This document shows, one piece after another, positions 1 through 5,362 of a stretch of DNA of 5,362 nt. The position numbers and the translations under genes were made by a program. Position 1 is the first letter of the stretch. Every line of letters begins with the position of its first letter. This stretch comes from Candidatus Tectimicrobiota bacterium (GTDB lineage: Bacteria; JACPSX01), in NCBI GenBank assembly GCA_016193065.1, contig JACPSX010000212.1, forward strand, positions 1-5,362. The letters are read 5' to 3'. Below the pieces are notes generated by a model that was not told the origin of the DNA, ran no database searches, and was given only the letters and a program-made list of their open reading frames with translations.

Positions 1-65
1 AAGCCCTTTACAGAGTTTTTTGGCGGAAGGAGGAAGGAAGTTTGTTAAAGTGGGAAGATCACGCT

Positions 66-78
66 GCCGCGAAGCGGC
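66..78. repeat. short inverted repeat (hairpin)
   Basis: A perfect 5-bp inverted repeat, GCCGC-GAA-GCGGC. Part of it (CGAAGCG, 70-76) is complementary to CGCTTCG (108-114) in the next hairpin, so the two could also pair with each other. It lies in the non-coding stretch before the truncated pdxA. Its function is unknown. Confidence 0.5.
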
Positions 79-90
79 TTACTTGAACAA

Positions 91-131
91 CAGGATGAAC
101 CTGACGGCGCTTCGCGCCGCACGTTATCCTG
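91..131. repeat. imperfect two-tier hairpin with a bulged G
   Basis: The outer stem pairs CAGGAT (91-96) plus AAC (98-100) with GTT (123-125) plus ATCCTG (126-131), leaving G97 unpaired. After a small internal loop (101-104 against 120-122), an inner stem pairs CGGCGC (105-110) with GCGCCG (114-119) across a TTC loop. In total there are 15 base pairs in 41 nt. The tiered shape with an extrahelical base is loosely like an integron attC site. However, GTTATCC does not match the attC core GTTRRRY, and the bulge is in the wrong tier, so I do not call it attC. It could be a dispersed palindromic repeat or a mobile-element end. Confidence 0.5.
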
Positions 132-181
132 GGCATTGGGTCAAAGTTCCGTGAATTGTGCTCATGTAGATTAAAAGTGAG

Positions 182-421
182 GCCCTGCAGGGCAAATACG
201 ACTGCGTGCTCTCCCCGTACCACGACCAGGGGCATATCGCGGCCAAGACCCTCGACTTTGACGGAAGCGTTGCGGTCACCCTGGGCCTGCCGGTTCTGCG
301 CACCTCGGTGGATCACGGCACCGCGTTCGACGTTGCCTGGCAAGGAGTGGCCAGCCCCAGGAGCATGATCGAGGCGATCAAGGTGGCCGCTCGACTGGCC
401 CGCAAGCACCGGAAAGACTAG
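182..421 (+). pseudogene. truncated PdxA-family dehydrogenase, C-terminal fragment
   Basis: PdxA oxidises 4-hydroxythreonine 4-phosphate with NAD in pyridoxal phosphate biosynthesis; close relatives act on 4-phospho-threonate. Only the last 79 residues remain of a family usually about 330 long. They hold the diagnostic YHDQG motif (the His is a metal ligand in PdxA), the TLGLP segment, and [11 protein letters not shown], and run to a normal C-terminal helix and a TAG stop. The homology begins at about 182 (ALQGKYD). A TAG at 167-169 closes the frame, and no upstream frame encodes the missing two-thirds. A GTG at 206 is an internal codon and not a credible start. The fragment lacks the nucleotide-binding part and should be inactive. 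The retained protein sequence looks well conserved, so the truncation may be recent, or the junction could be an assembly artefact. It converges on the propeller gene with 25 bases between the two stops. Confidence 0.85.
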
Positions 422-446
422 TCCCCGCAGGCGACCGAACAGATCC

Positions 447-1577
447 TCAGCGGCGCGCCCGCATCCAGTTCCAAAAGCCGCTGGGACGGGTGGCGATGCC
501 GTGGATGTCCGAGTTCTCGCCCTCGGCGCGCACCTTGGCCACTACTCGCCACGTTTGCGTGTCCAACACGGCGAAGCCGCTCTCGCTTCCCGCCACCACG
601 TGCGGATCGCCCGTGACCGGCTTGCCCCGCCGGCTGACGAAGGCGTAGCGGCCGCTGGGGCTCAAGTCAAACAGGTCCGGACGGCTCCCTACCGGCACCG
701 TGCGCAGGCGCTCGTGCGTCCGGGCGTCCAGCACATCCACCGAGTCCCCCTGGCGCACCGCCAGCAGGATGTACTTCCCGTCCGGGGTCGGCATGAAGCC
801 GTGGCCGTCCTTCCCGCTGGGCTGAATCTTCCTCACAATCTGGCCCGTCTTTGCATCGGCTACGGTGAACTGGGTGGGGGAACTGGCGTAGAGCCAGCGC
901 TCGTCATAGCTGGGCACGACGGCGCACCCGTCCCGACCGATGGGCTGGATCACTTTGGTCACGTGGCCCCCCTTGGCGTCCACCACGGTGACGGTGCCAG
1001 CCTGGTCCGGGGGCGCGTTTGCGGGCCCGCCGGTGACCACCCAGAAGGTGCTATCGTCCCGGGACCAGAAAGCGCACGACGGGCGGGGATCAGTGGGAAT
1101 GGTCCGGCCCTTCGTATAGGTGTCCCCCTGCGCCACGACCTCGACGAGGTTGTTATCCCCCACGTTGGCCACCCAGATCCGGGAGCCATCCCACGAGGGG
1201 GTGGCCGCGTGGGCCGTGCGGCCGGTGGGGATTCGTGTGACCACCTTCCTTTGCTCCGCGTCCACCACGAACATGCCGCCAGCGCGCACCCCGGCCACGT
1301 AGGCCCGCTTGTAGCCCGGGCCGAACAGGAGGATATGGGGCGCCACCGTAGGCTGCGGGCCCGGCGGCGCCAGGATGATCTCGCCCGACTTACTGATCCG
1401 CACCTCCCCGTCCCCTTCGGTCGCCGTGTAAATAATGACCTTGTCGTACCCTTGATCAGGGATCCAGACCTCGTAGCTCTTCGGGGCGCCGACGCCGTAG
1501 CCTCCCAGGCCGGCGCACGCCGTCACCAGAGCCGCCGCAGCCACCGCCAACACCACCCCCCACACCCAGCTATGCAT
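447..1577 (-). CDS. lipoprotein with YVTN-type beta-propeller
   Basis: A predicted exported lipoprotein of 376 residues. The N-terminus has a short hydrophobic signal (residues about 5-20) ending in a lipobox, L-V-T-A-Cys21. From about residue 85 there are repeated propeller blades of the YVTN/cytochrome d1-like type: KRAYVAGVRAGGMFVVD (90-106), SRIWVANVGDNNLVEV (132-147), WLYASSPTQFTVAD (228-241), KYILLAVRQGDSVDVLD (268-284) and RYAFVSRRG (310-318). Each is followed by a K/R-V-x-x-I/V strand. No CxxCH haem motif is present. ATG 1577 is preferred over an in-frame ATG at 1634 because it has AGGAGG 7 nt upstream, gives a clean signal peptide, and does not overlap the end of the DsrE gene. It is the last gene of the operon, 22 nt after the DsrE stop. 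The substrate or partner is unknown. A long + strand frame across 501-1598 is its antisense shadow. Confidence 0.85.
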   Translation of the reverse strand: MHSWVWGVVLAVAAAALVTACAGLGGYGVGAPKSYEVWIPDQGYDKVIIYTATEGDGEVRISKSGEIILAPPGPQPTVAPHILLFGPGYKRAYVAGVRAGGMFVVDAEQRKVVTRIPTGRTAHAATPSWDGSRIWVANVGDNNLVEVVAQGDTYTKGRTIPTDPRPSCAFWSRDDSTFWVVTGGPANAPPDQAGTVTVVDAKGGHVTKVIQPIGRDGCAVVPSYDERWLYASSPTQFTVADAKTGQIVRKIQPSGKDGHGFMPTPDGKYILLAVRQGDSVDVLDARTHERLRTVPVGSRPDLFDLSPSGRYAFVSRRGKPVTGDPHVVAGSESGFAVLDTQTWRVVAKVRAEGENSDIHGIATRPSGFWNWMRARR

Positions 1578-1584
1578 GGCCCCC

Positions 1585-1590
1585 CCTCCT
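1585..1590 (-). promoter_or_regulatory. ribosome binding site of the lipoprotein gene
   Basis: On the minus strand this reads AGGAGG, followed by a run of G and 7 nt to the ATG at 1577. It settles the start that gives the lipoprotein signal peptide. It lies just beyond the TAA (1602-1600) that ends the extended DsrE frame, which fits translation continuing to that TAA rather than ending at 1720. Confidence 0.8.
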
Positions 1591-1599
1591 CGACATGAG

Positions 1600-2175
1600 T
1601 TAAATGAACATGGACACCTTGGCGCTTGCTGCATAGTCCAGGAAGGCCGCGGCGCCCGCGCACTGCACTCCGTCGATTAGCTCGGCTTGGCTGATGCCCA
1701 TCAGCCCCATCGTGGTTGTTCAGGCAAAGAGCGAGACCTTCAACTCCTTCGCGATATCCATCAGCTCGGGGATCGTGGGGAGCTTCGCCCGGGCAATCCA
1801 CGTCTTCATCATCGTCGTGGCCATGGCCGTCATCCCCGGCAGCGCTCCCACGAGGTTCGGGACCTTCATCCAGGGCAGAGACTGGAGCGGCGGCGGCATT
1901 GCCGGGTTTCCCACCGGTCCCACCTTGAGCTTCCCGATGCGGTCCCGGTGCAGGATGTCCATGCCGTAAAAGGTGAAAAAGACGCCCACCTCCCAGCCCA
2001 GGCTGCCGGCCGTGGTGGCCAGGATCAAGGGCGGGTAGGCCATGTCCAGCGTCCCTTTGGAAGCCACGAGAGCCATTCGGCTCGGCCGGCTGTCCCTGTC
2101 GGCGAGATCCTTGAACCGGCGGGCCACAACCTCGTCTACCCTCTGCTCGATGTACTGCTCCAATTCCGGGTTCAT
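1600..2175 (-). CDS. DsrE-family protein, predicted selenoprotein (Sec152)
   Basis: A 191-residue DsrE/DsrF-like (DsrE2-type) protein; the family accepts and relays persulfide sulfur, often from TusA. Residues 33-70 match the family core (RMALVASKGTLD, then VGVFFTFYG). The section up to 151 has the usual Met-rich linker and PELMDIAKELKVSLFA. The next codon, TGA at 1722-1720, occupies the site of the conserved family Cys. The frame then continues TTTMGLMGISQAELIDGV and AGAAAFLDYA, which is typical DsrE C-terminus, to a TAA at 1602-1600. I read the TGA as selenocysteine because it replaces the functional Cys, is followed by a SECIS-like hairpin, and both flanks are conserved. The alternative is a nonsense mutation yielding an inactive 151-residue product. 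The start ATG 2175 has a GAGAGGGG Shine-Dalgarno and begins the family-like N-terminus; an upstream in-frame start at 2403 would overlap tusA and lacks homology. The gene lies 35 nt after tusA. A second Cys is at residue 172. Confidence 0.85.
1689..1706 (-). promoter_or_regulatory. bacterial SECIS-like hairpin
   Basis: Read on the minus strand, GGCTGAT-GGGC-ATCAGCC forms a perfect 7-bp stem with a 4-nt loop inside the coding sequence. The stem starts 14 nt, and the loop 21 nt, after the UGA. This falls within the known spacing for bacterial SECIS elements, and the loop begins with G as expected. The RNA would bind SelB and deliver selenocysteyl-tRNA at the UGA. Extra pairing of the two Gs before the stem with Cs at about 1685-1684 is possible across a bulge. 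I judged the fold by eye and did not calculate it. Confidence 0.75.
1720..1722 (-). other. in-frame UGA, predicted selenocysteine codon
   Basis: This is codon 152 of the DsrE-family gene, between SLFA and TTTMGLMGI. Family members end this strand with Ala-Cys followed by a small, Met-containing helix start, so the UGA sits where Cys is expected. Recoding is inferred; the genes for Sec insertion (selA, selB, selC, selD) are not in the window. Confidence 0.8.
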
Positions 2176-2210
2176 CGATCCCCTCTCTGCCTCTTCCAAC
2201 CTCGCAGCCG

Positions 2211-2450
2211 TCACTTGTTCCGGCGCACGTAAAACGTGAAGACGCCGCCGGCCTCGTGGCTGGCCACCAGTTCTTGCCCGGTCTGCCTGGTCCACGCCTG
2301 CATGTCCGCCGGCGAGCCCGGGTCCGTGGCCTGCATCTCCAGAATCTGCCCCACCTGGATGGTTTGAATCGCCCTGGCGATCTTGATGACCGGCCCGGGG
2401 CACAGATCCCCCCTACAGTCCAGCACCGCGTCCGCCTTAACCGCGTCCAT
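2211..2450 (-). CDS. TusA-family sulfur carrier protein
   Basis: A 79-residue member of the TusA/SirA/YedF family, small cytoplasmic proteins that carry a persulfide on a conserved Cys and hand it to partners such as DsrE-type proteins. Family signatures are the opening strand AVLDCRGDLCPGPVIK with the CPxP motif at Cys17-Pro18-Gly19-Pro20 (Cys17 being the sulfur-carrying residue), a helix ending IQVGQILEM, the ATDPGSPADM turn, and the terminal strand GGVFTFYVRR. The length is normal for a complete stand-alone member. The extra Cys12, replacing the more usual Ala in the LDxRG motif, is slightly unusual. The start ATG 2450 has GAGGGGG just upstream. It is the first gene of the operon, with its own promoter at 2604-2576 and the DsrE-family gene 35 nt downstream. 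The TusA-DsrE2 pairing is established in sulfur-oxidising bacteria. Confidence 0.92.
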   Translation of the reverse strand: MDAVKADAVLDCRGDLCPGPVIKIARAIQTIQVGQILEMQATDPGSPADMQAWTRQTGQELVASHEAGGVFTFYVRRNK

Positions 2451-2569
2451 GACCCCCTCGTGCGGGCCTGAGCCCGGAGCTTTCTAAGCCTCTAGACAAC
2501 CGCGCCCCGAACGCTCCTGTCAGGCAAGGAATGTGTGAAGAACCCTGTTTTCTATAGTGTGAATAGTGC
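2451..2569 (-). other. 119-nt leader of the tusA operon
   Basis: This is the predicted 5' untranslated region. Immediately before the tusA Shine-Dalgarno (GAGGGGG, 2459-2453) lies a small hairpin, CGGGC/GCCCG with a 4-nt loop (2463-2476). A second short palindrome, CCTGTCAGG, is at 2516-2524. I recognise no riboswitch and no leader peptide. The hairpin near the ribosome site could affect translation, but it is short. Confidence 0.35.
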
Positions 2570-2575
2570 AATTAC

Positions 2576-2604
2576 ATTATAAGGGGGAGAGGCTTGTCTG
2601 TCAC
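2576..2604 (-). promoter_or_regulatory. sigma-70-type promoter of the tusA-dsrE operon
   Basis: On the minus strand, GTGACA (2604-2599, five of six matches to TTGACA) is followed by a 17-nt spacer and a perfect TATAAT (2581-2576). Transcription would start near 2569, giving a leader of about 119 nt before the tusA ATG. This is the best promoter match in the window. It separates the operon from the amidohydrolase upstream. Confidence 0.7.
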
Positions 2605-2719
2605 GCGAAAAGAGCATGGCAAGATCGCGGAACAACACCGCCTGGCGACGCTACACCCGGGCCAGGCCGTAAGGCCGCTTGGGGACCTGGGGTGGACCCG
2701 GAGCCTTTCGATTCGGCCA

Positions 2720-3688
2720 TCAATGACGCTCAGGCGATCCCGAGTCCAGGCCCAGCAAGGCCCGGGCGTTCCCGCTCAGGATGGCCTCTGCATCACCGGC
2801 TGGAAGTCCAGCCTCCTCCACGTAAGTGACGCAGCGTTCGAGCTTGGGTCCAGACATATACGGAAAGTCGGTGCCCAGCACAAGATGGTCGGCGCCTATG
2901 GATTCCCGGGCACAGCGCAGCGCGGCGGGATGGGAGCTCACCGTGTCAAACCAGAAACGGCGCACGTAAGTGCTGGGTTTCCCCTCAATCCGTGCCGCAC
3001 CACTGACGGCGGCTAGGAGATCCGCGACATCGTCCAACCGCTGCAGCAAAAACGGCAGCGTGCCCCCCAGGTGCGGCAGGAGAATCCGTATGTTGGGATA
3101 GCGCGCCATCGTGCCGGATAATATCAGGCGGAGGGCCGCCACTGTATTCTCAAAGGGCGCGCCGATCAGCCAGTTCAATCCGTAATCGGCCGGGGCAAGC
3201 GCCCCGCCCACACCCATTGGATGGAGGAATAGCACGGCCCGGCGACGATTAAGATCAGCAAAAAACGGGCCAAAGGCAGGGTCGTCCAGCGTCCTTTCGC
3301 CCACTGAGCAACCAACCGTCACACCCAACACCCCGGGTTTGTCGAGGCAGCGCTCGACCTCGGCAATGGCCTCCTCCACATGCGGCAGAGGAACTGTGGC
3401 AAAAGCGGCAAAGCGTCCCCTGTAACGATTGCATACCTCAACGTAAAGATCATTTCCCAGGCGGGCCGTCTCAACGGCCTCTGCCGCATTGACGAAATAG
3501 GGCACCAGCGCCCCTAGCGACAAAACCTGCAAGTCGATGCCGACTTTGTCGAGCACCGCCAGCCGCTCGTCCAAGGTAAGACGCGCGCCCGGGGCGCGGG
3601 CTATACTCCCGCGGGCCTCGGGCTTCTGGCGAGCGAAACAATCCACATATTCATTTGGATAGTAGTGGGCGTGAACGTCGATCCGCAT
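2720..3688 (-). CDS. amidohydrolase_2 (ACMSD-like) metal-dependent hydrolase
   Basis: A 322-residue TIM-barrel enzyme of the amidohydrolase_2 family, whose members hydrolyse or decarboxylate small carboxylic substrates (for example ACMSD and gamma-resorcylate decarboxylase). All expected metal or catalytic residues are visible: the N-terminal His6-x-His8 (DVHAH), His156 (FLHP), His206 (LPHLGG) and Asp274 (GTDFPY). The C-terminal ILSGNARALLGL is the usual family ending, so the protein looks complete. Start ATG 3688 has a full AAGGAGG 5 nt upstream. There is no N-terminal signal, so it should be cytosolic. The exact substrate cannot be read from the sequence. It ends 269 nt before tusA, which has its own promoter, so a shared transcript is not required. 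No convincing terminator follows the stop; a GC-rich imperfect inverted repeat at 2662-2690 lacks a T-run. Confidence 0.92.
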   Translation of the reverse strand: MRIDVHAHYYPNEYVDCFARQKPEARGSIARAPGARLTLDERLAVLDKVGIDLQVLSLGALVPYFVNAAEAVETARLGNDLYVEVCNRYRGRFAAFATVPLPHVEEAIAEVERCLDKPGVLGVTVGCSVGERTLDDPAFGPFFADLNRRRAVLFLHPMGVGGALAPADYGLNWLIGAPFENTVAALRLILSGTMARYPNIRILLPHLGGTLPFLLQRLDDVADLLAAVSGAARIEGKPSTYVRRFWFDTVSSHPAALRCARESIGADHLVLGTDFPYMSGPKLERCVTYVEEAGLPAGDAEAILSGNARALLGLDSGSPERH

Positions 3689-3805
3689 TCCGGCCTCCTT
3701 CCCTGTCCCGAGTCATACCCGCTCGGATGGTCTTGGCGCTGGACAACAACCCTCAAAAAGGTATCATAAAATGCCCAAAGAGAGACGGAGAAACAGGAGC
3801 GCAGC
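3689..3805. other. divergent intergenic region of amidohydrolase and methyltransferase
   Basis: These 117 bases separate two genes reading outward. An AT-rich patch (about 3755-3772) contains TATCAT (3762-3767) and TAAAAT (3767-3772) on the + strand and TATGAT (3768-3763) on the minus strand. Any of these could serve as a -10 element, but none has a good -35 at the right distance, so I assign no promoter. The amidohydrolase Shine-Dalgarno (AAGGAGG, 3700-3694) and that of the methyltransferase (AGGAG, 3795-3799) lie at its two edges. Confidence 0.4.
3795..3799 (+). promoter_or_regulatory. ribosome binding site selecting a GTG start
   Basis: AGGAG lies 6 nt before the GTG at 3806. It supports GTG as the start of the methyltransferase, since no in-frame ATG with a better site is seen nearby. 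Confidence 0.7.
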
Positions 3806-4438
3806 GTGGACCCGAACGATTCCCCTTCTTCAGGACCTTCCGTCAGCGACCCGCGATTTTGGGAAGCTCTTTACCACAATGAGTCGGACCACTGGGAACT
3901 TGGCTCACCGGCTCCTCCCCTGGTCACCCATCTCAGGAAAGATCCGCCCCCGAAAGGGAAGGTTGCAGTCCTCGGCTGCGGGCGCGGCCACGACGCCCGG
4001 CTCTTTTCGAAGCTGGGCTATGAGGTCTGGGGATTTGATTTTTCCGAGACCGCGATCAACGAGGCCAGGAAGATCGGCGGGGATCAGGACGGGCGCCTCC
4101 GTTTCGAATGCCGGGATATTTTCAAGCTGTCCGAGATTTATCCTGCCTTCTTCGATGTGATCTGGGAGTACACCTGCTTTTGCGCGATCGATCCGAAGAG
4201 GCGCCCCGATTACGTCCAGACGGTTCTCCACCTCCTCAAGCATGGCGGCCATTTTCTGGCCAACTTCTGGCCCGTCCGGGAAGGAACGGAAGGGCCTCCA
4301 TTCCCCGTCACCCGCAGCGAAATCGAGCGCCTCTTCGGTCCCTTTTTCTCCTTCCTCACCGCTTACGAGCCATCGAACTCGGTCCCCGGGCGCCAAGGCA
4401 AGGAGTGGTTCGTGTACGCCCGCCCCGCCGATCATTGA
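3806..4438 (+). CDS. TPMT-like SAM-dependent methyltransferase
   Basis: A 210-residue class I methyltransferase resembling the thiopurine S-methyltransferase (TPMT) family, which methylates thiols, halides, thiocyanate or, in some bacteria, selenium and tellurium species. The N-terminus has the FWEALYHNESDHWELGSP region (18-35), in which W30 and the following residues are typical. Motif I is VAVLGCGRGHDARLF (53-67), followed by the acidic end of the next strand in VWGFDFS (74-80), which should bind the ribose of SAM. ECRDIFKL (101-108) matches the adenine-site motif. WEYTCFCAIDPKRRPDY (120-136) is the TPMT-like central motif. GPPFPVTRSEIERLF (163-177) is the GGPPY-like loop. The length is normal for bacterial members. 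The start is GTG with AGGAG 6 nt before. The substrate is unknown; its proximity to a putative selenoprotein is suggestive only. It is divergent from the amidohydrolase. Confidence 0.88.
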   Translation: MDPNDSPSSGPSVSDPRFWEALYHNESDHWELGSPAPPLVTHLRKDPPPKGKVAVLGCGRGHDARLFSKLGYEVWGFDFSETAINEARKIGGDQDGRLRFECRDIFKLSEIYPAFFDVIWEYTCFCAIDPKRRPDYVQTVLHLLKHGGHFLANFWPVREGTEGPPFPVTRSEIERLFGPFFSFLTAYEPSNSVPGRQGKEWFVYARPADH

Positions 4439-4478
4439 ATCAGAGTTGGCAAGCCTTGGGCAGCCATAAGTGGATTAC

Positions 4479-4500
4479 GCCCCCTATGGGGCAGTGTTTT
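4479..4500 (+). terminator. weak rho-independent terminator candidate
   Basis: GCCCC-CTAT-GGGGC (4479-4492) is a perfect 5-bp stem about 40 nt after the methyltransferase stop. It is followed by AGTG and then TTTT (4497-4500). The T-run is short and displaced by 4 nt, so termination would be inefficient at best. Confidence 0.35.
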
Positions 4501-4527
4501 GCGGCGATTGGTGAAGTGGAAGATGTC

Positions 4528-4556
4528 TTGACAACTCGTTAGAATGGCAAGAAAAT
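4528..4556 (+). promoter_or_regulatory. sigma-70-type promoter upstream of the PIN-like gene
   Basis: A perfect TTGACA (4528-4533), a 17-nt spacer and GAAAAT (4551-4556, four of six matches to TATAAT). The start point would be near 4563, giving a leader of about 39 nt. That leader would contain no Shine-Dalgarno before the ATG at 4602. Confidence 0.5.
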
Positions 4557-4586
4557 CATGGTTGTTATGGGACACTTCAGCAACTG

Positions 4587-4595
4587 TGCTATACT
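4587..4595 (+). promoter_or_regulatory. extended -10 promoter candidate (leaderless start)
   Basis: TGCTATACT matches an extended -10 (TGn followed by TATACT, five of six). Transcription would begin about 7 nt later, at or beside the A of the ATG at 4602, producing a leaderless mRNA. This agrees with the lack of any Shine-Dalgarno upstream. No good -35 is placed 16-18 nt away, but extended -10 promoters can do without one. Confidence 0.45.
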
Positions 4596-4601
4596 GCCAA
4601 T

Positions 4602-5362
4602 ATGCTCAATAACCCCTTCTCGCCAATGGCTGAGATCGTTCTAGACAAAAGCTATCTGGACGGCGCACCTACCAGTTCTGTCCTGGCGCTTTGTGATCGG
4701 TTCGAGGTACTTCTGTCGGACGAACTCTTCTTTGAGATGATGACGACCGCGCCCCACAGTCAAAAGCGGTGCTTCTCTAAACTGCCCAACCGCGAGAATC
4801 CGGTGGGGCTCATTCCAAACGCTGGTTTTTTGCTGCGTTTCGAGAGAGAAAATCAACGCCAGTGCACTCCCCTTCGCCAGCATCGCTTCAACGATCGCTA
4901 CATCTTCAACCAAAAGCTCCGGAAGGGTAGCTTTGTCTTCGAGGGTGAGGTGCTTGAGAACTTAAACAGATGGCGCTCTCAGGTTGAGGGTGACACAAAG
5001 AAGTTCGTCGACCGATGGCTGGTTGTGCATCAGTTCTTCCCCGAGCTCAATGGCATCGAGTGGAGGGACTTCCCGGCCGCAATCACAAAAGTTCGTCAGA
5101 AGATTGCTCTGGACTATGACTTCGTCCGTGGACTCTACGCCTCTCTATTGCACGAGGACGCACCGCCACACGCGCCGGCTCCTGCCACAGTCGGCCCTCC
5201 TTGGGCTTGGTTCCGCTGGGTCCAATGTCAGGTGCTTGCGGCTCTGCGTATTTTCGAACGGTACGGGGGCCGTCTCCCGCAGAACCCCGGTCCCGAATTC
5301 TGGCGAAAGGCGGAGCATTCCATGCTGGACGTCTACTACGTAATACTGGGCACCCTCGCAGG
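4602..5362 (+). CDS. putative PIN-like nuclease, partial (runs off window)
   Basis: The frame is open from ATG 4602 to the window end, giving 253 residues with no stop, so the C-terminus is missing. The N-terminus reads AEIVLDKSYLDGAP (10-23), then a strand and helix VLLSDELFFEMMTT (36-49). The last visible segment is MLDVYYVILGTLA (241-253). An Asp at the end of strand 1 (Asp15), an acidic residue in the following helix (Glu45), and a C-terminal Asp in a helix leading into a G-T-L-A strand (Asp243) are the layout of PIN-fold ribonucleases, in which a further Asp usually follows shortly. The middle contains KLPNRENPVGLIPN (60-73). The fold is my inference. Such proteins occur as toxins or in defence loci, but no antitoxin is visible here. 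M9 (ATG 4626) is an alternative start; neither start has a Shine-Dalgarno. The DNA appears less GC-rich than the rest of the window. Confidence 0.75.
   Translation, partial: MLNNPFSPMAEIVLDKSYLDGAPTSSVLALCDRFEVLLSDELFFEMMTTAPHSQKRCFSKLPNRENPVGLIPNAGFLLRFERENQRQCTPLRQHRFNDRYIFNQKLRKGSFVFEGEVLENLNRWRSQVEGDTKKFVDRWLVVHQFFPELNGIEWRDFPAAITKVRQKIALDYDFVRGLYASLLHEDAPPHAPAPATVGPPWAWFRWVQCQVLAALRIFERYGGRLPQNPGPEFWRKAEHSMLDVYYVILGTLA

Follow-up and report, generated by a model that had tools for sequence, protein, structure and literature searches.

From their family, proteins of the DsrE2 subfamily are expected to carry a persulfide on a Cys residue. In relays of the DsrE family, thiosulfate or sulfur is bound by a Cys and exchanged with TusA; this has been shown for DsrE3A with TusA but not for DsrE2B, and DsrE2-tusA pairs are associated with sulfur metabolism of the Hdr or Dsr type (PMC4175335). 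Selenocysteine (Sec) has also been described in the superfamily: lists of selenoproteins have included a "DsrE-like" type since 2005 (2 sequences, Pfam02635, with a UXXC motif; PMC1088965), one was reported in Desulfovibrio vulgaris (PMC1794560), and a 2026 inventory holds, among the 119 families or subfamilies of its Table 1, a single DsrE-like entry, PF02635 with UxxC (PMC13188914). The same Table 1 has neither a PF13686 entry nor a UTTT-type DsrE entry. In the inventory, proteins that differ in their Sec motif are assigned to separate subfamilies (PMC13188914), and by this criterion a PF13686 protein with UTTT would be a new one. For one Methylomirabilota genome, to which the inventory also refers, 63 selenoproteins have been predicted (Deng et al. 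2026, Cell Rep 45:116760), and the gene described here may already be part of a supplementary list.

The window, that is, the whole stretch of 5,362 nucleotides that was analysed, contains a gene predicted to encode such a protein, within a conserved cluster of three genes:

1600 to 2175, minus strand: predicted dsrE2 selenoprotein gene, 191 codons (2175-1603) with a single in-frame TGA, stop codon TAA at 1602-1600
1720 to 1722, minus strand: in-frame UGA, codon 152, predicted to be read as Sec from the Cys column, the codon counts, the downstream dN/dS and the structure model
1660 to 1662, minus strand: Cys172, which may pair with Sec152; 14 of the 91 homologues have Cys here
2211 to 2450, minus strand: tusA, 79 amino acids with a CPGP motif (PF01206, E 5.8e-20), first gene of the conserved cluster, with TGA as its normal stop
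447 to 1577, minus strand: seven-bladed-propeller-type protein (YVTN/lactonase-like) with a signal-like N-terminal segment, third gene of the conserved cluster

Reading of the frame confirmed what had been noticed from the letters alone, namely that the TGA at 1722-1720 is codon 152 and that 39 sense codons separate it from a TAA, with the ATG of the next gene, at 1577, exactly 22 nt past this stop. The purine-rich GAGAGGGG lies just ahead of the dsrE2 ATG, and the propeller gene has an SD-like GGAGGGGG of its own ahead of its ATG. Truncation at residue 151 had also been foreseen: under translation table 11 the frame ends at 1720, and standard annotation therefore loses the reactive residue. 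The motif at the TGA site is U-T-T-T, with no second Cys three residues on.

Our explanation, to which we assign a probability of roughly 0.85, is that a Sec-containing DsrE2 is decoded at UGA152 from the gene between tusA and the propeller gene, and relays sulfur with TusA. Taken separately, the incorporation of Sec at residue 152 appears close to certain from the sequence evidence, while the relay role, which we infer from the family and the neighbouring genes, is somewhat favoured. We thus consider the product, with high confidence, to be a selenoprotein that represents a new subfamily or variant. It shares with the described "DsrE-like" selenoproteins (Sargasso Sea AACY01486889; Desulfovibrio vulgaris; WP_014524487.1) Sec in the DsrE superfamily, the existence of Cys homologues and a bacterial SECIS element, here a candidate (PMC1088965, PMC1794560, PMC13188914), and is set apart from them by description, theirs being PF02635 with UxxC and that of the window PF13686 with UTTT. 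The sequence-only reading had mentioned that DsrE-like selenoproteins appear in surveys; they do, but the published type is not the one found here. With this protein, the sulfur-carrier superfamily would contribute its DsrE2 branch to the bacterial Sec proteins, and because Sec would stand in a persulfide or thiosulfate carrier, not an oxidoreductase, what a selenol gains in the transfer of sulfur atoms becomes testable.

The family assignment was obtained from profile searches of the read-through product. It matched DrsE_2 (PF13686) in the Pfam search with an E-value of 1.2e-42 over residues 33-190, a span that includes the TGA, and its score of 145.9 covered the whole domain, against a Pfam gathering threshold of 25 bits. 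NCBIfam NF047629 (sulfur carrier protein DsrE2) was matched over positions 5-159 of 159 at 167.1 bits, below the curated cut-off of 210 bits. By these profiles the product is a member of the wider DsrE2/PF13686 family, outside the curated equivalog NF047629; of the earlier assignment to DsrE and DsrF, the superfamily was retained and the generic DsrE/DsrF membership was replaced by DsrE2. The AlphaFold model (pLDDT 88.5) has the DsrE fold, and among solved structures it is best matched by 2qs7 (SSO1126), with 3pnx and 3mc3 also among the best matches, and in each of the three a Cys aligns with residue 152. In the model, this residue closes the strand 148-152 and precedes the helix 153-159. SSO1126 is a DsrE2B in the naming of PMC4175335. 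In common with known DsrE2 proteins (PF13686 / NF047629; 2qs7 SSO1126, 3pnx), therefore, are the whole-length match, the fold, the invariant Cys column and the tusA neighbour, whereas the protein of the window differs in having Sec for Cys, a sub-cut-off NF047629 score and a longer N-terminal helix (residues 3-29).

Relatives were found by scanning 84,980 species genomes, and the codon at the site was then read directly. At the residue-152 column, the 91 aligned homologues (88 of them different, as the rows include a few duplicates of one genome reached twice) had TGC in 57 cases, TGT in 32 and TGA in 2. The expectation that the TGA falls on a conserved Cys site was thereby borne out, with 89 of the 91 codons being TGC or TGT, and the Cys column was invariant in alignments of five and of 41 rows, in which TGA was entered as Cys. 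The second TGA copy (locus L035) belongs to an independent Methylomirabilota genome; its protein is 79% identical and has TGA at the same codon. Because a second genome has this TGA, a base-call error at TGA152 is very unlikely on sequence grounds. A broad sampling of 386 genomes yielded 82 matches to the DsrE2 profile, spread over 70 genomes, and the only internal stop in the total was that of the window, the other 81 matches having none. Similarly, among 95 Methylomirabilota genomes the dsrE2 TGA occurred in the L035 genome only, with no internal stop in the other dsrE2 copies. As judged from the alignments, chance is excluded as the origin of the in-frame TGA.

The comparison of the window with L035 also gave estimates of selection. 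dS was ~0.85 before the TGA and ~0.98 after it, close to saturation; the TGA was thus retained across a divergence (dS near 1) that nearly saturated the synonymous sites. In the 39 codons after the TGA, dN was 0.09 and dN/dS 0.09, against a dN/dS of 0.18 upstream, and when equally many differences were placed at random, none of 10,000 trials gave so few amino-acid changes in these codons. The substitution pattern downstream of the TGA is that of strong purifying selection, and both the in-frame UGA and the coding sequence that follows it are conserved in an independent genome. The gene could in principle be a pseudogene or a sequencing error, in which mutation or base-calling turned TGC or TGT into TGA and the C-terminal part is untranslated; a single base change from TGC would be enough, and the assembly is fragmented (294 contigs). 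We consider this very improbable, and rejected it, given the TGA of L035, the downstream dN/dS, the lack of a second lesion in both the window and L035, the 81 stop-free family matches, and the selB and Sec-type selD genes of the host.

A search for Sec machinery, proposed in the sequence-only reading, found a partial set in the window's own genome and a fuller one in the L035 genome, and none of the findings named in that reading as contradicting a selenoprotein was obtained. The window's assembly is 86% complete, and in it selB scored 370.6 bits against a cut-off of 242.25; it is on contig C175 and starts ~270 bases from the contig end, and a SelA C-terminus was not readable in these ~270 bases. 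Two full-length selD genes (L032 on contig C175 and L033 on contig C120), both over the cut-off, have TGA exactly at the SelD active (Sec) site, in the contexts GAG-U-GCKI and CAG-U-AGKL, which indicates that the genome uses TGA as Sec elsewhere. Neither selA nor a gene for tRNA-Sec, both likewise proposed for the search, turned up in the 294 contigs of this assembly (86% complete), which counts against Sec decoding: the RF01852 matches of the genome that were run through ARAGORN were Trp, Ser, Leu and other ordinary tRNAs, a search with the tRNA-Sec of the L035 genome returned fragments only, and no Rfam family was matched by the window or by the two sel contigs. The L035 genome has two tRNA-Sec genes (77 bits, with ARAGORN in agreement), selA (581 bits) and selB. 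Its two tRNA-Sec genes have equal scores and lie at the end of G059:C287 and on G059:C314, as a duplicate or an assembly overlap. Regarding the surroundings of the selD genes in the window's genome, one is beside TIGR04553/PhnC/PhnE-like genes (a putative selenate ABC transporter) and the other beside a TauE/SafE exporter gene. The substrate-binding gene of the putative transporter (L032:5422-5458) seems to be split into the frames 4970-5458 and 5422-5748, with a frameshift in the assembly or in the gene.

The missing selA and tRNA-Sec would also suit a UGA decoded as an amino acid other than Sec, through genome-wide reassignment or a suppressor tRNA. Four genes of the window, however, namely tusA, the propeller gene and those for an amidohydrolase and a methyltransferase, end in TGA, so UGA is still a stop here and reassignment of the code was ruled out. 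In addition, every other homologue has Cys at the aligned position, and the selD genes of the genome carry TGA where Sec is classically found. Decoding as another amino acid is, on these grounds, very improbable.

Downstream of the UGA, a hairpin could serve in Sec insertion:

1689 to 1706, minus strand: candidate bacterial SECIS hairpin GGCUGAU-GGGC-AUCAGCC, 7 bp, which fits the bacterial consensus

Its apical loop begins 20 nt past the UGA, with G first in the loop, and all 18 of its bases recur unchanged in L035 and L133, the latter a homologue with TGC (G061:C151:1322-1894). The spacing, the loop G and this letter-for-letter identity speak for a SECIS element. Against it, 5.7% of synonymous re-draws gave an equally good hairpin, which is not significant alone, and the Cys homologues L139, L136, L135 and L134 have hairpins that are equal or stronger; in dinucleotide shuffles, the window, L035 and L133 had z values from -1.2 to 0.3. 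The hairpin is weak by itself and is counted as consistent with a SECIS, and we regard it as rather unlikely that it is none, with Sec inserted by another or no obvious element.

L133 is 77% identical to the protein of the window and retains the same gene order, and selB is still present in its genome. In the maximum-likelihood tree, the window, L035 and L133 formed a firm trio (100/99) adjoining Cys-bearing copies of the Rokubacteria type, and inside it the window grouped with L133 (96/79). The sequences suggest an ancestor with Sec and a reversion of L133 to Cys, in which case the hairpin of L133 is possibly a fossil SECIS. Alternatively, Sec would have been gained separately in the window and L035; because the tree places the window with L133 inside the trio, two changes are needed either way, and the two histories have equal cost. 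Cys172 was found in all three close copies and in all Methylomirabilota-type copies aligned. With predicted Sec in L035 and Cys in L133, the same gene order and selB in both genomes, these loci form a close natural pair for testing the effect of the selenol.

In the preferred explanation, SelB and Sec-tRNA(Sec) would decode UGA152, aided by the hairpin just downstream, and Sec would be placed where a strand of the DsrE fold ends and a helix starts, the position of the invariant Cys in homologues. The selenol would stand in for the thiol of Cys: it would accept sulfur or thiosulfate and hand the group on with TusA. Compared with a thiol, it would have a lower pKa and allow easier release or reduction, and Cys172 could form a resolving Se-S bond with Sec152. 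The gene context is compatible with such a role, as tusA lies 35 nt upstream of dsrE2 and TusA is adjacent in 62 of the 89 DsrE2 loci checked. L035 and a third genome (G061, propeller gene 84% identical) share the tusA-dsrE2-propeller order, and counterparts of the propeller gene, 83-84% identical, occupy the same place in L035 and L160. Because dsrA, dsrB, dsrC and dsrM are present in the window's genome, the host has dissimilatory sulfur metabolism, and the relay would probably feed this Dsr pathway (dsrAB, dsrC, dsrM). The closest described arrangement is the DsrE3A-DsrE2B-TusA set of Metallosphaera cuprina, which shares neighbourhood and family and in which thiosulfate goes from DsrE3A to TusA (PMC4175335). 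Its proteins have Cys, however, and the window has no DsrE3A gene beside dsrE2. The DsrE2B of that set was inactive, with no sulfur transfer in biochemical tests (PMC4175335), which counts against a relay role.

TusA and DsrE are also the domain pair of YedF (TIGR03527), a fusion of TusA-like and DsrE-like parts that has been linked to SelD (PMC5322559). By analogy, the Sec-DsrE2/TusA pair could handle selenium instead of sulfur, carrying Se to SelD or detoxifying it. Here the two domains are encoded by adjacent genes, in genomes that have SelD, and YedF models match the TusA of the window, albeit weakly. On the other hand, most DsrE2-tusA pairs across phyla have Cys and such pairs are tied to Hdr/Dsr (PMC4175335), and here the pair adjoins no sel gene. 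YedF itself is fused, with a PF02635-type DsrE domain that has Cys in CGxC where the window has UTTT in a separate gene. Selenium handling in place of sulfur is therefore unlikely. A selenium-dependent chalcogen relay, in which Sec152 and TusA are joined in a mixed Se-S intermediate or Sec152 itself carries Se to SelD, is a tentative idea that we hold at less than even odds; if true, dissimilatory sulfur trafficking or selenium delivery in the lineage would depend on selenium supply, and L133, its hairpin a relic, would have reverted naturally from Sec to Cys.

A few additional observations were made on the genome and the contig. dsrA, dsrB, dsrC and dsrM form one cluster (L167, contig C9) with genes for a cobB-like amidase and a DsrL-like NAD(P) oxidoreductase, and the 82-residue protein encoded after dsrB has a DsrD-like look without a family match. 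The G+C content of the window's contig, 61.6%, lies at the upper end of the values in the other contigs checked (57.7-61.5%), and this check gave no sign of mixing that would suggest a horizontal or mis-binned origin. At the contig end, positions 4602-5360 hold an open-ended frame of 253 residues without a Pfam or NCBIfam match. Positions 180-421 contain a C-terminal piece of pdxA (PF04166) that lacks a start and lies beside ~180 bases without a clear gene, and is either truncated or rearranged.
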